Origin: Stigmatella aurantiaca
Lineage (GTDB): Bacteria > Myxococcota > Myxococcia > Myxococcales > Myxococcaceae
NCBI RefSeq assembly: GCF_900109545.1
Contig: NZ_FOAP01000022.1
Coordinates: 1-64,000 of the forward strand
Length of the DNA stretch: 64,000 nt
Direction of reading: 5' to 3'
Position numbers and translations under genes: made by a program. The notes under the pieces are model-generated. The model made no database searches. It was not told the DNA's origin and saw nothing but the letters and a program-made list of their open reading frames with translations. Positions 1-64,000 of the stretch are shown one piece after another; positions within the stretch are counted from its first letter, which is position 1, and each line of letters begins with the position of its first letter.

Positions 1-2
1 TG

Positions 3-626
3 AAATCAGAACCGACACCAGGCAAGGCGCGAGGGCCTCCGCGGGCTCCGCTACGACACCAGCCCTATCTCCGTCCCCGGTGTGACCGATCCGGGCTAGG
101 CTCTCGCCCGCTCGGCGCAAGGTGCAACGACACACCGGCGAGTTCGCAAACGGCCTGTGGGCCTGGCCTTCAATGCAGTGGGAGAAATGGCTGGTGCAGC
201 ACAGCTTGCCGCCCTGGTGCCCATGAGGATTGTCCGTCAGGATTTGTCTGTGACCTAGAAGCGACAGAGCCCCTCTGCATTCCCACCTGCGAAGCACAAG
301 GATGCCCCGAAGGCCAACAGTGCATCCGCTACGAGCGGGGTTCCTCGGCTTGCGCAACCGTCTACGGCCGCAACTGTCAGCAGGACTCCTGTCCCGCCAA
401 CCAGCAGTGCAAAATGATGGATGACACCGGGCCTATCGGCAAGCTCTGGATGGATTGTGTCAACGAATGCCGTCCAGGCCGCGAAGCATGTCCTGAGGGC
501 TTGGCATGTTCCATCGTCGTCTGCCGCCGCCCTTGCGATCCGCAGGATTCCGGTGCCTGCGGTACAGACTTTCGCTGCGGCCAGTATTCGTCCAGCGCGC
601 CCTGGCTCTGCGAGCCCGATTGGTGA
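3..626 (+). CDS. Cysteine-rich protein, 5' end outside window
   Basis: This frame is open from the left edge to a TGA at 624-626, giving about 207 residues with no convincing start, so the 5' end lies outside the window. About 25 cysteines recur in short units of the type GxxCxxG/CPxGxxC (for example CPEGQQC and CPEGLAC), the pattern of secreted, disulfide-rich myxobacterial lipoproteins with degenerate EGF/TIL-like modules. No catalytic motif is visible and I cannot assign a function. The first 35 or so codons are Pro/Arg-rich and Cys-poor, so they could be linker. The gene is convergent with the kinase that ends 12 bases downstream. The frame is well supported by the regular cysteine pattern; the product identity is not known. 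Confidence 0.6.
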   Translation, partial: KSEPTPGKARGPPRAPLRHQPYLRPRCDRSGLGSRPLGARCNDTPASSQTACGPGLQCSGRNGWCSTACRPGAHEDCPSGFVCDLEATEPLCIPTCEAQGCPEGQQCIRYERGSSACATVYGRNCQQDSCPANQQCKMMDDTGPIGKLWMDCVNECRPGREACPEGLACSIVVCRRPCDPQDSGACGTDFRCGQYSSSAPWLCEPDW

Positions 627-638
627 CGTAAGACCGCC

Positions 639-1760
639 TCAATGGCGCACGGCGCGCCCGTTCCGGAACTCGTGGGGGACGTACTCGGGGCTTGTCTCCA
701 TCTCCCCCCGCGCCAGGGAGGCCATGGAGATGACCTCGCGGATCTCCTCCACGGCCTCACGCGGCCCATAAGGTTGCCCCGTGGCGGACAGAAATGCGCG
801 CAGCGCATCCCGCATGGCCGCCGCGGTGGCATGGCGCTCGGCCGGATCGACGCGCAACGCCCGAAGCGCCACGGCCCGCAGCGGCTCGGAGACGGCGGCC
901 ATCACCTTCTCCACGTCCCTCGCATGAAGCCGTGAGGCCCGGTCACCGAGCCGGGCCGGATCCACCCAAGCGCCCTTCTCGGGCCAGAGTTTGCCGAGCA
1001 GCCGCTGAAAGCCCCCCGAGAGGCGCGTCCTCGGCCGCTCATGGGGCAAGTCCAGCACATGCACATGCGTCAGCAGTTCCACCAGCACCACGCCCAGGGA
1101 GAAGATGTCCGAGCGGGCCTCAGGGACTCCCAGGCTCAGCACCTCGGGCGCGGAGTAGCCCACGGCACCCTTCAGCGTATGCGCGGGCGTGCGCTGCCGG
1201 CCAGGAAGCCGCGTGAAGACCGCCCCGAAATCCGTGAGCTTCACCTCACCGTGTTTGCTGATCCGAAGGGTGGTGGGATTCACGTCCCGGTGCACGAGGT
1301 GGAGGAGCCGCCCATGGCCGTCCTTCAGCGCGTGCGCATAGTGGAGAGCATCGGCGGCCTGCGCGATGACATAGGCGGCGAACCGCTCGGACACAGGCTT
1401 GTGGCGCCGCACGGCGCGGCGAAGCACCTGCTCCAGCGCCAGGCCATCCACGTACTCCATCACCACCAGAGGACGCCGGGCCCGTGTGTCCACGTGCAGC
1501 ACCCGCGCGATGGCTGGATGGTCCAGCCTCCGGGCCACCCGGGCCTCTTCGAGCATCCGGCGGCGCTCCGCCATCCGGGCCGCGGGAGGCAGGCACTTGA
1601 TGACCGCGAGGCCCCCTGGCCCGCCGGGGGTATGGCGCTGTGCGAGGACACGTTCCCCGGGCCCTTCTCCCGTCAGCTCTCTGACCAGGGAGTAGTGGAC
1701 CCCATTCGCGGTGAACAAGTGGATGTCCCCCTCGGGTGTGGTGGTGCGATCAGCGGACAT
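639..1760 (-). CDS. Eukaryotic-like Ser/Thr protein kinase
   Basis: This 373-residue Hanks-type kinase is expected to be cytosolic. The ATP-anchoring Lys lies in AVIKCL (K55), the catalytic loop is HRDVNP (H157-D159), the Mg-binding DFG starts at D177 and SAPE ends the activation segment near 203-206. In the catalytic loop Asn replaces the usual Lys after HRDV, which is common in myxobacterial kinases. No transmembrane segment or sensor domain follows the kinase; the tail of about 60 residues ends in a His/Arg-rich stretch. I chose the ATG at 1760 because an AGGAG lies 8 bases upstream; the open frame runs 35 codons further but that part does not look like kinase. It is the third gene of a minus-strand group with the DUF2381 protein and a second kinase, 105 bases after the latter. 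Confidence 0.85.
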   Translation of the reverse strand: MSADRTTTPEGDIHLFTANGVHYSLVRELTGEGPGERVLAQRHTPGGPGGLAVIKCLPPAARMAERRRMLEEARVARRLDHPAIARVLHVDTRARRPLVVMEYVDGLALEQVLRRAVRRHKPVSERFAAYVIAQAADALHYAHALKDGHGRLLHLVHRDVNPTTLRISKHGEVKLTDFGAVFTRLPGRQRTPAHTLKGAVGYSAPEVLSLGVPEARSDIFSLGVVLVELLTHVHVLDLPHERPRTRLSGGFQRLLGKLWPEKGAWVDPARLGDRASRLHARDVEKVMAAVSEPLRAVALRALRVDPAERHATAAAMRDALRAFLSATGQPYGPREAVEEIREVISMASLARGEMETSPEYVPHEFRNGRAVRH

Positions 1761-1865
1761 GCATGCGCTCCTGAGGCAACCCTTCACCTCGAACCCATCG
1801 GCTCGGTCATCTAAAAATGACCTACCCGGAAGGTAGTATGGCACGCTGACAAAAGCCACGCGCAC

Positions 1866-3818
1866 CTATTCGGTGAACGCTTCCACGAACGTCGCGATCC
1901 CGATGTTGGTGTGCTTGAACGTGTCCGGGGTGGAGCCGGAATCCTTGACCAGCCCGAAACCACCCTCGGTACCGTCTTCGGCCACGGCGCAGATGGGAAA
2001 GCGGGGGCCGTTGATCAACTGCGCCTCCGTATAACGGATGTAAAACCGGTCCCCGCCCCCACCCCAGATATGCCCGAACAATCGGGTACCGCGCGGAAGC
2101 TGCTTATAGCGGTCAGAGGCCACCCAGCTCACGATGGGCCCGATCCGGAAAGGGACCGAGTCAGTGCCGTTGGTGGGGGGGTAGTTGGAGTTGAGCCGGA
2201 CGTTCATGCCATCTCTCGCCCGGATGCGAATGGCCTCCATGGCCTCGATTGCCTTCTGAGGACAGGCCTGCGGCTCTGGCCTCACGGGTACCCCCGTACA
2301 ACTCACGATGAAGCCAGCCACGGCACACAGCGCGCCCTTGTTGACGCTCTTGGGCCTGGGGATGACCTTGCCCGGCGGAGAAGCCGGCTCGGCGGGAGGA
2401 GACGTTGGAAGATTCTTCACGTGGCTGTCTTTCTGCGGAGCATCAGGAGAAGAAAACGGCATGGAGAGCAGCGGCGAGACTGCCACGGGAGCTTGGTGCG
2501 TGGGGAGCAGAGGCCAGGACAAGTCCTGGGGCAGAACAAGCGGTGCCCCTGTCCGAGGCACCACGAGTCCCCCAGGGGAAGGGCGGGGCGTCACCTCGGC
2601 CCGGTGCCACATGGCCCACACCCCTGCGGCCAGAAAGCCCAGGACCCCTGCGGCAGCGACACGCTTCCACCACGTCCACCCCTCCAAGGTCTGCGCGGAC
2701 AACAGCAAGTCCCGCTGATTTCGTGCCGCCTCCCGCCGCTGCTCCTCGTGCCCCTCGACCCCCTTGAGCGCATGGGCCGCGCGCACGGCCTCATCCTCCG
2801 CCACGATGCCGTCGCCGGGAGTAGGGGGCAGCGTCGTCGCCATCTCCGGAGCCCGCGCCGGCCGAGGCACATACAAGGGAGCATCCCATGCCCCCGCCTG
2901 CATCATCCCCCGCTCCAGGGCCTCGCAGAGCCGATGCCCATCCTGGTAACGCCGCCGAGGAGTCTTGGAGAGCAGCCGCAACACCACTCGGCTCAACACG
3001 GGAGGAACCCGGGCATTGATCCGATGCGGAGGAACGGGGCGCTGCCGGGCCACCTGCTGCGCAAACGCGGCATCCAGCAAACCCTCTGGAAAGGGCAGCA
3101 CTTCCGTGAGCAACACGTAGAGCATCACCCCCACGGAGTACCAATCATCCACCGGCCGGAACCGGTACGGTGCAGCCCCTTCGAGTTGAGAAGCCAGAAC
3201 TTGTGGACTGCAATACGGCGGGGTGAAAGGCCGCGCGCCCGCTCGCGTGAAGGTGCCCGTTCCGCCCGCCTCTCCGGCCCCAAAGTCCGCCAGAAACGGC
3301 TCTCCGTCGGCATCCCTCACGAGCACATTGCCGGGCTTCACATCCCGGTGCAGCACCCCTGCGTCATGGGCTGCTTGGAGTGCGAGCACCACCTTCTGGC
3401 ACAGGCGAACCACCTCCCTCACGGACGGATTGGTATGCCGTGCCCATTCCAGGAGCGTAGCGCCCTCCACCCACTCCAGCACGACGTAGTGGAGTCCTAC
3501 CTCGGGATCCTTCCACCGCCCATGCGCCACCACACGCACCACATTGGCGTGTGAGACTTGGAGCAACAGCCGCAGCTCGCGTGCGGCCCGTGCGTCGCCG
3601 CGTGGGTTGCTTTCCGGAGAGTGGAGGCTGAACTTGAGGGCGTACCGTCCCCCTGGACGCTCCACGCTCTCCACCAGCCAGACGCTGCCATAGCCTCCGG
3701 AATCCACGTGACGCAGCAGCCGGAAGCCACTCACGACCGTTCCGGGTGCCAGATAGTCAGGGTGAACCTCCATGCCCGGCGATGAACGATGAGGCTCCGT
3801 CGTTCCATCCATCTTCAT
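1866..3818 (-). CDS. Membrane Ser/Thr protein kinase with fused C-terminal domain
   Basis: This is a 650-residue kinase. The domain spans about 30-305: glycine loop DSGGYGSV (39-46), Lys62, HRDVKPGN (157-164) and DFG at 178-180. The usual APE reads SPQ (204-206), so the segment-anchoring Glu is missing. A transmembrane helix lies at about 386-404, followed by a Pro-rich linker. Residues 495-510 form a second hydrophobic stretch ending in VSC, which looks like a lipoprotein signal, and then a domain of about 140 residues that resembles small lipoproteins seen beside myxobacterial kinases. ATG at 3818 overlaps the upstream stop as ATGA, so translation is coupled to the DUF2381 gene. The kinase part is certain; the ligand and role of the C-terminal part are unknown. 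Confidence 0.88.
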   Translation of the reverse strand: MKMDGTTEPHRSSPGMEVHPDYLAPGTVVSGFRLLRHVDSGGYGSVWLVESVERPGGRYALKFSLHSPESNPRGDARAARELRLLLQVSHANVVRVVAHGRWKDPEVGLHYVVLEWVEGATLLEWARHTNPSVREVVRLCQKVVLALQAAHDAGVLHRDVKPGNVLVRDADGEPFLADFGAGEAGGTGTFTRAGARPFTPPYCSPQVLASQLEGAAPYRFRPVDDWYSVGVMLYVLLTEVLPFPEGLLDAAFAQQVARQRPVPPHRINARVPPVLSRVVLRLLSKTPRRRYQDGHRLCEALERGMMQAGAWDAPLYVPRPARAPEMATTLPPTPGDGIVAEDEAVRAAHALKGVEGHEEQRREAARNQRDLLLSAQTLEGWTWWKRVAAAGVLGFLAAGVWAMWHRAEVTPRPSPGGLVVPRTGAPLVLPQDLSWPLLPTHQAPVAVSPLLSMPFSSPDAPQKDSHVKNLPTSPPAEPASPPGKVIPRPKSVNKGALCAVAGFIVSCTGVPVRPEPQACPQKAIEAMEAIRIRARDGMNVRLNSNYPPTNGTDSVPFRIGPIVSWVASDRYKQLPRGTRLFGHIWGGGGDRFYIRYTEAQLINGPRFPICAVAEDGTEGGFGLVKDSGSTPDTFKHTNIGIATFVEAFTE

Positions 3819-4750
3819 GGCTGCCTCCGTCCCCTGGACGCCTCTGGAACCCGAGGTTCCAAGGGCAATGCATTCACCTGGAACGCCCTTTCCCCCCCCT
3901 GCTCCGAGACGCTGAGCCGACAGCGCGGCATCTTCTGCCCCGTGGGCGATGCCCACTCCACCACGAGACGCGCGGTGTCCCCTGGCCGCAGCACAGCCCC
4001 CTCCAAAAGCCGGGCCACAGCCTGCGGAGCAGCCCTTTCGGACTGTCCGAGATCCACGATGGCCTCCCCAGGAGCCCAGGGCAGCTCACCGCGCTCCAGA
4101 AAGAGCGTGACCTCCAGCGCCATGCGCCCCGTGGCCACGTACACCCGTGCCTCCCTCACCGTCATGCCCGGAGGGGCCCAGTCCTCGGGCTCCACCCGGA
4201 TGGCCCGGATCCCCTGCTCCCCGAGAAGCCCCGTGGAGATGAGCCCCATCAGCCCGCCCCCCTCCGCACTCGGCGCCGCCCCCTCCGCCGCCTGCGCCCC
4301 TCCGGCAGACTGCGGCTCGGCCCGCTCCTCCGGACCGGGCAGAAGCCCCCGCGCCACCTCCACCCGGGCCTCCGCCTCCCCGCTGCCCACCACCAGCACC
4401 AGGGGCAGCCCCTCCTCGGGCTGGCCGTCCGCGAAGCGCACGGTCAGCGGAATCCGCGCCGCCACCGCCTGGCCTGGGCGGGGCAGCAGCACCAGGGCGC
4501 GCTCCGCCACCTCCACGCGCTCGAATCCCCACGTCCGCCCCACCTGCCGCAGGGCGTTCACCTCCAGGGGCGCATCGAACAGGAGCGTGGTGAGGCGCCC
4601 GGGTGCCAGCCGCACCTCGGGCACGTCGCGGGAGCCCGCCAGGGTGAGCCGCCGCACGGGGAGCAGGCTCTCGGAGCTGGGTTGCGCCAGGGCGGCCGCT
4701 CCCACCAGGTGAATCCACAGCCACACAACCCCGCGAGGCGGACCGGACAC
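3815..4750 (-). CDS. DUF2381 (TIGR02268-type) secreted protein
   Basis: This 311-residue protein has a short signal peptide ending near LAQP (about residue 23), then a predicted beta-rich body with a Glu/Ala/Gly-rich linker (about 135-165). The order of an N-terminal part (RLTLAGSRDVPEVRLAPG) and a C-terminal part about assigning a trait to the protein (EARVYVATGRMALEVTLFL) matches my recollection of the Myxococcus paralogous family TIGR02268/DUF2381. Genes of that family very often sit directly upstream of Ser/Thr kinases, as here. The start is GTG at 4750, preceded by a strong GGGAGG 7 bases away. A role as periplasmic partner or sensor for the coupled membrane kinase is inference. Confidence 0.75.
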   Translation of the reverse strand: MSGPPRGVVWLWIHLVGAAALAQPSSESLLPVRRLTLAGSRDVPEVRLAPGRLTTLLFDAPLEVNALRQVGRTWGFERVEVAERALVLLPRPGQAVAARIPLTVRFADGQPEEGLPLVLVVGSGEAEARVEVARGLLPGPEERAEPQSAGGAQAAEGAAPSAEGGGLMGLISTGLLGEQGIRAIRVEPEDWAPPGMTVREARVYVATGRMALEVTLFLERGELPWAPGEAIVDLGQSERAAPQAVARLLEGAVLRPGDTARLVVEWASPTGQKMPRCRLSVSEQGGERAFQVNALPLEPRVPEASRGRRQP

Positions 4751-4851
4751 GCAAACCTCCCAGGTCCATACCCTACCAGAGGTTGCTGACGCGTCCTCCC
4801 TGTCAGGACGGGTTGCTCGCGCCCCACGTCATGGGTCGTCTGAAATGCGAA

Positions 4852-4881
4852 CGGGCCGGCCTCCCAGGGGAAGCCGGCCCG
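4852..4881 (-). terminator. Hairpin after the M4 protease gene
   Basis: A perfect 9-bp stem (CGGGCCGGC / GCCGGCCCG) with a 12-base loop lies 28 bases beyond the stop of the minus-strand protease gene. Reading in the gene direction, only a weak T-rich stretch follows, so it may be a terminator of the GC-rich type or an mRNA 3' stabiliser. Confidence 0.5.
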
Positions 4882-4909
4882 CGTGACGCACGTCCTTGCG
4901 GAGCGGTCG

Positions 4910-6451
4910 TTACTTGACGTTGACCGCCGCCCAGGCGGCGTTCACGGCGTTGTACTCGGTGCTGTTCGCGCCGTAGAGGTCCGTGGCCGCCGCGAGGGTG
5001 GCCGTGCGCGCACCGGCGTACTTGGTGCTCGAGGTCATCTTCACGGTGAGCGCGCGGTACCAGATCTTCCCGGCCTTGTCCTTGCCAATGCCCGTCACGG
5101 CCGCGCCGTTGCAGGTGGGGCTCGCCGGGTTGGCGTTGGAGCCCTGCGCCAGCAGGTAGAAGAAGTGGTTGCCGATGCCGCTGGAGGCGTGGACATCCAG
5201 GTTGCCCACGGTGCTGGAGTAGCAGTCCGGCGACTTGCCATCCAGCGAGGGCTTGTGCATGTAACGCAGCGCATCCCCGCTCTTCGCCGGCGTGTAGATC
5301 TCCTCGCCGATGAGGAAGTCGCCCGGGTCATTGGCGTTGGCGGCGTAGAACTCCACCAGCGAGCCGAAGATGTCGCTGGTCGCCTCGTTGAGGCCTCCGG
5401 ACTCACCCGAGTAGACGAGGCCCGCGGTGCGGCTCGTCACGCCGTGGGTCATCTCGTGGCCGGCCACGTCCAGCGAGATGAGCGGGGTGAACGTGCTGCC
5501 GTCGCCATCGCCGTACGTCATGCAGAAGCAGCTGTCCTGCCAGAAGGCGTTGTTGTAGCGCGTGCCGTAGTGCACCCGGCTGTAGCCCGTGCCACCCGTG
5601 CCGTTGATGCCGTTCCGGCCGTGGACGTTCTTGTAATAGTCGTACGTCACCTGCTGGCCGTAGTGGGCGTCCACGCCCGCGGTCGCGGTGTCCGCCGTGG
5701 TGCCGCTGCCCCAGACGTTGTCGGTGTCCTTGAAGACGGCGTTCGTCGGGTAATTGACCGTGTAGAAGCCGCCGCGCGACGGGTCGCGCAGCTCGTACCC
5801 GCCGGTGACCGAGTTGGTGCCGATGGACACGGTGCCCGAGTAGAGCGACTTGCCCGAGCCCGTGGCGGCGGCGGTGTGGACGCCCTCCCACTTCTCGCGG
5901 ATCTGCCCCGTCTTCGCGTCCACCAGCACGTGCAGCTCGCTCGGGGTGGCGCCATCCTCCTGGAGCCCCTCGAGGATGACCTCGTAGGCGAGCGCGGCCT
6001 TGTCCTCACGCGCGTCGATGACCAGCTCCGCGCTGCCGGGCCCCTGGCGCTGGCCGGCGAACACCTTCTCGGCGAGCACCACGGCCCCGGCGCCATCGAA
6101 CACCGGCTTCACATCCAGCCCGCGCAGCGAGGCCTGGCTGTTGAGGGTCACCGACTTCAGCAGGCCCGTCTCGGACTGGTGCACCACGAAGTCACCGCCG
6201 ATGGTCCGCAGGCCCCGGTAGCGCTTGTCGAAGCGGACGTGCTCCTCGCCCGAGTCATCCTTGAAGACCGAACGGACCACCAGCTCTTCCTCGGGGGTGC
6301 GCATGCCCAGGTTCTGCTGGGCCCGCTTCACCGCGCTGGAGAGCTCCACCTCATCGTGGACCTCTCGCGAGGAAGTCACCGTGGGGGAATCCGCTCCGTC
6401 ACAACCAACCAGGGTCAACGTCGTCAGCGCAGCCAACAAGTGACGCTTCAT
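4910..6451 (-). CDS. M4 family (thermolysin-like) metalloprotease lipoprotein
   Basis: This 513-residue secreted zinc endopeptidase is made as a proenzyme. A lipoprotein signal ends at VGC (about residue 17). A propeptide with FTP and PepSY-type segments follows (about 30-200), then the M4 catalytic domain. The zinc ligands are in GHEMTHG (about 329-335), with the third ligand in GGLNEATSDIFG (about 350) and the catalytic His in GNHFFYLLA (about 424). The length is normal for a single-domain M4 protease. It has its own promoter and SD (GGAG 8 bases before ATG) and is followed by a hairpin, so it is monocistronic. Such enzymes are used by predatory myxobacteria to degrade protein outside the cell; lipidation suggests surface retention. 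The family call is very secure. Confidence 0.95.
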   Translation of the reverse strand: MKRHLLAALTTLTLVGCDGADSPTVTSSREVHDEVELSSAVKRAQQNLGMRTPEEELVVRSVFKDDSGEEHVRFDKRYRGLRTIGGDFVVHQSETGLLKSVTLNSQASLRGLDVKPVFDGAGAVVLAEKVFAGQRQGPGSAELVIDAREDKAALAYEVILEGLQEDGATPSELHVLVDAKTGQIREKWEGVHTAAATGSGKSLYSGTVSIGTNSVTGGYELRDPSRGGFYTVNYPTNAVFKDTDNVWGSGTTADTATAGVDAHYGQQVTYDYYKNVHGRNGINGTGGTGYSRVHYGTRYNNAFWQDSCFCMTYGDGDGSTFTPLISLDVAGHEMTHGVTSRTAGLVYSGESGGLNEATSDIFGSLVEFYAANANDPGDFLIGEEIYTPAKSGDALRYMHKPSLDGKSPDCYSSTVGNLDVHASSGIGNHFFYLLAQGSNANPASPTCNGAAVTGIGKDKAGKIWYRALTVKMTSSTKYAGARTATLAAATDLYGANSTEYNAVNAAWAAVNVK

Positions 6452-6486
6452 GTGAACGCTCCGGGGGATTACTGCGAGGCGCGCTT

Positions 6487-6514
6487 CTTATACACGGAAC
6501 TTATTTTCCTGCAA
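6487..6514 (-). promoter_or_regulatory. Sigma70-like promoter of the M4 protease
   Basis: Reading towards the protease there is a TTGCAG -35 and a TATAAG -10 separated by 16 bases, 36 bases upstream of the ATG. The surrounding 100 bases are AT-rich compared with the rest of the window. Confidence 0.5.
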
Positions 6515-6520
6515 AACAAG

Positions 6521-6553
6521 AATTGAATGGGAGACCAACAATCTCCCTGAATT
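6521..6553. promoter_or_regulatory. Dyad upstream of the protease -35, possible operator
   Basis: A hyphenated palindrome has inner arms GGGAGA (6529-6534) and TCTCCC (6542-6547) around a 7-base centre and outer arms AATT (6521-6524 and 6550-6553). It sits just upstream of the proposed -35 of the protease gene, where an activator would bind. Function is inferred from position only. Confidence 0.35.
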
Positions 6554-6569
6554 GGCTTTGGCCGCGCAG

Positions 6570-6592
6570 ACAAGCACTGTCCTTGTTTTTTT
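6570..6592 (+). terminator. Short hairpin with seven T
   Basis: ACAAG and CTTGT form a 5-bp stem around a 7-base loop and are followed by a run of seven T on the plus strand. No plus-strand gene ends here, so it could stop antisense transcripts or be chance in an AT-rich gap. Confidence 0.25.
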
Positions 6593-6607
6593 ACACTGAC
6601 CCAAGAA

Positions 6608-7453
6608 TCACAACACGAGGTGCGCCACTTCCAACGCAAAGCCCTTGGCCTTCAGGTCCACCAGCACCTGGCGCAGCTTCTGGGAGATGAGCACCCGCGG
6701 TTCAGGACGAAGTTCGCCCCGGCGGACTCCGAACAGCTTGTCCGTGCGGAACCAGTCGCCAGGCTCCGCACTCCGCTGAGAGAGATATAACTCGGAGAGC
6801 GGGTTCAACCCCACCAGGTGCCCTTTGGGGCACCGGTACGTCCCTGGCTCGTCCAAGTCGAACAGGTTGATTCCGGCGCGTGTTTGCGGACTGACTTCCA
6901 AAGCCTTGGACGTCACGATGAGCTGACGCCACTCAGAGGGCTCCGGGCCTTTACGCCCACAGTGCATGACGGGCCGGTAGTCCGCGCCTTGAATCCCATG
7001 CGCACTCAAGGCATTCACCAGCCGCGAAGAGATGACCATTTCCCCAGCGATTGTCTGGGAAATGTCTTTTCCTTTCGGAATGCGGCGAGTATCGAGCCGG
7101 AGTTCAGACAGCTGATGCCCGCCCGCTCCACAGTGTTTGCAGGCAGCCGATTCATCATACGTGGTGCCACACATGGAGCCTGAGGGCTCGAAGCGAGCGC
7201 GCGGAACCAGCTCCAACAATGCTGCGGCGCGAAGCTCACTTTCCGAGTAGGCCCGGTGAATCTCCGAGTAGATGAAGAAGAATTCGCCCCGGGCCCGGTG
7301 CTTACGCTGAATCTCACCAATTCTCTGGACCTGTGCATCCGCGAGCGGAAGCACCACCCGGCGCAAGGTGTCGCTGAGTGGGACACCCAACCCTGGCTCC
7401 AGAAACTTTCGTGCCAGCGCCTCGTCGATTCGAAACTCGATGGTTTCGCGCAT
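6608..7453 (-). CDS. SitI6-like double-CXXCG immunity protein, copy b
   Basis: This 281-residue cytosolic protein is paralogous to the gene just upstream (roughly 60% identical by eye, nearly identical over the last 35 residues). A CxxCG pair (CKHCG) and a later YRCPKGH fit the Myxococcus double-CXXCG family (TIGR02264 as I recall it), which includes SitI6 immunity proteins. The second pair has lost one Cys. I start at ATG 7453 because the paralogues align from MRETIEFRID/VRETLEVRVD onward and because the bases before it encode a relic of a toxin C-terminus. It has no intact toxin partner, so it looks like an orphan immunity gene protecting against kin that carry another toxin allele. That role is inferred from the family and layout. 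Confidence 0.8.
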   Translation of the reverse strand: MRETIEFRIDEALARKFLEPGLGVPLSDTLRRVVLPLADAQVQRIGEIQRKHRARGEFFFIYSEIHRAYSESELRAAALLELVPRARFEPSGSMCGTTYDESAACKHCGAGGHQLSELRLDTRRIPKGKDISQTIAGEMVISSRLVNALSAHGIQGADYRPVMHCGRKGPEPSEWRQLIVTSKALEVSPQTRAGINLFDLDEPGTYRCPKGHLVGLNPLSELYLSQRSAEPGDWFRTDKLFGVRRGELRPEPRVLISQKLRQVLVDLKAKGFALEVAHLVL

Positions 7454-7455
7454 GC

Positions 7456-7503
7456 TCAGGGCTCGATCCCAACAAGTTGGGGGATTGGATACTTCGAGTA
7501 GAC
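7456..7503 (-). pseudogene. Relic of a sitA 3' end
   Basis: Between the two immunity genes the frame reads VYSKYPIPQLVGIEP followed by TGA. Eleven of these residues (YPIPQLVGIEP) are the exact C-terminus of the intact toxin gene, and in both places an immunity gene starts 2 bases after the stop. The codons differ at many synonymous positions (CCA/CCC, CAA/CAG, CTT/TTG, GTT/GTC, GGG/GGA), so this is the end of a diverged second toxin and not a recent copy. All of the toxin upstream of this point has been lost. Confidence 0.8.
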
Positions 7504-7518
7504 CCGGGCACGGTTGAC

Positions 7519-8361
7519 TCATGTGAGGTGAGCCACTTCCAGCCCGAAACCCTTGGCCTTCAGGTCTACCAGCACCTGGCGCAGCTTCTGGGAGATGAGC
7601 ACCTTCGGCTCCGGGCGAAGCTCACCTCGCCGCACCCCAAACCCTTTGTCCGTGCGGAACCAATCGCTCTCCTCCACACTGCTTCGCTGGACATACAACT
7701 CCGAGAGCAGCCCCAAACCCGCGATGTGTCCCCGTGGGCACCGGTACTCGCCCTCTTCGTCCAAATCAAACGGTCCCTTGCCAGCCAGGGTTTTGCTGCT
7801 GAGCAGTAAGGGCTGCGACTGAATGATGAGTTGCTTCCATTCCGATGGCTCCAGCCCATAACGCCCCTTGTGCATCACCGGCCGGTATTCCGCTCCCCGG
7901 ATGCCCTGCTGTTCCAAGGCTCGCACCAGCCTCGGCGAAACCACGATTTCACCTGCGATGGTGCGTGCAATGTCTTTCCCCTTGGGAACGTGTCTGGTGT
8001 TGAGGATGAGTTCAGACTTCTGCAATGCGCCGGCACCACACGCTGGGCATTCCGAGGACTCATCATATTGGGTGCCACACATAGCGCCCGGTGGCTCGAA
8101 GCCCGACTGGATCATGAGCCTCAACAGTTCAGCAGCTTGAAGTTCCTTCCCGGAGTACCTCCTGCGAATTTCCCAGTAGATGAAGAAGGACTTCCCCTTG
8201 GCCTGCTGCTCACGCTGAATCTCCTGAATCTGCTGGAGGCGCGCATCCGTGGTGGGCAACACCACCCGGCGAAGGGTCTTTCCCAGTGGGACTCCCAATC
8301 CTGGTTCCAGGAACTTCCTCGCGAGTTCCTCATCGACGCGAACTTCCAGGGTCTCACGCAC
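7519..8361 (-). CDS. SitI6-like double-CXXCG immunity protein, copy a
   Basis: This 280-residue protein is the cognate immunity candidate for the toxin encoded immediately upstream. It carries CPACG and a later YRCPRGH, and shares long identical stretches with copy b (for example the segment around FGVRRGELRPEP and the C-terminus). The start is taken as GTG 8361, only 2 bases after the toxin TAG, which implies translational coupling so that toxin and antidote are made together; a longer frame extends 37 codons into the toxin gene but would be antiparallel in content to the alignment with copy b. The Cys motifs may bind zinc. The family is recognised with good confidence; the pairing is inferred from coupling. 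Confidence 0.82.
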   Translation of the reverse strand: MRETLEVRVDEELARKFLEPGLGVPLGKTLRRVVLPTTDARLQQIQEIQREQQAKGKSFFIYWEIRRRYSGKELQAAELLRLMIQSGFEPPGAMCGTQYDESSECPACGAGALQKSELILNTRHVPKGKDIARTIAGEIVVSPRLVRALEQQGIRGAEYRPVMHKGRYGLEPSEWKQLIIQSQPLLLSSKTLAGKGPFDLDEEGEYRCPRGHIAGLGLLSELYVQRSSVEESDWFRTDKGFGVRRGELRPEPKVLISQKLRQVLVDLKAKGFGLEVAHLT

Positions 8362-8363
8362 AA

Positions 8364-8879
8364 CTAGGGCTCGATTCCGACCAACTGCGGGATGGGATAC
8401 TGCTCGTACACCCGGATCAGGATATTCATCAGGTCTTGTTTGCTCGGAGGCCGCTCCTGTCCATAGCGCCATTCCAGGCGGAACGCTTGCGTGATGGCCT
8501 TGTGGTAGGCGGTGGGCAGCCGGTACGTCGTGCCCTGTGAGGAGCCACCCAGGTACAGCGGAACGGCGTGGTGGTTCTGGTACCCTGCGCTGTCGGGGTA
8601 CAGCGCCTTGGCCTCCGCCAACCGCTTCCAGTAGAGCTGGCGTGTCCGCTCCACTCCTTGCGCGTCTGCCGTACGCCGCATCCCCTCGGCAGGCAGGCCC
8701 GGCGCGGGCCGGGGCGTCCTCAGCGCTGGGGGTCTCCGGAAACCTGGGCTTCCCCCTCTCCGCACCGGCCGGTGCACCTGGAGGCTCTCACCAGCGTCTA
8801 CCTCCTCCCGATGCGCGGGCTTCGAGGCCGTACAGCCCAGCAATACACCCAGTAAGAGTCCTACCGCCCACTTCAGCAT
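8364..8879 (-). CDS. SitA6-like polymorphic toxin lipoprotein
   Basis: This is a 171-residue lipoprotein. The signal is short (about 15 residues) and ends in LLGC with the lipidated Cys at 16. An Arg/Pro-rich spacer (about 35-65) leads to a C-terminal toxin domain with NHHAVPLYLGG (102-112) and LPTAYHKAIT (121-130). The His-His pair and the later His126 recall the HNH/endonuclease VII-fold toxins (AHH/LHH/WHH types). The layout matches SitA6 toxins (TIGR02269-type lipoproteins as I recall), which are transferred between myxobacteria by TraAB outer membrane exchange and kill cells lacking the matching SitI. ATG 8879 has a GGGGGGAA ribosome site. No sitB-like gene is adjacent. Nuclease activity is inference from the motif. 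Confidence 0.8.
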   Translation of the reverse strand: MLKWAVGLLLGVLLGCTASKPAHREEVDAGESLQVHRPVRRGGSPGFRRPPALRTPRPAPGLPAEGMRRTADAQGVERTRQLYWKRLAEAKALYPDSAGYQNHHAVPLYLGGSSQGTTYRLPTAYHKAITQAFRLEWRYGQERPPSKQDLMNILIRVYEQYPIPQLVGIEP

Positions 8880-9007
8880 CGCGTTCCCCCCTCGCGCTCC
8901 CGACTTCCCGGAGCGTACACCTCGCACGGCCCTTCTCGCGGTAGGCTGCGCGCCGCGTCCCGTGCTACCGGCGGGCGTCCTCAGAAACCGGCCCAGGAGC
9001 CCCCGCG

Positions 9008-10825
9008 ATGTCGTCCTCCACGCCCCACTACAAGCCCAACCTGCGCGACCTGTACTTCAACCTCTTCGAGTTCCTCGACATCGGCCGGACCTCCCTCGGC
9101 AAGGGAACCTTCGGCGACCTCGACGAGACGGCCGCCCGCCAGACCCTGGAGACGTTCGCCCAGGTGGCCGTGAACGAGATTGCCCCCAGCTTCTCCGAGT
9201 CCGACCACCACCCGCCCGTCCTCAAGGACGGCGAAGTCACCCTGCCGCCGCTGCTCAAGCGCTCCATCACCGCCTTCTACGACTCGGGCATGAACCTGTT
9301 GGATCTGCCCGCCCACATGGGCGGTCTGGGCGCCCCGCCCAGCCTCGGCTGGGCCGCCTTCGAGTTGCTCGCCGGCGCCAACCCCGCCACCGCCTTCTAT
9401 TCGCTCGGCACCCTGGTCTCCCGCGTCATCGACATGCTGGGCACCGAGTCCCAGAAGCGCCGCTACCTGCCCGCCATCACCGAGCGCCGGTGGATCGGCA
9501 CCATGGTGCTCACCGAGCCCGATGCCGGCAGCGACGTGGGCGCCGCGCGCACCCGTGCCCGCCACGTGGGTGGCGATGTCTGGGAAATCGAGGGCGTGAA
9601 GCGCTTCATCACCAGCGGTGAGCACGACGCCTCGGAGAACATCATCAACATGGTGCTCGCCCGCCCCGAGGGCGCCGGCCCCGGCACCAAGGGCCTGTCC
9701 CTCTTCATCGTCCCCAAATTCTGGGTGGAGGAGGACGGCCGGCTCGGTGAGCGCAACGGCGTGGTCTGCACCAACCTCGAAAAGAAGATGGGCATCAAGG
9801 GCTCCGTCACCTGCGAGATGACGTTCGGCGACGGCAAGCCCGCGCGCGGCCTGCTCCTGGGCGAGGTGCACGAGGGCATCCGCCAGATGTTCCACATCAT
9901 CGAGCAGGCGCGCATGGCCGTGGGCATCAAGTCCATGGCCACGCTGTCCACCGCCTACCTCAACGCCCTGGCCTTCACGCGCGAGCGCGTCCAGGGCTCG
10001 GACCTGCTCGCCGCGCGCGACAAGAGCGCCCCCCGCGTCGCCATCCAGCGCCACCCGGACGTGCGCCGCATGCTCATGGCGCAGAAGGCCCACGCCGAGG
10101 GCATGCGCGCCCTCGTGCTCTTCACCGCCTCCATCCAGGATCAGGTCGCCCTCAAGGGCGGCCACCGCGCCACCGAGGCCGCCGAGCTGGATGCCGTCAA
10201 CGACCTGCTCTTGCCGCTCGTGAAGGGCTACAACTCGGAGAAGGCCTACGAGCTGCTCTCCGTGTCCCTCCAGTGCCTGGGCGGCTCGGGTTACCTGGCC
10301 GACTACCCCATCGAGCAGTACATCCGCGACCAGAAGATCGACTCGCTCTACGAGGGCACCACGCACATCCAGGCCCTGGACCTGCTCCTGCGCAAGGTGG
10401 CGCGCGATGGCGGCGCCACCCTCCAGGGGCTGCTCGGGCGGGTGCGCGAGACGGCGAACTCGGAGGTGGGCGGCAAGGAGCTGGAGACGGAGCGCGCCGC
10501 GCTGGGCCAGGCCCTGACGGAGGTAGAGACGATGCTCGGCGCCTTGATGGGCAAGCTGGGGGAGTCGCTCTACCACGTCGGCTTCCAGGGCAACCGGGTC
10601 CTCATGTCCGTGGCGGAGCTCATCATTGGCTGGCTGCTCGTCCAGCATGCGGCCGTGGCGCTGGAGCGCTCCCGGGTGAACCCGGGCGACAAGGCGTTCT
10701 ACGTGGGCAAGCTGGCCTCGGCGCGCTGGTTCTGCCGAGAGGTGCTCCCGGGACTGGGCCACGCCGCCCGGATGGTGGAGCGCAGCACGCTGGATCTCAT
10801 GGAGGTCCCCGAGGAATCCTTCTGA
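9008..10825 (+). CDS. Acyl-CoA dehydrogenase (long, with C-terminal extension)
   Basis: This 605-residue FAD flavoprotein of the acyl-CoA dehydrogenase superfamily oxidises acyl-CoA to the 2-enoyl-CoA. The N-terminal helical domain (about 60-150) is followed by the middle beta domain with the MVLTEPDAGSDVG flavin loop (about 167-180), the C-terminal helical domain, and a further 130-residue C-terminal domain typical of the 600-residue FadE-like subgroup. The catalytic Glu is in LYEGTTHIQ (about 449). ATG 9008 is preceded by AGGAG. It is divergent from the toxin gene and does not sit with other beta-oxidation genes, so its chain-length preference cannot be read from context. Confidence 0.93.
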   Translation: MSSSTPHYKPNLRDLYFNLFEFLDIGRTSLGKGTFGDLDETAARQTLETFAQVAVNEIAPSFSESDHHPPVLKDGEVTLPPLLKRSITAFYDSGMNLLDLPAHMGGLGAPPSLGWAAFELLAGANPATAFYSLGTLVSRVIDMLGTESQKRRYLPAITERRWIGTMVLTEPDAGSDVGAARTRARHVGGDVWEIEGVKRFITSGEHDASENIINMVLARPEGAGPGTKGLSLFIVPKFWVEEDGRLGERNGVVCTNLEKKMGIKGSVTCEMTFGDGKPARGLLLGEVHEGIRQMFHIIEQARMAVGIKSMATLSTAYLNALAFTRERVQGSDLLAARDKSAPRVAIQRHPDVRRMLMAQKAHAEGMRALVLFTASIQDQVALKGGHRATEAAELDAVNDLLLPLVKGYNSEKAYELLSVSLQCLGGSGYLADYPIEQYIRDQKIDSLYEGTTHIQALDLLLRKVARDGGATLQGLLGRVRETANSEVGGKELETERAALGQALTEVETMLGALMGKLGESLYHVGFQGNRVLMSVAELIIGWLLVQHAAVALERSRVNPGDKAFYVGKLASARWFCREVLPGLGHAARMVERSTLDLMEVPEESF

Positions 10826-10837
10826 TTCCTGCACCTT

Positions 10838-10885
10838 CTCTACCGCCGGGCAATCCACATTGACTTACCCGGCCTGGCGGTAGAG
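10838..10885. repeat. Long inverted repeat between two lipid genes
   Basis: CTCTACCGCC (10838-10847) and GGCGGTAGAG (10876-10885) pair perfectly over 10 bp, and four inner pairs (one G-T) extend the stem to about 14 bp around a 20-base loop. There is no T run, so it is either a weak terminator of the dehydrogenase gene or an operator/leader element of the desaturase gene that starts 33 bases later. Confidence 0.5.
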
Positions 10886-10917
10886 CCTGCGCGCTCCGAG
10901 TGAACATTGGAGGTCTG

Positions 10918-11964
10918 ATGTCCAGCAGCAAAACGGCCCCCACCACGTATGAGGTGGTTCAGGAGCCCGAGCCACACCCGGCCCGTACGGCCGCCATCCT
11001 CAAGGCGCACCCCGAAGTGCGGAAGCTCTTCGGGCGCACCCCCGCCACCGCGCTGCTCGTGCCGCTGATCCTCGTGGTCCAGTTCGGCATGGCCTATCTG
11101 GTGAGAGATCAGCCCTGGTGGGTCATCGTCCTGGCGGCCTACACGCTGGGCGCGCTGGTGAACAACACCTGCTACGTCATCATCCACGAGGCCACGCACA
11201 GCCTCATCTTCAAGGGGCGGGCGGCCAACCTGCTGACGGCCATCGGGGCGGACTTGGTGCACGTCATTCCATCGGCGGCCACCTTCACCCGCTTCCACCT
11301 GGTGCACCACCGGCACCAGGGCGAGTTCGACCTGGATGCGGACCTGCCCTCGCACGCCGAGGCGAAACTGGTGGGCAACAGCACCGTCATGAAGGCGCTG
11401 TGGATCACCTTTTTCCCGCTCATGCAGGCGCTGCGCATGCCCCGCTTCTCCAAGCTCATCTCCTTCTGGGAGCCTTGGACGGTGGTCAACGCGCTCGCGG
11501 TGTTCTCCGTGGACGCCGCGGTGTTCTTCCTGATGGGGCCGTGGGCCTTCCTCTACGTGGTGCTGAGCATCTTCTTCTCCATCGGCCTGCACCCGCTGGG
11601 CGGACGGCTCATCCAGGAGCACTTCATCATCTCCCACCCGCAGGAGACGTACTCCTATTACGGGCCGTGGAACATCAGCGCGCTCAATGTGGGCTACCAC
11701 AATGAGCACCATGACTTCTCCGCCGTGCCCTGGAACCGGCTGCCCCAGGTCAAGGCGGCGGCGCCCGAGTTCTACGACACCCTGGTGTCGCACCGCTCGT
11801 GGACGGGCCTGCTGGTGCGCTTCATCACCGATCCCTCGATGAGCCTCTACAGCCGCATCACCCGGCCCGGCGGGATCAAGCGCCGGATCCTCACCGGGGG
11901 CGTGGGCCGTGTGCCGGACTCAGTGTCCTCGCTCGAGCAGCCTCCCGTTCAGCCCGCTGCCTAA
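10918..11964 (+). CDS. Fatty acid desaturase, dihydroceramide Delta4-desaturase-like
   Basis: This is a 348-residue membrane di-iron enzyme. The three His boxes are HEATHS (about 91), HLVHHRHQGEFDLDADLPS (about 126) and NVGYHNEHHDFSAVP (about 260). The third box and the following LPQVKAAAPEFYDTLVSHRSWTG-type region closely follow the DEGS/sphingolipid 4-desaturase pattern rather than acyl-CoA or acyl-lipid desaturases. Hydrophobic pairs of helices separate the boxes. I start at ATG 10918, with GGAGG 5 bases upstream; a GTG at 10900 would precede that SD and is less likely. It is closed by a strong terminator and so is monocistronic. Desaturation of a sphingoid or ceramide backbone is an inference from the motif pattern. 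Confidence 0.82.
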   Translation: MSSSKTAPTTYEVVQEPEPHPARTAAILKAHPEVRKLFGRTPATALLVPLILVVQFGMAYLVRDQPWWVIVLAAYTLGALVNNTCYVIIHEATHSLIFKGRAANLLTAIGADLVHVIPSAATFTRFHLVHHRHQGEFDLDADLPSHAEAKLVGNSTVMKALWITFFPLMQALRMPRFSKLISFWEPWTVVNALAVFSVDAAVFFLMGPWAFLYVVLSIFFSIGLHPLGGRLIQEHFIISHPQETYSYYGPWNISALNVGYHNEHHDFSAVPWNRLPQVKAAAPEFYDTLVSHRSWTGLLVRFITDPSMSLYSRITRPGGIKRRILTGGVGRVPDSVSSLEQPPVQPAA

Positions 11965-11998
11965 GAGCCTCTGGCCTCCGGCCGGACCGCCGTTCGAT

Positions 11999-12029
11999 AG
12001 GCCCATGGCCCCATGCCATGGGCCTTTTT
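11999..12029 (+). terminator. Intrinsic terminator of the desaturase gene
   Basis: A perfect 11-bp stem (AGGCCCATGGC / GCCATGGGCCT) with a 5-base loop is followed by TTTT. It is the clearest rho-independent terminator in the window and separates the desaturase from the molybdenum hydroxylase genes. Confidence 0.9.
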
Positions 12030-12103
12030 CGTTCCGTCCAGCCGTCAACCGAGGCGCCCACGCGAGGCCCCGGACCTCCCAGCGGGAACGCTAGGCTCTC
12101 TCG

Positions 12104-12571
12104 ATGGCTTTCACGTTGACCGTCAATGGCAAGACCCACGTCATCGAGTCCTCGGAGGACACCCCACTCCTCTATGTCCTGAGGGACGAGCTGGGCCTCA
12201 ATGGCGCGAAGTACGGCTGTGGCGTGGGCCAGTGTGGCGCCTGCACGGTGCTCCGGGATGGCGCACCGCTGCGCTCCTGTCTCGCCCCGGCCGCCGCGCA
12301 GCGCGGGCACGAGCTCACCACCCTGGAGGGGCTCCAGGGGCCGGAGGGGGCGCTCCACACCCTTCAGAAGGCCTTCCTGGCCGAGCAGGCCGGCCAGTGC
12401 GCCTACTGCATCCCGGGGATGATCCTCGCCGCGGAGGCCCTGCTGCGCGCACACCCCCAGCCGTCCGAGGCGGAGATCCGCGCCACGCTGGACTCCCACC
12501 TGTGCCGGTGTGGCTCCCACAACCGCATCGTGCGGGCCATACAGCGCGCCGCGAAGGAGATGGCCGGATGA
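12104..12571 (+). CDS. (2Fe-2S) subunit of isoquinoline 1-oxidoreductase-type molybdenum hydroxylase
   Basis: This 155-residue small subunit carries two [2Fe-2S] clusters and passes electrons out of the molybdenum subunit. The plant-type ferredoxin motif is CGVGQCGACTVL (about 43-54), with a fourth Cys near 66, and the second cluster is bound by CAYCIPGM (about 104) and CRCGSHN (about 138). The length and the CxYC...CRCG layout match IorA and related CoxS/XdhC-type subunits. Its stop overlaps the start of the large subunit as ATGA. There is no FAD subunit in the operon, which is the IorAB arrangement that uses a cytochrome as acceptor. Confidence 0.93.
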   Translation: MAFTLTVNGKTHVIESSEDTPLLYVLRDELGLNGAKYGCGVGQCGACTVLRDGAPLRSCLAPAAAQRGHELTTLEGLQGPEGALHTLQKAFLAEQAGQCAYCIPGMILAAEALLRAHPQPSEAEIRATLDSHLCRCGSHNRIVRAIQRAAKEMAG

Positions 12572-14769
12572 GCACGCCCCTGAACCGCCGCACCTTCCTG
12601 CAGGGCTCGCTGGTGCTGGCGTTCTCCCTGGCGGGCCCGCGCGTCCTGGGCGCGCCCCAGGGGCCCAGGCCGCTCCCCGGCAGCCTCGCGAGGAATCCCC
12701 AGCTCAACGCCTGGCTGGAGCTGGGCGCGGACGGCTCCGTCACGTTGAAGACAGGCAAGGTGGAGCTGGGCCAGGGCATCCTGACCGCCCTCGGGCAGAT
12801 CTGCGCGGATGAGCTGGATGTCGAGCTGTCGCGGCTGACGATCGTCTCCGGCGATACCCAGCGCTCGCCCAACGAGGGTGCCACCGCAGGCAGCATGTCC
12901 ATCTCCCAGGGTGGCCTGGCGGTGCGTCACGCCGCGGCCGAGGTCCGCGCCCTCCTCCTGGACATGGCCAGCGAGCGGCTGGGCGTCCCGGCCGCGCGGC
13001 TGACCGTGAAGGACGGGATCATCACTTCGGGAAAAGGCTCTGTCACCTACTGGAGCCTGCTCGGGGGAAAGGCGCTGGAGCGCGAGGCCACCGGCACCGT
13101 GAAGCCCAAGCCCGCCGCCGCGCGCCGGTACACCGGCCAGTCCGTGCCCCGCATCGACCTGCCCGCCAAGCTCACGGGTGAGCCCAGCTTCATCCAGGAC
13201 TTCCGGCCTCCCCACATGGCCCATGGCCGGGTGGTCCGCGCTCCGTCCTATGGCGCGGTCCTGGAGGAGGTGGATGTGGCGTCCGTGGAGCGCATGCCCG
13301 GCGTGCTGCGCGTGGTGCGAAATGGCAACTTCCTGGGCGTCATCGCCTCTGGGGAGTGGCAGGCCATCCAGGCCTGCGCTGCCCTCGCGCGAGGCGCCCG
13401 GTGGAAGGAGCAGGCTGCCCTTCCCATGGACCCTTACACCTGGCTGCAGGCGCAGCGCACCCAGGACACGGTCATCCAGAAGACCGTGCGCAGGGGGGAG
13501 GCCACCCCGGTGCGGACCCTGGAGGCCAGCTACCGCCGCCCCTACCAGCTCCATGGCGCCATCGGTCCCTCCTGCGCGGTGGCGGACTGGAGCGGCGAAG
13601 TCCTGACCGTCTACACGCACAGCCAGACCATCTTCGACACCACCGCCGCGATCGCGCGGATGCTTGGCCTTCCGGAAGAAGCGGTGCACGGCAAGCACCT
13701 GCCCGGCTCGGGGTGCTATGGCCACAACGGGGCGGATGACGTGGCGGCGGATGCCGCGCTCCTGGCCCATGCCCTGCCCGGCCGCCCGGTCCGGGTCCAG
13801 TGGTCACGCCAGGACGAACACACGCAGGAGCCTTACGGCTCCGCCATGGTCACGAAGGTCCGCGCCAGCCTGGCGCCCAATGGCGACGTGCTCGACTGGG
13901 CCTATGAGCTCTGGTCCAACCCCCACTCCACCCGGCCCAGCGGCAACCCTGGCAACCTGCTCGCGGGCCGCTCCCTGGAGAAGCCCTTCGCCATGCCGGT
14001 CCCGAGGAATGGGGGACCGCCCAACTACGCCGCCGACCGGAACGCCATCCCGCTCTACGCGTTTCCCGGCCAGCGCGTCACCACGCACCTGGTGACCCAG
14101 ATGCCCCTGCGCGTCTCCTCGCACCGGGGGCTCGGCGCCTACGCCAACGTCTTCTCCATCGAGTCCTTCATGGACGAGCTGGCCCATGCGGCCGGGGTGG
14201 ACCCCATCGAGTACCGGCTCCGCCAGCTCCAGGACGCGCGCGCCCAGGCCGTCATCCGCAAGGCGGCGGAGCGGTTCGGCTGGTCCGCGTTCGAGCGGAA
14301 GCCCCAGCGGGGACGCGGCATCGGCTTCGCGCGTTACAAGAACCTCGCGAGCTACTGCGCCGTCTGCCTGGAGGTCCTCATCGAGCCCGGCAGCCAGGCC
14401 ATCCGGGTGGTGCGCGCCGTGCTGGCCGCCGACGCGGGCGAAATCGTCAACCCGGATGGGATTCGCAACCAGCTCGAAGGAGGGCTGATCCAATCCCTGA
14501 GCTGGAGCCTGAAGGAGGCCGTCCAGCACGACGGCCGCCGCATCCTCTCCCGCGACTGGAGCAGCTACCCCATCCTCTCCTTCTCGGAAGTACCTCCCGT
14601 GGAGATCGAACTCATCGACCGCGCTGGAGAGCCCTTCCTGGGGGCCGGTGAGGCCGCGCAAGGCCCCACGGCCGCGGCCCTGGCCAACGCCGTCTTCGAT
14701 GCCACGGGCCTCCGGCTCCGGGAGCTTCCCCTCACCCCCGAGCGGCTGAAGGCAGCCGCTTCCCCCTAA
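12568..14769 (+). CDS. Molybdopterin-binding subunit of isoquinoline 1-oxidoreductase-type hydroxylase
   Basis: This 733-residue catalytic subunit starts at the ATG overlapping the small-subunit stop; the open frame upstream is a shadow. The N-terminus MSTPLNRRTFLQGS plus a hydrophobic stretch is a Tat signal, so the folded complex should be exported and anchored or periplasmic, carrying the small subunit along. The body has the CoxL/IorB order with two hammerhead domains and cofactor loops, and ends with FLGAGEAAQGPT, where the Glu corresponds to the general base of the family. The aldehyde or N-heterocycle substrate cannot be read from the sequence. A convergent diheme cytochrome lipoprotein next door is a plausible electron acceptor. 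Confidence 0.92.
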   Translation: MSTPLNRRTFLQGSLVLAFSLAGPRVLGAPQGPRPLPGSLARNPQLNAWLELGADGSVTLKTGKVELGQGILTALGQICADELDVELSRLTIVSGDTQRSPNEGATAGSMSISQGGLAVRHAAAEVRALLLDMASERLGVPAARLTVKDGIITSGKGSVTYWSLLGGKALEREATGTVKPKPAAARRYTGQSVPRIDLPAKLTGEPSFIQDFRPPHMAHGRVVRAPSYGAVLEEVDVASVERMPGVLRVVRNGNFLGVIASGEWQAIQACAALARGARWKEQAALPMDPYTWLQAQRTQDTVIQKTVRRGEATPVRTLEASYRRPYQLHGAIGPSCAVADWSGEVLTVYTHSQTIFDTTAAIARMLGLPEEAVHGKHLPGSGCYGHNGADDVAADAALLAHALPGRPVRVQWSRQDEHTQEPYGSAMVTKVRASLAPNGDVLDWAYELWSNPHSTRPSGNPGNLLAGRSLEKPFAMPVPRNGGPPNYAADRNAIPLYAFPGQRVTTHLVTQMPLRVSSHRGLGAYANVFSIESFMDELAHAAGVDPIEYRLRQLQDARAQAVIRKAAERFGWSAFERKPQRGRGIGFARYKNLASYCAVCLEVLIEPGSQAIRVVRAVLAADAGEIVNPDGIRNQLEGGLIQSLSWSLKEAVQHDGRRILSRDWSSYPILSFSEVPPVEIELIDRAGEPFLGAGEAAQGPTAAALANAVFDATGLRLRELPLTPERLKAAASP

Positions 14770-15434
14770 GGCGTGGGGCAGTGGGCGCCGGTGTCGATCC
14801 ACGCCCGGATCAACGCACCGAACTCCTTCTGCGTCCCAGGCACCGGCTGGCGCCCCTCCCCGGGCGCCCAGCCCCAGCCCACCAGCACGTCCTCGGCCAT
14901 GTGGTGGTGGATGAACTCCAGGTCATGCCCCCCGTTGCGCTGGGGATCCTTGAGCTGCTGGCAGATCTCCCCGAGCGATTTGCCGATCCACGCCATCTCG
15001 ACGGGGGCCAGGGCCCACTTCGGATTGCCTGGAACGCTCTGGAGCGTCTCCCCCACCAGCCGGGTATTCGCCACCTGATGGCAGGCGGTGCAGGGAAGGC
15101 CCGGCACGCCGTGGCCATCGGCCCCGCCCGTCACGTGCGGCACATGCACGCGCTGCTCCAAGCCCTGCCGGGGGATGCCATCCGGCGGATGGCAGTTGGT
15201 GCAGCGCGGATGGGTGATGACGCGCCCCGCTTCCTTGAACAGCGCCACCGAGCGCGCCTTCCCATCCGTGATGGCGTCGAAGCGCGACACGGGCTGGAGC
15301 GGAGGATTCGTCCCCGCTTCCGTCCCCGCCCGGGGCGCGGGCTCCGGGGGCTCGGACTTCCGCGCCGCGCCCTTGCAGCCCGCCAGCGCCAGGGCCGCGC
15401 CCACCATCACCAGCAGGGAAGGAAGGCGCTTCAT
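14766..15434 (-). CDS. Diheme cytochrome c-like lipoprotein
   Basis: This 222-residue lipoprotein has a signal ending at LAGC (Cys20). Two CxxCH heme sites are visible, CTNCH (78-82) and CTACH (115-119), separated by about 35 residues, with Met and His residues available as distal ligands. It should sit at the inner or outer membrane facing the periplasm. The stop overlaps the convergent molybdenum-hydroxylase stop by 4 bases. Its ATG overlaps the upstream DUF3037 stop (ATGA), so it is translated from the HipA-like operon. Passing electrons from the molybdenum hydroxylase to the respiratory chain is inference from adjacency. Confidence 0.82.
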   Translation of the reverse strand: MKRLPSLLVMVGAALALAGCKGAARKSEPPEPAPRAGTEAGTNPPLQPVSRFDAITDGKARSVALFKEAGRVITHPRCTNCHPPDGIPRQGLEQRVHVPHVTGGADGHGVPGLPCTACHQVANTRLVGETLQSVPGNPKWALAPVEMAWIGKSLGEICQQLKDPQRNGGHDLEFIHHHMAEDVLVGWGWAPGEGRQPVPGTQKEFGALIRAWIDTGAHCPTP

Positions 15435-15814
15435 CGGACCATGCGCTCCATCAGGTGCTCCAGCGCCCGGCCCGGCTCCTCACACAGCCCCGAGTGCACC
15501 GGAGACGTCTGGAGAATGGTGCTGCGGGGCGCCACCAGCCAGTGCCACCGCTCCTTCTGGGGAAGCTGCCCGATGGGGCCCGAACCCCGGCCCCCCGCGC
15601 AGATGCGCGGAATGCTCTCCAGGTGGCCGCGCACCAGCGCCACATCCACCTCCGGCGCCAGCGCCCGCAGGCGCTGCTCGTCCAGCGCCACCTGGGCCGA
15701 CAGGAAGCGGCTCGTCAGGCAGTAGAGGATGACCCCTGCATTGAGGAACTCTCCCCGCTCCACGCGCGGCACCACCCGCACGATGGCGTAATCAAACGAG
15801 CTGCGCGCGAGCAC
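15431..15814 (-). CDS. DUF3037 protein
   Basis: This 127-residue small cytosolic protein begins FDYAIVRVVPRVERGEFLNAGVILY, the signature start of DUF3037. The start is GTG 15814 with GGAGGCGGAG just upstream, inside the end of the HipA-like gene (23-base overlap). DUF3037 genes typically follow a HipA-like kinase gene, as here, and the two are thought to act together; the biochemical role is not known. The end overlaps the cytochrome gene start by 4 bases. Confidence 0.85.
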   Translation of the reverse strand: MLARSSFDYAIVRVVPRVERGEFLNAGVILYCLTSRFLSAQVALDEQRLRALAPEVDVALVRGHLESIPRICAGGRGSGPIGQLPQKERWHWLVAPRSTILQTSPVHSGLCEEPGRALEHLMERMVR

Positions 15815-16577
15815 GCTCCGCCTCCTGGATGAACACGGCGCTCGACGCCAGGCGCTCCTTCAGGAACGCGACATAGGCGGCCCGGTGCTCCGCCTTGGAC
15901 GAAAAGCCCGCCTCCGCCTCCTCCAGCCACCCGTCGGGAATCAGCCCCACCACCTGCTCCAGCACCTCGGGCGTCAGCCGCTCGCGCAGGTGGGCCTCCG
16001 CCGCGCGCAGCTCCGAGGCCCACGGCAGCAGCACGTGGTCCTTGATGGGCGCGAACGCGCTCCGGGCCCGCTCCAGGTGCCCCTCCCACGAATGGTGGAA
16101 GTACAGCGCGGCCCCGTGGTCGATGAGCCGGAGCGTCTGGTGCCACACCAGCAGGTTCGGGTTCTTCGGCGTCCGGTCCACGTTCGTCACGTACGCATCG
16201 AAGCAGACGATGCCCGAGGCCTCCGCCGCCCCGGGCGCGGGCCCCGCCAGCGGATCAAACGTGATGGAGCCCGGCAGATAATCCATCCCCAGGTTCAACC
16301 CGGCGCTCGCCTTGATCAGGTCTCGAATCTCCCCGTCCGGCTCGGCGCGCCCCAGCACCGGGTCCAGCTGGATGAAGACCAGCTCCGGCACCCGCAGCCC
16401 GGCCGCCCGCGCCAGCTCGCCGGCAATCAGCTCGGCGATGAGCGCCTTGGGGCCCTGCCCGGCCCCCCGGAACTTCAAGACGTAGAGCCCCGCGTCCTCC
16501 GCCTCGACGATGGCGGGCAGGGAGCCGCCTTCCCGAAGCGGCGTCACATACCGGGTCGCCGTGACCGTTCTCATCAT
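15792..16577 (-). CDS. HipA-like kinase family protein
   Basis: This 261-residue protein is much shorter than full HipA (about 440 residues) and lacks its N-terminal subdomain. Kinase-like motifs are present: YVLKF (ATP-binding Lys), a catalytic loop in FDAYVTNVDRTPKNPNLLV where Asp and Asn fit the HipA N-x-D-R-x3-N pattern, and LIDHG as the metal-binding Asp. The ATG at 16577 (or 16574) follows a run of G in AAGGGGGGG. It is first in an operon with DUF3037 and the diheme lipoprotein. No HipB-like antitoxin is adjacent, so a persister toxin role is not supported; the substrate is unknown. Confidence 0.8.
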   Translation of the reverse strand: MMRTVTATRYVTPLREGGSLPAIVEAEDAGLYVLKFRGAGQGPKALIAELIAGELARAAGLRVPELVFIQLDPVLGRAEPDGEIRDLIKASAGLNLGMDYLPGSITFDPLAGPAPGAAEASGIVCFDAYVTNVDRTPKNPNLLVWHQTLRLIDHGAALYFHHSWEGHLERARSAFAPIKDHVLLPWASELRAAEAHLRERLTPEVLEQVVGLIPDGWLEEAEAGFSSKAEHRAAYVAFLKERLASSAVFIQEAERARAQLV

Positions 16578-16601
16578 GGCCCCCCCCTTACCACGGAGCC
16601 T

Positions 16602-18137
16602 CTACCCGGAGGAGGACTCCTGGGCATAGGAGGGCGGCTGGCGCGGCACCCGCACCGTGAAGGTGGTGCCCTGGCGCGCGTCCGAGTGGACATCGATGGA
16701 GCCCCCGTGCGCGCGAATGACGTGGTCCACGATGAACAGCCCCAGCCCCAGGCTCCGTCCGGAGGCCCCGTCGGACGGCTCCCGCCGCTTCATGGGCGCG
16801 AAGAGCCGGGGCAGCAGCTCCGAGGGGATGGGCGGCCCCTGGTTGTGGACCTCCAGGATGACCGCCTGCGCCTCGCCGCGCGTCGTCACCCGCACGGGCG
16901 TTCCCCGCGGGCTGTAGCGCAGCGCGTTCGTCACCAGGTTGGAGAGCACCTGGGCCATGCGGTCCGCATCCCAGTCTCCCTGGCTGCGGCCCTGGTGGAG
17001 TACCTCCACCTCGCGCTCCGGGAAGTTGAGCTGCACCTCGTCCACCACCTGCTGGGTGAGCTCCTGGAAGTCCAGCGGCTTGCGCACCACCCGCAGCCCG
17101 CCGCCCAGCCGCGCCTGCGTGAAGTCGAGCGTCGTGTCGATGAGCCGGTGCGCGCGCTCGGCCGAGGACAGGATGCGGTTGAGCGCATCGCGCATGCGCT
17201 CGTCGAGATCCCTGCGGCGCAGCACCATCACCGCCGAGAGGGTGATGGCGCTGATGGGGTTGCGCAGATCGTGCCCCACGATGCCCGCCAGGTACTGCTC
17301 GAACTCCGCCCGCTGCTGGGCCTCCTGCTCCTGGCGCTTCTGCTCGGAGATGTCCAGGGCCAGGGTGGCCAGCGCCACGGGCTGGCCCTCTTCGTCCGGA
17401 ACGAAGAAGAGGTCATGCTGGACGGGAATGGTGTTGCCCGTGCTCAGGTTGCGCAGCCGGAACTCTCCCCGCCACCGGCCCGTCTCCTGAAGGGCGGGCG
17501 TGAGCTGCTCCTCGCTCAGGAGCTTCTCCTCGGGCCCATAGAAGTCGGTCACCTTCAGCTGCGTCACGTCCTCCTTCTCCACCCCCACCATCTGGCGGCC
17601 CGCGGGGTTGAGGTACTGCATCTGGCCCTGCTGCGAGGCGAACCCGATGAAGTACGAGGAGTCGGCCACCACGGCCGCCAGGCGCTGGTGCTCCACCCGG
17701 AGGCGCATGCGCTCGGCGGACTCGGCCTGGAGCTGGCGCCGGAGCTGCTCCCGCTCCAGCGTGTTGCGCACGGCGCGGAACAGGCTGTCGGGGGTGACGT
17801 CCGACTTGACCAGATAGTCGGCCGCGCCGTCCTTGAGCGCCTGCGTGGCGATGCGCTCGTTGCCCCGCCCCGTCAGCATCACCACGGGCGGCGCATGGCT
17901 CCCGGCGCGTTCCTTCAGCCGCCGCAGGAACTTCAGGCCATCCATGCCCGGCAGGTGGTAGTCGAGCAGGATGCAGTCCACCGGCCGCGCGCAGCACACC
18001 TCCAGCGCCTGCTCGGCGTCCTCCTCCTCCAGGAAGGTGTAGCTGTACTCACCCACCTCCTGCAGGAAGGACCGGTAGGTGTTGCGGTCCTCGGGGCTGT
18101 CCTCGACCAGCAGCAGCGTCAATGAGGGCCGCGTCAT
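16602..18137 (-). CDS. Receiver-PAS-histidine kinase
   Basis: This 511-residue cytosolic signalling protein has a receiver at 1-125 (phospho-acceptor D59 in LLDYHLPGMDG, acidic pair E12-D13, Lys in YLVKSD), then a PAS domain (about 150-275), then HisKA with the H box GIVGHDLRNP (about 290) and an HATPase domain with N (NLVTNALRY) and G (SLGLGLFIVDH) boxes. The receiver is N-terminal, so its phosphorylation probably tunes the kinase. The ATG overlaps the stop of the single-receiver gene upstream (ATGA). It is the last gene of the phytochrome operon. Confidence 0.92.
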   Translation of the reverse strand: MTRPSLTLLLVEDSPEDRNTYRSFLQEVGEYSYTFLEEEDAEQALEVCCARPVDCILLDYHLPGMDGLKFLRRLKERAGSHAPPVVMLTGRGNERIATQALKDGAADYLVKSDVTPDSLFRAVRNTLEREQLRRQLQAESAERMRLRVEHQRLAAVVADSSYFIGFASQQGQMQYLNPAGRQMVGVEKEDVTQLKVTDFYGPEEKLLSEEQLTPALQETGRWRGEFRLRNLSTGNTIPVQHDLFFVPDEEGQPVALATLALDISEQKRQEQEAQQRAEFEQYLAGIVGHDLRNPISAITLSAVMVLRRRDLDERMRDALNRILSSAERAHRLIDTTLDFTQARLGGGLRVVRKPLDFQELTQQVVDEVQLNFPEREVEVLHQGRSQGDWDADRMAQVLSNLVTNALRYSPRGTPVRVTTRGEAQAVILEVHNQGPPIPSELLPRLFAPMKRREPSDGASGRSLGLGLFIVDHVIRAHGGSIDVHSDARQGTTFTVRVPRQPPSYAQESSSG

Positions 18138-18586
18138 CGCCAGCGCCTCTCCCGGTTTGGCGCCAGGGGCGGGACGACGAACTCCAGCCAGAACTCCCTC
18201 AGGAGCCGCACCATGCGCTCGAACCGGTCCAGATCCACGGGCTTGAGCAGGTAGGCACTGCTCCCCAGCTGGTAGCAGCTCTGGACATCCTTCGGGTTGT
18301 CCGAAGTGGAAAAGACAATGACAGGAATGCTCTTCAAGAAGGCATCGGTCTTGATGTGCTCCAGCACCTGGCGCCCATCCATTCCCGGCAGGTTGAGATC
18401 CAACAAGACAAGTCCCGGCCGAAGGGACTGCTCACCTTCCGGGTAACGCCCCAGTCGCGAAAGAAACTCCAACGTCTCTTCTCCATCCGCACACCGGTGC
18501 ACCGGGTTGGGGATGTCCGCGTTGCGAAACGCGTGTTGGAGCATGCCAAAGTCCTCGTCGTTGTCCTCGACCACCAGGATAGGCAT
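18134..18586 (-). CDS. Single-domain response regulator
   Basis: This 150-residue protein is a receiver only (CheY/Rcp1 type), with the acidic pair in VVEDND (E7-D8), D63 in LLDLNLPGMDG, Thr/Ser in IVFSTSDNP and Lys in YLLKPVDLDRF. The final FxxxF-type segment (FERMVRLLREFWLE) is like the Rcp1 family of phytochrome-partner regulators. It lies 4 bases after the phytochrome gene and overlaps the next kinase gene, so it is the obvious phosphotransfer partner of the phytochrome. It has no output domain. The start is ATG 18586; longer frames run antisense into the phytochrome. Confidence 0.93.
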   Translation of the reverse strand: MPILVVEDNDEDFGMLQHAFRNADIPNPVHRCADGEETLEFLSRLGRYPEGEQSLRPGLVLLDLNLPGMDGRQVLEHIKTDAFLKSIPVIVFSTSDNPKDVQSCYQLGSSAYLLKPVDLDRFERMVRLLREFWLEFVVPPLAPNRERRWR

Positions 18587-18590
18587 TCCG

Positions 18591-20870
18591 CTATTCACCG
18601 GCAGGCTCCGGGGACCCCATCTCCGCGGCCAAGGTGAAGAAGAAGGCGGAGCCCTGCCCCGGCGTGGACTCCAGCCAGATGCGGCCGTTGTGCCGCTCGA
18701 TGATGCGCTTGACGATGGTGAGGCCCGTGCCCGTGCCGCCGCCGAAGCGGTCGCGCCCGTGCAGCCGCTTGAAGATGCGGAAGATGGTCTCGTGGTACTC
18801 GGGCTTGATGCCGATGCCGTTGTCCCGCACGAAGTAGGCCACGCGCGCCTCGCTCCCCTCCCGCACCGCCCCCAGCTCCACCCACCGCGCGGCCTTGTCG
18901 TTGTACTTGATGGCGTTGGTGATGAGGTTGGTGAACACCTCCGCGATGCGCACCCGGTCACAGCGCGCCGGGGGCAGCGGGTGGGGGATGCGCACCTCCA
19001 CGTTCGCCTCCTCCAGCCGGGACCGGAGCAGCTCCAGCACCTGGTTCACCACCTCGTTGAGGTCCGTCTCCCGCAGCAGCAGCTCGGTGCGCCCCACCTG
19101 GGCATAGTGCAGGAGCGAGTTGATGAGGCTCTCCATGCGCTGGGTGAGCCGCACCACGGTGTCCAGCCGCTCCCTGGGGCCGGTGGGCAGAACCTCTCCC
19201 GCCTCGCGCAGGGCCAGCAGGGTGTAGTTGTGAATGCCGCGCAGGGGCTCCTTCAAGTCGTGGCTCGCCGCGTACGCGAACGCATCCAGCTCCACGTTGC
19301 TGCGCTCCAGCTCCGTGTTGAGCTTGAGCAGCTCCTCGCTGCGCTGCAGCGCCACGTCGATGATGGAGCGGCGCAGCTCGGCGGCCGCCTCCACCTCGTA
19401 CCCCTTCCAGGGCAGGCACCGGCCGCGCACCGTCTCCTTCCACTGCTCGAAGGACTTGCGCGGGTGGATCCGGGGCTCGCCCCTGTCCACCTCCACGGGC
19501 TTCGTGGGGTTGCCGCCCCAGCTCACCGTCTGCACCACCTCCGGGCGGAACCAGAGCACGAAGTTGTTGCGCCCCCGGGACATGGAGATGGCGATGAGCC
19601 CGGCGGCCACCTGCTGGAAGTTCGCGGCCTCGGGGTACTCGCTGGCGAGCCGGTCCGTGCAGAACAGCCCATCGCCGGTGCGCTCCCCCAGCCACTCGAT
19701 GAGGCCGGAGAGGTGCTCGTCCGCGGGGGCCTGGCCCAGCACCGTCGTGCGCCCGTGGAAGTGGATGGCGGCGCCGTGCGCGTGGACCAGCTCCAGCAGC
19801 GCGGCCTCCTGGCGGGCCAGCTCCGAGACGAAGTCCACCTCGCGCGCCATGCGCTCCAGCAGCGAGGCATGAATGGACTTGGCGCGGATGCGCTGGCCGT
19901 AGTCCTCGTTGCCCTCCTTCACCGCCAGCAGGCTGGACATCACCTCGCCGAGGAACTCGCACGCGGTGCGGACCTCGTAGGGCACGTACTTGGGCCCGGA
20001 GACGTGGGTGCAGGAGATGAGCCCCCAGAGCTTGCCGTCCCGCATGAGCGAGATGCTCATGGAGGCCTGCACCCCCATGTTGTGCAGGTACTCCAGGTGG
20101 ATGGGGGACACGCTGCGCAGCACCGAGAAGGACATGTCCAGCGGTGCCTCATGCCCCGGCAGGGCCAGCACGCGCGCCGGCTGGTAATCGATGGTGGAGA
20201 TGATGCGCAGCCCGTTGAGCTGATACAGCTCGCGCGCCTGGCGCGGAATGTCCGAGGCGGGAAAGCGCAGCCCCAGGTAGGGGTCGGCCCGGGCATCCCG
20301 GGCCTCGGCCAGCACCGAGCCATGCCACTCCGCGTCGAAGCGGTAGATGATGGCGCGGTCGAAGCCGGTGAGGTTGCGGACCTCCTGCACGACGGCCTCG
20401 CACAGCTCCTGGAGATCCCTCGCGTCACGCAGGCGCGACAGGCCCTCGCGCACCCCGTGGAAGAAGCTCAGGAAGGGCACGGGCTCGCGCTGCGCGGAGG
20501 GCTCCAGCTCCAGGATGAGCTTGCCCTGGTGGCGGTGGGCAATGCCGTCGAAGAAGCGGTCCACGCTCCCCACGCGCCAGACCACCTTCAGCGGGTTGAG
20601 CTGCTTGAGCCGCTCACTGCGCAGCCCCGCCTCCAGGGGCTCGCGCACCGAGGGCTCGATGAAGCGGCCCAGCTCCGCGCCCAGGAGCTGGCCTGCGGGG
20701 GTGCCCAGCACGCTGGGCGCGTTCTCGCTCACGTGCGTGAGGCGCAGCTCCGGCTCGCTGAGCACCAGCAGCACGCCGTGCGGCTGGATGGCGCCCGGAA
20801 TGTGGATGGGCTCCCGGTCACAATTGGAGAGATCGACCTCGGGGCTGCTCCGGGCCAGTTCAGTGCTCAT
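18591..20870 (-). CDS. Bacteriophytochrome histidine kinase
   Basis: This 759-residue red/far-red photoreceptor kinase has PAS (1-120), GAF (about 140-310), PHY (about 320-500), HisKA (H box SHDLKEPLRG, about 535) and HATPase (N, G1 and G2 boxes) domains. The biliverdin-attachment Cys17 sits in NCDREPIHIPGAIQPHG. The GAF core motif PASDIPRQ places Asp at 207 and His258 lies in SPIHLEYL. The normally invariant second His (CHH) reads C287-T288-H289, so Thr replaces it; I recall this same change in Stigmatella aurantiaca SaBphP1 (T289). ATG 20870 overlaps the upstream kinase gene by 11 bases. No haem oxygenase gene is in the window. Light control of fruiting is the known role in Stigmatella. Confidence 0.95.
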   Translation of the reverse strand: MSTELARSSPEVDLSNCDREPIHIPGAIQPHGVLLVLSEPELRLTHVSENAPSVLGTPAGQLLGAELGRFIEPSVREPLEAGLRSERLKQLNPLKVVWRVGSVDRFFDGIAHRHQGKLILELEPSAQREPVPFLSFFHGVREGLSRLRDARDLQELCEAVVQEVRNLTGFDRAIIYRFDAEWHGSVLAEARDARADPYLGLRFPASDIPRQARELYQLNGLRIISTIDYQPARVLALPGHEAPLDMSFSVLRSVSPIHLEYLHNMGVQASMSISLMRDGKLWGLISCTHVSGPKYVPYEVRTACEFLGEVMSSLLAVKEGNEDYGQRIRAKSIHASLLERMAREVDFVSELARQEAALLELVHAHGAAIHFHGRTTVLGQAPADEHLSGLIEWLGERTGDGLFCTDRLASEYPEAANFQQVAAGLIAISMSRGRNNFVLWFRPEVVQTVSWGGNPTKPVEVDRGEPRIHPRKSFEQWKETVRGRCLPWKGYEVEAAAELRRSIIDVALQRSEELLKLNTELERSNVELDAFAYAASHDLKEPLRGIHNYTLLALREAGEVLPTGPRERLDTVVRLTQRMESLINSLLHYAQVGRTELLLRETDLNEVVNQVLELLRSRLEEANVEVRIPHPLPPARCDRVRIAEVFTNLITNAIKYNDKAARWVELGAVREGSEARVAYFVRDNGIGIKPEYHETIFRIFKRLHGRDRFGGGTGTGLTIVKRIIERHNGRIWLESTPGQGSAFFFTLAAEMGSPEPAGE

Positions 20871-22491
20871 CCGGTGCCCCCCCCGCGAGCTTGCTCGGCG
20901 GGGGATTGCGCGGAAGCTCCACGGTGAAGGTGGCCCCCTGGCCCGGCTCGCTGCACACGGACACCTGCCCTCCCATGGCCTCCAGCACCTGCCGCGTGAT
21001 GAACAGCCCCAGCCCCAATCCTCCGTAGTGCCGGTCCGACACCCCCCGCTCGAAGCGGCCAAAGAGGCGCGTGCGCACCGACTCGTCCATGCCGATGCCC
21101 TCGTCCCACACTGTGAGCCGCACCTGCTCGCCCAGCTCCTCGAGCCGCAGCCGGACGGGGCGGCCCGCCCCGAACTTGAGGGCATTGGACAGCAGGTTCG
21201 TCACCACCTGCTCCAGCCGCAGCGCATCCCAGTGGCCCAGCACGCGCGCCGGGGCGGTAACTTCCACCGCGCTGCCCACCCGCATCGCCTGGGTCTCGAA
21301 CACCGAGACCACCGAGCGCACGATGTCCGCCACGTTGACGTCCTGCTCGCGGCGAAGCGACAGCCGGCCGCTGATGATGCGCGTGGTGTCCAGCAAGCTG
21401 TCCACCAGCGCCGCCAGCCGCCGGACCTGGCCATCTGCGGACTCCAGGTGCTTGTGCAGGTTCCGCGTACCGGACGGGACGTGAAGCCCGTCCACCTCCT
21501 TGCGCATCACCTGCACCCGCAGGGACAGGGACGTGAGCGGGGTCTTCAGCTCGTGGCTGGCCACGGACAGGAACTCATCCCGCAGGCGCACGGCTTCCCG
21601 CAGGCCGACCATGAGCCGCTCCCGCTCCGCCTCCGCCATCTTCGCCTCGGTGACGTCCGTCATGAACCCTTCGATGAACCGCAGCGCACCCTCCGGGCCG
21701 AAGACCCCCGCGGACCGGGCCCACATCCAGCGCGGCTCCCCGTCCCTTCGCCGGATGCGGTACTGGGCCGTCAGCAGCCGGCCGTCCGCGAACGCCTCCC
21801 GCGCCTCCTCGGCGATGCGCGCCACATCCTCGGCCGCCATGAGGTCCGTCCAGAGCGTGGGGTTGGCGCCGAACTCCAGGGCCGAGTAGCCGGTGAGCGC
21901 CTGGCAGCCCTCGCTGATGAAGGAGAGGCTCCAGTCCGGGCGGCACCGGAAGACCATGCCGGGCAGGTTGCCCATGAGCATCGACAGCGTGCGCTGGCTC
22001 TCGAGCAGCGCCTCCTCCGCCTGGAGGCGCCGGGCCTCCAGCACCCGCCGCTCGCGCTCGCCCAGGGCATTCTCCTGGCGTCTGAGGGACTCACGCTCGT
22101 GGTAGAGGTCCACGAAGACCCGCACCTTGGCGCGCAGGGCGTCCGGCTCCACCGGCTTGCGCAGGTAGTCCACCGCGCCGCTCGCGTATCCGCGCACGAT
22201 GGCCGCCTCCTCCCGCCGCGCGCCGGACAGGAAGATGAGCGGCACGCGCCGGTGGGGCGCATGCTCCCGGATGAGCCGGGCCACCTCGAAGCCGTCCATC
22301 CCCGGCATCCGCACATCCATCAGGATGAGCGCGAACTCCCGCGCCTCCAGGTACTGGAGCGCCTCCTCTCCCGAGGCCGCCTTAACTATTTGGAGATCCA
22401 ACGAATTGAGAGAGCGCTCGACGGCCGCCAGCTCGAAGGGCTGATCATCCACCACCAAGATGGTGGCTTGCTGTTCACGCTCGACGTGCAA
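20860..22491 (-). CDS. Receiver-PAS-histidine kinase
   Basis: This 543-residue protein has a receiver at 8-125 (D15-D16 pair, D59 in LMDVRMPGMDG, Lys in YLRKPVEPD), a coiled-coil linker (about 130-165), a PAS/PAC domain (about 168-290), HisKA (ASHELKTP, about 305) and HATPase with N (NLLSNALKF) and G (GLGLGLFITRQ) boxes. The start is a TTG at 22491 with GGAGG 5 bases upstream; no ATG fits before the receiver. It is the first gene of the operon that includes the bacteriophytochrome and overlaps that gene by 11 bases, so it is probably co-translated with it. Confidence 0.9.
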   Translation of the reverse strand: MHVEREQQATILVVDDQPFELAAVERSLNSLDLQIVKAASGEEALQYLEAREFALILMDVRMPGMDGFEVARLIREHAPHRRVPLIFLSGARREEAAIVRGYASGAVDYLRKPVEPDALRAKVRVFVDLYHERESLRRQENALGERERRVLEARRLQAEEALLESQRTLSMLMGNLPGMVFRCRPDWSLSFISEGCQALTGYSALEFGANPTLWTDLMAAEDVARIAEEAREAFADGRLLTAQYRIRRRDGEPRWMWARSAGVFGPEGALRFIEGFMTDVTEAKMAEAERERLMVGLREAVRLRDEFLSVASHELKTPLTSLSLRVQVMRKEVDGLHVPSGTRNLHKHLESADGQVRRLAALVDSLLDTTRIISGRLSLRREQDVNVADIVRSVVSVFETQAMRVGSAVEVTAPARVLGHWDALRLEQVVTNLLSNALKFGAGRPVRLRLEELGEQVRLTVWDEGIGMDESVRTRLFGRFERGVSDRHYGGLGLGLFITRQVLEAMGGQVSVCSEPGQGATFTVELPRNPPPSKLAGGAPDEH

Positions 22492-22670
22492 AACGCCTCC
22501 GGGAAGAACGATTTAGCCGCGCTGCCCTAGATACGCACGAACGTCTGAAAGCTCGTTGAAGTATCCAACATCCGCCGGGGCCGGAGGTGCCCGGGAGGGG
22601 ATGTGCCCGGATGCCTGGGCAGGCGCCAAGCCACCCGATGGGGCTTACATTGCCCTACCTGAGGGAGCCG

Positions 22671-23150
22671 CTAGGGAAGCCCCCCGCCGGCGCCCATGCG
22701 CGCCTCCAGAGGAGCGGGCTCACGCCGCAGGCGGTGGGCCATCCGCTTCAGCTTCGCGGCGGTGGCCGCGCGGTGAATGAGGGTGGTGAGCTCCTGGGGC
22801 CGGTAGGGCTTGCGCAGCAGGTGGAAGTGGTCCCGGGTCTGTTGCAGCTCCAACCGGAGCACGGACTGGTAATCCCCGGTGATGAGGATGCCGGCCATGT
22901 AGGGCCGGCTGGTGGAGGCCGCGTGCAGCAGGTGGCCGCAATCGCGCGGGGGCATGTCGATGTCCACGCACGCGACATCGAAGTGGTGTTGATCCATCAG
23001 GGCAATGGCCGGCTCGGCGGCCGTGGCGAGCTTGACCTGGAAGTGCATGGACAGGATGGCCCCGGCCGTTCCCAGGGTGGCCTCCTCCGCCGCCACGAAC
23101 AGAACGCTGCACAGGTTGGAAACCTCCGTACGGAGTGTCATTCCACGCAT
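22671..23150 (-). CDS. Atypical receiver-domain protein
   Basis: This 159-residue protein has a single receiver-like domain (about 12-130). The phospho-acceptor region VACVDIDMPPRD and the LLRKPYRPQEL Lys are kept, as is the Thr in LITG. The acidic Mg-binding pair is replaced: VLFVAAEE aligns with the usual VLFVDDE, giving Ala-Ala. A basic tail follows. ATG 23150 has GGGGGGA 8 bases upstream. It lies 180 bases upstream of the phytochrome operon on the same strand and may be a separate unit. Weak or phosphorylation-independent signalling is a reasonable inference. Confidence 0.75.
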   Translation of the reverse strand: MRGMTLRTEVSNLCSVLFVAAEEATLGTAGAILSMHFQVKLATAAEPAIALMDQHHFDVACVDIDMPPRDCGHLLHAASTSRPYMAGILITGDYQSVLRLELQQTRDHFHLLRKPYRPQELTTLIHRAATAAKLKRMAHRLRREPAPLEARMGAGGGLP

Positions 23151-23549
23151 GTTGTGAATCCCCCCGGTGAAACCCCTGTGCCCACATCCGGACGCTCAAG
23201 GGCTTCGTACCTATCCATCCATCAGAAGGCCTGTGCTGTTCAAGCCCCCTTCCTTGAAATGACACAAAATTCTGGGGGAAACAGAACCCAGTGGTGAACG
23301 CTTTCGGGACACGCCCGGACACCGCTGTCTCCCATTGGGCAGAGCCATCACCCTGATGGCCGGTTTGAATTCCCCGGGTTTGTCGGTGATAGTGACCTTC
23401 TGGGCTGGGACAGCACTGTCCAGACTGGGGGGGAACGTCATGACACGTGGGTCCTCGGCGGATGCCTTGGCGGCAGCAGTGTGCCTGTGCGCAGGCAGGC
23501 TGTGAACGGGCTCGCCCTGCTCCGGGCTTGCGCTTCCCCTGGGTTCCCC
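23151..23549. promoter_or_regulatory. Divergent intergenic region with a 14-base palindrome
   Basis: This 399-base gap between the minus-strand receiver gene and the plus-strand histidine kinase gene holds no convincing coding sequence. A perfect palindrome GGACAG-CA-CTGTCC lies at 23408-23421, about 140 bases before the kinase start, and is a candidate operator. The segment around 23220-23300 is AT-richer than its surroundings and probably carries promoters, but no clear -35/-10 pair stands out. Confidence 0.4.
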
Positions 23550-25013
23550 ATGAGCCATCCCGAGACTGAAAACACCTTGGCGGACCGCCTGGGCACCGAG
23601 ACGCAGCGGCTGTATTCCCAGTACACCTCCGACACCCGGCGGCGGGTGGATGCCATCTTCGCCTGGCTCATGGCGGGCCAGTGGGTGTTTGCCATTGGGC
23701 TGGCGCTGGCGCTGTCCCCCTATGGCTGGGAGGGCAGCACCCGCACGCTGCACGTCCACCTGCATGCGGCGCTCTTCCTGGGCGGCGGGCTCAGCCTGCT
23801 GCCCATCCTGCTGGCGTGGTGGCACCCGGGCTCGGTGCTCACCCGGCACGTGGTGGCCGTCTCCCAGCTGCTCTGGTCCGCGCTGCTCATTCACCTGACC
23901 GGGGGCCGCATCGAGACGCACTTCCACATCTTCGGCTCCCTGGCCTTCCTGGCCTTCTACCGGGACTGGAAGGTGCTGCTCACCGCCACGCTCACCATCG
24001 GGGTGGACCACTTCCTGCGCGGCCTGTTCTGGCCCGAGTCCATCTACGGCACCCCCGTGCCCCAGCCCTGGCGCGTGGGAGAGCACCTGTTCTGGGTGGC
24101 CTTCATGGACATCGTGCTGTTCGTCGCGTGCCGGGCCGCGCTGTGCGAGGTGCAGGAGATGGCCAAGCGCCGGGCCATGGCGGAGCTGGCCTACGGACAG
24201 CTCTCGGCCAGCCTCACGCAGCTTCAGGCCACCCAGGCCCAGCTCCTGTTCGCGGACCGGCTGGCCGCCATGGGGAGGCTCGCGGCGGGTGTGGGGCACG
24301 AAATCAACAACCCCCTGGCCTACGTCATCAGCAACATCAACTACGTGCACCGCGAGCTGGGGCTCTTGCAGGGCGCCTCCGCGCCGGAGACCCAGGGGGA
24401 TCTGCTCGCGGCGATCGCCGACGCGCAGGAGGGCGCCGAGCGCGTGCGCATCATCGTCCAGGACCTGAAGATGCTGGCGCAGGCGCAGGACTTCCGGTCC
24501 CTCGTGGCGCATGACACCTGCAACGGGCCGTCGGACCTGAAGGCCATCGTCGACAGCGCGGTGCGCGTCGCCTCGCGGCAGATCCGCCGCCGGGCGCGGC
24601 TGGTGACGGAGCTCGACGCCATCCCCCTGGTGCAGGGCAACGAGGGGCGGCTGCGGCAGGTGTTCCTCAACCTGCTCATCAACGCCGCCCAGGCCATTCC
24701 CGAGGGCCGCGTGGAGCAGAATGAGATCCGCGTGGTGGCGCGCCAGGTGGACCCGCAGCGCGTCAGCGTGGAGGTGCGCGACACGGGGTGCGGCATCCCC
24801 GCGGAGAACCTGGAGCACATCTTTGATCCGTTCTTCACCACCAAGCCGCCCGGCGAGGGCACGGGGCTGGGGCTCTCGGTGAGCCACAGCATCATCACCG
24901 CCATGGGCGGCGCCATCAGCGTGGAGAGCGATGTGGGCAGTGGCACCACCATCCGCGTCAACCTGCCCACCGTGGACCGGCCCCTGCTCGGGGCGATGCA
25001 GCCCTCGCTCTGA
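23550..25013 (+). CDS. Membrane sensor histidine kinase
   Basis: From the ATG at 23550 this is 487 residues. The first 210 form about six transmembrane helices with the conserved THFHIFGSLAFLAFY and IGVDHFLRG segments seen in a common myxobacterial membrane-sensor domain. A short coiled coil follows, then HisKA with the H box GVGHEINNPLAY and an HATPase (NLLINAAQAI, DTGCGIP, GTGLGLSVSH). This is the HEINNP kinase class. The start is uncertain: GTG codons at 23481 and 23502 are in frame and no good SD precedes the ATG. It has no receiver and no partner regulator beside it. It is divergent from the receiver gene. Confidence 0.85.
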   Translation: MSHPETENTLADRLGTETQRLYSQYTSDTRRRVDAIFAWLMAGQWVFAIGLALALSPYGWEGSTRTLHVHLHAALFLGGGLSLLPILLAWWHPGSVLTRHVVAVSQLLWSALLIHLTGGRIETHFHIFGSLAFLAFYRDWKVLLTATLTIGVDHFLRGLFWPESIYGTPVPQPWRVGEHLFWVAFMDIVLFVACRAALCEVQEMAKRRAMAELAYGQLSASLTQLQATQAQLLFADRLAAMGRLAAGVGHEINNPLAYVISNINYVHRELGLLQGASAPETQGDLLAAIADAQEGAERVRIIVQDLKMLAQAQDFRSLVAHDTCNGPSDLKAIVDSAVRVASRQIRRRARLVTELDAIPLVQGNEGRLRQVFLNLLINAAQAIPEGRVEQNEIRVVARQVDPQRVSVEVRDTGCGIPAENLEHIFDPFFTTKPPGEGTGLGLSVSHSIITAMGGAISVESDVGSGTTIRVNLPTVDRPLLGAMQPSL

Positions 25014-25035
25014 GGCGAGGGCCGCGCCCCCCGTC

Positions 25036-26067
25036 TCAGGGAATGGGCAGCGGGTTGCGCTCGGTGAACTGGCGCTGGTGCCAGTAGGGGTAGGCGGGCA
25101 CCGTGGCGCTGGCCGCATCCAGCTTCGCCACCTGCGCGGCCGTCAGGTTCCAGCCCACCGCGCCCAGGTTCTGGCGCAGCTGCTCCTCGTTGCGCGCGCC
25201 GATGATGACGTTGGCCACCGTGGGGCGCTGCAGCAGCCAGTTCAGCGCCACCTGCGGCACCGTCTTGCCCGTCTCCGCCGCCACCGCGTCCAGCGCGTCC
25301 ACCACCTGGTAGAGGTATTCGTCGGGCACCTGGGGGCCCCCCTCCTTCGTCACCGCCGTCAGGCGGGTGCCCTGCGGCACGGGCTGGCCGCGCCGGAGCT
25401 TCCCGGTGAGCCGCCCCCAGCCCAGCGGGCTCCACACCACCGCGCTCACCTTCTGGTCGAGTCCCAGCGGCATCAGCTCCCACTCATACTCGCGCCCCAC
25501 GAGCGAGTAGTACGCCTGGTGGGCCACGTACCGGGAAAGGTTGTGCCGGTCCGACACCGCCAGCGACTTCATCAGGTGCCAGCCCGAGAAGTTCGAGCAG
25601 CCGAGGTAGCGAATCTTGCCGGCCCGCACCAGGTCATCGAGCGCGTTGAGCGTCTCCTCCACCGGCGTGGTGGCATCGAAGCCATGCAACTGGAAGAGAT
25701 CGATGTAGTCGGTGCCCAGGCGGCGCAGGCTCGCCTCGCAGGAGCGGATGAGGTGGTAGCGCGAGGAGCCCACGTCGTTGGGGCCCTTGCCCGCGCGGAA
25801 GGTGGCCTTGGTGGAAAGGATGACCTGGTCCCGCCGGCCCTTGATGGCCTGGCCCAGGATCTCCTCGGCGAGGCCATTCGAATACACGTCGGCCGAGTCG
25901 AACATGGTCAGCCCCGCGTCGAGCGAGATGTCGACGAGCCGGGTGGCCTCCTTCACGTCCGAGGAGCCGAAGCCCTTGAAGAAATCATTGCTGCCGCCAA
26001 AGGACGCCGTGCCCAGGCTGAACACGGGCACCTTGAACCCCGAACCACCCAGTTGTCTGTATTCCAT
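25036..26067 (-). CDS. Aldo/keto reductase
   Basis: This 343-residue (beta/alpha)8-barrel NADPH-dependent oxidoreductase has the catalytic tetrad in MFDSADVYSNG (Asp and Tyr, about 55-60), ILSTKATF (Lys) and LFQLHGFD (His). The C-terminal region with IIGARNEEQLRQNL is the NADPH-binding signature of the family. The length is typical of the AKR11/Tas-like group. It is convergent with the histidine kinase gene. The carbonyl substrate cannot be inferred. Confidence 0.93.
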   Translation of the reverse strand: MEYRQLGGSGFKVPVFSLGTASFGGSNDFFKGFGSSDVKEATRLVDISLDAGLTMFDSADVYSNGLAEEILGQAIKGRRDQVILSTKATFRAGKGPNDVGSSRYHLIRSCEASLRRLGTDYIDLFQLHGFDATTPVEETLNALDDLVRAGKIRYLGCSNFSGWHLMKSLAVSDRHNLSRYVAHQAYYSLVGREYEWELMPLGLDQKVSAVVWSPLGWGRLTGKLRRGQPVPQGTRLTAVTKEGGPQVPDEYLYQVVDALDAVAAETGKTVPQVALNWLLQRPTVANVIIGARNEEQLRQNLGAVGWNLTAAQVAKLDAASATVPAYPYWHQRQFTERNPLPIP

Positions 26068-26106
26068 GGGGCGGATTGTCCCCAGGCCCCCTGCCGAGGC
26101 AAGGGA

Positions 26107-26730
26107 TTACGTGGGAGGCGCCGCCGTCCGTGCCGGGGTGAACAGGCCACGCTCCCGTAAACGTTCGAGAATGCGTGCCACGCCCTGCGCGACGGACTCC
26201 TGGTCCGTGCGGACCACCACGTCCGGGCGCTCCGGCGGCTCGTAGGGGTCCGAGATGCCGGTGAAGTGGGCAATCTCTCCCGCCAGGGCCTTCTTGTAGA
26301 GCCCCTTCACATCGCGCTGGATGAGCGCCTCCAGGCTGGCGTGGGCATGCACCTCCACGAAGGCGATGCCCTGCTCACCGGCCAGACGCCGCACCTCCTC
26401 GCGCGCCTGGCGGTACGGGGAGATGGCCGCGGTGATGACCGCGACCCGGTGCCGGGCCAGCACGCGGGCCACGTAGCCGATCCGGCGGATGTTCTCGTCG
26501 CGGTCCGCCCGGGAGAAGCCCAGCCCCCGCGAGAGAACGGTCCGCACCTCGTCCCCATCCAGGACTTCCACGGGCAGGACAGGCTCCAGCTCGCGCCGGA
26601 CCGCGAGCGAGAGCGTGCTCTTGCCGGCTCCGGACAGGCCCGTCAGCCAGAGGATGAAACCGGCGGGCCTGCCCCCATAGACATCCCGCGGGTGAGAGGT
26701 GCGCTCGTGGTCCATGGCGCGCGGGAGCAT
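26107..26730 (-). CDS. cysC: Adenylylsulfate (APS) kinase
   Basis: This cytosolic enzyme phosphorylates adenylyl sulfate at the 3' position to make PAPS. The P-loop is GLSGAGKST, followed by [24 protein letters not shown] and the [12 protein letters not shown] substrate loop, the full CysC pattern. The product is 207 residues from ATG 26730, which has GGGAG upstream; ATG 26715 five codons later is the alternative (202 residues). No cysDN or cysH is adjacent, so it may serve sulfation or assimilation with partners elsewhere. The gene is divergent from an SDR gene. Confidence 0.93.
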
Positions 26731-26803
26731 CCCCGCTCCCGGAGCGGATATCCAGGGCGCCCGGGGCCGGGCCTGCGCTATACGGGCGCGGGAGGAAACG
26801 TCC

Positions 26804-27583
26804 ATGCCGCGAAAAGTAGCCCTCATCACCGGAGCTTCCGCAGGATTGGGAGAGCAGTTCGCGCAGCGCTTCGCCCAAGGTGGGCACGACGTCATCCTCG
26901 TGGCGCGCACCGCCTCGCGGCTGGAGGCGCTGGCCACCCGGCTGGAGCAGGCGCACGGCGGCAAGGTGCATGTGCTCCCCGCGGACCTGGCCCGGCCCGA
27001 GGCCCCCGCGCGCATCTTCGAGGAGGTGCGCGCCCGGGGCCTCGAGGTGGAGTACCTCGTCAACAACGCGGGCTTTGGCTCCTCGGGTCCCTTCCTGGAG
27101 CAGGCCGTGGAGCGCGAGGCGGAGATGGTGGAGGTCAACTGCACCGCGCTGTTGAAGCTGACGCACCTGTTTGCCCAGCCCATGCGGGCGCGGCGCTCCG
27201 GGCGCATCCTCAACATCGCGTCCACGGCGGGGTTCCAGCCCGGCCCCTACATGGCCACGTACTACGCGACCAAGGCGTTCGTGGTGTCGTTCTCGGAAGC
27301 GCTCGCGCACGAGCTCCAGGGCACCGGGGTGACGGTGACGTGCCACTGCCCCGGGGCCACGCACACGGAGTTCGCCTCGCGGGCGAGCATCGAGAAGACG
27401 CGCCTGTTCCAGCGGCCCGGGGTGGCGGCGGCCCCGGACGTGGCGGCGGATGCCTACGCGGCGATGATGAAGGGCCGCGTGCTGGCGGTGCACGGCCTGG
27501 TGAACTGGCTGGGCACGGTGGGCGTGCGGTTCGGCCCGCGCGCCCTCGTGCGCTCCATCGCCGCCAGCCTCAACAAGGCCTGA
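26804..27583 (+). CDS. Short-chain dehydrogenase/reductase
   Basis: This 259-residue classical SDR has [12 protein letters not shown] (NAD(P) loop, about 9-20), NNAG (about 86-89), the catalytic Ser in NIASTAG and YYATKAF (YxxxK, about 151-157). The Arg in VARTASR after the second strand suggests NADP(H). ATG 26804 follows a strong GGAGGAAA. The group is the DltE-like SDRs of about 260 residues with a C-terminal membrane-proximal helix; the substrate is unknown. Confidence 0.92.
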
Positions 27584-27604
27584 GCGGCCCCGGGCGCCTT
27601 CCGG

Positions 27605-28024
27605 TCAGAGCACCTGGTACTGCACGTTGATGACGCCGAGATCCGGATTGGCCAGCTCGATGAAGGCCCCGTAGGTCAGGTCCAGACACCGGGCCCCGCC
27701 GAAGCCTCCCCGGTCATTGATGGTCACGATGACCGACTTGGACCCGTAGGTCACCTTGACCCGGGTGCCGAAGGGAAAGGAGTTGTGCGCCGCCTTGAGC
27801 GCCATGCGGTGGAACGGCTCGCCACTGGCCGTCGGCCACCCCTCCGGAATCTCTCCCACCGCGCCGTACCAGGACGCCTGGCAGGTGGCCATCGTGCCGA
27901 TGGGGCTCACGGACGCCTCCGCCGGCCGCGCCAGCGTGAGGACGGCCGCCGTGCCAATCCCTGCCACGAGCGTGGCGGCAATCACTGCGCGGCGGTGGAG
28001 GTTCAGACGGTTCATCAGGGTCAT
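27605..28024 (-). CDS. RlpA-like double-psi beta-barrel protein
   Basis: This is a 139-residue secreted protein with a signal peptide (about 1-37, basic NLHRRAV then hydrophobic, cut near AEA). A single double-psi beta-barrel domain follows, with WYG, TASGEPF, LPFGTRV-like SFPFGTRVKV and VTINDRGGFGGARCLDLT. It lacks the SPOR domain of Escherichia coli RlpA, so septal targeting is not expected. Proteins of this size act as lytic transglycosylases or bind cell-wall glycans; which applies cannot be read here. ATG 28024 has GGAGAGC upstream. Its convergent neighbour is the SDR gene. Confidence 0.85.
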   Translation of the reverse strand: MTLMNRLNLHRRAVIAATLVAGIGTAAVLTLARPAEASVSPIGTMATCQASWYGAVGEIPEGWPTASGEPFHRMALKAAHNSFPFGTRVKVTYGSKSVIVTINDRGGFGGARCLDLTYGAFIELANPDLGVINVQYQVL

Positions 28025-28186
28025 GGTTGCTCTCCGTTTCGGGTCAATGCCTCGCACTGGGAAGTGCCAGGACACTCTCGAACTGGATTGCCGCTCTGTC
28101 CAGATTTCCCAACCTGAGTTTGGTTTAGCAAGAGACTGATTCACCGTCAGCGGTCTTTTGCCGTAGCATTTACCCGAGAGGACACA

Positions 28187-29485
28187 ATGGAATCCAAGAC
28201 AGTTCGCGCCAAGCACAAACAATACATGTTGCCCTCGGTGGCCAATTACTACGAGGAGCCGGTCGTCCTGCACGAGGGCCAGGGCTCGCGCGTCTCGGAC
28301 CTGGACGGCAAGAGCTACCTGGACTTCTTCGGCGGCATCCTCACCGTCTCCGTCGGCCACGCCAACGCGCGGGTGAACGCCGCCGTCAGCGCCCAGCTCC
28401 AGCGCCTGAGCCATGTCTCCACGCTCTACCCCACGGTGCCCATCGTGGAGCTGGCCGAGAAGCTGGTGTCCGTGGCGCCCGGCAACCTGCAGAAGGCCTT
28501 CTTCACCGCCTCGGGCACGGAGGCGAACGAGACGGCGGTGGTGCTCGCCCAGGTGGCCACCGGAAACCAGGAGCTTCTCGCCCTGCGCCACGGGTACTCG
28601 GGCCGGTCCATCCTGGCGCAGTCGCTCACCGGGAACTCGAACTACCGCGCCGTGCCCAGCCAGGTGGCCGCCGTCAAACACGCGCTGTCCCCCTACTGCT
28701 ACCGCTGCCCGCTCAAGCTGGAGCCCGGCACGTGTGGCGTCGCGTGCGCCAAGGATCTGGATGAACTCATCCGCACCACCACCACCGGCCGCATCGCCGG
28801 CATGCTGGCCGAGCCCATCCAGGGCGTGGGCGGCTTCATCACCCCGCCCCGGGAGTACTTCGAGATCGCCGCGGAGATTGTCCGCAAGTATGGCGGGCTG
28901 ATGATCATCGACGAGGTGCAGACGGGCTTCGGCCGCACCGGGACGATGTGGGGCTCCCAGCAATACAATGTGGAGCCGGACCTCATGACGATGGCCAAGG
29001 GCATCGCCAACGGCCTGCCCCTGGCCGCCACGCTCTGCACGCCCGCCATCGGCGAGGCCTTCCAGGCGAGCACCATCTCCACCTTTGGTGGCAACCCGCT
29101 GTCCTGCGCGGCGGCCGTCGCCGTGCTGGAGGAAATCGAGGAGCGCCACCTGGTGGAGAACGCGGCGAAGCGCGGCGCGGAGCTGCGCGAGGGGCTGGAG
29201 CGGCTCCAGCGCCAGCACCCGAAGACCATTGGCGATGTGCGCGGCATGGGCCTGATGCAGGCGATGGAGCTGGTGGTGGATGAGACCGTCCGGGACCGCA
29301 CCCCGAATCCCCGCGCCACGCTCCAGCTCTTCGAGGAGACGAAGAAGCGGGGCCTGCTCATCGGCAAGGGCGGGCTGTCCGGCAACACCATCCGCCTCGC
29401 CCCGCCGCTCACCCTCTCCGCCAGCGAGGTGGCGGAGGGGCTCCGCGCCCTGGAGGAGAGCTTCGCGGCGATGGGCGTGGGGTAG
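28187..29485 (+). CDS. Class III (AGXT2-like) aminotransferase
   Basis: This 432-residue PLP enzyme of the omega-aminotransferase group has SGTEANE, the Asp in IIDEVQTGFGRTG and the PLP Lys in MTMAKGIANGLP, with STFGGNP near the active site. An insertion with four cysteines (YCYRCPL...TCGVACA, about 178-195) is seen in some bacterial alanine-glyoxylate-type members and could bind a metal. The length is normal. ATG 28187 has GAGAGGA upstream. An amidohydrolase gene follows 67 bases later on the same strand, possibly co-transcribed. Confidence 0.92.
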   Translation: MESKTVRAKHKQYMLPSVANYYEEPVVLHEGQGSRVSDLDGKSYLDFFGGILTVSVGHANARVNAAVSAQLQRLSHVSTLYPTVPIVELAEKLVSVAPGNLQKAFFTASGTEANETAVVLAQVATGNQELLALRHGYSGRSILAQSLTGNSNYRAVPSQVAAVKHALSPYCYRCPLKLEPGTCGVACAKDLDELIRTTTTGRIAGMLAEPIQGVGGFITPPREYFEIAAEIVRKYGGLMIIDEVQTGFGRTGTMWGSQQYNVEPDLMTMAKGIANGLPLAATLCTPAIGEAFQASTISTFGGNPLSCAAAVAVLEEIEERHLVENAAKRGAELREGLERLQRQHPKTIGDVRGMGLMQAMELVVDETVRDRTPNPRATLQLFEETKKRGLLIGKGGLSGNTIRLAPPLTLSASEVAEGLRALEESFAAMGVG

Positions 29486-29552
29486 GCCGTTCTGGTGCTG
29501 GCTGGGCACCTGTGCTTGGTTCGTGCCCACACCCGGGCAGAGGGGACTCAAG

Positions 29553-31559
29553 ATGATGAAGGCATGGGAGTGGATGCTGGCGGGGGTGCTGCTCTCGCTG
29601 GGCTGGGACGCATCGGCCGCCACCGAGCGCAGCGCGGTGCTGATCCTGGGCAAGGCCGCCGGCTACCAGCAGGTGGAGTACCTCCCCGAGGGCCAAGTGA
29701 AGGTCCACTTCGAGTACAACGACCGGGGCCGCGGACCCGTGCTCGACCGCACGTACACGGTCAACGCGAACGGCACGGTCGCCGCCTCCGAGGGCCAGGG
29801 AGTCGACTACCTCAAGGCCTCCGTCCAGGAGCGCTACACCGTCCAGGGCACCTCCCACACGTGGAAGAACGCGGCCGAGGAGGGACAGCGCGACCTGAAG
29901 GGGCCGGCCTTCTACCTGAGCCTCCACGGCGTCCCCGAGGAGACCGTCCTGCTGGTGCGCGCCGCGCTCAAGGCGCCCGGCCAGCGCCTGACGCTGCTGC
30001 CGTCCGGAGAGGTCCAGGTCCAGGCCATCGGCACCCATACCGTTCAAGGCACCGCCGGCAAGCGCAAGGTGCGGCTCTATGCCATGACCGGCATCGACCT
30101 GGTGCCCGCCTATGTGTGGCTCGACGAGGACCAGCGCTTCTTCGCCAGCGGTTCGAGCTGGAACCTGCTCGTCCGCGAGGGCTTCGAGAACACCCGGGAT
30201 CAGCTCCTCACGCTCCAGGAGGCCGAGGAGGGCCGCCTCGCGCAGGCCCGCGCCAAGCAGCTCACCACGAAGCTCGACCGCCCGCTCGCCATCACCCACG
30301 CCCGCGTCTTCGACCCGGGCACGCTCGCGGTGGAGGAGGACCAGACCGTGCTGGTCGAGCAGGGCCGCATCACCGCCGTGGGGCCCTCGGCGAAGCTGCC
30401 GGTGCCGAAGGGGGCCCGCACGCTGGAGGCCCAGGGCCGCTTCCTCATGCCGGGCCTCTGGGACATGCACGCCCACATCAACCGGGGCGCCGATGGGCCA
30501 CTGGCCATCGCCGCGGGCATCACCACCGTGAGGGACCTGGCCAACGACGAGCAGGCCCTGACAAGCCTCATCACCGGCATCGAGACCGGACGGGACATCG
30601 GGCCCCGCGTCATCAAGGCGGGCTTCATGGACGGCCGCAGCCCCTACTCCGGGCCCACCAAGGTCTTCGTGGACGATGAGGCCGAGGCCCGGGCCGCCAT
30701 CGACCACTACGCCGCCAACGGCTTCGAGCAGATCAAGGTCTACAGCTCCACCAAGCCGGAGCTCGTTCCGGTGATTGCGCGCCTGGCCCATGCCAAGGGG
30801 CTCCGGGTCAGCGGCCATGTGCCGGCCTTCATGACCGCCCGGCAGTTCATCGAGGCGGGCGCCGACGAGCTCCAGCACATCAACTTCCTGGCGCTCAACT
30901 TCCTGTTCGACCGGGTGCAGGACACGCGCACCCCGGCGCGCTTCATCGCCGTGGGGGAGAATGCCGCATCCCTGGAACTGGGCTCGCCCGCGGTGCGCGA
31001 CTTCGTCACGCTGCTGCGCGAGCGCAACGTGGTGGTGGACCCCACGGTGTCCATCTTCGACGACATGTTCCACAACCACCCAGGCCACTGGAACGAGGGC
31101 GCGAGCACGGTGCTGGCCCGCGTGCCGCCCACCTGGCAGCGCTGGCTGCGCTCGGGCGCCGGGGGGCTGCCGGACGTGCCGAAGCGGCCCGAGCTGTACC
31201 GCGACTCCTTCCTGCGGCTGGTGGAGTTCGTGGGGCTGCTGCACCGCAGCGGCGTCCGCATCGTCGCCGGCACGGACAACGTCTCCGGGCTGTTCCTGCC
31301 CCGGGAGCTCGAGCTCTACGTCGCGGCCGGGATTCCGCCCAAGGAGGTGCTGCGCATCGCCACGCTGGGCAACGCGGAGGTCATGAAGCGGGACAAGACG
31401 TTCGGGCGCGTGCTGCCCGGCTACACCGCCGACCTCATCCTCATCGAGGGAGACCCCACCCTGCTCATGAGCGATGTGCGCAAGGTGCGCCACGTCGTCC
31501 GGGGCGACCGGCTGTACGAGAGCGCGGCCCTGTTCCGCTCCATGGGCATCACCCCCTGA
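29553..31559 (+). CDS. Secreted amidohydrolase family protein
   Basis: This 668-residue protein has a signal peptide (about 1-23, ASAATE). An N-terminal beta-rich domain of about 220 residues precedes the amidohydrolase fold. The metal-site motifs are HAHINRG (HxH, about 306), IKVYSS where Lys would bridge the metals, SGHVP, LQHINF and AGTDN, the order of imidazolonepropionase/Xaa-Pro-type amidohydrolases. The C-terminal PGYTADLILIEGDPT is the family's closing strand. ATG 29553 has GAGGGGA upstream. The substrate is unknown; the extra N-terminal domain is not one I recognise. Confidence 0.88.
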   Translation: MMKAWEWMLAGVLLSLGWDASAATERSAVLILGKAAGYQQVEYLPEGQVKVHFEYNDRGRGPVLDRTYTVNANGTVAASEGQGVDYLKASVQERYTVQGTSHTWKNAAEEGQRDLKGPAFYLSLHGVPEETVLLVRAALKAPGQRLTLLPSGEVQVQAIGTHTVQGTAGKRKVRLYAMTGIDLVPAYVWLDEDQRFFASGSSWNLLVREGFENTRDQLLTLQEAEEGRLAQARAKQLTTKLDRPLAITHARVFDPGTLAVEEDQTVLVEQGRITAVGPSAKLPVPKGARTLEAQGRFLMPGLWDMHAHINRGADGPLAIAAGITTVRDLANDEQALTSLITGIETGRDIGPRVIKAGFMDGRSPYSGPTKVFVDDEAEARAAIDHYAANGFEQIKVYSSTKPELVPVIARLAHAKGLRVSGHVPAFMTARQFIEAGADELQHINFLALNFLFDRVQDTRTPARFIAVGENAASLELGSPAVRDFVTLLRERNVVVDPTVSIFDDMFHNHPGHWNEGASTVLARVPPTWQRWLRSGAGGLPDVPKRPELYRDSFLRLVEFVGLLHRSGVRIVAGTDNVSGLFLPRELELYVAAGIPPKEVLRIATLGNAEVMKRDKTFGRVLPGYTADLILIEGDPTLLMSDVRKVRHVVRGDRLYESAALFRSMGITP

Positions 31560-31606
31560 TCCACCGGCTTGTGGTAAAGGCCTTCCGCACACGGCAAGGG
31601 TGAAAA

Positions 31607-32155
31607 ATGCCCATCATGCGTTGGAAGCAGGCGGTCCCAGGACTGGTAGCGGTGGGGTTGATAACGGGATGCGCGACGGCGTCGCTCTCGAAGCGAGGCG
31701 GCCAGGTGCTGCCCCTGGCCACGGCGCCAGGGCCCGAATGCAAGAACCTGGGAACGGTCATCGGCTCGGGGGGAGGCATCTTTGGCGGCGCCTATATCTC
31801 CAACGAGAACCTGGTGCAGTACGCGCTCAACGACGCCATGAACAAGACGGCGGCCCGGGGCGGCACCCACTTCTTCGCCCATGCCCCGTCGCTCGGCGGC
31901 GGCGACGGCACCACCACCACCGCGACCCTGATGGCCATCGCGTACAAATGCCCTCCCGGGACCTATGGCTCGACGGAGGCGCAGGCTGCCCCCGAGGCGG
32001 CCAATGACGGCACGGTGCAGGCGCAGGCCGCCCCCACGGAGGGCAGCTCCCAGTCCTTCTTGAGCAATTGTCCCGCCCTGGAAGGCGAGTCCACGCGCGA
32101 GCGCGCCCTGCGCTGCAAGAAGCTGTTCAAGGAACGGGAAGAGGGAGCGGAGTAG
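31607..32155 (+). CDS. DUF4156-like lipoprotein
   Basis: This is a 182-residue lipoprotein with a signal ending TGC (about Cys22). The core has CKNLGTVIGSGGG and an ALNDAMNKTAARGGTHFF segment, which is the DUF4156 pattern (the RcsF-related fold group). A Glu/Ala/Pro-rich linker and a basic, Cys-containing tail follow. ATG 31607 has AAGGGTG upstream, with ATG 31616 as alternative. No function is known; surface stress sensing would be speculation. Confidence 0.65.
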   Translation: MPIMRWKQAVPGLVAVGLITGCATASLSKRGGQVLPLATAPGPECKNLGTVIGSGGGIFGGAYISNENLVQYALNDAMNKTAARGGTHFFAHAPSLGGGDGTTTTATLMAIAYKCPPGTYGSTEAQAAPEAANDGTVQAQAAPTEGSSQSFLSNCPALEGESTRERALRCKKLFKEREEGAE

Positions 32156-32177
32156 TCCGCCCCCCGGCTCCCGCGGC

Positions 32178-34007
32178 TCACTTCGCGGGGGCCCCCGGCG
32201 CCTCCGTGGGCGCATCGACCTTGAAGCCCGCGCGCTCCAGCATGGCCCGCATCTCGCTGCGGGCCACCGCCTTGCTCAGCGCCTCGTTCGGGTCCACGAT
32301 CTTCTTCTTCACCAGTTCCAGCAGCGCGTCGTTGAGCATCGTCATGCCCTGGCCGCGCGAGGTCTGCATCACCGAGGGAATCTGGAACGTCTTTCCCTCC
32401 CGGATGAGGTTGGACACCGAGCCCGAGCACAGCAGCACTTCCTGCGCCGGCACCCGTCCGCCCCCGATGCGCTTGCACAGCGTCTGGGTAATCACGCCCT
32501 TGAGCGACTCGGAGAGCATCATGCGGATCTGCGCCTGACGGTCCGAGGGGAACTGGTCGATGATGCGGTCCACCGTGGAGGCCGCCGTGTTCGTGTGCAG
32601 CGTGCCGAACACCAGGTGTCCCGTCTCCGCCGTCTCGATGGCGATGGCGATGGTCTCCAGGTCCCGCATCTCGCCCACCAGCACCACGTCCGGGTCCTCG
32701 CGCAGCGCCGCCCGGAGCGCGTTCTTGAAGGAGTGGGTGTGGACGCCCACCTCGCGCTGGTTCACCAGACAGCTCTTGTTCTTGTGAACGAACTCGATCG
32801 GGTCCTCGATGGTGATGATGTGGTCCTCGCGGTGGCGGTTCACGTAGTCGATCATCGCCGCCAGCGTGGTGGACTTGCCCGAGCCCGTGGGCCCCGTGAC
32901 GAGCACCAGCCCCTTGCTCAGGAAGCACAGGTCCAGGATGTGCTTGGACAGCCCCATCTCCTCCGCGGTGCGGATGGTGTTGGGGATCTGCCGCAGCACC
33001 GCGCCGATGCCCCGGCGGTCCTCGAAGACGTTCACCCGGAAGCGCGCCGCCTCCGTCTCGTAGGCGAAGTCCGTGTCGTGGATCTCCTCCCACTGCTTCT
33101 TGTTCTTCTCCGGCGCGATGCTGAAGAGCAGCGCCTTGAGGTGGTGGGAGGAGAGGACGGCGTACTCGGAGATCGCCACCATGTCCCCGTCGATGCGCAT
33201 GTGCGGCACCGTCTCGCTGGCCAGGTGCAGGTCCGAGGCCCGGCGCGCCAGCATCAGCTCCAGCAGGCCCAGCATCTCCTGCTTGTGCCCGGACGTGTCG
33301 CCGGACATCTGGATCAGCTGAGGCTCCGCCACCACGGGCGCGGGGGCCGGGGGCTGGGCCAGGGGCACCGCCGTCATGGGCCGGGCGGCCTGGGGCGCGG
33401 GCGCGGGCGCGGGCGCGGGCTTGGAAGGCGCTCCCGCCAAGGCCGCGGCCGGCAGCGGGGCCGGCGTCATGCCCGGCCGCGCGTTCTGGGACACGGGCAC
33501 GGGGGTGGCCGCCGGGGGCGCCGGGCGCGAGGCCGGGGCCGGGGCCGCGGCAGGCACCGGCGCGGGCGTGGGCGGTGGAATGGGCGCGGGCGTCGTCAGG
33601 GACAGGGGAATGGCGGTGGAGAACGAGGGGGTGAAGCCCTCGGCGGCCAGCTGCATCATCTCGGCGGGCGAGGCCAGCTCGAGCTCCCCTTCCGCCGAGT
33701 ACCCCGGCACCCCCGGCGTCATCCACGCCTTCACGTGGCCCTGGACGTTCTCCAGCTTCACCTGCACCGGGCCCCCCGGCGACTGGTAGGAGAAGGCGCT
33801 GGCCCCCTCGGCCGGAAAGCCCCCGCGCTGCTCGGGGGGCACCAGCTCCGCCAGCGCGCCCAGGATCTGCTGCGAGGTGAGGTTCTGCTTCAGCACCGGC
33901 AACAGGCCGGACGCGGTGCGCATGTTCACCCCGTTGCCCGTCTCGAAGAGCAGCTCCTGCCCTGCGTCCTTGAAAAGCTTTTCGATGATGGGGTCGAGCC
34001 TGGGCAT
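32178..34007 (-). CDS. PilT-family ATPase with N-terminal extension
   Basis: This 609-residue hexameric type IV pilus retraction-type ATPase is about 230 residues longer than PilT. The PilT core starts near 245 (ASDLHL, MRIDGD), with Walker A GPTGSGKST (372-380), Asp box TIEDPIEF, Walker B VLVGEMRD, His box TLHTNTA and the PilT-type SNLIREGK loop. Residues 1-100 look like a second, decayed copy of the PilT N-terminal domain (see the separate observation), and 138-225 is an Ala/Pro linker. ATG 34007 follows the upstream stop by 4 bases. It is a paralogue, not the main PilT, since pil genes are absent nearby. Confidence 0.9.
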   Translation of the reverse strand: MPRLDPIIEKLFKDAGQELLFETGNGVNMRTASGLLPVLKQNLTSQQILGALAELVPPEQRGGFPAEGASAFSYQSPGGPVQVKLENVQGHVKAWMTPGVPGYSAEGELELASPAEMMQLAAEGFTPSFSTAIPLSLTTPAPIPPPTPAPVPAAAPAPASRPAPPAATPVPVSQNARPGMTPAPLPAAALAGAPSKPAPAPAPAPQAARPMTAVPLAQPPAPAPVVAEPQLIQMSGDTSGHKQEMLGLLELMLARRASDLHLASETVPHMRIDGDMVAISEYAVLSSHHLKALLFSIAPEKNKKQWEEIHDTDFAYETEAARFRVNVFEDRRGIGAVLRQIPNTIRTAEEMGLSKHILDLCFLSKGLVLVTGPTGSGKSTTLAAMIDYVNRHREDHIITIEDPIEFVHKNKSCLVNQREVGVHTHSFKNALRAALREDPDVVLVGEMRDLETIAIAIETAETGHLVFGTLHTNTAASTVDRIIDQFPSDRQAQIRMMLSESLKGVITQTLCKRIGGGRVPAQEVLLCSGSVSNLIREGKTFQIPSVMQTSRGQGMTMLNDALLELVKKKIVDPNEALSKAVARSEMRAMLERAGFKVDAPTEAPGAPAK

Positions 34008-34011
34008 GGTC

Positions 34012-34524
34012 TCAGCGCGAGGGGAACTCCACGTACGCGACGTGGTGTTTGTTGATGAGGGCCATCCGCTCCCCCTGGATGAGCCGGAGGAAGGACGGGG
34101 TGCCGTTGAGGTAGTCCGTGAGCCGCGAGCGGTCATCGGGCTGGAGGTAGGTGACGAGCCCCTGGAGCCGCTGGCCATCCACGAGCCGCACCTCCACCTC
34201 GTGCTCGGTGAGGATGGTGAGCCGCTCCTCCTCGCGCAGCTCGTGCGCGGCCTCCACCCAGGCCACCGCGATGCTCGCGCTGTTCACGAAGGTGACCGTC
34301 TCGCGCGTGGCGTCCGAGACGGGCACGAACTTCGCCTGGCCGTTGAGCAGGTCCGAGAGCCGCTCGCCGTGAGGACTGTCCGGCACGCCTTCGGAGAGAA
34401 AAACATGGACCTCGCGCGTCTCCCCACCGGGGAGGACGAGCTGGACCGGGACACGCCGTTTCGGGATGCGGAAGTCTTCCAAGGCGAGGGCCGTTTCTAG
34501 CACGGCCAGAACGGCCCTTCCCAC
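34012..34524 (-). CDS. Unknown protein with an internal duplication
   Basis: This protein of up to 170 residues has no family I can name. Two halves align: RLSDLLNGQAKFVPV...FVNSASIAVAWVE and RLTDYLNGTPSFLRL...LINKHHVAYVEF, each preceded by a V-x-L strand and a G-x-V turn, so it is a tandem of one small beta domain. It ends 4 bases before the PilT-like ATPase gene, so the two are probably coupled and may work together. The start is uncertain: GTG 34524 is the longest, and a GTG a few codons later or a TTG could be used; the duplicated part begins about residue 25. Confidence 0.6.
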   Translation of the reverse strand: MGRAVLAVLETALALEDFRIPKRRVPVQLVLPGGETREVHVFLSEGVPDSPHGERLSDLLNGQAKFVPVSDATRETVTFVNSASIAVAWVEAAHELREEERLTILTEHEVEVRLVDGQRLQGLVTYLQPDDRSRLTDYLNGTPSFLRLIQGERMALINKHHVAYVEFPSR

Positions 34525-34545
34525 CCTCCCCTGGAATCCATGCTC

Positions 34546-35094
34546 CTAACTCCGGGTGAACACCGGGCCCCCGGTGCCCTCGGCGGCCGACACGAGCTGT
34601 CCCACCGTGGGCATCGGCCAGCTCAGCCCCCGCTGCGTCCGCCACTGGCCCGCCCACTCGCGGAACACCGCCAGCTGCGTGAGGCTGGGGGCCACCTGCC
34701 ACCGCGCCGCCTTCAGCCGGTGCAGCGCCTCCAGGGGCGAGTGCCCCAGCGCCACCATCACACACAGCGCCAGCGTCGCGCTCCGCCCGATGCCGTACTC
34801 GCAGTGGATGTAGACCTTGTGGCCCCGCGCCAGGCGCCCCGTCACCCAGGCCACCCCGTCGGTGAGCATCCCACGTTGAACGCCGTGCAGATCCAAGGTG
34901 GGCAGGTGCAGCAGGCAGATGCCATGCTCGCGCAGGATGTGCTCGTCGTCACACATCTCCCGCCGCAGGTCCACGATGTGGCCAATGCCCAGCGCCTGGG
35001 CCAGGTGCCCGGCCGCCTCGATGGGGAAGCTGCCCCCCACCGCGAGTCCGTCCGTCACCCAGTCGAGGTTCAGATTCCACTGTGGCCCGCTCAT
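34546..35094 (-). CDS. Dual-specificity protein phosphatase
   Basis: This 182-residue cytosolic phosphatase has the signature HCEYGIGRSA (H97-A106), with nucleophile Cys98 and Arg104 of the Cx5R loop. Asp68 in PTLDLHG is a candidate general acid. It resembles small atypical DSPs (VHR/PTPMT-like) and may reverse Ser/Thr/Tyr phosphorylation by the many kinases of these bacteria, or act on phosphoinositides or RNA. ATG 35094 lies after GGGAGG. It is on the same strand as the PilT pair, 21 bases upstream of the first frame. Confidence 0.88.
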   Translation of the reverse strand: MSGPQWNLNLDWVTDGLAVGGSFPIEAAGHLAQALGIGHIVDLRREMCDDEHILREHGICLLHLPTLDLHGVQRGMLTDGVAWVTGRLARGHKVYIHCEYGIGRSATLALCVMVALGHSPLEALHRLKAARWQVAPSLTQLAVFREWAGQWRTQRGLSWPMPTVGQLVSAAEGTGGPVFTRS

Positions 35095-35217
35095 GTCCCC
35101 GTGCGCCTCCCGCCCCCCGTCGTTCCGCGGCCAAGATAGAAACGCCCCCGGGCCTCCGGGAGAGGGGGGGCGCCACAAAGCGTGAGGGGGGGCGGACCGC
35201 GGGCGCTTCCGAGGGTC

Positions 35218-35796
35218 CTACATGTCCGCGGCGGGCTGGGCGGCGCAGGGCGTGCCCAGGGCCCGATCGATGTGGGCGCGCAGCTCGCCGGGCACCCAGG
35301 GGGTGGCCAGCGTGAAGTGGCTCCGCGGGCCGCTGCCCTGGGAGGAGGTCTGCTGACGGCCCAGCACGCTGGACAGCAGGATGCGGGGCCCTTCGTAGGC
35401 GTGGTCCACCAGCCGGGCCAGGAACCACGAGGCGCCCCGCCCATCCATCAACGCCAGGTCGAGGATGATGGCGGACACCGAGGGCCGCGCGGCGAGCTTG
35501 CGCAGCGCGGAGGTGAAGTGCGTCGCGTGCAGCAGCTCGAAGTTCCGGGCCAGCTCGCGCGCCACGTCGTTGCGCACGCTCACCTGCTCGGCGATGACAA
35601 GCACGCTCGGCTCGCGGTCCGAGCCGGCGCGGTCCGGCGGCGAGGAGCGCAGCCGCACCGGCGCCACGCCCGAGGCGGAGGACATGCCCAGCACTCCCGG
35701 AATGAAGGCCCTGCGCCGCAGGCCCTTGATCTCCGTGGCGGCGGAGTCTTGCAAGACCGGCAAGAAGCCAGGGATGGAGGGGAGCGGTTTAGACAC
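35218..35796 (-). CDS. Pseudo-receiver protein
   Basis: The product is 192 residues from GTG 35796 (other starts are possible, including a Met at 35685 just before the receiver). The C-terminal two thirds is a receiver fold in which the central Asp is kept (IILDLALMDGRG), but the acidic pair reads AEQ instead of DDE, the Thr is Ser (LLSSV) and the conserved Lys is Thr (LATPWVPGEL). The N-terminal 50 residues are unlike any domain I know. It lies upstream of the phosphatase gene on the same strand. Confidence 0.65.
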   Translation of the reverse strand: MSKPLPSIPGFLPVLQDSAATEIKGLRRRAFIPGVLGMSSASGVAPVRLRSSPPDRAGSDREPSVLVIAEQVSVRNDVARELARNFELLHATHFTSALRKLAARPSVSAIILDLALMDGRGASWFLARLVDHAYEGPRILLSSVLGRQQTSSQGSGPRSHFTLATPWVPGELRAHIDRALGTPCAAQPAADM

Positions 35797-36017
35797 GTAA
35801 GCAGAGTAAACCCCTCCCGGCGCGAGACGCAATCGCGGGTTCGGCTCAACTCAAGACGCATACATGCCCTGGTGCGTCAGGCGTCAACGTAGGCATGTCC
35901 AGCGTGGACCGGGAGCCCTGTCCTGGAGGCAGGAAGCCCGCCCAGCGGGGGCCGCACCGGGCCCCCCGCCCGCCGTTTCACATGCCGTTCACGGGGGCGA
36001 AACCTATTGTTTTCTTC

Positions 36018-36560
36018 ATGACGAAGACACGTTTCGCGTTGAGTGCCTTGGGCCTCCTGCCGGTGGGCCTGCTTGCCAGCGGGCAGGCCCTCGCGGCCGA
36101 GGGGGAGGAGCTGATTCTGCGCACGCCTCAGACCGCCCTCAGCGCGCGCGTCACGCCGGATGCCATCACCGGCCCCACCTTCCAGCTCTTCCACTCGCCC
36201 AGCGCCATCCGGGGACGGGCCTATGACCGGGTGGTGAACCTGGCCATCTCCAAGGAGGAAGTCACCGGCAGCGTGGGCAGCCTGCCGGTGCGGATGCGCC
36301 TGGAGCGGCAAGGCCAGGAGGCCACCCTCCGCGGCACCTTCGCCGGCCGGTACATCCAGCTCGCCTGGGGGCCCGAGAAGCTGACGGGCACCCTGGGGCG
36401 CTGCGGCTACGACTTGCGGTTCGCGAATGGCGCCTACGTGGGGGAGCGGGCCTGCGGCGGCCTCATCGAGACGCCGGTGTCGCTGGAGATTCCCGAGGCC
36501 CTGGCGAGCGAAGGTGACCTCCAGGTGGCCGCCGCCCTGGCGCTCGTGCTCGGACTCTAG
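36018..36560 (+). CDS. Secreted protein of unknown function
   Basis: This 180-residue protein has a clear signal peptide (about 1-28, cut near ALAAEG). The rest is beta-rich with repeated GxxG turns and two cysteines that could pair (GRCGYD and RACGG). I do not recognise a family. ATG 36018 is chosen as the start of the signal peptide although no SD precedes it; ATG 35982 is in frame 12 codons earlier. The last 98 bases overlap the 3' end of the convergent MYXO-CTERM gene, an unusual long tail-to-tail overlap. Confidence 0.6.
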   Translation: MTKTRFALSALGLLPVGLLASGQALAAEGEELILRTPQTALSARVTPDAITGPTFQLFHSPSAIRGRAYDRVVNLAISKEEVTGSVGSLPVRMRLERQGQEATLRGTFAGRYIQLAWGPEKLTGTLGRCGYDLRFANGAYVGERACGGLIETPVSLEIPEALASEGDLQVAAALALVLGL

Positions 36561-38544
36561 CGGCCCACAGCCCCAGCAGCCCGGCCAGGCCCCCCAGGCC
36601 TCCCGCCGGGCCCGCGCCACACCCGCAGCCCGCCTCCAGCTCCCGGGGCTCCACCACCTCGAAGGCCGTCACCTGCGAGCGGAGCGCCTCGCCCTCCTGC
36701 GTGCCGAGCACCCGGGCCGAGACCTGGTGCATCCCGGGCGCCAGGGCCTGCTCCGCGGACAGCACGTAGCGAAAGCGCCCTTCGGCATCCGCGGACACCT
36801 GGGCCACCTCCACCGTATCCACCTCGACGGACACCCGTGCGTCCGGCGGGCTCTTCCCGGCCAGCAGCGGCGTGGGCTCCACGCGCGCGCCCTCCACGGG
36901 CACCACCATCACCACCGCCGGCGCGCCGGCGTTCTCCCCGCCCACCTCGAAGAGGACCGGCGCGGACAGCGCACTGAAGAGGCCCTGCCAGGAGGCGGAC
37001 ACCCGCACCTCGTGGGCGCCCGGGCTCAGGTCCGTGGGGGCTTCATACGCGAAGCGCTCCTGGGCCTCCTCCAGCTGGACTTCCGCGAAGGGCTGGCCAT
37101 CGAGCACGAGCGAGACGTGCGCGCCCGGCGCCGCCGTTCCCTCGAACCGGGGGCGTGAGGCCACCCCGCGCGCCCCGCTCAGCGGCTGGCTCAGCACGGG
37201 CGGCGCCAGCGGCCCCACGGGAAAGGAGACGCTCCGCAGAAGCCCCTGGGAGGGCGCGTCCTGGCCCGCCACGGGGCCTGCCCCGCGCGAATCGTTCTGG
37301 ATGCGCCAGGTGCCGGCGGCCCCGGCGCGCGCGGACGCGGGACAGGCCAGCGGGGTGCCCTGGAGCAGGATGACGCCGCCTGCGCCCCCGCCCCCCGGCC
37401 CCGTCTCCTCCGTGGCATGCGTGGTGTCCCCGCCCTGGCCCCCGGAGGCCTCCACGCCGCCACAGGCCAGGGCGCCCCCCGACCGGAGCGAAACGGCCCC
37501 GCCGGCCCCGCCGCCGCCCGCGCCATCGTCTCCGTCCAGCCGCGTGGCCGCCGCGGCGCTCCCATTCGCCAGGAAGCGGCCCGGGCCCTGCACCTGGCCT
37601 GCACGGATGAGCATCGCCCCACCGCCCGCGCCGCCCGCGGTGCCAAACGTGTTGTTGCCCTCCCCTTCGCCGCCGCCGCCGCCGAAGACGAGGCGCTCGA
37701 AGGGCGAGTACACCACCGCGGCGCCGCCCAGGCCGCCCACCGCCCGCGCCCCATCCACCACGGCGGAGCGCCCGCCCTGGCCGCCCACGCCCCCATGCCC
37801 GCCCCCGCCGCCGCCCGCGTTGTGGCAGTTGCCGCCGCCGCCGCCGTTGGCCAGGTTGCCCCGCCCGGAGGCCACGCCGAAGCGCTCCGCCACCAAGCCC
37901 TCTCCTTTATAGGCGCCCCCGCGCGTGACGGGCACATCGACGTCCGAGCACCCGGTCCAGCGGGCGTGGTTGAACATGCTGCCGCCCCGGAACCCCAGCC
38001 CCGCCACGGTGACGGTCCCCGCGTTGGACAGCGTGCCGGTGACGAGGAACACCAGGAGCCCGCCCACCTGCCCATCCCACGGCGCCGCGCGCAGCGAGGC
38101 CCGCTCGCCCACCTGCACCTGCGTGTATTCCGGCACGCTCACCACCTGCGTACCGGGCGCGGGGTAGCCGTGGAGCAGCGGCGCCGTCAGCCGGACCCCC
38201 GCCGCGGAGACCGACTCCACGCGCGCGAACTCGAACTGGCCCACCGGGCCACCGGAGAGCGCCAGCGGGGCCTGGGCGCCGGAGTCCGGCGTGGGCGTCA
38301 GCCCCGAGGAGGCGTGGAGCAGCACCAGCTCTCCCGCCGTGAAGCCGGCGGCGTCCGCCACGGCCAGCTCCCGCGCCCCCGCCGCCACGGGCGTGCTCAG
38401 CGGGCTGTAGCGGTTGATGACGGCGGAGTCCGTGTCCTTCACGGACAGCGAGCCGCTGCGCCCCGAGCCGAAACCGAAGGTGTCTGGCTCCGCGAGCACG
38501 CGTTGCGCCACGAGAAGGCCGAGCCAGAACAGAACCATCCGCAT
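36463..38544 (-). CDS. AgmC-like glycine-rich protein with a degenerate MYXO-CTERM tail
   Basis: This 693-residue secreted protein has a signal peptide of about 18 residues. A beta-rich N-terminal domain (about 20-190) is followed by a glycine-rich middle (about 195-430, with GGGGGNCHNAGGGGG) and two Ig-like repeats (about 460-640) of the AGTxVSVxVDGxxVAxVxxxxxGxF type. The end has a CGCG motif and hydrophobic helix as in MYXO-CTERM, but the basic cluster is replaced by ARVRARAPGRRPPG and about 25 extra residues. The order matches proteins annotated as gliding motility AgmC. It is 79 bases downstream of a close paralogue and overlaps the convergent gene. Confidence 0.82.
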   Translation of the reverse strand: MRMVLFWLGLLVAQRVLAEPDTFGFGSGRSGSLSVKDTDSAVINRYSPLSTPVAAGARELAVADAAGFTAGELVLLHASSGLTPTPDSGAQAPLALSGGPVGQFEFARVESVSAAGVRLTAPLLHGYPAPGTQVVSVPEYTQVQVGERASLRAAPWDGQVGGLLVFLVTGTLSNAGTVTVAGLGFRGGSMFNHARWTGCSDVDVPVTRGGAYKGEGLVAERFGVASGRGNLANGGGGGNCHNAGGGGGGHGGVGGQGGRSAVVDGARAVGGLGGAAVVYSPFERLVFGGGGGEGEGNNTFGTAGGAGGGAMLIRAGQVQGPGRFLANGSAAAATRLDGDDGAGGGGAGGAVSLRSGGALACGGVEASGGQGGDTTHATEETGPGGGGAGGVILLQGTPLACPASARAGAAGTWRIQNDSRGAGPVAGQDAPSQGLLRSVSFPVGPLAPPVLSQPLSGARGVASRPRFEGTAAPGAHVSLVLDGQPFAEVQLEEAQERFAYEAPTDLSPGAHEVRVSASWQGLFSALSAPVLFEVGGENAGAPAVVMVVPVEGARVEPTPLLAGKSPPDARVSVEVDTVEVAQVSADAEGRFRYVLSAEQALAPGMHQVSARVLGTQEGEALRSQVTAFEVVEPRELEAGCGCGAGPAGGLGGLAGLLGLWAARVRARAPGRRPPGGHLRSPGPRESPATPASR

Positions 38545-38623
38545 GGGGCCATGCTGCCCCAGCCTCCCACCAAGGGTCGAGACACCTGCCCTGCCTTTTC
38601 GGGCGCGCCCCAGGAACGCGCCT

Positions 38624-40633
38624 TCACCGGCACCGGGAGCGGCGGCGGCGCAAGGCCCCGAGTGCCAGCAGTCCTCCCAGCACCCCGCCCCCCGCGCCGG
38701 CCGAGGCCCCGCACCCACAGCCCACCCCCAGGGAGGTGACGACCTCGAACCGCGTGGGCACGGGCGCGGGACGGGTGCCCTCCTCCAGGAGCTGGGCGGT
38801 GGCGGCGTGGGGCCCGGGGGCCAGGGCCTGCCCGGCGCTCAGCGTGTGGTGGAACCGGCCCTCGCCATCCACCTCCACCTGGGCCACCTCCACCCCGTCC
38901 ACCTGGAGGCTCACGCGCGTGCCCGCCAGCGCCGTGCCGGCCAGCAGCGGCATGGGGCCCACCACCTCGTCCTGGCCTGGCACCACCAGCAGCGGCTGCG
39001 CCCCCGCGTCCTCCCCGCCGTCCGGCCCGGGCAGCCCTCCGGACACCTCGAAGCGGTGCGGGCCCACCACGGGGCTCCAGACGCCCAGGAACTCCGCGGC
39101 GGCGCTCAGCGCGTGCGGCCCTGGGGCCAGGGGCGTGGTGACCTGGAACGAGAAGATGCCACTCCGGTCCGCGTCCACGGAGGCCAAGGGCACCCCATCC
39201 ATGAACAGGTGCACCCGGACCCCTTGCCCCGCGTCGAACTCGAGGAGGGGGCGCGGATCCACCCCCGTGGCGCCCTGCGCGGGGGAGAGCAACGTGGGCG
39301 CGGCGGGGGCCTGGAACGGCAGGGCGACGCTCTGCGCGCGCCCCGAGGCATTCCCCGCGTTGCCATTGGAGGGGGTGGCCCCGTGGGAGTCGTTGCTCAC
39401 CGCCGACCGGCCGGCGGTGCCCCCCGGGACCGGGGACAGACAGGCGATGGAGTCACCCTGCAGGAAGACGACGCCCCCGCCGCCCCCGCCGCCGGGACCG
39501 AGCGCGGCCACCGTGTCGCGCACATCCCCGCCGTTGCCCCCGCGCGCCGACGCGGCGCCGCAGATCAACCCGCCCGCCGACCGCAGGACGATGGCGCCGC
39601 CCGCCCCGCCGCCGCCCGCCCCATCCTCTCCCTGGGTAATCAATGGCTGGGCCCCCTCGGCGGTGAAGAGCCCCGTCCCGTCGATCTTCTGGGCGCGCAG
39701 GAGCATCCACCCGCCGCCCGCCCCGCCCCCGGAGCCCCGGTTCTCATTGCCCTCGCCCGAGCCGCCGCCCCCGCCAAAGAGCAGGCGCTCGGTGGGGGTG
39801 TACACCACCGGGGCCCCGCCCAGGCCGCCCACCGCCTGGTCTCCCCGCGCGGCCGAGGCCCGCCCGCCGGTGCCGCCCACCCCCGCGTGCGCGCCGCCCC
39901 CGCCGCCCGCGTTGTGGCAGTTGCCGCCGCCGCCCCCGTTGGCCAGGTTCCCGTAGCCCGAGGCCGAGCCGTAGCGCCCCACCACCAGCCCCTCGCCCTT
40001 GTAGCTGCCGCCGCTGGCCGCGGGCTCGTCCAGCCCCACGCACCCCTCCCGGTCCTCGTGGCTGATGAACCGTCCCCCGCGAAAGCCCGTCCCCGAGACG
40101 GACACCTCGCCGTCGTTGAGCAGCGCCCCGGACACCAGCGCCACGAGGATGCCGCCCTTGCTCCCATCCCAGGGCAGGGCCCGCAGCGAGGCCCCCTTCT
40201 GGATGGTGAGCTGGGTGTACTCGGGCACGCTCACCACCTGGGTGGCCCCGCCGGGATAGCCGTGGAGCAGCGGCGCCGTCAGCGTCAGCGTGCTGGCGGA
40301 GACCGAGGCGACGCGCGCGAACTCGTACCGGCCCACCGTGCCGCTGGCCAGGTGCAGGGGCTGCGGGTCGCCCGAGGCCGGCACGGGCGTGAGCCCCGTG
40401 GACTGGTGGACGAGCACCAGGCCCCCGGCCGCGAAGCCGGTGGGGGTGGCCACCTCCAGGGACACCGCCCCCGCCGCGGCGCTGGCCTTCAGCGGGGCGT
40501 AGCTGTTGATGTTCCGGTTCTGGGTGGACACGGTCAACACGCCGTCGCGGCCCGTGCCCAGTCCGAAGGTGTCCGGCTCCGCGCCCACGCGTCCCGCGAG
40601 CAGCAAGGCAAGCAGTCCCAGGGTGATTCGCAT
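38624..40633 (-). CDS. AgmC-like glycine-rich protein with MYXO-CTERM tail
   Basis: This 669-residue paralogue of the next gene downstream has the same signal peptide context (AEPDTFGxGxGRxG), the same beta-rich domain, glycine-rich middle with GGGGGNCHNAGGGGG and two Ig-like repeats. It ends in a textbook MYXO-CTERM: CGCG, a Gly/Ala/Leu helix and RRRR. That tail directs sorting to the cell surface by a Cys-dependent pathway in myxobacteria. The start is ATG 40633. Roughly half the residues match the other copy, so the pair is an old tandem duplication. A role in adventurous gliding is by family name only. Confidence 0.87.
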   Translation of the reverse strand: MRITLGLLALLLAGRVGAEPDTFGLGTGRDGVLTVSTQNRNINSYAPLKASAAAGAVSLEVATPTGFAAGGLVLVHQSTGLTPVPASGDPQPLHLASGTVGRYEFARVASVSASTLTLTAPLLHGYPGGATQVVSVPEYTQLTIQKGASLRALPWDGSKGGILVALVSGALLNDGEVSVSGTGFRGGRFISHEDREGCVGLDEPAASGGSYKGEGLVVGRYGSASGYGNLANGGGGGNCHNAGGGGGAHAGVGGTGGRASAARGDQAVGGLGGAPVVYTPTERLLFGGGGGSGEGNENRGSGGGAGGGWMLLRAQKIDGTGLFTAEGAQPLITQGEDGAGGGGAGGAIVLRSAGGLICGAASARGGNGGDVRDTVAALGPGGGGGGGVVFLQGDSIACLSPVPGGTAGRSAVSNDSHGATPSNGNAGNASGRAQSVALPFQAPAAPTLLSPAQGATGVDPRPLLEFDAGQGVRVHLFMDGVPLASVDADRSGIFSFQVTTPLAPGPHALSAAAEFLGVWSPVVGPHRFEVSGGLPGPDGGEDAGAQPLLVVPGQDEVVGPMPLLAGTALAGTRVSLQVDGVEVAQVEVDGEGRFHHTLSAGQALAPGPHAATAQLLEEGTRPAPVPTRFEVVTSLGVGCGCGASAGAGGGVLGGLLALGALRRRRSRCR

Positions 40634-40698
40634 GCGCGCATGGTGCCCCAGTCCCCCGAAACGGGTCGAGCACCGCGCGCCGCCGCACGTCCGCCGCC

Positions 40699-41208
40699 TT
40701 ACGCCCCCTTGCCCTGCGCGGTGATTGACTGGAGCGCTTCGCGGTTCAAGGGTTCGAAAAAGGACTGGCGGAGCAGCCGCGGCAGGGCGCGCTTGTCCAC
40801 GCACAACAACTGGAGCGCATCGGCCCACTCGCCCAGCACCGCCACCGCACGCACCCCCGCCTCCTGCCGGTACACATCATTGAGGTTGTGCACGAGCCCG
40901 GGCAGATCCTCCACCTCCCAGCGCTCGGTGTGCCCCTCCACGAGCGCATGCAGCTCCAGCCGGGGCCGCTCCCGCACGTCCACCAGCTTGAAGCGCCGCG
41001 CCGCGCCGCCCATGGCCAGCGTGAGCGGCCCCACGAGCTCGTCCGGACGGACGTTGAGCGCCGCCGTCAGGCCGCCCTGGAGCAGCCCCGCCTCGCACAG
41101 GCGCAAGACAGACACGTGGGGCGGCTCGCCCGGCACGGCCACGCGGGCGGCGGCGTCACGGTCCTGCACCAGATGCTCACGGGAGAGCGCGTCAACCACG
41201 GAGGCCAT
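40699..41208 (-). CDS. Conserved hypothetical protein
   Basis: This 169-residue soluble protein has no signal peptide or membrane segment. Alternating hydrophobic strands around FKLVDVRERPRLELHALV and WEVEDLPGLVHNLNDVYRQ suggest a compact alpha/beta fold. I do not recognise the family. ATG 41208 has AAGGAG 7 bases upstream, which argues for a real gene. It ends 65 bases before the AgmC-like gene start on the same strand and may be the first gene of that unit. Confidence 0.6.
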   Translation of the reverse strand: MASVVDALSREHLVQDRDAAARVAVPGEPPHVSVLRLCEAGLLQGGLTAALNVRPDELVGPLTLAMGGAARRFKLVDVRERPRLELHALVEGHTERWEVEDLPGLVHNLNDVYRQEAGVRAVAVLGEWADALQLLCVDKRALPRLLRQSFFEPLNREALQSITAQGKGA

Positions 41209-41374
41209 GCATCCAGACTCCTTCTGTCTTCCTGATACATCCGTTTGGGCAGTCCCGAAGACACTTCCGCCCCTTCCCGGATTCAACACATGTCACACAA
41301 CGAATCGGGCGGCTGGGCTACCCGCGAGGCGCATTTTCTGCTTTCCTCGCATGTGTCACTAAACGGGGGGGTGC

Positions 41375-42103
41375 ATGGGTACTTTAGACGGGAAAGTCGC
41401 CATCATCACGGGTGGAGGTTCGGGGATCGGTTTCGCGATTGCCGAGCGTTTCGCGCGCGAGGGAGCGCAGGTGGTGCTCGCAGGGCGCAGGCCGCAGCGG
41501 CTGGAAGAGGCCGCGGCGAAGATCGGACGGGGGGCGCGGGGCGTGCCCACGGACGTCGGAGACGAGGCCCAGGTCAAACGGCTCATGGACTCGGTGCCCC
41601 AGGTGGATCTGCTGGTCACCTGCGCGGGCGGCGCGGTGTTCGGCCCCGTCGAGGACGTGCCCACCGAGGCCTGGAGTGACATGTTCAAATCCCGCCTCTT
41701 CGGGCAGCTCTCCGCGGTGCGCTATGCCGTGCCGAAGATGGCGCCGGGCAGCTCCATCGTGCTGTGCTCGGGCGTCGCCGGGCGCTCGGCCCTGACGCAG
41801 TACGCGGGCGGCGCGGCGCTGTGTGGTGGCATCAATGCCATGGGGGCCTCGCTGGCCGTCGAGCTGGCGCCCAAGGGCATCCGGGTCAACGTCCTGTCGC
41901 CCGGGCTGACGCGGGACACGGCCATCGACTGGGGCATTCCCCCCGAGAAGCTGGGCGCCTTCATGGACGGCCTGGTGGACCGGATTCCGCTGCGGCGCTC
42001 GGGCACCGTGCACGACATGGCGGACGCGGCCTTCTTCCTGTCGACGAATGCCTATGCCACTGGCCAGGTGCTCGACATCGATGGCGGGTGGACGGCGGTA
42101 TAG
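41375..42103 (+). CDS. SDR-fold protein lacking the usual catalytic residues
   Basis: This is a 242-residue Rossmann protein. The cofactor loop TGGGSGIGFAIA and closing DIDGGW are normal. The NNAG motif reads TCAG. In the active-site helix the usual YxxxK is not found: aligning from SLAVELAPKGIRVNVLSPG back, Tyr corresponds to Gly and Lys to Cys (GAALCGG), and the catalytic Ser position reads Gly in CSGVAG. Similar SDRs without the tetrad are known. It may bind NAD(P) and reduce by another mechanism, or serve as a binding protein. ATG follows GGGGGGG. Confidence 0.85.
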   Translation: MGTLDGKVAIITGGGSGIGFAIAERFAREGAQVVLAGRRPQRLEEAAAKIGRGARGVPTDVGDEAQVKRLMDSVPQVDLLVTCAGGAVFGPVEDVPTEAWSDMFKSRLFGQLSAVRYAVPKMAPGSSIVLCSGVAGRSALTQYAGGAALCGGINAMGASLAVELAPKGIRVNVLSPGLTRDTAIDWGIPPEKLGAFMDGLVDRIPLRRSGTVHDMADAAFFLSTNAYATGQVLDIDGGWTAV

Positions 42104-42127
42104 CCAGGCCCCCGGCCCAGCCCGCGG

Positions 42128-43756
42128 TCAGTTGAGCCTGAACTGCTGGCTGGGCCCGTCGTGGCAGGAGGACTGCACCAGCGGGCTGCCGGGCGCGGCG
42201 GGCCCTCCGCCCATGTCCAGGCACTGGCCGGTGTGCTGAGCCGTGATGCGGTAGAACCCTCCGTCCCGCGCGACGAGGTGGAAGCGCTGGGTGCCGCCCG
42301 GGTGGCAGGGCTGCTGGAGGAGCGCGTCCGGCGCCTCCGGGGGGCCGCTGGTGGCATCCAGGCACTGGCCGCTGTGCTGCGCCACGATGCGGTACACCCC
42401 GGGCGACACGGGCTCGAACCGGAAGCGCTGGCTGGGGCCGGTGTGGCAGACGGTCTGCATGAGGCCCGCGCCCGCCTCCGCGCTGCCCCCCACCACCTCC
42501 AGACACTGGGCGCTGTGCCTCGCGATGATCTCGAACGGCGTGGCGATGTGGGGGTTGGAGAACAGCAAGCGGTTGGGGGTGCCGCGTCCCGGCTGGAGGA
42601 CCTTGTCCACCGAGGCGTACCCGGTGAGCGCCTGGGCCACGAGGGACGGCTGTGCGGTGGGGTTGAACTCCAGGAACAGCGCCGCGGCGCCCGCCACGTG
42701 CGCGGCGGCCATGGAGGTGCCGCCCAGGGTGTGCGTGGCCGTGTCGCCGCCGTGCCCGGCCGAGGCGATGCCCGCGCCCGGGGCGAACAAGTCCAAGCAC
42801 GGGCCATGGTTGGAGAAGGGGGCGCGGTGGTCCTCGCGGTCCGTGGCGCCCACGGTGAGGGCCTCGGCGAGGCGGGCGGGGGACAGGGCACAGGCGTTGG
42901 TGTTCTGGTTGCCCGCGGACACCGCGTAGACGATGCCCGCGGCGATGGAGTTGCGGACCGCGTCATCCACCGCCTGGTTGGCCCCGCCGCTCAGGCTCAG
43001 GATGGCCACGGCGGGCTTGAGGTGGTGGGCCGTCACCCAGTCCACCGCGCCCAGCACCGTGGACCAGGGCGCGCCGCCCTCGCAGCCGAACACGCGCACC
43101 GAGTGCAGGGAGACGTCCTTGGCCACCCCCCACGTGGTGCCGCCCAGGATGCCGGCCACATGGGTGCCATGGCCCTGGCAGTCCCCGGCGCCAGGGCCCT
43201 CCGGCACGCCGGTGTAGTCCAGCGAGACGCGGCCACCGAACTCGGCGTGCGTGGCGCGGATGCCCGTGTCGATGACGTAGGCATGCACCCCCTTGCCGGT
43301 GAAGGTGTGGGTGTAGGCGCCGTTGAGCGGCAGGTCCTGCTGGCCAATCCGGTCCAGCCCCCAGGGGAGCACCGTCTGCACGGCATCGGGGGCGGCCCGG
43401 CCGTCCTCCACCACGTACTTCACGGAGGGCTCCGCGGCGAGCTGCTGGGCCTGGGCCTCCGAGGCCCTCACCAGGAAGCCCCGCAGCGCGTGCGTGTACG
43501 TGCGCTCCACCTGCACGCCATGGCGGGCGGCGAGCCCCCGCGCCCCCGCCTCCACCCCCACGGGCCCGGCGCCGGCGAGGGGCTCCTTGAGCACGACGAT
43601 GTACTGCCCGGGCACCCACTCGCCCCCGGTGCGCAGCAGGCCCCGCGACGTCACCAGGCGGACCGGGGACTCCCCGGGCACCGGCCCGGACTCCGGCGAG
43701 ACGCAGGCCCCCAGCGCCAGGAAGGCGAGGACGGACAGGCGCTGGCGAAGTCCCAT
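42128..43756 (-). CDS. Subtilisin-like (S8) protease with three ricin-type repeats
   Basis: This 542-residue exported protease has a lipoprotein signal ending LGAC (about 18). An I9-type propeptide (about 45-125, YIVVLKEPLAG) precedes the S8 domain with VIDTGI (Asp, about 160), GHGTHVAG (His, about 195), the oxyanion SAGNQN and GGTSMAAAHVAG (Ser, about 345), closest to proteinase K-type. From about 415 three repeats of about 42 residues, each with HSxQCLE/D and an xQRFRF-type end, form a ricin B/CBM13 beta-trefoil for sugar binding. ATG 43756 has GGGAGGAG upstream. The lectin likely holds the protease on glycan-rich prey surfaces (inference). Confidence 0.93.
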   Translation of the reverse strand: MGLRQRLSVLAFLALGACVSPESGPVPGESPVRLVTSRGLLRTGGEWVPGQYIVVLKEPLAGAGPVGVEAGARGLAARHGVQVERTYTHALRGFLVRASEAQAQQLAAEPSVKYVVEDGRAAPDAVQTVLPWGLDRIGQQDLPLNGAYTHTFTGKGVHAYVIDTGIRATHAEFGGRVSLDYTGVPEGPGAGDCQGHGTHVAGILGGTTWGVAKDVSLHSVRVFGCEGGAPWSTVLGAVDWVTAHHLKPAVAILSLSGGANQAVDDAVRNSIAAGIVYAVSAGNQNTNACALSPARLAEALTVGATDREDHRAPFSNHGPCLDLFAPGAGIASAGHGGDTATHTLGGTSMAAAHVAGAAALFLEFNPTAQPSLVAQALTGYASVDKVLQPGRGTPNRLLFSNPHIATPFEIIARHSAQCLEVVGGSAEAGAGLMQTVCHTGPSQRFRFEPVSPGVYRIVAQHSGQCLDATSGPPEAPDALLQQPCHPGGTQRFHLVARDGGFYRITAQHTGQCLDMGGGPAAPGSPLVQSSCHDGPSQQFRLN

Positions 43757-43930
43757 GACGGCTCCTCCCGATGACACCGGGCGTCAAAGGACCAGAATAA
43801 CAGTCCTTTCTGGAATTTCGAGGCCAAACGCGGCCCGGGCCCGCGGGCCATGTGTGCGCCCCCGGACCCTGGGGAGGGCCGGAGGCACGGCGGCATTGGC
43901 GGGGGGAAACGGGAAGGCGAGACTGCCCCG

Positions 43931-44221
43931 GTGACACGAAACTACCCTGGCTGGATCATCGGGGCGCGCGTGCTGGGCACCGCGGCGCTCGTCGGCGCGC
44001 TGGCGCTCTCCCTGCAGCCCCGCCCGGACATGCTCTGGTTGGGCGGGGTGCTCATCGCCGCGTTCCTGGTGCTGCGGCTGGGGGCGGCGTGGTTCCTGGC
44101 CCTGCGCTTTCCGGACCCTGCGGGCCTCAACCGCCGCTCGGCCATTCTCACCAGCGTGCTGGCGCTGGCGGCCGTGGCCTTCTGGTTCTACGTGCGCTCG
44201 CGCGGGGCGGGCGGCCTCTAG
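43931..44221 (+). CDS. Small membrane protein
   Basis: The product is 96 residues from GTG 43931, with three predicted transmembrane helices (about 10-27, 33-52 and 70-87) joined by short Arg-containing loops. No known family. The start is uncertain; a longer frame begins at 43850. It overlaps the convergent ychF stop by 4 bases. No function can be inferred. Confidence 0.5.
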   Translation: MTRNYPGWIIGARVLGTAALVGALALSLQPRPDMLWLGGVLIAAFLVLRLGAAWFLALRFPDPAGLNRRSAILTSVLALAAVAFWFYVRSRGAGGL

Positions 44222-45327
44222 ACGTTGAAGCGGAAGTGCATGCAGTCGCCGTCCTGGACGACGTACTCCTTGCCTTCCACGCGCAGCAGGCCCTTCTCCT
44301 TCACCGCGCTCTCGCTGCCGAGCTTGATGAGGTCCTCCCAGCGCATCACCTCAGCCTTGATGAAGCCGCGCTCGAAGTCCGAGTGGATGACGCCGGCCGC
44401 CTGCGGGGCCTTGAAGCCCGTGTGAATCGTCCAGGCGCGGCACTCCTGCTCGCCCACGGTGAAGTACGTCTGCAGGCCCAGGAGCTTGTAGCCCGCGCGC
44501 ACCACCTTGTGCAGGCCCGGCTCGGTCAGCCCCGCGCTCTCCAGGAAGCCCGGACGCTCCTCCTCGGGCAGCTGCTGGATTTCGGCCTCCATGGCCGCGG
44601 CGAGCACCACCACGCCGGCGCCCTCCTTCTCGGCCATCTCGCGCACGGCCTTCACGTGCACGGAGGCATCTTCCTTGCCGATCTGGTTCTCGCCGATGTT
44701 CGCCACGTACAGCACCGGCTTGTCCGTGAGCAGGAACAGCTCGCGGATGGCCGCGTGCTCCTCCTCGTTCAGCTTCTGGGCGCGCACGGTGATGGCCGAG
44801 TCCAGCCCCGCCTTGATGCGGTCGAGCAGCGCCAGCTCCGCCTTGGCCTCGTCGCCCGCCTTGCCGCCCATCTTCGCGTTGCGCTGGGAGCGCTCGCGGC
44901 GCTTCTCCACCGTCTCCAGGTCCTTGAGGCACAGCTCCGTGTCCACCACGTCCCGGTCCCGGACGGGGTTCACCCCGCCCTCCACGTGGGTGACGTTGTC
45001 GTCCTCGAAGCAGCGCAGCACGTGCAGCACCGCGTCCACCTGGCGGATGTTGGCCAGGAACTGGTTGCCCAGGCCCTCGCCCTTCGAGGCGCCGCGCACC
45101 AGGCCCGCGATGTCCACGAACTCCAGCGAGGTGGGCACCTTCTTCAGGGGCTTGATGAGGGCCGAGAGCTTGTCCAGCCGCTCGTCCGGCACGGGCACCA
45201 CGCCCACGTTGGGCTCGATGGTGCAGAACGGGTAGTTGGCCGCCTGCGCGCCCGCGGCGGACAGGGCGTTGAACAGGGTGGACTTGCCCACGTTGGGCAG
45301 TCCGACGATTCCAATGGAGAGCGCCAT
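44218..45327 (-). CDS. ychF: YchF (OLA1) ribosome-associated ATPase
   Basis: This is a 369-residue OBG-family P-loop protein that prefers ATP over GTP and binds ribosomes. P-loop GLPNVGKST (about 9-17), G3 DIAGLVRGAS and the altered G4 (NIGE in place of NKxD) that gives adenine specificity are present, followed by a coiled-coil insertion and the C-terminal TGS domain ending FRFNV. The ATG has AAGGAG upstream. It lies 51 bases downstream of atpF on the same strand, so it may share atp transcription. Confidence 0.97.
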   Translation of the reverse strand: MALSIGIVGLPNVGKSTLFNALSAAGAQAANYPFCTIEPNVGVVPVPDERLDKLSALIKPLKKVPTSLEFVDIAGLVRGASKGEGLGNQFLANIRQVDAVLHVLRCFEDDNVTHVEGGVNPVRDRDVVDTELCLKDLETVEKRRERSQRNAKMGGKAGDEAKAELALLDRIKAGLDSAITVRAQKLNEEEHAAIRELFLLTDKPVLYVANIGENQIGKEDASVHVKAVREMAEKEGAGVVVLAAAMEAEIQQLPEEERPGFLESAGLTEPGLHKVVRAGYKLLGLQTYFTVGEQECRAWTIHTGFKAPQAAGVIHSDFERGFIKAEVMRWEDLIKLGSESAVKEKGLLRVEGKEYVVQDGDCMHFRFNV

Positions 45328-45378
45328 GACGGCTCCTTGAACCCGCGCACGCGGCGGGCCCCTTCCTGCGCTTGAAAA

Positions 45379-45927
45379 CTACGAGGCGCGGCGGCTGGCC
45401 GGCGCGGTGCCCGGGGTGGGCAGACCCTTCACGAACTGCTCGGCCAGGGCGCGCTGCTTGGGGTCATCCATGCGCTCGGACAGGAGCTTGCCGGCCACAT
45501 CCATGGCCAGGTCCACCGCCATGGTGCGCACCTCGGCGATGGCCTTGGTCTTCTGGTCCTCAATCTCGCGGCGGGCCTGGAGCTTCAGCTCCTCGGCCTC
45601 CTTGCGGCTCTTGTTCATGAGCTCGTCGCGGTACTTCTCCATGTCCGCCTGGTTCTTGCGCATCATCTCGGCGGCCTCGCGGCGGGCCTCGGCGATGGCG
45701 GTCTTCTGGTCGGCCAGGAGCTTCTCCGCCTCGGCGCGCTCGCGCTTGGCGCTCTCGATGGCGCTGGTGATCTGCTTCTCGCGCTCCTCCACCAGCGACA
45801 GGATGGGTCCCCACGCCTTCCAGCGCAGCACCACGGCCACGAGGATGAAGGTGACGAGGGTCCAGAAGATGAGGCCCGGGCGGACCTCCACGAAGCTGCT
45901 GGCGGCGAGGACGGAAGGCAGGAGCAT
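45379..45927 (-). CDS. atpF: ATP synthase F0 subunit b
   Basis: This 182-residue peripheral-stalk subunit has one N-terminal transmembrane helix (about 15-33, LIFWTLVTFILVAVV), then a long charged coiled coil with heptads of Ala/Glu/Lys, and a C-terminal helix (AVDLAMDVAGKLLSERM) that would bind F1 delta. The Pro/Ala-rich tail is a small extension. ATG 45927 is preferred to the longer frame. It is followed by ychF instead of atpH, so the F1 genes must be elsewhere in the genome. Confidence 0.93.
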   Translation of the reverse strand: MLLPSVLAASSFVEVRPGLIFWTLVTFILVAVVLRWKAWGPILSLVEEREKQITSAIESAKRERAEAEKLLADQKTAIAEARREAAEMMRKNQADMEKYRDELMNKSRKEAEELKLQARREIEDQKTKAIAEVRTMAVDLAMDVAGKLLSERMDDPKQRALAEQFVKGLPTPGTAPASRRAS

Positions 45928-46048
45928 GGCGGCGTGTCCGGAAGACGGCGGAAGAAAACAGCGGGGTACGGCCGGGTGCAACGGACTGCGGGGACAGCAG
46001 GCCCGGCACTCCGCGTGAGGGGAGCGCCGGACCAGACTTCAGACCTGC

Positions 46049-46279
46049 TTAGGTCTTGGTGGCCAGCAGGATGCAGACCACGAGCGCGAACAGCGTGGCG
46101 CCTTCGATGAGCGCCGCGGCGATGATCATCGTGGTGCGGATGTCGCCACCGGCGGCGGGCTGACGGCCGGTCGCGTCCATGGCGGCGGCGGCGAGCTTAC
46201 CGATGCCCAGGCCGGCACCGATGATGGAGAGGCCGGCGCCGATACCAGCGGCCAGGAAGGCAAGAGCGAGGTTGGTCAT
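46049..46279 (-). CDS. atpE: ATP synthase F0 subunit c
   Basis: This 76-residue two-helix hairpin (helix 1 about 4-30 with a GxGxGxG face, helix 2 about 48-74) carries the ion-binding carboxylate Glu59 in AALIEGATLF and the RQP loop that contacts F1. The absence of the helix-1 Gln and of a Ser/Thr directly after the Glu suggests proton rather than sodium coupling. The ring is multicopy; the purine-rich leader before the ATG (AGAAGAAAGACGAAG) may enhance translation. Confidence 0.96.
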   Translation of the reverse strand: MTNLALAFLAAGIGAGLSIIGAGLGIGKLAAAAMDATGRQPAAGGDIRTTMIIAAALIEGATLFALVVCILLATKT

Positions 46280-46379
46280 GGGAGTGCTTCGTCTTTCTTC
46301 TGCAGGGACCCACTTGTGGGGGGGTCGTTGTGTCCCTTGGGGGCTACCTCCGGAGGACTCTCGCCTTCCGGGTCTTGTC

Positions 46380-46403
46380 GGGCGCCCCCGCGAGAGGGCG
46401 CCC
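46380..46403 (-). other. Intercistronic hairpin between atpB and atpE
   Basis: GGGCGCCC occurs at 46380-46387 and 46396-46403 and can form an 8-bp stem with an 8-base loop, 14 bases after the atpB stop and about 100 bases before the atpE start. It may be an mRNA-processing or stability element that lets atpE be expressed at higher level. No T run follows. Confidence 0.45.
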
Positions 46404-46417
46404 TGAACGGGTCGGTG

Positions 46418-47455
46418 CTAGGCGTGGGCCCGGCCGTGGTCGTGGCTGGCGCCACCTTCCTTGTGGCCGTGGCCGGCCTCGCCGTGCGCGTCATGGTGGT
46501 GGCCCATGGCCACGCCCATGCCGATGAACAGCGCCGAGAGCATGGTGAAGACGTACGCCTGCACGAAGGCCACGAACAGCTCCAGCAGGTAGATGCCCAT
46601 GGCGAAGGGCACGCTGACGAGCGCCACCGCGGGGTGGCCGAGCATGAAGATGAGGCCCAGCAGGAAGAAGAGGACGATGTGGCCGGCCAGCATGTTGGCG
46701 AACAGACGCATCGTGAGGGCGAAGGGCTTGGTGAACAGGCCCAGGATTTCCACCGGAATCATGATGGGCCACAGCCACGGGGCCACGCCGCCCGTCAGGT
46801 GCCCCAGGTAGCCGCCCAGGCCCGCGGCGCGGATGCCCGCCACCTGGGTGAGGATGAAGGTGCAGATGGCCAGGCCGCAGGTGATGGCCAGGTTGCCGGT
46901 GGCCGTGGCCATCCAGGGCACCAGGCCCAGCATGTTCATGAAGAGGATGAAGAAGAAGGCCGTCAGCAGGTAGGGCACGTACCGGGGGCCCTCCTCCTTG
47001 CCGATGTTCTTGATGGCCAGCTCGTCCCGGACGAAGACGATGAGCATCTCGAACATGTTGGCGCCCACCCCGCGCGGCACCAGCTTGCTCTTGTCCCGGT
47101 TGCTGAAGCCCAGAACGAAGAGGATGAGCAGCGCGGCGGCCAGCCACATCATCACCGTGTGCTTGGTGATGGACAGGTCCAGGCAGCCTGCGCCCAGGCC
47201 CGGAACCACCTCACCGTGGTCCGTCATCACCTTGGTGCACGCCCCCTCGCGCAAGGGGATGAGAATCTCCGGCAGGTGGACGACCTTGTGCTCGTGGCTG
47301 AGGGGCACCTCGAACTCGTACTCGTGCGAGTCCGACACGTGGTGGAGGATGTAGCCCGCCACGTCCTCCTTGTGCTCGCCGCCCTCCGCGGAAGGCCCCG
47401 CTGCAAACGCGGCGCCCGCGATCAGACCGGCGGACAGAACCATTGCCTTGCGCAT
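46418..47455 (-). CDS. atpB: ATP synthase F0 subunit a
   Basis: This 345-residue membrane subunit forms the proton channel. The essential Arg lies in [13 protein letters not shown] (R250), and five or six transmembrane helices follow a long N-terminal periplasmic part that begins with a signal-like segment (about 1-20) and has several His ([18 protein letters not shown]). The last 28 residues are His-rich (nine His). The ATG overlaps the upstream stop by one base (TGATG). The N-terminal extension is as in Bacteroidetes/deltaproteobacterial AtpB; the His tail is unusual. Confidence 0.95.
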
Positions 47456-47853
47456 CACTCGCCTCCGCCGGACGCCTTTTTCGAGGCGGCCAACACGTAG
47501 CTGACCTCTACCCACTGCAGCACGACGTACACACCGAAGAACCCCACGACGAACGCCGCGGCCGGCAAGCCCCGCGACACCATCGCGTACAACCCCGCCC
47601 CCACCGCCACCGCCCTCAGGCCGAACACCAGCCCCACCGCCTTGAGCGCCGCCTGGAGGCTGCGCCGCACCGCCCACCGCTTCAGCACCAGGGACACCAC
47701 CCCGGTCATCCCCGCCATCCCCGCGCCCCACAGCGCCGCCCACCGCGTCTCGGGCACCACCGGCAGCGCCGCGGCCAGCGCCAGCCCCACCCCTACCACC
47801 CCCGCCCCCACCAGCGCATGATTCTGGAAGGATTCCTCGGAGGTCCCCTTCAC
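47455..47853 (-). CDS. Small membrane protein of the F0 operon (AtpI/AtpR-like)
   Basis: The product is 132 residues from GTG 47853, which overlaps the upstream stop (GTGA). Four transmembrane helices are predicted, with short charged loops ([15 protein letters not shown]). The position between the AtpZ-like gene and atpB matches the ATP synthase I/AtpR family, which helps F0 c-ring assembly or Mg uptake. The sequence is poorly conserved, so the call relies on position and topology. Confidence 0.75.
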
Positions 47854-48116
47854 CGCTTCTTCCCCAGCCGCGTCATCTCGTGGAGGAACGCGTAGAAGCC
47901 CACGCAGATCCCCACCAGGCTCAGCCCCACCAGCAGCCAGGGCTGCGTTCCCCACCACCGGTCCAGCCAGTACCCGCCCAGCACCCCCACCACCGCCCCG
48001 CCCACCAGCTTCCAGACCGCCGCCATGTACGGCGCCGCCGACCTCATCTCCCGGGCCGTGGGTGACAGCTCGCTGCCCGGCTCCGGGGGCGTCTTGTCCT
48101 GGGGCTCCTGTGCCAT
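47850..48116 (-). CDS. AtpZ/AtpI-like protein
   Basis: The product is 88 residues from ATG 48116 (a GTG at 48128 is possible). A polar N-terminus precedes two transmembrane helices with [22 protein letters not shown] and [20 protein letters not shown], the AtpZ/F0F1-ATPase subunit I signature. It is the first gene of the F0 operon and is translationally coupled to the next. Confidence 0.85.
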
Positions 48117-48272
48117 CGGACGCCTCACCCACCTTCACGATTCCACGCGCGCCGGCCGCTTAGCACTGAACCCGCGGCGGGCGCAACCGCTACGCGGGGC
48201 TCCTCCCAGAGGCGCTAGAAGGGGTTGGAATCACTCTGGAAAGCCGGGAGGTGTCCCACCGGGCGAGGAGGC

Positions 48273-48292
48273 TCCGGGCCCCTGAGCCCGGA
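48273..48292. other. Hairpin in the divergent atp/kinase region
   Basis: TCCGGGC (48273-48279) and GCCCGGA (48286-48292) form a perfect 7-bp stem around CCCTGA in the gap between the atp operon and the divergent kinase gene. No T run follows; it may be a regulatory dyad or chance at this GC content. Confidence 0.25.
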
Positions 48293-48375
48293 CGCCTCCC
48301 GGCCAGCACGCAAGCCCGCCCGGGGGTCGGCTTCCCCTGAGCGTGCCCAGGGTGCCATCTTCCGGGGCCGTGACG

Positions 48376-50997
<2,622 letters not shown>

Positions 50998-51015
50998 GGG
51001 GGCCCCGGGAAGCCG

Positions 51016-51729
51016 CTAGGCGCGGTCCTGGGCCGGGTCGCGCCGCCGCACCGAGCCCATCACGTAGTCGATCCACCGGTTGCTGATGCCGAAGTTCCGG
51101 TCCGGACAGGCGAAGTGGTGCGCCATGTGGTGCGCGCGCAGCGCCTTGCCCCACGCCGTGCGCGGCTTGAGGAAGTGCAGCGCCCAGTGGGTGATGTCGT
51201 AGAAGAGGTAGGCGGCGACGATGCCGCAGTAGTACGGCAGCGTCACGGAGGGCTTGCCCACCGCCCACAGCCCGGCGCCAATGAGCGTGGCCAGGGGAAT
51301 GCTCACCCCCAGCGGCATCACCAGCCGGTGCGGATCATCCGGGTACTGGTGGTGGTAGCCATGGGCGATGAAGTGGAACTGCTTGGCCAGCCGGCCCTTG
51401 CCCTCCCAATGGAAGACATACCGGTGGATGACGTACTCCATCAGGAACCAGGTGAGCGCGCCCGCCGCGAAGCCCTCGGCGGCCAGCAGGGGCCGGGTCG
51501 TCCCGCTCCACAGCCCCCACCCCATCAGCCCCACCACCAGCGGCAGATAGATGATGGCGGGCGTGGCGGGATGAATCCTCGAGCAGAACTCGAGGAAGGC
51601 ATTGTCGAACATCCGGCCAGTCACGTGGCGTGTGTACTCGTCGTTCTTCATGGTGGCACGAAGGAGCAGCGCGTCGAGCGGTTCGTCGAATCCAGCAACC
51701 CAGTCCTGGACCCTGGGGTGGCTATACAC
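51016..51729 (-). CDS. Fatty acid 2-hydroxylase-like membrane enzyme
   Basis: This 237-residue di-iron hydroxylase of the sterol desaturase superfamily has the FA2H His-box pattern: [26 protein letters not shown] and AHHMAHHF, then [11 protein letters not shown]. It lacks the cytochrome b5 domain of the eukaryotic enzymes. In eukaryotes FA2H hydroxylates the acyl chain of ceramides. The start is a GTG at 51729 with a weak ribosome site; ATG 51651 is an alternative that would shorten the N-terminus. A dihydroceramide-desaturase-like gene is elsewhere in the window. Confidence 0.85.
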
Positions 51730-51865
51730 CCTTTCGCCAGGGGAAGGGAGATGTCGACAGGCTTTCCTTGACGCACAGCGTCACACCCGGGCCGCGGCTG
51801 TTCACCTCCATGAGAAGCACACCGAAGGGCTCCGGCGGCCGCCAATTCCTGCTAGGAGCCCAGGC

Positions 51866-52564
51866 ATGGGAGCACAGTGGAAGCACAAGGGGCGCACCGA
51901 GAACGCCGCCGCCAAGGGGAAGGTCTTCACCAAGCTGGTGAAGGAAATCATGGTCGCCGCCAAGGGCGGCGCGGATCCGGCCTCCAACGCACGGCTGCGC
52001 ATGGCGGTGGACGCGGCGAAGAAGGCCTCCATGCCGCGCGACACCCTGGAGCGCGCCATCAAGAAGGGCTCGGGCCAGCTCGACGAGCAGGTCAACTACG
52101 AGGTCATCACCTATGAGGGCTTCGCGCCCCACCAGGTGCCCGTCATCGTCGAGTGCCTCACCGAGAACAAGAACCGCACCGCCACCAACATCCGGATGCT
52201 CTTCCGCAAGGGGCAGCTCGCCTCCAGCGGCGCGGTGTCCTGGGACTTCAACCGCCTGGGCGTCATCGAGGCCACCCCGCCGTCCGCGGACGCCGACGCC
52301 GAGACGGCCGCCATCGAGGCGGGCGCGCAGGATGTGGAGAAGGGCGAGGAGGGCGGGGCCCGGTTCCTCACGGCGCCGGCCGACCTGGACGCCGTGGGCC
52401 GCGCGCTCGGCGCGCAGGGCTGGACGGTGAGCGCCTCCCAGCTGGCCTGGATCGCCAAGAACCCGGTGCACCTGGAGGGCGAGGCGCGCGCCGAGGTGGA
52501 GGCCTTCCTGGAGGCGCTCGACGAGGACGACGATGTGCAGACGCTCTTCGCCGGCCTGCGCTGA
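51866..52564 (+). CDS. YebC/PmpR family protein
   Basis: This 232-residue member of the TACO1/YebC family has [10 protein letters not shown] at the start, then [27 protein letters not shown] and [11 protein letters not shown], diagnostic of the family. These proteins act as transcription regulators or, as shown for several members, help ribosomes through difficult (for example Pro-rich) sequences. ATG 51866 follows AGGAG. The upstream frame is a shadow. Confidence 0.95.
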
Positions 52565-52595
52565 TTAGCGGACACTCCGCCCTTCAAAAGCCTGC

Positions 52596-52615
52596 GCCCG
52601 GCCGCGAAGCCGGGC
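52596..52615 (+). terminator. Hairpin after the yebC-like gene
   Basis: GCCCGGC and GCCGGGC form a perfect 7-bp stem with loop CGCGAA, 31 bases after the YebC stop. There is no T run, so termination would be weak or rho-assisted. Confidence 0.4.
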
Positions 52616-52649
52616 ACTCCTCCTGCGGACCCACCGCGAGAGGAGCCCC

Positions 52650-53510
52650 ATGCATCGCCGCATCGCCCTTGTCTGGCTGGTTGTGTGCTGTCTGTCCGCC
52701 ACCGCGCACGCGCAGGCGGCCGCCCCCGAGCCCTTCTTCCAGGTCCGCGCCGTGGGCGAGCTGGGCTTCCTGGACGTGCACTCCAACACCGTCCGGTATG
52801 GCCGCACGGGGTCCATCTTCCGCTTCACGGAAGACGGCGGCCAGGACAACCTCCTGCCCTTCACCCGGCTGAGCCTGGAGCTGGCCTGGAAGGGGCGCCA
52901 CACCGCCGTGTTCCTGTACCAGCCGCTGGAGGCACGCGGGGAGACGGTGCTCGGCCGGGACATCACCTTCTTCGAGGACGTGTCCTTCCCCGCGGGCACG
53001 CCCCTGAACGTGCGCTACGCCTTCCCCTTCTGGCGGGCCAGCTACCTGTATGACTTCTTCGCCGGGCAGGAGTACGAGCTGTCCGTGGGCGCGTCCCTGC
53101 AGCTGCGCAACGCCACCACCACCTTCACCTCGGCGGATGGCGCGCGGCGCTGGTCCAGCCGGGACGTGGGGCCCGTGCCCATCCTCAAGGTGCGGGGCCG
53201 CTACACCTTCGGCTCGGGCGTGTGGCTGGGCCTGGAGGTGGATGGCATCTACGCCTCGGGCGGCCTGCTCAGCCGGGACAACACCGCCGACAGCTTCAAC
53301 GCCAGCCTGCTCGATGCCAGTGCCCGCGCGGGCATGCGCGTCACCCCGCAGGTGGATGTGTACCTCAACCTGCGCTACCTCGGCGGGGGCGCGCGCGGCA
53401 CGGACGAGGCGGAGGCCGCCCAGGGGCCCGGCGACGGCTACAGCAGCAACTGGCTGAACACCGCCACCGTCTCCCTGGGCTTCCTCTACCGGCTGCCCGT
53501 GGGCAACTGA
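52650..53510 (+). CDS. Outer-membrane beta-barrel-like protein
   Basis: This 286-residue protein has a signal peptide (about 1-21, cut near AHAQAA). The rest is a series of amphipathic strands with aromatic girdles (FFQVRAVGELGFLDV, YLYDFFAGQEYELSVGASLQL, ATVSLGFLYRLPV) ending near the C-terminus, typical of an outer-membrane barrel of 10-12 strands. I do not recognise a specific family or ligand. ATG 52650 is preceded by GAGAGGAG. Confidence 0.7.
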   Translation: MHRRIALVWLVVCCLSATAHAQAAAPEPFFQVRAVGELGFLDVHSNTVRYGRTGSIFRFTEDGGQDNLLPFTRLSLELAWKGRHTAVFLYQPLEARGETVLGRDITFFEDVSFPAGTPLNVRYAFPFWRASYLYDFFAGQEYELSVGASLQLRNATTTFTSADGARRWSSRDVGPVPILKVRGRYTFGSGVWLGLEVDGIYASGGLLSRDNTADSFNASLLDASARAGMRVTPQVDVYLNLRYLGGGARGTDEAEAAQGPGDGYSSNWLNTATVSLGFLYRLPVGN

Positions 53511-53526
53511 GCCGCCCGGCCAGGGC

Positions 53527-54702
53527 CTACGGCTTGGGGCAGCCCTTCTGGTCCGCCTCGAGCTGCTGCTGGGCGTTGGCGTGGTCCTTCTGGGTGGCGG
53601 CCACCGCCTCCTGGAGGCTCGCCTCCGCGGGGGCCCACGAGGCCTCCTGGGCCTTGAGCTCCTGCACCGTGGCCAGCGACTGCTGCTCGGCCTGGAGCTG
53701 GGCCGCGAGCGCGCTCACCCACTTCGCATCGGCCGCCGTCAGCTCCGCGCACCGCGTGGCCTGCTCCGGGAGGGGCTTCTTGCCCTTCGCCTTCTGCTGC
53801 TGAAGCACCACGGCGTCATAGGCGCTGGAGGCGCTGGCGCGCACGCCCGAGGCCAGGGTGGCCTCCGCGATGCGCTGGTTGCGCACCAGCTCGCCCTGGA
53901 AGAACCGGTACTGCGGCGCCAGGGCCGGCGCGGGCGCGGTGGCCCGGGCGTTGAAGTGGTGGAAGGTCCGGACGAACTTCACGTCCTCCGCCGATGGGGC
54001 CACCGGCACCGCCGCCAGCTTCTGCTGGAGACAGGCGGCCAGGGCCTCTCCCTCCGGGCTTCCGGTGGGGGCGAAGGTGATGGGGCCGGGCGTGGCCTGG
54101 TTCTTCACCAGTTGAACGGTGGCCTCGAGCGTGGGCGGCACCTGGGTGGCGTACGGCGCGTAGCAGTCACACCACTGCGGCTGGCCCAGGCGCACCGCGC
54201 CCGAGTAGTCAGAAGGCACGTTGGTGCCAAAGGTGACCGACAGGCTGCGTCCCTGCTCGTGGAGGAACTCCACTTCGGCGCTCACCGGCGCCGAGCCCTT
54301 GGGCAGGACCTTGAGCGGCACGGCGGCCTCCACGGCCTTGCGCACGCAGGCCTCGCCCTCGGGGGTGAGGTTCACGCCCGTGAGGGTGTGCTGGGTCTCC
54401 TGCTCCGTGGCGCGGGCCTTCAGCGTCACGCGGCTCGTCTGCTCCGCGCCGCGCGAGGGGGGGGCCACCAGGCACTCCATCACGTAGGGCCGCGTGGCCA
54501 TGAGCGCGCCCACCAGGATGTTCGGATCCGTGGGGGTGGGCATCTGCCCGGCCGGAGGGGTCTGGCAGACGGAGATGTCGAAGGGAATCTGGTTGGTGAT
54601 GCGGACCGGCTCCGCGGGCGCGGCCTTCGTCCCCTTCTGCAAGGGGGCACAGGCCGCGGAGGTCAGGACGGCGGAGGCCACGGCGATGCGTCGCAACAAC
54701 AT
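53527..54702 (-). CDS. Hypothetical lipoprotein
   Basis: This is a 391-residue lipoprotein with a signal ending SAAC (about Cys18). Two similar parts (about 60-160 and 170-250), each with a TxxGE...C(V/L)xxxxxA(V/A)P motif, are like the TonB-box-associated AgmX/PEGA-like modules but not clearly named. The last 100 residues form a coiled coil rich in Gln/Ala. It is convergent with the outer-membrane protein. The function is unknown; it may span the periplasm. Confidence 0.65.
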   Translation of the reverse strand: MLLRRIAVASAVLTSAACAPLQKGTKAAPAEPVRITNQIPFDISVCQTPPAGQMPTPTDPNILVGALMATRPYVMECLVAPPSRGAEQTSRVTLKARATEQETQHTLTGVNLTPEGEACVRKAVEAAVPLKVLPKGSAPVSAEVEFLHEQGRSLSVTFGTNVPSDYSGAVRLGQPQWCDCYAPYATQVPPTLEATVQLVKNQATPGPITFAPTGSPEGEALAACLQQKLAAVPVAPSAEDVKFVRTFHHFNARATAPAPALAPQYRFFQGELVRNQRIAEATLASGVRASASSAYDAVVLQQQKAKGKKPLPEQATRCAELTAADAKWVSALAAQLQAEQQSLATVQELKAQEASWAPAEASLQEAVAATQKDHANAQQQLEADQKGCPKP

Positions 54703-54743
54703 GGGCAGTCTCTCCCGGGTTCAGGGATGGGATGCCCCCTCTA

Positions 54744-56588
54744 TCAGTTCCCGGTGCGTTGCACGGGCTCAACCACCATGGCGCTGCCGCCGCCCCGGCG
54801 TTTGGGCTCCGCGACGGCGGTGACGGTACCGTCCGGGTGGAAGCGGATGCCGGTGAGCGCCCCGATGGGGCCCACGTCCGTGAAGACATGCCCCCGGGCT
54901 TGCAGCGCCGCGGCCTCCGGCGAGGCGATGAATTCGGGCTCGGCCTGGCTCTTGCCATCCGGCAGGTTGCGCTGGGAGACGCGCGGCGCGGCCACCGCCT
55001 CCAGCACCGGCATGCCGAGATCCAGGTGGTGGAGGAGCGTCTGGAGCACCGTGGTGATGATGGTGCTGCCCCCGGGGCTGCCCAGCGCGAACACCGGCGC
55101 CCCGTCCTTGAGCACCAGCGTCGGGCTCATGCTGCTGCGCGGCCGCTTGCCCGGCTCGGGGGTGTTGGCGTGCGGCATGTCCGCCTTCGGCGGCACATCG
55201 AAGTCCGTCAGCTCGTTGTTGAGCAGGAAGCCGTAGCCGGGCACCACGATGCCGTTGCCACCCTCGGCCTCGATGCTGCACGTGTACGTGACGACGTTGC
55301 CCGCCTTGTCCGAGGTGGTGACGTGCGTCGTCTCCCGGTTGGGGATGTCCAGCGGGGACGGGGCGAGCGCGGCCCTCACGGGCGGGGTGCTGGGGTCCTT
55401 CTGGAAGGCGAACGGATTGCCCGGGGGCACTTCGCCCGGGGCGGCCTTCGCGGTGGAGAGTGCCTTGCGCCGCTCGGCGGCGTAGTCCTTGGAGAGGAGC
55501 CCCACCACGGGCACGTCCACGTACTCGGGATCCGCGACGTAGGCGGTCCGGTCCGCGAAGGCCAGCCGCGACGCCTCCAGGTAGCGGTGCAGGAAGTCCA
55601 CCCGGCCCAGGGCCGAGGGCGCGTCGCCCTCCAGCAGGTTCAGGGCCAGCTCCACGGCGATGCCGCCGCTGGAGGGGGGGCCCATGCCGTACACCGTGTA
55701 GCCCCGGTAGGTGCTCTTCACCGGCTCGCGGATGCGCGCCTCGTAGTCCGCGAGGTCCGACAGCGTCATCACCCCGGGCCGCACCATGCGCCCGGCCTCG
55801 GGCGCCACCGGGGGACGGACCACCGTGTCCACGATGGCCTGGGCGATCTCTCCCCGGTAGAAGGCACGGCTGCCATCCTTGGCCACCAGCCGGTAGGTCT
55901 TCGCCAGATCCGGGTTGCGGAAGGTGGAGCCCACGGGGGCGGGCTGCCCGGCGGCGGGCAGGAGCAAGCGGGCCGAGCTGGAGAACAGCTTGAAGCGCTC
56001 CACGTTGCGCGAGGTCTGCTCGAAGAAGGTCTGGTCGACCTCGAAGCCCTGCTCCGCGACGCGGATGGCGGGCTGGAGCACCTCGGCGAGCCCCCGGGTG
56101 CCGTAGCGCGAGAGCGCCACCTCCCAGCCCTGCACCATGCCCGGCACGCCCGTGGACACGCCGCTGGTCATCACCTCGGGAAAGGGGATGGGCGTGCCTT
56201 CCGAATAGAAGAGGGCCCGGCTCGACTCCCGGGGCGCCATCTCGCGGTGCTCCACGGCGATGACGCGCTGGTCCTCGGCCCGGTAGATGACCATGAAGCC
56301 CCCGCCGCCGATGCCGCAGGAGTACAGGTCCGTCACGCCCAGCACGCTCGCCGCGGCCACCGCCGCGTCTACCGCGTTGCCACCGCCTTTGAGGATCTCG
56401 ATGGCGGCCGAGGTGGCCCGGACATCCACCGTGGCCGCCGCGCCGCCGCGCCCCGTGGCCTCCGGGGTGGGCACGGGGGCAGAAACGGGAGCGGAGGAGA
56501 AGACTCCCTCGGAAGAGGCGGCCTTGCCGTGGGTGCAGCTGATCGTCAGCAGCCAGCCGGCTCCCGCCGCGATGAGGTGTCTGCGCAT
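54744..56588 (-). CDS. ggt: Gamma-glutamyltransferase
   Basis: The product is 614 residues from ATG 56588, a precursor that cleaves itself into two chains. The signal peptide ends ISCT (a possible lipobox Cys). The nucleophile Thr starts TTHVTTSDKAGNVV (about 424), the substrate Arg and loops are in ATVDVRATSAA and GIGGGGFM, and the oxyanion GSPGGSTI and RPRSSMSPT are present. It hydrolyses or transfers the gamma-glutamyl group of glutathione and peptides in the periplasm. Two other Met starts lie upstream (56612, 56654). Confidence 0.95.
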   Translation of the reverse strand: MRRHLIAAGAGWLLTISCTHGKAASSEGVFSSAPVSAPVPTPEATGRGGAAATVDVRATSAAIEILKGGGNAVDAAVAAASVLGVTDLYSCGIGGGGFMVIYRAEDQRVIAVEHREMAPRESSRALFYSEGTPIPFPEVMTSGVSTGVPGMVQGWEVALSRYGTRGLAEVLQPAIRVAEQGFEVDQTFFEQTSRNVERFKLFSSSARLLLPAAGQPAPVGSTFRNPDLAKTYRLVAKDGSRAFYRGEIAQAIVDTVVRPPVAPEAGRMVRPGVMTLSDLADYEARIREPVKSTYRGYTVYGMGPPSSGGIAVELALNLLEGDAPSALGRVDFLHRYLEASRLAFADRTAYVADPEYVDVPVVGLLSKDYAAERRKALSTAKAAPGEVPPGNPFAFQKDPSTPPVRAALAPSPLDIPNRETTHVTTSDKAGNVVTYTCSIEAEGGNGIVVPGYGFLLNNELTDFDVPPKADMPHANTPEPGKRPRSSMSPTLVLKDGAPVFALGSPGGSTIITTVLQTLLHHLDLGMPVLEAVAAPRVSQRNLPDGKSQAEPEFIASPEAAALQARGHVFTDVGPIGALTGIRFHPDGTVTAVAEPKRRGGGSAMVVEPVQRTGN

Positions 56589-56702
56589 GAGGTGACCTCG
56601 AAGAGTGGACATCGCGTCCTTAACTTCGCTGAGAAGGGCAAGCAGGACCACCAAATCCGCAAGGACCGTCTCTGCCCTGTCATCCCCTGGGCGCTCCCCC
56701 CT

Positions 56703-57341
56703 TCACCTCGCGACCGTGAGCGCGAAGGGCGCGAAGCCCCGGCTGCGGAGCAGGGGGGGCACGAGCAGGATGAGCGCCTCCGTCCCCCGGGCGGTGGAGA
56801 GGTCTCCGAGATCCTCGATCCAGCCGGGCTGCCACCCGAGCTCCTGAAGCAGCTCGCGGGCGGCTGCCTTGGCGTCCTTGTCGTTGCCCGACAGGAAGAC
56901 GGATGGAGGGACCTGGAGAATCCGTGGGTTCGCCATGACGGTGAAGAGCATGGTGTTGAGCGTCTTGACGACCCGGGTGCCCGGCAGGGCCTGCTGCAGA
57001 TGCTCGGCCAGGCTGCTGTCCGGATAGCACAGGCCCGTGGGCATCCCGTCCGCGCCGCGCCGGGTGGCATTCGAGACATCCACCAGGATCTTCCCGTCCA
57101 GCACCTCCCGGAGCGCACCGAGCCGCTCCACGCTGGAGTCACCCGGGGTGGCATTGATGAGCAGGGACGCCTGGCGCGCGGCCTGGGCGGGCTCCACGAA
57201 CGTGACGGCAGGACCAGACCACTTCGCCGAGGCGGCGGCGGCGTCCCGGGTTCCCAACCACACGTCATGCCCCACCGTGGCGAGTTGGGTGGCGAGGACC
57301 GTGGCCACACGGCCCGAGCCGAAAATACCGATGCGAGTCAT
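56703..57341 (-). CDS. NADPH:F420-reductase-like Rossmann protein
   Basis: This 212-residue protein begins TRIGIFGSGRVATVLA, a Rossmann loop, followed by LGTRD, where the Arg favours NADP. It matches the F420-dependent NADP reductase-like family (also used for ferric-reductase STEAP N-domains). Because F420 genes are not visible here, the true electron donor is open. It lies 31 bases downstream of an IMPase-like gene and is probably co-transcribed. ATG 57341 has CGGAG upstream. Confidence 0.83.
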   Translation of the reverse strand: MTRIGIFGSGRVATVLATQLATVGHDVWLGTRDAAAASAKWSGPAVTFVEPAQAARQASLLINATPGDSSVERLGALREVLDGKILVDVSNATRRGADGMPTGLCYPDSSLAEHLQQALPGTRVVKTLNTMLFTVMANPRILQVPPSVFLSGNDKDAKAAARELLQELGWQPGWIEDLGDLSTARGTEALILLVPPLLRSRGFAPFALTVAR

Positions 57342-57372
57342 TGAATGCTCCGTTTCGTCAGAAGGGGTTGGG

Positions 57373-58179
57373 TCAAGCAATCGTGGACAGCACGCGCACG
57401 GCGGCGCCGTGGAGGCGGGGCGCGGAGGCCAGGAAGTCACTGCTCGTCAGGCTCCACGGCTGGCCGTGGGTGTCGGAGATCCTTCCACCGGCCTCTTCCA
57501 CCAGCAGGGCTCCCGCCAGCAGCCCGGAGCGCACCTGGCTGTACTGCCAGAACACGTCCATCCGCCCCGCGGCGACCTGGATGAGCTGAAGGGTGGCCGG
57601 CACCGACACGCGCAGGACCAGCGCACCGTGGAGCATCGCGGTGACGGACTGGCCCACGCGCCGGTAGGTGTCGGAGTCCTCTCCAGGCTTCGCCTGGCCC
57701 GTTCCGGCCAGGGCCGCGTCCAGCCGCGTCTTCGCCGACGCCCGCAGCCGCACCCCATCGAGGTAGGCGCCGCCTCCCCGGATCGCGGTGTACGTGTTTC
57801 CGGTCATCGGCAGGTACACCGCGGTCAGCACCAGCGTGTTGTCACGCACCAGGGTGGCCGTGACACACCAGTCCGTCATGCCGTGAATGTGGTTGATGTT
57901 GCCTTCCACGGGATCCGTCACCCACCACTCGCCCGGAGGCAGCGCCCCCACGTCGAGCTCATCCTCCGTCCATCCCGCACCAGGCCGCGCCTTCATCAGG
58001 GCATCCCGGAGGACGCTCAGCGACGCCGCATCGTTGGCGTGGATCGCCTCGAGGATGTCTTCCTGACTGTCCAGACGCGCGTCGAAGGAGAAACGGCTCT
58101 TCAGGTGGTTGCCCGCCGCTTGGACGGCGTCCACCACGGCTTTCAGCAACGCGTCATCGTCTTTCGCAAATCCTGGCAT
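57373..58179 (-). CDS. Inositol-monophosphatase-like protein with altered metal ligands
   Basis: This is a 268-residue IMPase/SuhB superfamily protein. The usual DPxDG metal motif reads DPVEGNINHIHG, and the late WDxxAG reads QVRSGLLAGA, so one metal Asp is Glu and another is absent. The rest (GGGAYLDG, LLVEEAGGRISD) is normal. The subfamily with DPVEGN is one I have seen in actinobacteria; it probably acts on another phosphoester or has weaker metal binding. ATG 58179 follows AAGAGGGAG. It is divergent from the TetR gene. Confidence 0.8.
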   Translation of the reverse strand: MPGFAKDDDALLKAVVDAVQAAGNHLKSRFSFDARLDSQEDILEAIHANDAASLSVLRDALMKARPGAGWTEDELDVGALPPGEWWVTDPVEGNINHIHGMTDWCVTATLVRDNTLVLTAVYLPMTGNTYTAIRGGGAYLDGVRLRASAKTRLDAALAGTGQAKPGEDSDTYRRVGQSVTAMLHGALVLRVSVPATLQLIQVAAGRMDVFWQYSQVRSGLLAGALLVEEAGGRISDTHGQPWSLTSSDFLASAPRLHGAAVRVLSTIA

Positions 58180-58221
58180 GACTCCCTCTTGAGTGGCCGA
58201 TGGATGAGAGTAAGATGCGAG

Positions 58222-58239
58222 CATTCGCTCACATTCGCT
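58222..58239. promoter_or_regulatory. Direct repeats in the TetR divergent gap
   Basis: CATTCGCT occurs at 58222 and 58232, exactly 10 bases apart (one helical turn), followed by a third partial copy (CGCT at 58243), in the 75-base gap between the TetR gene and the IMPase-like gene. This is a candidate operator for the adjacent TetR protein acting on both promoters. Confidence 0.4.
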
Positions 58240-58254
58240 ACTCGCTTTCCTCCC

Positions 58255-58869
58255 ATGCCCCGCGCCACCACTCCCCACCCCCTGGATCCGAGGAAAAAGC
58301 CCGGCCAAACGCGCTCGGCGGCGACCGTGGCCGCCGTGCTCGAAGCGGCGGCTCGCATTCTGGAAACGGAGGGCCTCGAGGGCTACACGACCAACGCCGT
58401 GGCCCGGCGCGCCGGCATCAGCATCGGCTCGCTGTATCAGTACTTCCCCAGCAAGGATGCCATCACCAAGGCGCTGATCCTCCGGGAGACGTCCACGCTC
58501 CTGAAGGACGTGGAGGCCATCGACGCCAAGGCCCTTGGCCGGGCGGGCCTCGAACGGCTCATCCGCGTGGCGGTGGCCTATCAGCTCCAGCGTCCGGCCC
58601 TCGCGCGGATCCTCGACCAGGAGGAGCGCCGCCTGCCGCTCGATGAGGAGGTCCAACGCATCGGTGAGAGCCTGGCCCGGACCGTCCAGCGGTGCCTCGA
58701 TGCGCCCGGCATGGCGGCGGTGGCGCGCTCCCCCTCCACCGCCGGAGATCTGCTGGCGATCGTGAAGGCCCTGGTCGATGCCGCGGGAGCGCGCGGCGAG
58801 CGTGACAGCACGGCCCTCATCGCCCGGGTGCACCGGGCCGTCTTTGGCTATCTGGAGTACACCCCATGA
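58255..58869 (+). CDS. TetR-family transcriptional regulator
   Basis: This is a 204-residue regulator. The helix-turn-helix (about 20-66) reads TVAAVLEAAARILETEGLEGYTTNAVARRAGISIGSLYQYFPSKDAI in the classical TetR layout, and the C-terminal helical domain (about 75-200) would bind an inducer. ATG 58255 has no SD, so the message may be leaderless. The stop overlaps the start of the ADP-ribosylglycohydrolase gene (ATGA), so the two are coupled. It faces the IMPase-like pair across a gap with direct repeats and probably represses both sides. Confidence 0.92.
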   Translation: MPRATTPHPLDPRKKPGQTRSAATVAAVLEAAARILETEGLEGYTTNAVARRAGISIGSLYQYFPSKDAITKALILRETSTLLKDVEAIDAKALGRAGLERLIRVAVAYQLQRPALARILDQEERRLPLDEEVQRIGESLARTVQRCLDAPGMAAVARSPSTAGDLLAIVKALVDAAGARGERDSTALIARVHRAVFGYLEYTP

Positions 58870-59873
58870 GGTCCCCCTCGCTGCACCGCTCGCGGATCCA
58901 AGGCTCCATCGCCGGTCTCGCCGTGGGGGATGCCCTCGGCTATCCTGCGGAGTTCCGCACCCGGAGCCAGCTCCAGCGGGAGATCGGCCTGGAAGGCATC
59001 ACCGGCTTCCTCCGCCTGAAGGATCCCCGCTTCACCCGCCCCTTCATCCTGGGCCCCGACCACCCGCCCGGCACCTTCACGGATGACACCCAGATGAGCC
59101 TCTGCGTCGCCGAGGCCCTCGTCGCCGCGGGCCACACGGACCGGGACACGCTGATGCAGGAGATGGCGAGGCGCTTCGTGCAGTGGCACCACTCCGAGGA
59201 CAACAACCGGGCTCCCGGAGAGACCACCGGCATCGCCTGCGGGCGGCTCGCCGCCGGGGTTCCCTGGCGCGAGGCGGGCGTCCCCCACTCGAAGGGGTGC
59301 GGCGCCAACATGCGCGTGGCCCCGATCGGCCTCTACTATGAGGACCTGGACACGGTGTGCGAGGTGGCCCGGGATTCCTCCCGGCTCACCCATGGCCACC
59401 CCGCGGCGCTCGAAGGCAGTGCCGCCGCCGCGCTGCTCGTGGCGCTCGCGCTCCGGGACGTCCCCCCCGAGCAGATGCACGCCGAGGTGATGCGCCGATG
59501 CGGCGGAAGGAGCCCGGACTTCGACGCCTGCTTCTCGCGCGTGCCCACGCTGATCGCGCACCCTCCCGAGGAAGTCCTCATCGACCGGGAGAAGGGTCCG
59601 CACGCCCTCGGGGAGGGCTGGGTGGCCGAGGAGGCCGTGGCCTGCGCGCTCTACTGCTTCTGGCGCCACCCGGATGACTACCGCGCCGCCGTGCTCGAGG
59701 CCGTCAACACCGACGGCGACTCCGACAGCCTCGCCACCATCACCGGCTCCGTGTCCGGCGCACGCGTGGGCGTGGAGGGCATCCCCTCCGAGTGGGTCTC
59801 GGAGGTCGAGCACAGCGCCCGGCTGCTCGAACTGGGCGGCCTCCTGGCGGACGCCCGGCTCCGCGTTCGCTGA
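58866..59873 (+). CDS. ADP-ribosylglycohydrolase (DraG/ARH family)
   Basis: This 335-residue all-helical di-Mg enzyme removes ADP-ribose from proteins or small molecules. The metal motifs are GDALGYP (about 22), FTDDTQMS (about 72-79) and NTDGDSDSLATITGS (about 278), as in DraG. It is translationally coupled to the TetR gene, so its level follows the regulator's own. There is no matching ADP-ribosyltransferase in the window; the substrate may be a metabolite. Confidence 0.9.
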   Translation: MRSPSLHRSRIQGSIAGLAVGDALGYPAEFRTRSQLQREIGLEGITGFLRLKDPRFTRPFILGPDHPPGTFTDDTQMSLCVAEALVAAGHTDRDTLMQEMARRFVQWHHSEDNNRAPGETTGIACGRLAAGVPWREAGVPHSKGCGANMRVAPIGLYYEDLDTVCEVARDSSRLTHGHPAALEGSAAAALLVALALRDVPPEQMHAEVMRRCGGRSPDFDACFSRVPTLIAHPPEEVLIDREKGPHALGEGWVAEEAVACALYCFWRHPDDYRAAVLEAVNTDGDSDSLATITGSVSGARVGVEGIPSEWVSEVEHSARLLELGGLLADARLRVR

Positions 59874-59900
59874 AGCCGGGCGCCCCTGCCCTTCCGAGGA

Positions 59901-61535
59901 CTAATAGATGACGTAGGAGGCCGTACCGCTGCAGGCCGTGTTCCGGAAGCAGCCGACACGGATCTGATACGGCATGTCCTGGCCCACGGCGTTCACGTGG
60001 TGGATGACGTGCGAGAGGGAGCCGCAGGTGCCGTAGGCGTCGTCGTTCTCGGCTTCCACGTGGCCCAACGGGCCATGCACGCGCACGATGGTGTCGCCGC
60101 TGCCGGAGGCGCCCTCCAGGCCACAGGTGCCCACGTCGAGGACCTGGCCATACGACAGCGTCACGTTCTGGTTGGCGGTGTTGCGCGTGCCGCTGCTGGT
60201 GTTGGTGAGGTCAAAGGCGAACGTGCCCCGGACGAGGTTGGCGTTCAGGGTCACCTTCCACACCACGGAGCCACCGCACATGCTGTCGCCGCCGCAGCCG
60301 GCGCGGAGGGTGTAATTGCCGGGGGCCCCCACCCGGTGCTTGAAGTAACACGAGCCGGAGGTGACCTCGGTGCCCTGCGCGTCGAGGAGCCGCAGCCAGG
60401 TGTTGCCGGTGGCCCGGGCCCCCGCCAGGTTGCAGGTCCCCACCTCCACCACGTCCCCCGCGGCGAGCGGGATGACCCGGTCCGTCGTGTACTGCTGGGC
60501 ATTGTTGGTCTCGCCCGTGTAGTAGACGAACGAGGTGGCTGGGCGGACCGGGGGCGGCGGCATGCCCGTGCACAGCCGCGCGCTGGCATTGTCCGTCGCG
60601 GCGCACATCTCCCGGATGGCTGGATAGACGTAGGTGCTGTGCTCGCCGGTGCAGCCCGTCTCGGGGCAGCGGTTCACGATGTTGCAGGTGCCGTTGGCGA
60701 CATAGTCCGCGTCCCCGCGCACGGCGATGCTCGCCACCGTGTAGGTGTCCGTCTCGTACACGGCCGAGCCCGAGTTGCCCGCGAAGGTGTCCGTGGTGGA
60801 CACCAGGTAGTCCAGCCGCTCCGCGTTCCCGTCACGCACCGTACCGCCGGAGTCGATCTTGAAGGGAATGCCGCTGGCGCTGCCAATGACGGCCACGTTC
60901 TGCCCCTCACTCAGCGCGGTATTGCCCTGACGGACCGGCGCCGGGGTGAAGCGCGGCGTGGCGGGCCGGTCCAGACGCAGGATGGAGTAGTCCAGGCTCC
61001 AGTCCAGCTGATGCGCGACGATGGACGAGCAGTGGAAGATGTCCTGCGAGGTGACCTGCTGCATCACCCCGTCCGCGGTCCGGTAGAAGTTGAAGACGAA
61101 GTAGGTGTTGGCGCACTCCGCGGCGTTCACGACACAGTGGCCCGCGGTGAGCACCAGATCGTCATCGATGAGCGTGCCGGAGCAGAAGGCCGCCCGCGGG
61201 TCCTCCCGGAAGCGCTCGGAGGTGCAGAGGTTGCGTCCTTCGCCCAGCGTCTGGCCGGTGAAGACGACGTTGTTGGGGTTCGTCATGTCGAAGAGGTTCG
61301 GGTGCATCAGCGCCACGGTGGACTGCTGCGCCCGCGCGCGCAGCGTGGCGTCCGGGTGGGCATAGACGTCCGTCCGGCCATCCGAGCCGTAGACGGCCTC
61401 GCTCTTCTGCTCTCCGAGCGCGGCCGGCTCCGCGGCCGGCTCCGCCGTAGGACCACAGCCCACAGCGAGCATGACGGCACACAGCCATGCCCCCACGAAG
61501 GGACGCACCGGAAGCCCAGACTTGAGGTGTTTCAT
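59901..61535 (-). CDS. Trypsin-like (S1) protease lipoprotein with C-terminal domains
   Basis: This is a 544-residue lipoprotein with a signal ending AVGC (about 27). The chymotrypsin-fold domain (about 65-310) has LTAGHC (His, about 132), DYSILRL (Asp, about 184) and GNSGSAV (Ser, about 252). Two C-terminal beta domains of about 110 residues each, with paired Cys and a G(T/D)xxxVxVGTCxLxGAxxxGxT pattern, follow and are probably for binding. The ATG follows AGGAAACA. A secreted predation or processing protease is plausible. Confidence 0.9.
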   Translation of the reverse strand: MKHLKSGLPVRPFVGAWLCAVMLAVGCGPTAEPAAEPAALGEQKSEAVYGSDGRTDVYAHPDATLRARAQQSTVALMHPNLFDMTNPNNVVFTGQTLGEGRNLCTSERFREDPRAAFCSGTLIDDDLVLTAGHCVVNAAECANTYFVFNFYRTADGVMQQVTSQDIFHCSSIVAHQLDWSLDYSILRLDRPATPRFTPAPVRQGNTALSEGQNVAVIGSASGIPFKIDSGGTVRDGNAERLDYLVSTTDTFAGNSGSAVYETDTYTVASIAVRGDADYVANGTCNIVNRCPETGCTGEHSTYVYPAIREMCAATDNASARLCTGMPPPPVRPATSFVYYTGETNNAQQYTTDRVIPLAAGDVVEVGTCNLAGARATGNTWLRLLDAQGTEVTSGSCYFKHRVGAPGNYTLRAGCGGDSMCGGSVVWKVTLNANLVRGTFAFDLTNTSSGTRNTANQNVTLSYGQVLDVGTCGLEGASGSGDTIVRVHGPLGHVEAENDDAYGTCGSLSHVIHHVNAVGQDMPYQIRVGCFRNTACSGTASYVIY

Positions 61536-61763
61536 AGGGAATTGTTTCCTGTTTTCGAGGGGATACGAACCCTGCCTTTGCAGTCAGGTGAACCCGACCT
61601 ACCCCAGGAAACCCGCACAAACTAAATAAGAAGATTTTCCTTGTGGTGTGGGCCCTGCGGCGGAGTGGCCCCCGCCGGCCGGGAACGTCCGGTGGTGCGC
61701 GGAGCGTCTCTTCCTCCGTGCGGAGGCGTTGAATGAAACCAGCACCGCGCCAATACTCGGGCC

Positions 61764-62432
61764 ATGACTGGCGCATCCCCCCGGCTGATCGAAGTCCAGT
61801 ACGCCTCCCGCCGTGCCCTGCTGTCCTCGGCGAAGACCGAGCGAGGAGCGCTGACGCTCTTCGTGCCGACCACGCACCGGGTCGCTCAAGGCGAATGCGT
61901 GCGGCTCGCGGTCACCCTCGGTGATGCCGAGGGGCGCTTCGAGTTCGAGGCCACCGCGCTGACCTGGACCCAGACGGCCGGCCGCGATGGCGTGGGCGGG
62001 TTTCTCGCCAACTTCGTGGGGGACTCCAAGCGCCTCGCCGCGGAGATGATCGCCGTCTGCGCCCAGCGTCCACTGTCCATGGGCACCGCCTCGCGCGAGC
62101 GCCTCATGGTGCGCAGGAGCTGCCAGCTGAAGCTGACGGATGTGAAGATCCCCGGGGAGCTGCGGGACTTGTCGCAGACGGGCGCGTTCGTCGTGGGCCG
62201 CCAGTTCGGGAAGCGCAAGCCCGGCGAGCCGGTGTGGCTGAAGGTGGAAGGCGGCCTGTTCGGCCTCGGCGGAACCTGGCTCGAGGCCCGGGTCATCTGG
62301 CAGGGCAAGAAGGGCGAGGAGCCCGGCCTGGGCCTGCGCTTCATGAGCAATGAAGCCAAGCAGGCCTCGGCCATCCAGCGCATCCTGGAAGACGCCTCCC
62401 GCACCCGGGAGCCGGCCGCCCGGGCCAGCTGA
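61764..62432 (+). CDS. PilZ-domain protein
   Basis: This is a 222-residue protein. The N-terminal half (about 1-100) is a beta-rich PilZ-like or YcgR-N domain. The C-terminal PilZ domain has RERLMVRRSCQ (RxxxR, about 111-119) and DLSQTGAF (DxSxxG, about 136), the c-di-GMP-binding residues, followed by the strand LEARVIWQ. It is likely a c-di-GMP effector for motility or development, as for other myxobacterial PilZ proteins. No SD is obvious. Confidence 0.85.
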   Translation: MTGASPRLIEVQYASRRALLSSAKTERGALTLFVPTTHRVAQGECVRLAVTLGDAEGRFEFEATALTWTQTAGRDGVGGFLANFVGDSKRLAAEMIAVCAQRPLSMGTASRERLMVRRSCQLKLTDVKIPGELRDLSQTGAFVVGRQFGKRKPGEPVWLKVEGGLFGLGGTWLEARVIWQGKKGEEPGLGLRFMSNEAKQASAIQRILEDASRTREPAARAS

Positions 62433-62444
62433 GGCGCCCGCGCC

Positions 62445-63365
62445 TTACGCGAGAAGCTTGGAGCGCTGGGCCCCGCCGAAGTATCCGCTCTCGCGCATGT
62501 CCTTCAGCAGCGTGTTCTCCCGGGGCCGCCACCCGAGCCACTCCTGGGTGAGCGCGCTGGAGGTGGGGTTGTCCAGGGCGGCGAAGCCCGCGATCCAGCC
62601 GAAATGCGCCGCCGCCTCGTTCGCGGGGATGCTCCGGACGGGAACGCCCAGCCCCTCGCCAATCGTCTCCGCGATCCTCCGCATGGGGATGCCCTCCTCC
62701 GCGGCGCCGTGGAGCAGCGAGCCGGGCACCGCCTTCTCGAGCGCCAGCCGGAACAGCCGGGCGGCATCCAGCCGGTGCACCGAGGGCCAGCGGTTCGTGC
62801 CGTCGCCGATGAAGGCGGAGAACCCCTTCTGCCGGGCGATGTCGATCAGCGTGGGCACGAAGGCCTGATCGCCCGCGCCATGAACCGACGGGGGCAGCCG
62901 CACGGCGCTCGTGCGCACACCGCGTTTCGCGGCCGAGATCAGCGTCTCCTCCGCGGCGGCACGGCCGCCGAAGGGATTGGCGGACGCGCGCGCGTCGGTT
63001 TCCGTGCCGATGCGGCCGGGCGTGAGCATCACCGTCCCCGAGGCCGCGACGAACGGCTTGTTCGAGCCCTCCAACGCGCGGGCGATCGCCTCCACCGCGC
63101 CCTGATCCGTCTCGACGGCGGCCTTGTACTGGGAGAAGTCGTGGATGAAGGCCAGGTGGATCACCCCCTCGCACGCCCGGGCGCCGGCGGCCAGGCTCTC
63201 AGGGTCCGACAGGCTGCCCCGGTGCCCCTCGGCACCCGCTTGCGCCAGGGCGCCGGCCGCCTCCTCGCTCCGCGCCAGTCCGAGCACGCGGTGTCCCGCC
63301 TCGCGCAGCTCGCGCACGACGGCGCTGCCAATGAAACCTGTTGCTCCCGTCACGAATACACGCAT
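62445..63365 (-). CDS. NAD-dependent epimerase/dehydratase-like SDR
   Basis: This 306-residue extended or atypical SDR begins with TGATGFIGSAVV (NAD loop, about 6-17) and has the ASGTVML strand and an RLPPSVHGAGDQ substrate region. The YxxxK motif is not seen where expected (FGGRAAAEETL), so the group is likely the atypical SDRs of unclear reaction. It is divergent from the HTH regulator across 76 bases, which may regulate it. Confidence 0.85.
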   Translation of the reverse strand: MRVFVTGATGFIGSAVVRELREAGHRVLGLARSEEAAGALAQAGAEGHRGSLSDPESLAAGARACEGVIHLAFIHDFSQYKAAVETDQGAVEAIARALEGSNKPFVAASGTVMLTPGRIGTETDARASANPFGGRAAAEETLISAAKRGVRTSAVRLPPSVHGAGDQAFVPTLIDIARQKGFSAFIGDGTNRWPSVHRLDAARLFRLALEKAVPGSLLHGAAEEGIPMRRIAETIGEGLGVPVRSIPANEAAAHFGWIAGFAALDNPTSSALTQEWLGWRPRENTLLKDMRESGYFGGAQRSKLLA

Positions 63366-63441
63366 GAAGCCCTCCTCGCTGTTTTGAGAGAGAGCTATCC
63401 TTCAGGGCCTCGGGCCCGAAAAGCCGGGAGCGTATACGGGT

Positions 63442-64000
63442 ATGAACACTAACACCCTGCCAGTCCCGGCCATCTCCCTGGGCAGCTTCCTGCGGGACCG
63501 CCGGTCGCGCTTGCAGCCCGGTCCCGGTGCCCACGGCCGGCGCCGGACGCCAGGGCTCCGGCGGGAGGAAGTGGCGACGCGGGCAGGCGTCAGCGTCACC
63601 TGGTACACGTGGCTGGAGCAGGGGCGTGGAGGCCCGCCTTCCGCCGAGGTGCTGGAGCGGCTGGCGCGCGCGCTGGAGCTCGACGCCGATGGCCGCGAGG
63701 CCTTGTTCCTTCTCGCCCAACACCGGCCCCCGCCGCTCCAGCCCGCCCCGGCGCCCCAGGTCGCGCCGTCCTTGCAGCGGGTGCTCGATGCGTTGACGGC
63801 CAGCCCCGCCTTCGTGAAGACGCCCGTGTGGGACATCGTGGCCTGGAACGCGGCCGCGGCCGCGGTGCTGACCGACTACGCCGCGCTGTCCGCGAGCCAG
63901 CGCAACGTCCTCCGGCGCTTGTTCGGCGACCCGGCCCTGCACGCCTCGCGGCCCGATTGGGAACAGCACGCGCGCTTCGCCCTCGCGGTCTTCCGCATGG
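63442..64000 (+). CDS. MmyB-type HTH transcriptional regulator, 3' end outside window
   Basis: The visible 186 codons run to the right edge without a stop, so the gene is partial. An N-terminal Xre-type helix-turn-helix (about 12-75, LRREEVATRAGVSVTWYTWLEQG) is followed by the MmyB-like ligand domain that starts SLQRVLDALTASPAFVKTPVWDIVAWNAAAAAV. These regulators usually sit divergent to an oxidoreductase of the SDR type that they control, as here with the epimerase-like gene. ATG 63442 is preceded by GTATAC and GGGT. Confidence 0.9.
   Translation, partial: MNTNTLPVPAISLGSFLRDRRSRLQPGPGAHGRRRTPGLRREEVATRAGVSVTWYTWLEQGRGGPPSAEVLERLARALELDADGREALFLLAQHRPPPLQPAPAPQVAPSLQRVLDALTASPAFVKTPVWDIVAWNAAAAAVLTDYAALSASQRNVLRRLFGDPALHASRPDWEQHARFALAVFRM

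Follow-up and report, generated by a model that had tools for sequence, protein, structure and literature searches.

Where classical bacteriophytochromes (BphPs) read A/S-C-H-H in the chromophore pocket, a phytochrome gene in the window (the whole stretch of DNA analysed, 64,000 nucleotides) reads S-C-T-H. Does the encoded protein truly lack the pocket histidine, and is the loss peculiar to it or a trait of its lineage? The gene, here called BphP1, its key codons and its neighbours are arranged as follows.

16602..18137, minus strand: REC-PAS-HisKA-HATPase hybrid kinase, downstream of BphP1, 511 aa, sharing a 4-base ATGA overlap with the regulator gene
18134..18586, minus strand: single-domain response regulator of the Rcp type, 150 aa, with Asp63 as its likely phospho-acceptor, beginning 4 bases past the BphP1 stop
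18591..20870, minus strand: BphP1 open reading frame, ATG at 20870, stop at 18591, translated to 759 aa
19449..19463, minus strand: PRKSF tongue motif, residues 470-474 (SaBphP1 471-475), coordinates derived from residue numbers
20004-20015, minus strand: S286-C287-T288-H289, codons TCC TGC ACC CAC; S286 aligns with SaBphP1 Ser287
20007-20009, minus strand: T288, codon ACC, DrBphP His290 / SaBphP1 Thr289 site
20097-20099, minus strand: His258, codon CAC, equivalent to SaBphP1 His259 and DrBphP His260
20250-20252, minus strand: Asp207 of PASDIP, codon GAC, equivalent to SaBphP1 Asp208
20820-20822, minus strand: Cys17, the biliverdin-attachment cysteine, codon TGT, equivalent to SaBphP1 Cys18
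20860..22491, minus strand: REC-PAS-HisKA-HATPase hybrid kinase, directly upstream of BphP1, 543 aa, overlapping it by 11 bases

Five Pfam domains, PAS_2, GAF, PHY, HisKA and HATPase_c, all score above cut-off in BphP1 (PAS at residues 17-124, GAF 152-316, PHY 331-511, HATPase_c 638-748). They form the PAS-GAF-PHY core followed by HisKA and HATPase_c of a bacteriophytochrome histidine kinase, with the HisKA phospho-acceptor at H537 in the H-box. Cys17, the PASDIP Asp207 and the GAF His258 were found in the translation where an earlier note on this DNA had placed them, as was the pocket reading C287-T288-H289 instead of CHH; the histidine that classical CHH BphPs have at the DrBphP His290 site is here Thr288. 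On these features of the sequence, BphP1 is almost certainly a biliverdin-binding red/far-red photoreceptor histidine kinase. Covalent binding of biliverdin and reversible Pr/Pfr conversion are known for its ortholog, SaBphP1 of Stigmatella aurantiaca (PMC6126659).

The best match of BphP1 among solved structures in the PDB is SaBphP1 (6bao, wild type, and 6bap, T289H; E ~1e-298), with 444 of 512 residues of the photosensory core identical (86.7%), so the earlier suggestion of a close relative holds. The stretch W-G-L-I-S-C-T aligns with wild-type SaBphP1 (S287-C288-T289-Q290) without a gap, T288 pairing with Thr289 and H289 with Gln290, which puts T288 at the DrBphP His290 site, as claimed; that SaBphP1 bears the same substitution is borne out by the 6bao sequence and by PMC6126659. 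The earlier note had named the alignment that would speak against it: one shifted by a single residue, in which H289 is the pocket histidine and the window protein a classical phytochrome. Such a shift is suggested by the His that follows T288, since classical proteins read CHH, and by the following loop, which is one residue longer. The ungapped SaBphP1 alignment, however, rules out H289 at the His290 site: W-G-L-I-S-C shows no gap against relatives either, and SaBphP1 has Gln at the H289 position, yet its Thr289 lies in the pocket in the crystals (PMC6126659). Moreover, the H289 position holds a second His, or Asn, even in classical proteins and varies among the orthologs (H, D, Q). We therefore find the shifted alignment barely credible.

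SaBphP1 is characterised by spectra and structures (PDB 4rq9, 6baf, 6bak, 6bao and 6bap). It and the window protein share domain order, gene neighbourhood, the PASDIP and PRKSF motifs and the residues Cys18, Asp208, His259, Tyr262, Ser287, Cys288, Thr289, Pro471, Arg472 and Ser474 (SaBphP1 numbering); all pocket residues checked are identical, bar the neighbouring Q290, which is H289 in the window protein. BphP1 is one residue shorter N-terminally and departs from SaBphP1 at 19 positions in residues 130-330, among them W221>G, P226>S and the exchange Q290>H289 next to the Thr; the two proteins may therefore not share the same spectra. A genome of the same genus, G078, encodes SaBphP1 itself (L095; its first 513 residues match the crystal construct at 513 of 513), and the neighbourhood there corresponds to the window gene for gene; the genus is accordingly that of S. 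aurantiaca. The window gene is thus, with very high probability judging by sequence, orthologous to SaBphP1 and belongs to a sibling species; the nearest BphP1, in G079, is 93% identical. Both the Ser-Cys-Thr motif and monophyly with SaBphP1 place it in this orthologous group, as does the gene order BphP1, Rcp-type regulator, REC-PAS-kinase.

The photochemical consequences of the Thr are documented for SaBphP1. At 700 nm Thr impedes Pfr formation, and little of the wild-type protein reaches Pfr; at 660 nm no such hindrance is seen, and the wild-type PAS-GAF-PHY core attains a classical Pfr spectrum. The wild type and T289H behave alike at 660 nm and differently at 700 nm (PMC6126659). The earlier statement that the substitution limits photoconversion hence applies to SaBphP1 at 700 nm but not at 660 nm, and needs this qualifier. 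In the T289H mutant His289 bonds ring D, and the equivalent His in other phytochromes bonds the ring-C propionate in Pfr (PMC6126659); Ser287 has been proposed to hold ring D in place of His (PMC6748860). Since this Ser and all checked pocket residues are kept, we expect the window protein to behave in the same way. The biliverdin would probably come from a heme oxygenase whose gene lies apart from BphP1, beside the paralog BphP2 or on another contig; it would attach to Cys17 and isomerise at C15=C16 in the light. As the histidine is missing, ring D would be held only loosely, by Ser286, leaving Pfr poorly stabilised and the switch wavelength-dependent, and the PRKSF tongue would relay the change to the kinase His537. 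The likely partner of the kinase, as suggested by gene order, is Asp63 of the adjacent Rcp-type regulator; the two flanking REC-PAS kinases could possibly be partners as well.

To see how widespread the Thr pocket is, we searched 145 genomes of the order for PHY domains and found phytochromes in 48; a search of the phylum added two. Pocket motifs in the order are of three types: A-C-H-H (with one S-C-H-H), S-C-T and S-C-G/A. S-C-T was found in 13 intact genes of 13 genomes, the window included, and a degenerate DNA pattern for WGLISCT hit exactly these 13 of 189 Myxococcota genomes, always at BphP1. Across the 13 intact orthologs, which range down to 66% identity, Thr is invariant and the residue after it is not; all of them retain Cys, PASDIP, His258 and the tongue motif, and the window protein has intact kinase boxes. 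A frameshifted BphP1 copy in another genome, G080, reads S-C-T as well. Because the same Thr occurs in every intact ortholog and in this copy, T288 is not a product of chance or sequencing error, and the earlier alternative of a conserved lineage trait is upheld alongside that of close kinship. In the G080 copy (L164, contig C33) the N-terminal PAS-GAF part is out of frame, and the homologous reading frame is restored immediately ahead of GLISCT; the copy may be a pseudogene or, the assembly being a draft, an assembly or sequencing error. Outside the myxobacteria, the pattern was run against genomes of Pseudomonadota (398) and Cyanobacteria (292), a sample whose BphP-bearing genomes were not counted, so that the result weighs little: all 16 matches read lay outside phytochrome frames (one further match, G605 C266, was left out of the reading).

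The Thr proteins form one clade, both in a first quick tree of 83 rows (SH-aLRT 100) and in a 44-row tree built with the four motif residues masked (100/100). In the latter, myxobacterial BphPs with Gly or Ala (L115, L116, L118, L119, L120, L148) also form a clade (100/97), sister to the Thr clade at 93/91. The first tree left the two groups apart; a constrained tree joining them was not rejected and had the better likelihood. Like BphP1, the SCG/SCA proteins lack the pocket His and have Ser before Cys and a loop one residue longer; they differ in having Gly or Ala for Thr and Asn next, and are ~43-47% identical to it. As the two clades are sisters, one loss of the histidine suffices within the myxobacteria, and most simply it was lost once. 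A separate loss, to Met or Leu, occurred in the proteobacterial sequences L048, L049, L062 and L072. In the match regions of these BphPs, which retain Cys and PASDIP, the His260 site is occupied by Tyr, so that both pocket histidines are missing; L048_2, another protein of L048, has Cys and Lys at the His260 and His290 sites. Four myxobacterial BphPs (L094, L114, L097, L117) have an intact CHH and Tyr in place of His258.

Ser precedes Cys in 23 of 24 His-less rows, the exception being L048_2, and in 7 of 59 His rows. These raw counts are striking, but they amount to two or three independent changes, and a coupling of Ser286 to the loss of His is not significant; the one-residue longer loop, considered as another coupled change, fares no better.

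The core of BphP1, Rcp-type regulator and REC-PAS-kinase is kept in all 13 other distinct loci compared (L153-L165; L003 lies on the same contig as L165), whereas only loci of the Stigmatella type and that of G083 carry the upstream REC-PAS-kinase at full length. In these same loci the operon adjoins a pair formed by a HipA-like kinase (PF20613) and an overlapping DUF3037 gene, at 15431-16577 on the minus strand in the window. No heme oxygenase gene was found in the window, in the 13 other BphP1 loci or in the 5 Gly/Ala loci searched. In contrast, one lies beside all 13 classical BphP2 loci (L121-L133), and in each of the 13 genomes the intact Thr gene is accompanied by a classical A-C-H-H BphP. 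The window's own genome (G000, 9.37 Mb) has its second, A-C-H-H BphP at C19:26428 (L129) and heme oxygenases at C19:24876, beside BphP2, and on C2. This BphP2 and its ortholog SaBphP2 resemble BphP1 in architecture and chromophore Cys, but are only ~42% identical to it, with a classical pocket and a heme oxygenase directly adjacent.

Why was the histidine lost? The universal presence of a CHH BphP in the 13 Thr genomes could mean that BphP1 is a redundant, relaxed paralog beside BphP2, decaying neutrally and heading for loss. Intact BphP1 is indeed absent from four of seven genomes of the genus, one of them being G080 with its frameshifted copy, and the BphP1 loci have no dedicated heme oxygenase. 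Against such decay, however, stand the fixation of Thr beside a variable residue, the integrity of the other signature residues and kinase boxes, the conserved operon core and the persisting photoactivity of SaBphP1 (PMC6126659), all of which make it improbable. The same pairing with CHH proteins would alternatively suit a tuned pocket, by which the Thr/Gly/Ala lineage senses another part of the red band, or another fluence, than BphP2, so that the pair compares light qualities. The wavelength dependence of the difference between wild-type SaBphP1 and T289H is consistent with tuning, as is the Ser that accompanies His loss, although the latter association is not significant and Ser also occurs in proteins with His; we regard tuning as possible but doubtful.

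The Thr substitution is a known trait, published for SaBphP1 in 2018 (spectra and structures in PMC6126659, further work in PMC6748860), and the window gene adds one more ortholog of a characterised protein; the finding as a whole is ordinary and well explained. What is new beyond this is modest: fixation in a single clade, a heme oxygenase gene beside the classical paralog but not beside BphP1, and conserved partner genes. A more speculative and rather unlikely proposal is that the myxobacterial Thr/Gly/Ala pocket has a single origin and was kept as a second, wavelength-discriminating channel using the chromophore from the BphP2 operon, the BphP1/BphP2 pair reading red versus far-red for fruiting. 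A limited literature search yielded no report of a bphP deletion in a myxobacterium. The Thr pocket has been called 'not evolutionarily understood' (PMC6126659). Our survey shows it to be a fixed trait of one ortholog group, always accompanied by a classical BphP in the same genome and with no heme oxygenase gene in its own locus, and the orthologs, at 66-93% identity, are natural variants for testing the role of the pocket histidine.
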